DNA of 5,581 nt. Origin: Bacteroidales bacterium. Its GTDB lineage: Bacteria; Bacteroidota; Bacteroidia; Bacteroidales; P3. Positions 1-5,581 of the stretch are shown piece after piece. Each line of letters opens with the position of its first letter. Positions within the stretch are counted from its first letter, which is position 1. The notes beneath the pieces are model-generated. The model ran no database searches and had not been told where the DNA came from. It worked only from the letters and a program-made list of their open reading frames with translations. Location: assembly GCA_031271725.1 (NCBI GenBank), contig JAISVE010000180.1, forward strand, positions 1 through 5,581. The letters run 5' to 3'. The position numbers and the translations under genes are program-made.

Positions 1-37
1 TTTGCGCGCCTTAATCTTTGAAGCTTTAGAAGTTTCC
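1..37 (-). repeat. Palindromic element, third copy, truncated by window edge
   Basis: The reverse complement of bases 1-37 matches the left arm of the element at 3869-3905 with 30 of 37 identities (my count), including the blocks TTCTAAA, TTCAAAGAT and AAGGCGC. Because the element is nearly palindromic, orientation was judged from the AAGGCGC block, which occurs only beside the left arm. The rest of the copy should lie left of the window. It ends 42 bases before the sodB start codon, so it may also form part of the sodB leader. Confidence 0.75.
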
Positions 38-46
38 ATGGTGTGA
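1..46 (+). CDS. 3' end of an upstream gene, C-terminus encoded by a repeat copy
   Basis: A + strand frame starting at base 2 is open from the window edge to a TGA at 44-46 and reads LRALIFEALEVSMV. Only 14 codons are visible, so no function can be given. The support is indirect. Bases 1-37 are a reversed copy of the palindromic element found twice in the TIGR02757 gene. The reverse strand of that element, in the same codon phase, reads SCALIFEFLEIF, which aligns with this frame at ALIFE-x-LE. The upstream gene may therefore have taken up the element near its 3' end and now uses it as its C-terminus. It may instead be only an open stretch in a non-coding repeat. Confidence 0.35.
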   Translation, partial: LRALIFEALEVSMV

Positions 47-79
47 TAGTATAAACAAATAAACAAAAAAATTATATGT

Positions 80-664
80 ATGAAAACCTTTGAATTACCA
101 CCACTGCCTTACGCGCTCAACGCTTTGGAGCCGTATATATCCGAAAACACTTTGTCGTTTCATTACGGCAAACATCACAAGGCATACGTTGATAACCTCA
201 ACAAATTAAAAACAGGCACCGAGTTTGAAGATGCCCCGCTGGAAACAATTATTTTGAATGCTGAAGGCGGATTGTTTAACAATGCTGCGCAGGTGTGGAA
301 TCACACTTTTTATTGGAATTGCATGAAGCCCGCTGCTACAGGGGCATCTGAGCCTGCGGGCGAATTGTTGGAAGCAATTGTTGCGAAATGGGGATCTTTC
401 GATAAATTCAAAGAAGCCTTTTCTGCAGTGGCAGCAGGTAATTTCGGCTCGGGCTGGACTTGGCTTGTTACAGACGAAAACGATAATATCGAAATCGTAT
501 CAACTTCAAATGCGGAAAACCCTTTGCGTAAGGACAAAGAGCCATTGCTTGTGATTGACGTTTGGGAGCACGCTTATTATTTGGACAAGCAAAACCGCCG
601 TCCCGACTACATCGCCGACTTTTGGCATTTGGTTGATTGGCAAGCGGTGAGTGCAAGATACTAA
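80..664 (+). CDS. sodB: Superoxide dismutase, Fe/Mn family (iron-type, possibly cambialistic)
   Basis: Converts superoxide to oxygen and hydrogen peroxide in the cytoplasm; in anaerobes it gives protection during exposure to air. At 194 residues it has the usual length of the iron-type enzyme. The four metal ligands are visible: His28 (SFHYGKHH), His75 (QVWNHTFYW), Asp160 and His164 (DVWEHAYYLD). Active-site gateway residues His32 and Tyr36 are also present. Gln71, four residues before the second ligand, is the outer-sphere glutamine position typical of iron-type enzymes. Some Bacteroidales relatives (Bacteroides, Porphyromonas) work with either Fe or Mn, so the metal cannot be fixed from sequence. 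No signal peptide is seen. The ATG at 80 is preceded by an A-rich leader without a Shine-Dalgarno sequence; an ATG at 76 is out of frame. I found no Bacteroidota-type promoter in the 33 bases before the start. Confidence 0.97.
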   Translation: MKTFELPPLPYALNALEPYISENTLSFHYGKHHKAYVDNLNKLKTGTEFEDAPLETIILNAEGGLFNNAAQVWNHTFYWNCMKPAATGASEPAGELLEAIVAKWGSFDKFKEAFSAVAAGNFGSGWTWLVTDENDNIEIVSTSNAENPLRKDKEPLLVIDVWEHAYYLDKQNRRPDYIADFWHLVDWQAVSARY

Positions 665-698
665 TGCTTACTATTATTAAGCCGGCTTTATACAAGAA

Positions 699-1631
699 AT
701 GCTGAAACTATTTATATTATTAGGATTTATTGTTGGTTTCTGCGACAAGCAATCGACACCAACTAAAACAGAAACTTATAATGTTGGTAGTGTAGAGTTC
801 AAGATGATAGGAGTAGCTGGCGGTATTTTTGTGATGGGCTGTACAGAAGAGCAAGGTGAAGATTGCTCTAATCGTGAAAACCCTTCACACAATGTAACGC
901 TCACAAAGGACTATTATATAGGGGAAACTCAGGTAACTCAGGCATTGTGGGTTGCTGTAATGGGAAGTAATCCAAGTTGGTTTCATAGCAGTACAGATGC
1001 TGTTTATGCAGGTAGAGATAACTATCCGGTGGAACAGGTTTCTTGGGAGGATATAGTAGGCACTTCCGGTGGGGTAGCTTATACTGTAAATGGTATAACT
1101 TACTATCAGAATGGTTTCTGTTATAAATTATCCCAATTTGCAGGTGGCGGCAAGCAGTTTCGTTTGCCCACTGGGGCAGAGTGGGAATATGCAGCACGAG
1201 GTGGTCGTGCCATTACTGATTGCCCTTGTAAAAAGGGAAGTAATTTCGCAAGTGGTGGTGTATCAGGTAATCAGACAAAATATTCCGGTAGTGATAATAT
1301 TGACGATGTGGCTTGGTATTTTAACAATATTCCTAGTACTATAGCAAACACTTCAGGTTATGGAACTCAGGAAGTAAGAATGAAACAGGCGAACTCGCTT
1401 GGTATTTATGATATGAGCGGCAATGTGTGGGAATGGTGCAGTGATTTGTATGGTGATTACAGCAGTGATCAGATAGATCCTGTAGGAGCAAGTTATGGCT
1501 CTGACCGCGTGCTGCGCGGTGGTAGTTGGAACTACTACGCGAGGGATTGCCGCGTGTCTAACCGTGGCCTCAGCTACCCCGATTACCGCAGCAACAATTT
1601 CGGTTTTCGCCTTGCTGTCAGTTCAGATTAA
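699..1631 (+). CDS. Exported SUMF1/FGE-sulfatase-domain protein with a DGR-like C-terminus
   Basis: A 310-residue protein with a short hydrophobic N-terminus (residues 2-14), then Cys15 and a Ser/Thr/Lys-rich linker, then one formylglycine-generating-enzyme-like (SUMF1, C-type-lectin-like) domain from about residue 34 to 306. Domain landmarks are GGIFVMGC (41-48), YPVEQVSWEDI, FRLPTGAEWEYAARGG (154-169), GNVWEWC (241-247) and RVLRGGSW (270-277), ending in GFRLA. The paired catalytic cysteines of true formylglycine-generating enzyme, shortly after GGS, are not present: the single Cys284 aligns with a later, non-catalytic cysteine. A binding or structural role is therefore more likely than sulfatase activation. 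The N-terminus looks like a lipoprotein signal, but Phe14 just before the cysteine is not a normal lipobox residue. It is therefore either an unusual lipoprotein or a membrane-anchored or secreted protein. It starts 34 bases after sodB. The last third of the domain differs in codon use from the rest (see 1500-1610). Confidence 0.9.
   Translation: MLKLFILLGFIVGFCDKQSTPTKTETYNVGSVEFKMIGVAGGIFVMGCTEEQGEDCSNRENPSHNVTLTKDYYIGETQVTQALWVAVMGSNPSWFHSSTDAVYAGRDNYPVEQVSWEDIVGTSGGVAYTVNGITYYQNGFCYKLSQFAGGGKQFRLPTGAEWEYAARGGRAITDCPCKKGSNFASGGVSGNQTKYSGSDNIDDVAWYFNNIPSTIANTSGYGTQEVRMKQANSLGIYDMSGNVWEWCSDLYGDYSSDQIDPVGASYGSDRVLRGGSWNYYARDCRVSNRGLSYPDYRSNNFGFRLAVSSD
1500..1610 (+). other. Candidate variable region of a diversity-generating retroelement (DGR)
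   Basis: Codons 268-304 of the SUMF1 protein cover RVLRGGSWNYYARDC and on to GFR. The surface positions that are usually Asn in this motif are filled by codons of the form NNC: AAC, TAC, TAC, then GGC, CTC, AGC, TAC, later TAC, AGC, AAC. Each could arise from AAC by changes at adenines only, which is the mutation pattern of DGR template-to-variable copying. Structural residues between them (GGSW, CRVSNR, PD, GFR) are intact. By my count 26 of 37 codons here end in G or C, against 15 of 37 in the preceding stretch, so the segment has a different base history. No reverse transcriptase, accessory gene or template repeat is in the window. The pattern also fits ordinary variation in this domain family. 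Confidence 0.45.
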
Positions 1632-1656
1632 ATATAACAATAGATAAAACAAGATT

Positions 1657-2109
1657 ATGGATTATTTTGAACAAATTAATGCCGACTTAAAAACGGCAAT
1701 GCTTGCGCGCGAAGCAGCGAAAACTGAAACATTGCGCGGTATAAAAAAAGAATTTCTTGAAGCGAAAACCGCCAAGGATAACCCAAGTGGCGAACTTCCC
1801 GAAGACAAGGCAATAAAAATCCTGCAAAAAATGGTAAAGCAGCGCAAGGAAGCGGCTGAAATTTACAAAACACAGGGCAGACAAGATTTGTACGATAATG
1901 AAATGCTTGAAGCAGGGTATATTGAACATTACCTGCCTGCACAGCTTTCGCGTGAGGAGATTGCAAACGCCGTTCGTGCAGCAATAGCAGCAACAGGTGC
2001 TTCAAGTGCACAAGACATGGGAAAGGTTATGGGCGTTGTGTCAAAACAACTTGCAGGTAAGGCGGAAGGTAAGATTATTTCGGAAGTTGTAAGGGAATTG
2101 CTTTCGTAA
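1657..2109 (+). CDS. yqeY: YqeY/GatB-tail-like protein
   Basis: A 150-residue cytoplasmic protein, the usual length for the YqeY family (GatB_Yqey domain). It is homologous to the C-terminal tail of GatB, the tRNA-contacting part of the Asp/Glu-tRNA amidotransferase. The exact role of the free-standing protein is not settled. The N-terminal helical half shows MLAREAAKTETLRGIKKEF, then a Glu/Lys-rich segment with IKILQKMVKQRKEAAEIY. The middle has the family signature YIEHYLPAQLSREEI. The small C-terminal tail domain ends with AQDMGKVMGVVSKQLAGKAEG, close to the usual family ending. The start ATG is 25 bases after the SUMF1 gene, and the stop is 4 bases before the ispG start, which suggests co-transcription with ispG. 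Confidence 0.93.
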   Translation: MDYFEQINADLKTAMLAREAAKTETLRGIKKEFLEAKTAKDNPSGELPEDKAIKILQKMVKQRKEAAEIYKTQGRQDLYDNEMLEAGYIEHYLPAQLSREEIANAVRAAIAATGASSAQDMGKVMGVVSKQLAGKAEGKIISEVVRELLS

Positions 2110-2113
2110 AGTT

Positions 2114-3217
2114 GTGGAAAACATAAAAGTAGATATTGGAGAAAACATAACGCTTGGCGAAGGCTTGCCCGTTGTTGTGCAATCAATGACCAACACATCA
2201 ACCCTTGATGTTGAGGCAACGGTAGCGCAAGTGCAGCGTTTGGCAAATGTGGGCTGCGAGATGGTGCGTATAACAGTGCCGTCCATGCGCGAAATTGATG
2301 CGCTCGCTGCGATACGAAATCGTGTGGCGAAAGAAATCCCACTTGTGGCGGATGTTCATTATTTGCCCGAAGTAGCATTGCGTTGCGCCGAGATAGTAGA
2401 AAAGGTGCGGATAAATCCGGGAAATTATGTTGACAGACCAACTGATGTTGGCGGAAATACAGACCTGAGGCAGCGCATTGCAGAACGTTTGCAACCGCTC
2501 ACGGACATCTGCAAAAAACACAACACAGCAATTCGCATAGGAGTAAATCAGGGCTCGATTTCTGCACGTCTTAAAGCAGCATTTCCCTTTATGGTAGATG
2601 CCCTTGTTGCTTCTGCAATAGAGTTTGTTGATGTGTGCGAGATGCTCAACTTCGATCAACTTGTGCTTTCAATAAAATCAAGTGAAGTCAGAACACTGGT
2701 TGATGCTGTTTCGGGATTACATGCCCTAATGTGTGAACGCGGTAAAGTTTATCCTTTGCATCTTGGTGTTACGGAAGCAGGGAATGGGCAAGACGGACGC
2801 ATTCTTTCTGCTGTGGGCATAGGCTCCTTGTTGCTTAAAGGAATAGGCAGCACCATACGTGTATCGCTTACCGAGAAACCCGAAAACGAAATACCTGTTG
2901 CAAGAGCAATTTTGCAGGCGTGTGGTAGGGGCAATTTTACAACCCGCTTTGTTGCCTGTCCTTCTTGCGGGCGCACGCAGTACGATATAGAGAGCGTGCT
3001 AAATAAAATAAAGGAACGTTTTTCAGGTTATCCTGATATTAAAATTGCAGTAATGGGCTGTGTCGTTAACGGTCCGGGAGAAATGGGCGATGCCGATTAC
3101 GGTTATATCGGCGGTGCAAAAGGTCTTGTAAACCTCTACCGCAAAGGCGAACTTGTGAAGGCAAATATCGCGGAAGCAGACGCTTTTGATGAGTTGGAAA
3201 AATTGATTAAAGGATGA
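2114..3217 (+). CDS. ispG: 4-hydroxy-3-methylbut-2-enyl diphosphate synthase, short form
   Basis: IspG (GcpE) carries out the reductive ring opening of methylerythritol cyclodiphosphate to HMBPP in the MEP isoprenoid pathway, using a [4Fe-4S] cluster. The N-terminal TIM barrel shows VVVQSMTNTSTLD (20-32), PLVADVHY, EKVRINPGNYVDR, AIRIGVNQGS, YPLHLGVTEAG and GIGSTIRVSLTE. The C-terminal cluster domain has Cys282 and Cys285 (ACPSCGRT), Cys316 (VMGCVVNGPGE) and Glu323, the expected iron ligands. At 367 residues it matches the compact E. coli-type length. Yet the barrel motifs look like the long plant/Chlamydia/Bacteroidetes type, which carries a further domain of over 200 residues between barrel and cluster domain. 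Here the barrel passes directly through ILQACGRGNFTTRF into the cluster domain. The start is GTG at 2114, 4 bases after the yqeY stop; no better start lies upstream in frame. The stop overlaps the next start as ATGA. Confidence 0.96.
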   Translation: MENIKVDIGENITLGEGLPVVVQSMTNTSTLDVEATVAQVQRLANVGCEMVRITVPSMREIDALAAIRNRVAKEIPLVADVHYLPEVALRCAEIVEKVRINPGNYVDRPTDVGGNTDLRQRIAERLQPLTDICKKHNTAIRIGVNQGSISARLKAAFPFMVDALVASAIEFVDVCEMLNFDQLVLSIKSSEVRTLVDAVSGLHALMCERGKVYPLHLGVTEAGNGQDGRILSAVGIGSLLLKGIGSTIRVSLTEKPENEIPVARAILQACGRGNFTTRFVACPSCGRTQYDIESVLNKIKERFSGYPDIKIAVMGCVVNGPGEMGDADYGYIGGAKGLVNLYRKGELVKANIAEADAFDELEKLIKG

Positions 3218-3858
3218 AAATAATCGGAATAGGGTTGAATTATGCGGAGCATATCAAGGAGTTTGAACGTCCAAGTCCAAGTTCTATTGGTGGTGTTTTG
3301 TCCACAGAGCAGAGTGAGCCGATTTTTTTTCTTAAACCCGATACGGCTTTGCTAATCCGCAACCGTCCTTTTTATATTCCCGACTTTTCAAAACACATAG
3401 ACTACGAAGCGGAAGTGGTTGTAAAAATAAGCAGGGTAGGCAAGAACATTGCCGAAAAATTTGCTCACCGCTACTATGAGGAATTAACGGTTGGTATTGA
3501 TTTTACCGCACGGGATTTGCAAAGCGAGGCACGCAGCAAGGGCAATCCCTGGGCAGCCTGCAAAGGATTTGATCAATCGGCTGTCGTAGGTAAATTTTTG
3601 AATAAAAATGAGTTGCCGCCTATCAACAATCTACATTTTTCCCTGCTGAAAAACGGCAAACAAATGCAGCAAGCTTCAACATCAGAAATGATAAGCGGCA
3701 TAGACAAAATAATTTCGCATGTGTCGCGCTACATGACACTGCATATTGGCGATTTGATTTTTACAGGCACTCCGCAAGGTGTGGGTAAGATTGAAATTGG
3801 CGATAAGCTGGAAGTGTTTTTGGAGGAGGAACGGCTTTTATACTGTAACATAAAATAA
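3214..3858 (+). CDS. Fumarylacetoacetate hydrolase family protein (acylpyruvase-like)
   Basis: A 214-residue single-domain member of the FAH family, close in size to the FAHD1/YcgM acylpyruvate hydrolases, which split C-C bonds in acylpyruvates or act on oxaloacetate with a divalent metal. The metal ligands are visible as Glu65 and Glu67 (HIDYEAEVVV) and Asp96 (VGIDFTARDLQ). Other family marks are IGLNYAEH at the N-terminus, FFLKPDTAL, the N-G-K segment before MISGIDKII, and the C-terminal FTGTPQGVG loop. The natural substrate cannot be told from sequence. It begins inside the ispG stop (ATGA overlap), so translation is probably coupled to ispG, and it ends 8 bases before the TIGR02757 start. 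No signal peptide is seen. Confidence 0.93.
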   Translation: MKIIGIGLNYAEHIKEFERPSPSSIGGVLSTEQSEPIFFLKPDTALLIRNRPFYIPDFSKHIDYEAEVVVKISRVGKNIAEKFAHRYYEELTVGIDFTARDLQSEARSKGNPWAACKGFDQSAVVGKFLNKNELPPINNLHFSLLKNGKQMQQASTSEMISGIDKIISHVSRYMTLHIGDLIFTGTPQGVGKIEIGDKLEVFLEEERLLYCNIK

Positions 3859-3866
3859 TATAAGTA

Positions 3867-4826
3867 ATGAAAATTTCTAAAAATTCAAAGATCAAGGCGC
3901 ACGAACGAGAGATAAGGGAGCGTACTGAAGTACGTGACCGAAGAACGAGTGAAGTGCAACGCAGAGATTTGAAGAATTTAGAAATTTTCCTTGATGAGAA
4001 TGTGCATAAATATAACACACCTGCATTTATAGAGAACGACCCGGTGCAATTTCCACGCCGTTATACAAAAAAGCAGGACATTGAAATTGTTGCTTTTCTT
4101 GTGGCGCATATATCTTGGGGTAAGCGTGCCATGATACTAAGGGATGCCGAAAGAATGCTGTCTATAATGGGGGATAGTCCCTATAATTATGTTATGGATG
4201 GCAAATACGAAAAACTCGGGAATAAGAATGTTCATCGCACTTTTTTTGAACACGACATGAAATATTTTCTCGGCGGTTTTGCAAAAATCCTAAAAGAGCA
4301 TAACAGCATAGAGGATTTTCTGAACTCCGCAACCGTAAGTGAAAGTTTTAAAAATCCAAAGGTCAAGGCGCACGAACGAGGAATGAGGGAGCGTACTGAA
4401 GTACGTGACCGAATGATGAGTGAAGTGCAACGCAGAGATTTGGAGAATTTAGAACTTTCCCCCTGGGAGATTGCACGCTTATTCCTTAACGAAATGATTA
4501 CAGCCAATAACGGCGCTGCAAACAAATATTGCTTGCCTACAAATCCCGAAAATTCTGCTCTTAAACGAATAAATATGGCATTGCGCTGGTTAGTAAGAAA
4601 TGACGGCATTGTAGATATGGGAATTTGGAATGTTTTAAAACCTGCACAGTTGTATATTCCGTTAGATGTTCATGTCGCAAATGTTTCGAGGGAACTCGGT
4701 TTGTTAAAACGCAGCAGTAATGATCGGAAAGCGGTAGAAGAACTTACAGGAGTGTTGCGGGAGTTTTGCCCTGATGACCCTGTAAAATATGACTTCGCCC
4801 TCTTTGGCGCAGGCATTAGTGCTTAG
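3867..4826 (+). CDS. TIGR02757/DUF2400 family protein carrying two in-frame palindromic-element insertions
   Basis: A Bacteroidota protein family of unknown function, normally around 250 residues; this one has 319. The family core is clear: FLDENVHKYNTPAFIENDPVQFPRRYTKKQDIEIVAF is interrupted by nothing, followed by ISWGKRAMI, HRTFFEHDMKYFL, ALKRINMALRWLVR, DMGIWNVLKPAQLYIPLDVHV and, at the C-terminus, DPVKYDFALFGAG. The extra length is two copies of one peptide, at residues 2-41 and 159-198, each encoded by a palindromic repeat and both in the same frame. The shared core is RERTEVRDR, then SEVQRRDL, rich in Arg and Glu and probably helical. One copy precedes the conserved domain; the other sits in a linker between SIEDFLNSA and WEIARLFLNEM. 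Conserved blocks on both sides stay in frame, so the protein is probably still made. LDVHVANVSRELGLL around Asp267 resembles the VDTH-xx-RV motif of HhH-GPD DNA glycosylases (inference). The start ATG abuts the first repeat. A TTG at 3969 is a possible alternative start that would leave copy 1 untranslated. Confidence 0.9.
   Translation: MKISKNSKIKAHEREIRERTEVRDRRTSEVQRRDLKNLEIFLDENVHKYNTPAFIENDPVQFPRRYTKKQDIEIVAFLVAHISWGKRAMILRDAERMLSIMGDSPYNYVMDGKYEKLGNKNVHRTFFEHDMKYFLGGFAKILKEHNSIEDFLNSATVSESFKNPKVKAHERGMRERTEVRDRMMSEVQRRDLENLELSPWEIARLFLNEMITANNGAANKYCLPTNPENSALKRINMALRWLVRNDGIVDMGIWNVLKPAQLYIPLDVHVANVSRELGLLKRSSNDRKAVEELTGVLREFCPDDPVKYDFALFGAGISA
3869..3989 (+). repeat. Palindromic element, copy 1 (N-terminal coding insertion)
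   Basis: An imperfect palindrome of 121 bp. The terminal arms 3869-3881 (GAAAATTTCTAAA) and 3977-3989 pair perfectly over 13 bases, and the pairing continues inward with TTCAAA (3884-3889) against TTTGAA (3968-3973). A further short GCAC/GTGC match lies inside. The centre is CGTACTGAAGTACG (3921-3934), a small hairpin with a TGAA loop. It begins at the third base of the TIGR02757 start codon and contributes codons 2-41. No target-site duplication is evident. Confidence 0.9.
4340..4460 (+). repeat. Palindromic element, copy 2 (internal coding insertion)
   Basis: Aligns with copy 1 without gaps at a constant offset of 471 bases, a multiple of three. There are 14 differences in the 120 bases 4341-4460 against 3870-3989 (about 88% identity by my count). 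The central hairpin CGTACTGAAGTACG (4392-4405) and its flanks are unchanged. The arms have diverged but still pair: G4341-C4459, G4345-C4455 and C4356-G4443 replace the A-T, T-A and T-A pairs of copy 1. It encodes residues 159-198 of the TIGR02757 protein. Confidence 0.9.
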
Positions 4827-4903
4827 TGATCTAATCCGATAATTGTTGAACTCCCGCTTGTACTGACTCTGCTAATATCAGGATGCCCTTTATACCTTAA
4901 CGT
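4823..4903 (-). pseudogene. Cut-off C-terminal tail of the DUF2807 gene
   Basis: Past the TAA at 4906-4904 the same frame runs 26 more codons, reading TLRYKGHPDISRVSTSGSS and then TIIGLDH, to a second TAA at 4825-4823. This is the kind of ending expected for the family, where the last SGAS rung leads into an RYKG-NP-like strand and a final SG-S-S turn. The distal stop overlaps the TAG of the convergent TIGR02757 gene (4824-4826), giving a tail-to-tail layout. A single change TCA to TAA would explain the inner stop. A sequencing or assembly error is a real alternative. Confidence 0.65.
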
Positions 4904-5581
4904 TTAAGCACCACTGAGAATTCCGCTAATACTATTGTTAACGGTAACTTTTGTTGAGGAAGCACCTGAAAGCATAATGTCCAAGTCATCAGTTTCAAAG
5001 TCCAAGGTGTTAAAATCGGAACTTCCACCGCCGTCAAATGAGGTTTCGGTGGCATAGCCGCTTGCCTGAAATGTTGAGGCACCGGAGCAAACAACTTTGC
5101 AGTAGTTAAGGTTAGCGTTATCTAATATTATTTTTGAAGCCCCCGCAATATCAGCGTCAATTCTGTTGCCTCTGAATGTAAAATCTTCGATGCGGGACGC
5201 ACCGCTTAGAGTTATTTCAAGGTTCTCTCCCGTGCATATCAAGCCCTCTATTTCTGACGCTCCGGATAATGAAATGTCTTTGCATAAGGCAAAATTTCCG
5301 TAAGTTTCTATATCAGCGGCTCCGCTTGCTGCAATCTTTTCAAGAGAGGTGGCACTTATTTTTGCACGAAAAACTCTATGCCAAGTTCTTCCCCTTAATG
5401 GATTAACTTTAAGATATAAATATCCGTTGGAACGTAATTCTGCCGAAACACGATTTTCTGCCGCTAAGGAGTATTCGAGTAAAGCACTATTGCTTGTGCT
5501 GTCTTGGGTGATAACCACATCCCAAGGACCTTCGAGAATAATTCCTTTTATTTGTTGCTCTCCAATTGAAAGTTGTTGTTG
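4904..5581 (-). CDS. DUF2807 (GIN-domain) surface protein, 5' part beyond window, premature stop
   Basis: The frame is open from the right edge of the window to a TAA at 4906-4904, giving 225 visible codons. A GTG at 5518 could act as a start, but 21 codons upstream of it are also open and match the family (IKGIILEGPWDVVITQ, the usual start of the domain), so the true N-terminus lies outside the window. The visible part is a DUF2807 domain (putative auto-transporter adhesin head, GIN). It shows repeated beta-helix-like rungs of about 20 residues marked by SGA: ASGAADIE, LSGASEIE, LSGASRIED, AGASKIIL, CSGASTFQ, LSGASSTKV and ILSGA. Such proteins are usually exported or outer-surface in Bacteroidota; their function is unproven. 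The stop falls right after the last SGA, where the family normally has Ser. The gene converges on the TIGR02757 gene. Confidence 0.85.
   Translation of the reverse strand, partial: QQQLSIGEQQIKGIILEGPWDVVITQDSTSNSALLEYSLAAENRVSAELRSNGYLYLKVNPLRGRTWHRVFRAKISATSLEKIAASGAADIETYGNFALCKDISLSGASEIEGLICTGENLEITLSGASRIEDFTFRGNRIDADIAGASKIILDNANLNYCKVVCSGASTFQASGYATETSFDGGGSSDFNTLDFETDDLDIMLSGASSTKVTVNNSISGILSGA

Follow-up and report, generated by a model that had tools for sequence, protein, structure and literature searches.

The DUF2400 gene of a Bacteroidales bacterium contains two copies of one DNA hairpin. The repeat is genuine and palindromic, bears marks of mobile DNA and has become part of the coding sequence. 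The resulting inserts probably derive from a small ERIC-type mobile element that is non-autonomous and would have been moved in trans and repeatedly fixed in frame. The nearest known kind is ERIC (IRU/RU-1); the host, the outer arms, and the repeated in-frame placement inside conserved enzymes are new here.

Results

Two hairpins inside a DUF2400 gene

The window, meaning the whole stretch of 5,581 nucleotides analysed here, encodes on its plus strand (3867..4826) a TIGR02757/DUF2400 protein of 319 residues with two inserts of about 40 residues, which scores 202 bits against TIGR02757 (cut-off 139) and 246 bits against PF09674 of Pfam. A 127-nt stretch occurs twice in this gene in direct orientation, with 87% identity and starts 471 nt apart: copy 1 at the N-terminal end (3864..3990, plus strand; covariance-model match at 3869-3990) and copy 2 in the interior (4335..4461, plus strand; match at 4340-4461). 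Both copies are read in the same phase of the frame. Each folds on the plus strand into a single long imperfect hairpin (-39.5 and -41.1 kcal/mol), with z-scores of -6.58 for copy 1 and -6.50 for copy 2, equalled by none of 200 shuffles; the minus-strand values are -4.74 and -2.94. The outer arms pair 3869..3881 with 3977..3989 in the first hairpin and 4341..4352 with 4448..4459 in the second, all on the plus strand, and the conserved cores lie at 3918..3941 (GAGCGTAC...AGTACGTGACCGA) and 4389..4412 of the same strand. The direct repeat, the hairpins and the shared phase bear out the first-pass annotation, which had reported the same palindrome twice in frame, 471 bases apart, in this TIGR02757 gene. 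It had overlooked a third copy on the minus strand at 1..39 (inverted repeat I1, 39 nt, 82%), of which the window edge leaves only the left arm; its reverse complement reads METSKASKIKARK from an ATG and would provide the first codons of a divergent gene.

The element as a whole measures about 122-127 bp. Its core is fixed (CAAGGCG ... GGGAGCGTAC-loop-GTACGTGACCGA ... GCAACGCAG), and its outer arms, TGRAARTTTCTAAA-like in the window copies, vary. Rfam at gathering thresholds matched nothing in the window, plasmid and phage records searched with copy 1 gave no match, and two core patterns had no exact match in viral contigs. As had been remarked before, no transposase is visible: a Pfam scan of seven window ORFs detected none. 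The same scan placed among the housekeeping genes an FGE-sulfatase-domain protein at 699-1631 and, on the minus strand at 4904-5581, a DUF2807 protein truncated at the end of the window.

A search with the whole DUF2400 protein retrieved 4970 homologues at E <= 1e-20, of which 120, including the window's own, were listed. The 119 others among the matches listed are 233-291 residues long, in keeping with the earlier view of two additions of about 40 residues to a family of about 250, and five words of the element sought in them were present in none. Their sites are thus empty, as the proposed check of orthologues had anticipated. The nearest of the listed proteins, where named, belong to Bacteroidales and their kin. 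The closest among them, P0004 (78% identical, 250 residues), starts without insert 1 and has SATVRENLEITPWE at site 2, where the window protein has SATVSES-insert-ENLELSPWE; the extra residues in SATVRENLEITPWE, which resemble the right end of the element, may be the footprint of a lost copy, an old target or a coincidence. We found no point supporting a native repeated domain of DUF2400 and rule it out, since the repeat is lacking in 119/119 other homologues among the matches listed and occurs in five other gene families.

When the window protein is modelled with AlphaFold (16-row alignment, pLDDT 79.3), insert 1 extends the N-terminal helix, and insert 2 lies between helices 148-160 and 199-213 as a stretch of low confidence (about 50). 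The model is consistent with the earlier suggestion that the N-terminus and an inter-helix linker are tolerant places. We presume that the inserts are translated into protein, and the host enzymes would then tolerate them.

In-frame copies in other housekeeping proteins

We searched 5.8 billion proteins, scoring on residues 2-44, and obtained 9 candidates, three of them at E <= 1: the window's own protein, P0002 and P0003. The latter two are MurE in their insert-bearing part and share one common site; P0003 joins a MurE N-terminus to a cysteine-synthase-like half and may be an assembly chimera. With P0003 residues 83-125 as the query, 8 of 16 candidates had E <= 10, adding DapF with two copies (P0123), two pieces of GlgB with one copy each (P0124, whose final residues are the first residues of P0127), an MsbA-like ABC transporter (P0125) and a MurF-alanine racemase fusion (P0126). 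Both searches were limited to proteins 0.55-1.75 times the query length. Counting MurE once, the element occupies 9 distinct sites in 6 gene families (DUF2400 twice, MurE, DapF twice, GlgB twice, the ABC transporter and MurF-Alr). By source name, P0002, P0124, P0125 and P0127 are from Bacteroidales. In P0126 and P0127 the insert is longer in its left part, where the element itself may have received a second insertion. Protein databases contain open frames alone, so failed insertions are invisible there.

The element thus inserts in frame into unrelated protein genes, which is a trait of Rickettsia palindromic elements (RPE), palindromes of about 100-150 bp lying in frame in unrelated genes (PMC10969869). 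It works like RPE, and the parallel drawn in the first-pass annotation holds for behaviour; the host phylum differs. Distant orthologues with the peptides, or a lack of other copies, had been named as fatal to the insertion reading. Neither was encountered in what was searched, and further copies, which the annotation had proposed to look for, are present in other genes and genomes.

To judge from the sequences, it is the hairpin, not the peptide, that persists. The window copies differ at 16 of 124 bases, distributed 5/7/4 across codon positions, and 13 codons have changed, none synonymously. Among 37 base pairs compared between the copies, 31 are the same, 3 have changed on both sides and still pair, 2 have changed on one side yet pair, and 1 is broken. 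In P0002, the left third of the insert (LKIQRSRRT) corresponds to the +1 frame of both window copies and the remainder to frame 0, indicating that the DNA was kept while the frame shifted. P0003, P0123, P0124 and P0125 have this arrangement with small changes, so that the left third is read in another frame in most of the other proteins. This frame switch between proteins is a direct sign that the DNA or RNA structure persists, not the peptide. A more distant copy lies within a 656-codon frame of a Porphyromonadaceae genome (L091, 1156-3123, minus strand) and is read in a frame other than that of the window copies (EGSVLQYVTE); the frame had no Pfam match and is, by its motifs, presumably methyltransferase-like.

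The insert might also be transcribed and then skipped or removed by bypass or splicing, giving a protein without it. The strong hairpin on the mRNA strand would suit such a process, and bypass of palindromic elements has been reported for a yeast mitochondrion (PMC6649704), but the frame is kept open even though its left part varies among the proteins, and we regard this reading as highly improbable; closed-frame proteins would be absent from the databases in any case.

Relatives in other genomes

A pattern scan of the genome_contigs collection for GAGCGTACNNNAGTACGTGANCGA recovered 74 stretches. We aligned 29 copies, comprising the two of the window and 27 others, one per locus, picked from 45 extracted outside the window; two of them (L029 and L063) come from a contig set titled Ruminococcus flavefaciens. 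The Bacteroidales flanks share a CAAGGCG-like stretch before the core and a GCAACG-like stretch after it, and their outer arms are variable. In a hand-drawn structure of 33 pairs, 87.9% of the cells in the 29 copies are paired, against 31-42% in slid controls, a comparison biased in favour of the structure by its being drawn from the same 29 sequences. The covariation was 0.532 versus 0.170 in shuffled alignments, and 24 pairs had changed on both sides versus 20.4 in shuffles, a number reached by 1 of 500.

The 29 copies served to build a covariance model, R1, with no ERIC sequence in its training. In 16 genomes reached through the core pattern, hence preselected for it, R1 found from 1 to at least 105 matches per genome at E <= 1e-3, with 150 candidates scored in 15 of the 16. 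The top genome (G003, at least 105) has 2.7 Mb and is followed, again as lower bounds, by G002 (97), G004 (88), G006 (47), G008 (44), G014 (39), G005 (37) and G010 (34). An even sample of the phylum gave a match in 7 of 198 genomes at E <= 1e-6, the centre included and 17 candidates scored in each, and 7 of 12 genomes near in DUF2400 carried one. No R1 match was present in G305, the genome nearest to P0004 (61%) among 393 sampled. Within the genus of the Porphyromonas macacae genome G010, 21 of 26 genomes matched at E <= 1e-5, although matches in Porphyromonas are not fully independent of R1, whose training included two Porphyromonas-group copies (L038 and L062).

Most relatives lie outside long frames, counted here from stop to stop and not as gene calls. 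For 37 of 53 copies outside the window (7 edge-near copies apart), no frame of at least 130 codons passes both ends of the element, and for 39 of 46 copies in a second, overlapping set (L086 and 10 short loci left out) none of at least 150 codons does. Six spanning frames scanned with Pfam had no family above the cut-off. We rejected a frame-spanning element in L086, where the element (1281-1404) lies just outside the frame. Several copies start 1-7 nt from the end of a frame.

At six loci, the hairpin lies 0-26 nt from rRNA or tRNA genes, adjoining a 16S, 23S rRNA or tRNA gene (L042, 3162-3285; L069, 1754-1878; L035, 171-293, minus strand; L047, 170-292; L020, 7108-7232; L061, 2880-3002, minus strand). 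These loci belong to Sporosarcina, Coriobacteriia (two), Marinobacter, Microbulbifer and a proteobacterium, and four of the six have tandem hairpin pairs. Near-tRNA copies also occur in L009 and in the Bacteroides-titled L025. Rfam found only rRNA and tRNA genes in the loci of 20 relatives, none overlapping an element. A role in rRNA processing or a preference for spacers is possible. Another locus, L045 (6636-7315), has four head-to-tail units 185 bp apart, three with truncated hairpins and the last with a full one.

Relation to ERIC

We compared the element with real ERIC copies from E. coli and Klebsiella records. R1 matched ERIC over its full length, with 54.9 and 49.6 bits in Klebsiella and 37.6 bits in E. 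coli, and under stricter filters one E. coli record of 4.8 Mb contained 8 matches to the model at E <= 1e-3. Seven of these 8 have 0-4 mismatches to the ERIC2 primer (the two primer strings co-occur in 199 papers), whereas 38 control stretches have 8-11. With 7 mismatches, L121 is the eighth; this E. coli hairpin has a GAGCGTAC/GTACGTGACC tip, not the ERIC tip, and is matched by both models. In the reverse direction, model R2, built from 9 ERIC copies only, matched window copy 1 with 35.5 bits (E 6.4e-6) and copy 2 weakly (22.5 bits, E 0.011). Of 34 other sources, 27 matched R2 at E <= 0.01; L010, L183, L186, L168 and L062 matched only between 0.02 and 0.5, and L135 and L137 had no match. Four of the five Porphyromonas-group loci given to R2 (L183, L186, L168 and L062) are among the weak ones. 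When 31 copies from several phyla, ERIC among them, were aligned jointly, 90.2% of the cells were paired versus 29-44% when slid, and the covariation was 0.768 versus 0.198; these values lean to the structure of R1, to which the alignment was fitted.

The element shares with ERIC a length of about 127 bp, a single long imperfect hairpin, a dispersed distribution, the two-way match in sequence plus structure (R2 being weak on copy 2) and the same order of conserved motifs, GCAGGAAGGCG.., GGAGCTTAC-loop-GTAAGTGAC. Like ERIC, it is sometimes in frame in genes: PMC2759123 and PMC2229807 note this, and the former describes in-frame ERIC (RU-1) copies in enterobacteria and a 42-residue ERIC frame on the reverse complement of the consensus. 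The differences concern the outer arms, the tip, which is GCTTAC/GTAAGTGAC in ERIC and GCGTAC/GTACGTGAC here, and the coding strand, which is the plus strand as drawn here and the reverse complement of the consensus in ERIC (PMC2759123). They also concern placement, inside conserved enzyme domains here and mostly at gene ends for the ERIC copies considered (same source), and the host phylum, since ERIC is assigned to Enterobacteriaceae and Vibrionaceae in PMC10969869, whereas the closest DUF2400 proteins with a name are from Bacteroidales and their kin, and Bacteroidales genomes carry copies. Table 1 of PMC2229807 gives TA termini and target duplication for ERIC; the properties of RPE and ERIC are tabulated there, and both are reviewed in PMC10969869.

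Alternatively, the element could be a palindromic coding element like those of Rickettsia but of independent origin, and two long hairpins whose tips are similar would have converged to give the likeness to ERIC. Rickettsia elements, too, lie in frame in many genes (PMC10969869), the ERIC2 primer core mismatches the window copies at 8 and 9 of its 22 positions, much as it does the 38 control stretches (8-11), and R2 is weak on copy 2 and several relatives. Convergence would, however, have to produce full-length matches in both directions between models from separate training sets, copies in several phyla matched by both models, and, in our reading of the alignments, shared motifs outside the tip and the tandem G-A steps. 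We therefore judge it unlikely.

A hairpin repeat resembling ERIC inside several housekeeping proteins implies that the enterobacterial repeat seems to have wider relatives, which sometimes become part of proteins. Among the literature matches listed, with subscription papers mostly outside the search, no ERIC-like repeat was described outside gamma-proteobacteria, Bacteroidota included. The first-pass annotation, which knew of no counterpart in Bacteroidota, had not named the likeness to ERIC and to the ERIC-like repeats in Bacteroidales and other phyla.

Movement of the Porphyromonas-group relatives

We fetched 40 copies from four genomes of the P. macacae genus. Porphyromonas-group copies sit in MITEs of 174-188 bp that run from GAGACTGTTGCA(A)AAGTC to TGCAACRGTCTC. 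We compared 43 distinct flank pairs, all from copies with both ends; a few of the pairs may go back to a single old insertion shared by two genomes. The target duplication is 5 bp long in 33 of the 43 pairs, and in the others it is 6 bp (2 pairs), 4 bp (1), 2 bp (2) or absent (5). The genome G625 carries an IS with an IS5-family transposase (NF033581, in the L206 frame) and ends like those of the MITEs. Three IS copies (L210, L213 and L216; 94-97% identical) have the left end GAGACTGTTGCA and the right end GAGACTGTTGAAAAAGTC, with 5-bp duplications in L210 (TATTG) and L213 (AATAG) and none in L216. Comparison with these three led us to drop the reading of a 1342-bp stretch of L206 as an IS with a built-in hairpin; an ERIC-like MITE (1293-1479, duplication TACTT) is nested there in an IS5-family IS copy. 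The MITE ends, the 5-bp duplications and the IS5-family IS with like ends indicate that the hairpin travels in this group as the body of an IS5-type MITE.

Known counterparts in P. gingivalis are IS5-type MITEs (MITE464/PgRS, BrickBuilt); PMC4596501 gives the GAGACTGTTGCA end of the Porphyromonas-group copies for ISPg4 (IS5 family) and MITEPgRS. BrickBuilt and PgRS are characterised in that paper through tandem repeats of 23 and 41 nt and not through this hairpin. The ends and 5-bp duplication of an IS5-type MITE are thus found in the Porphyromonas-group relatives, whereas the window copies have outer arms without the GAGAC end. Mobilisation in trans, which had been proposed at the outset, is supported by ends and target duplications in the P. 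macacae genus; for the window's lineage, we infer it.

Copying at the RNA level or primed by the hairpin, with no transposase, is a further way in which the element might have multiplied in the window's lineage. Several relatives adjoin rRNA or tRNA genes or the ends of ORFs, and the covariation of the arms is something template switching could also give, but the transposon ends and 5-bp duplications of the Porphyromonas-group relatives argue against it, and we hold this route to be quite improbable.

Discussion

For the small ERIC-type element moved in trans, which we favour, we propose that a trans-acting transposase would act on the outer arms and paste copies around the genome, as an IS5-family transposase, with 5-bp duplications, might do for the Porphyromonas-group relatives. 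One plus-strand frame of the window copies is stop-free, so that a gene hit in the right phase at a tolerant site would stay open and gain about 40 residues. Housekeeping genes would have kept such in-phase insertions repeatedly, with the hairpin, not the peptide, persisting.

A broader reading, which we put forward tentatively and rate as somewhat short of likely, is that an old family of hairpins, of which ERIC is the enterobacterial branch, combines a conserved core with exchangeable outer arms borrowed from IS elements (IS5 family in the Porphyromonas group), extends over at least six phyla and has become, in one Bacteroidales lineage, a recurrent coding insert. By record titles, the matched contigs belong to Bacteroidota, Pseudomonadota, Bacillota, Actinomycetota, Bdellovibrionota and Desulfobacterota. 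To our knowledge, the mechanism by which ERIC repeats move is still open. If true, the old-family reading would suggest how ERIC-type repeats move. Relatives that look like ordinary IS5-type MITEs, complete with clean target duplications, provide a mobiliser that can be put to the test. So wide a family points to reuse of one hairpin in different phyla, and the coding copies would be a further case, outside Rickettsia, of palindromic mobile DNA joining essential enzymes.
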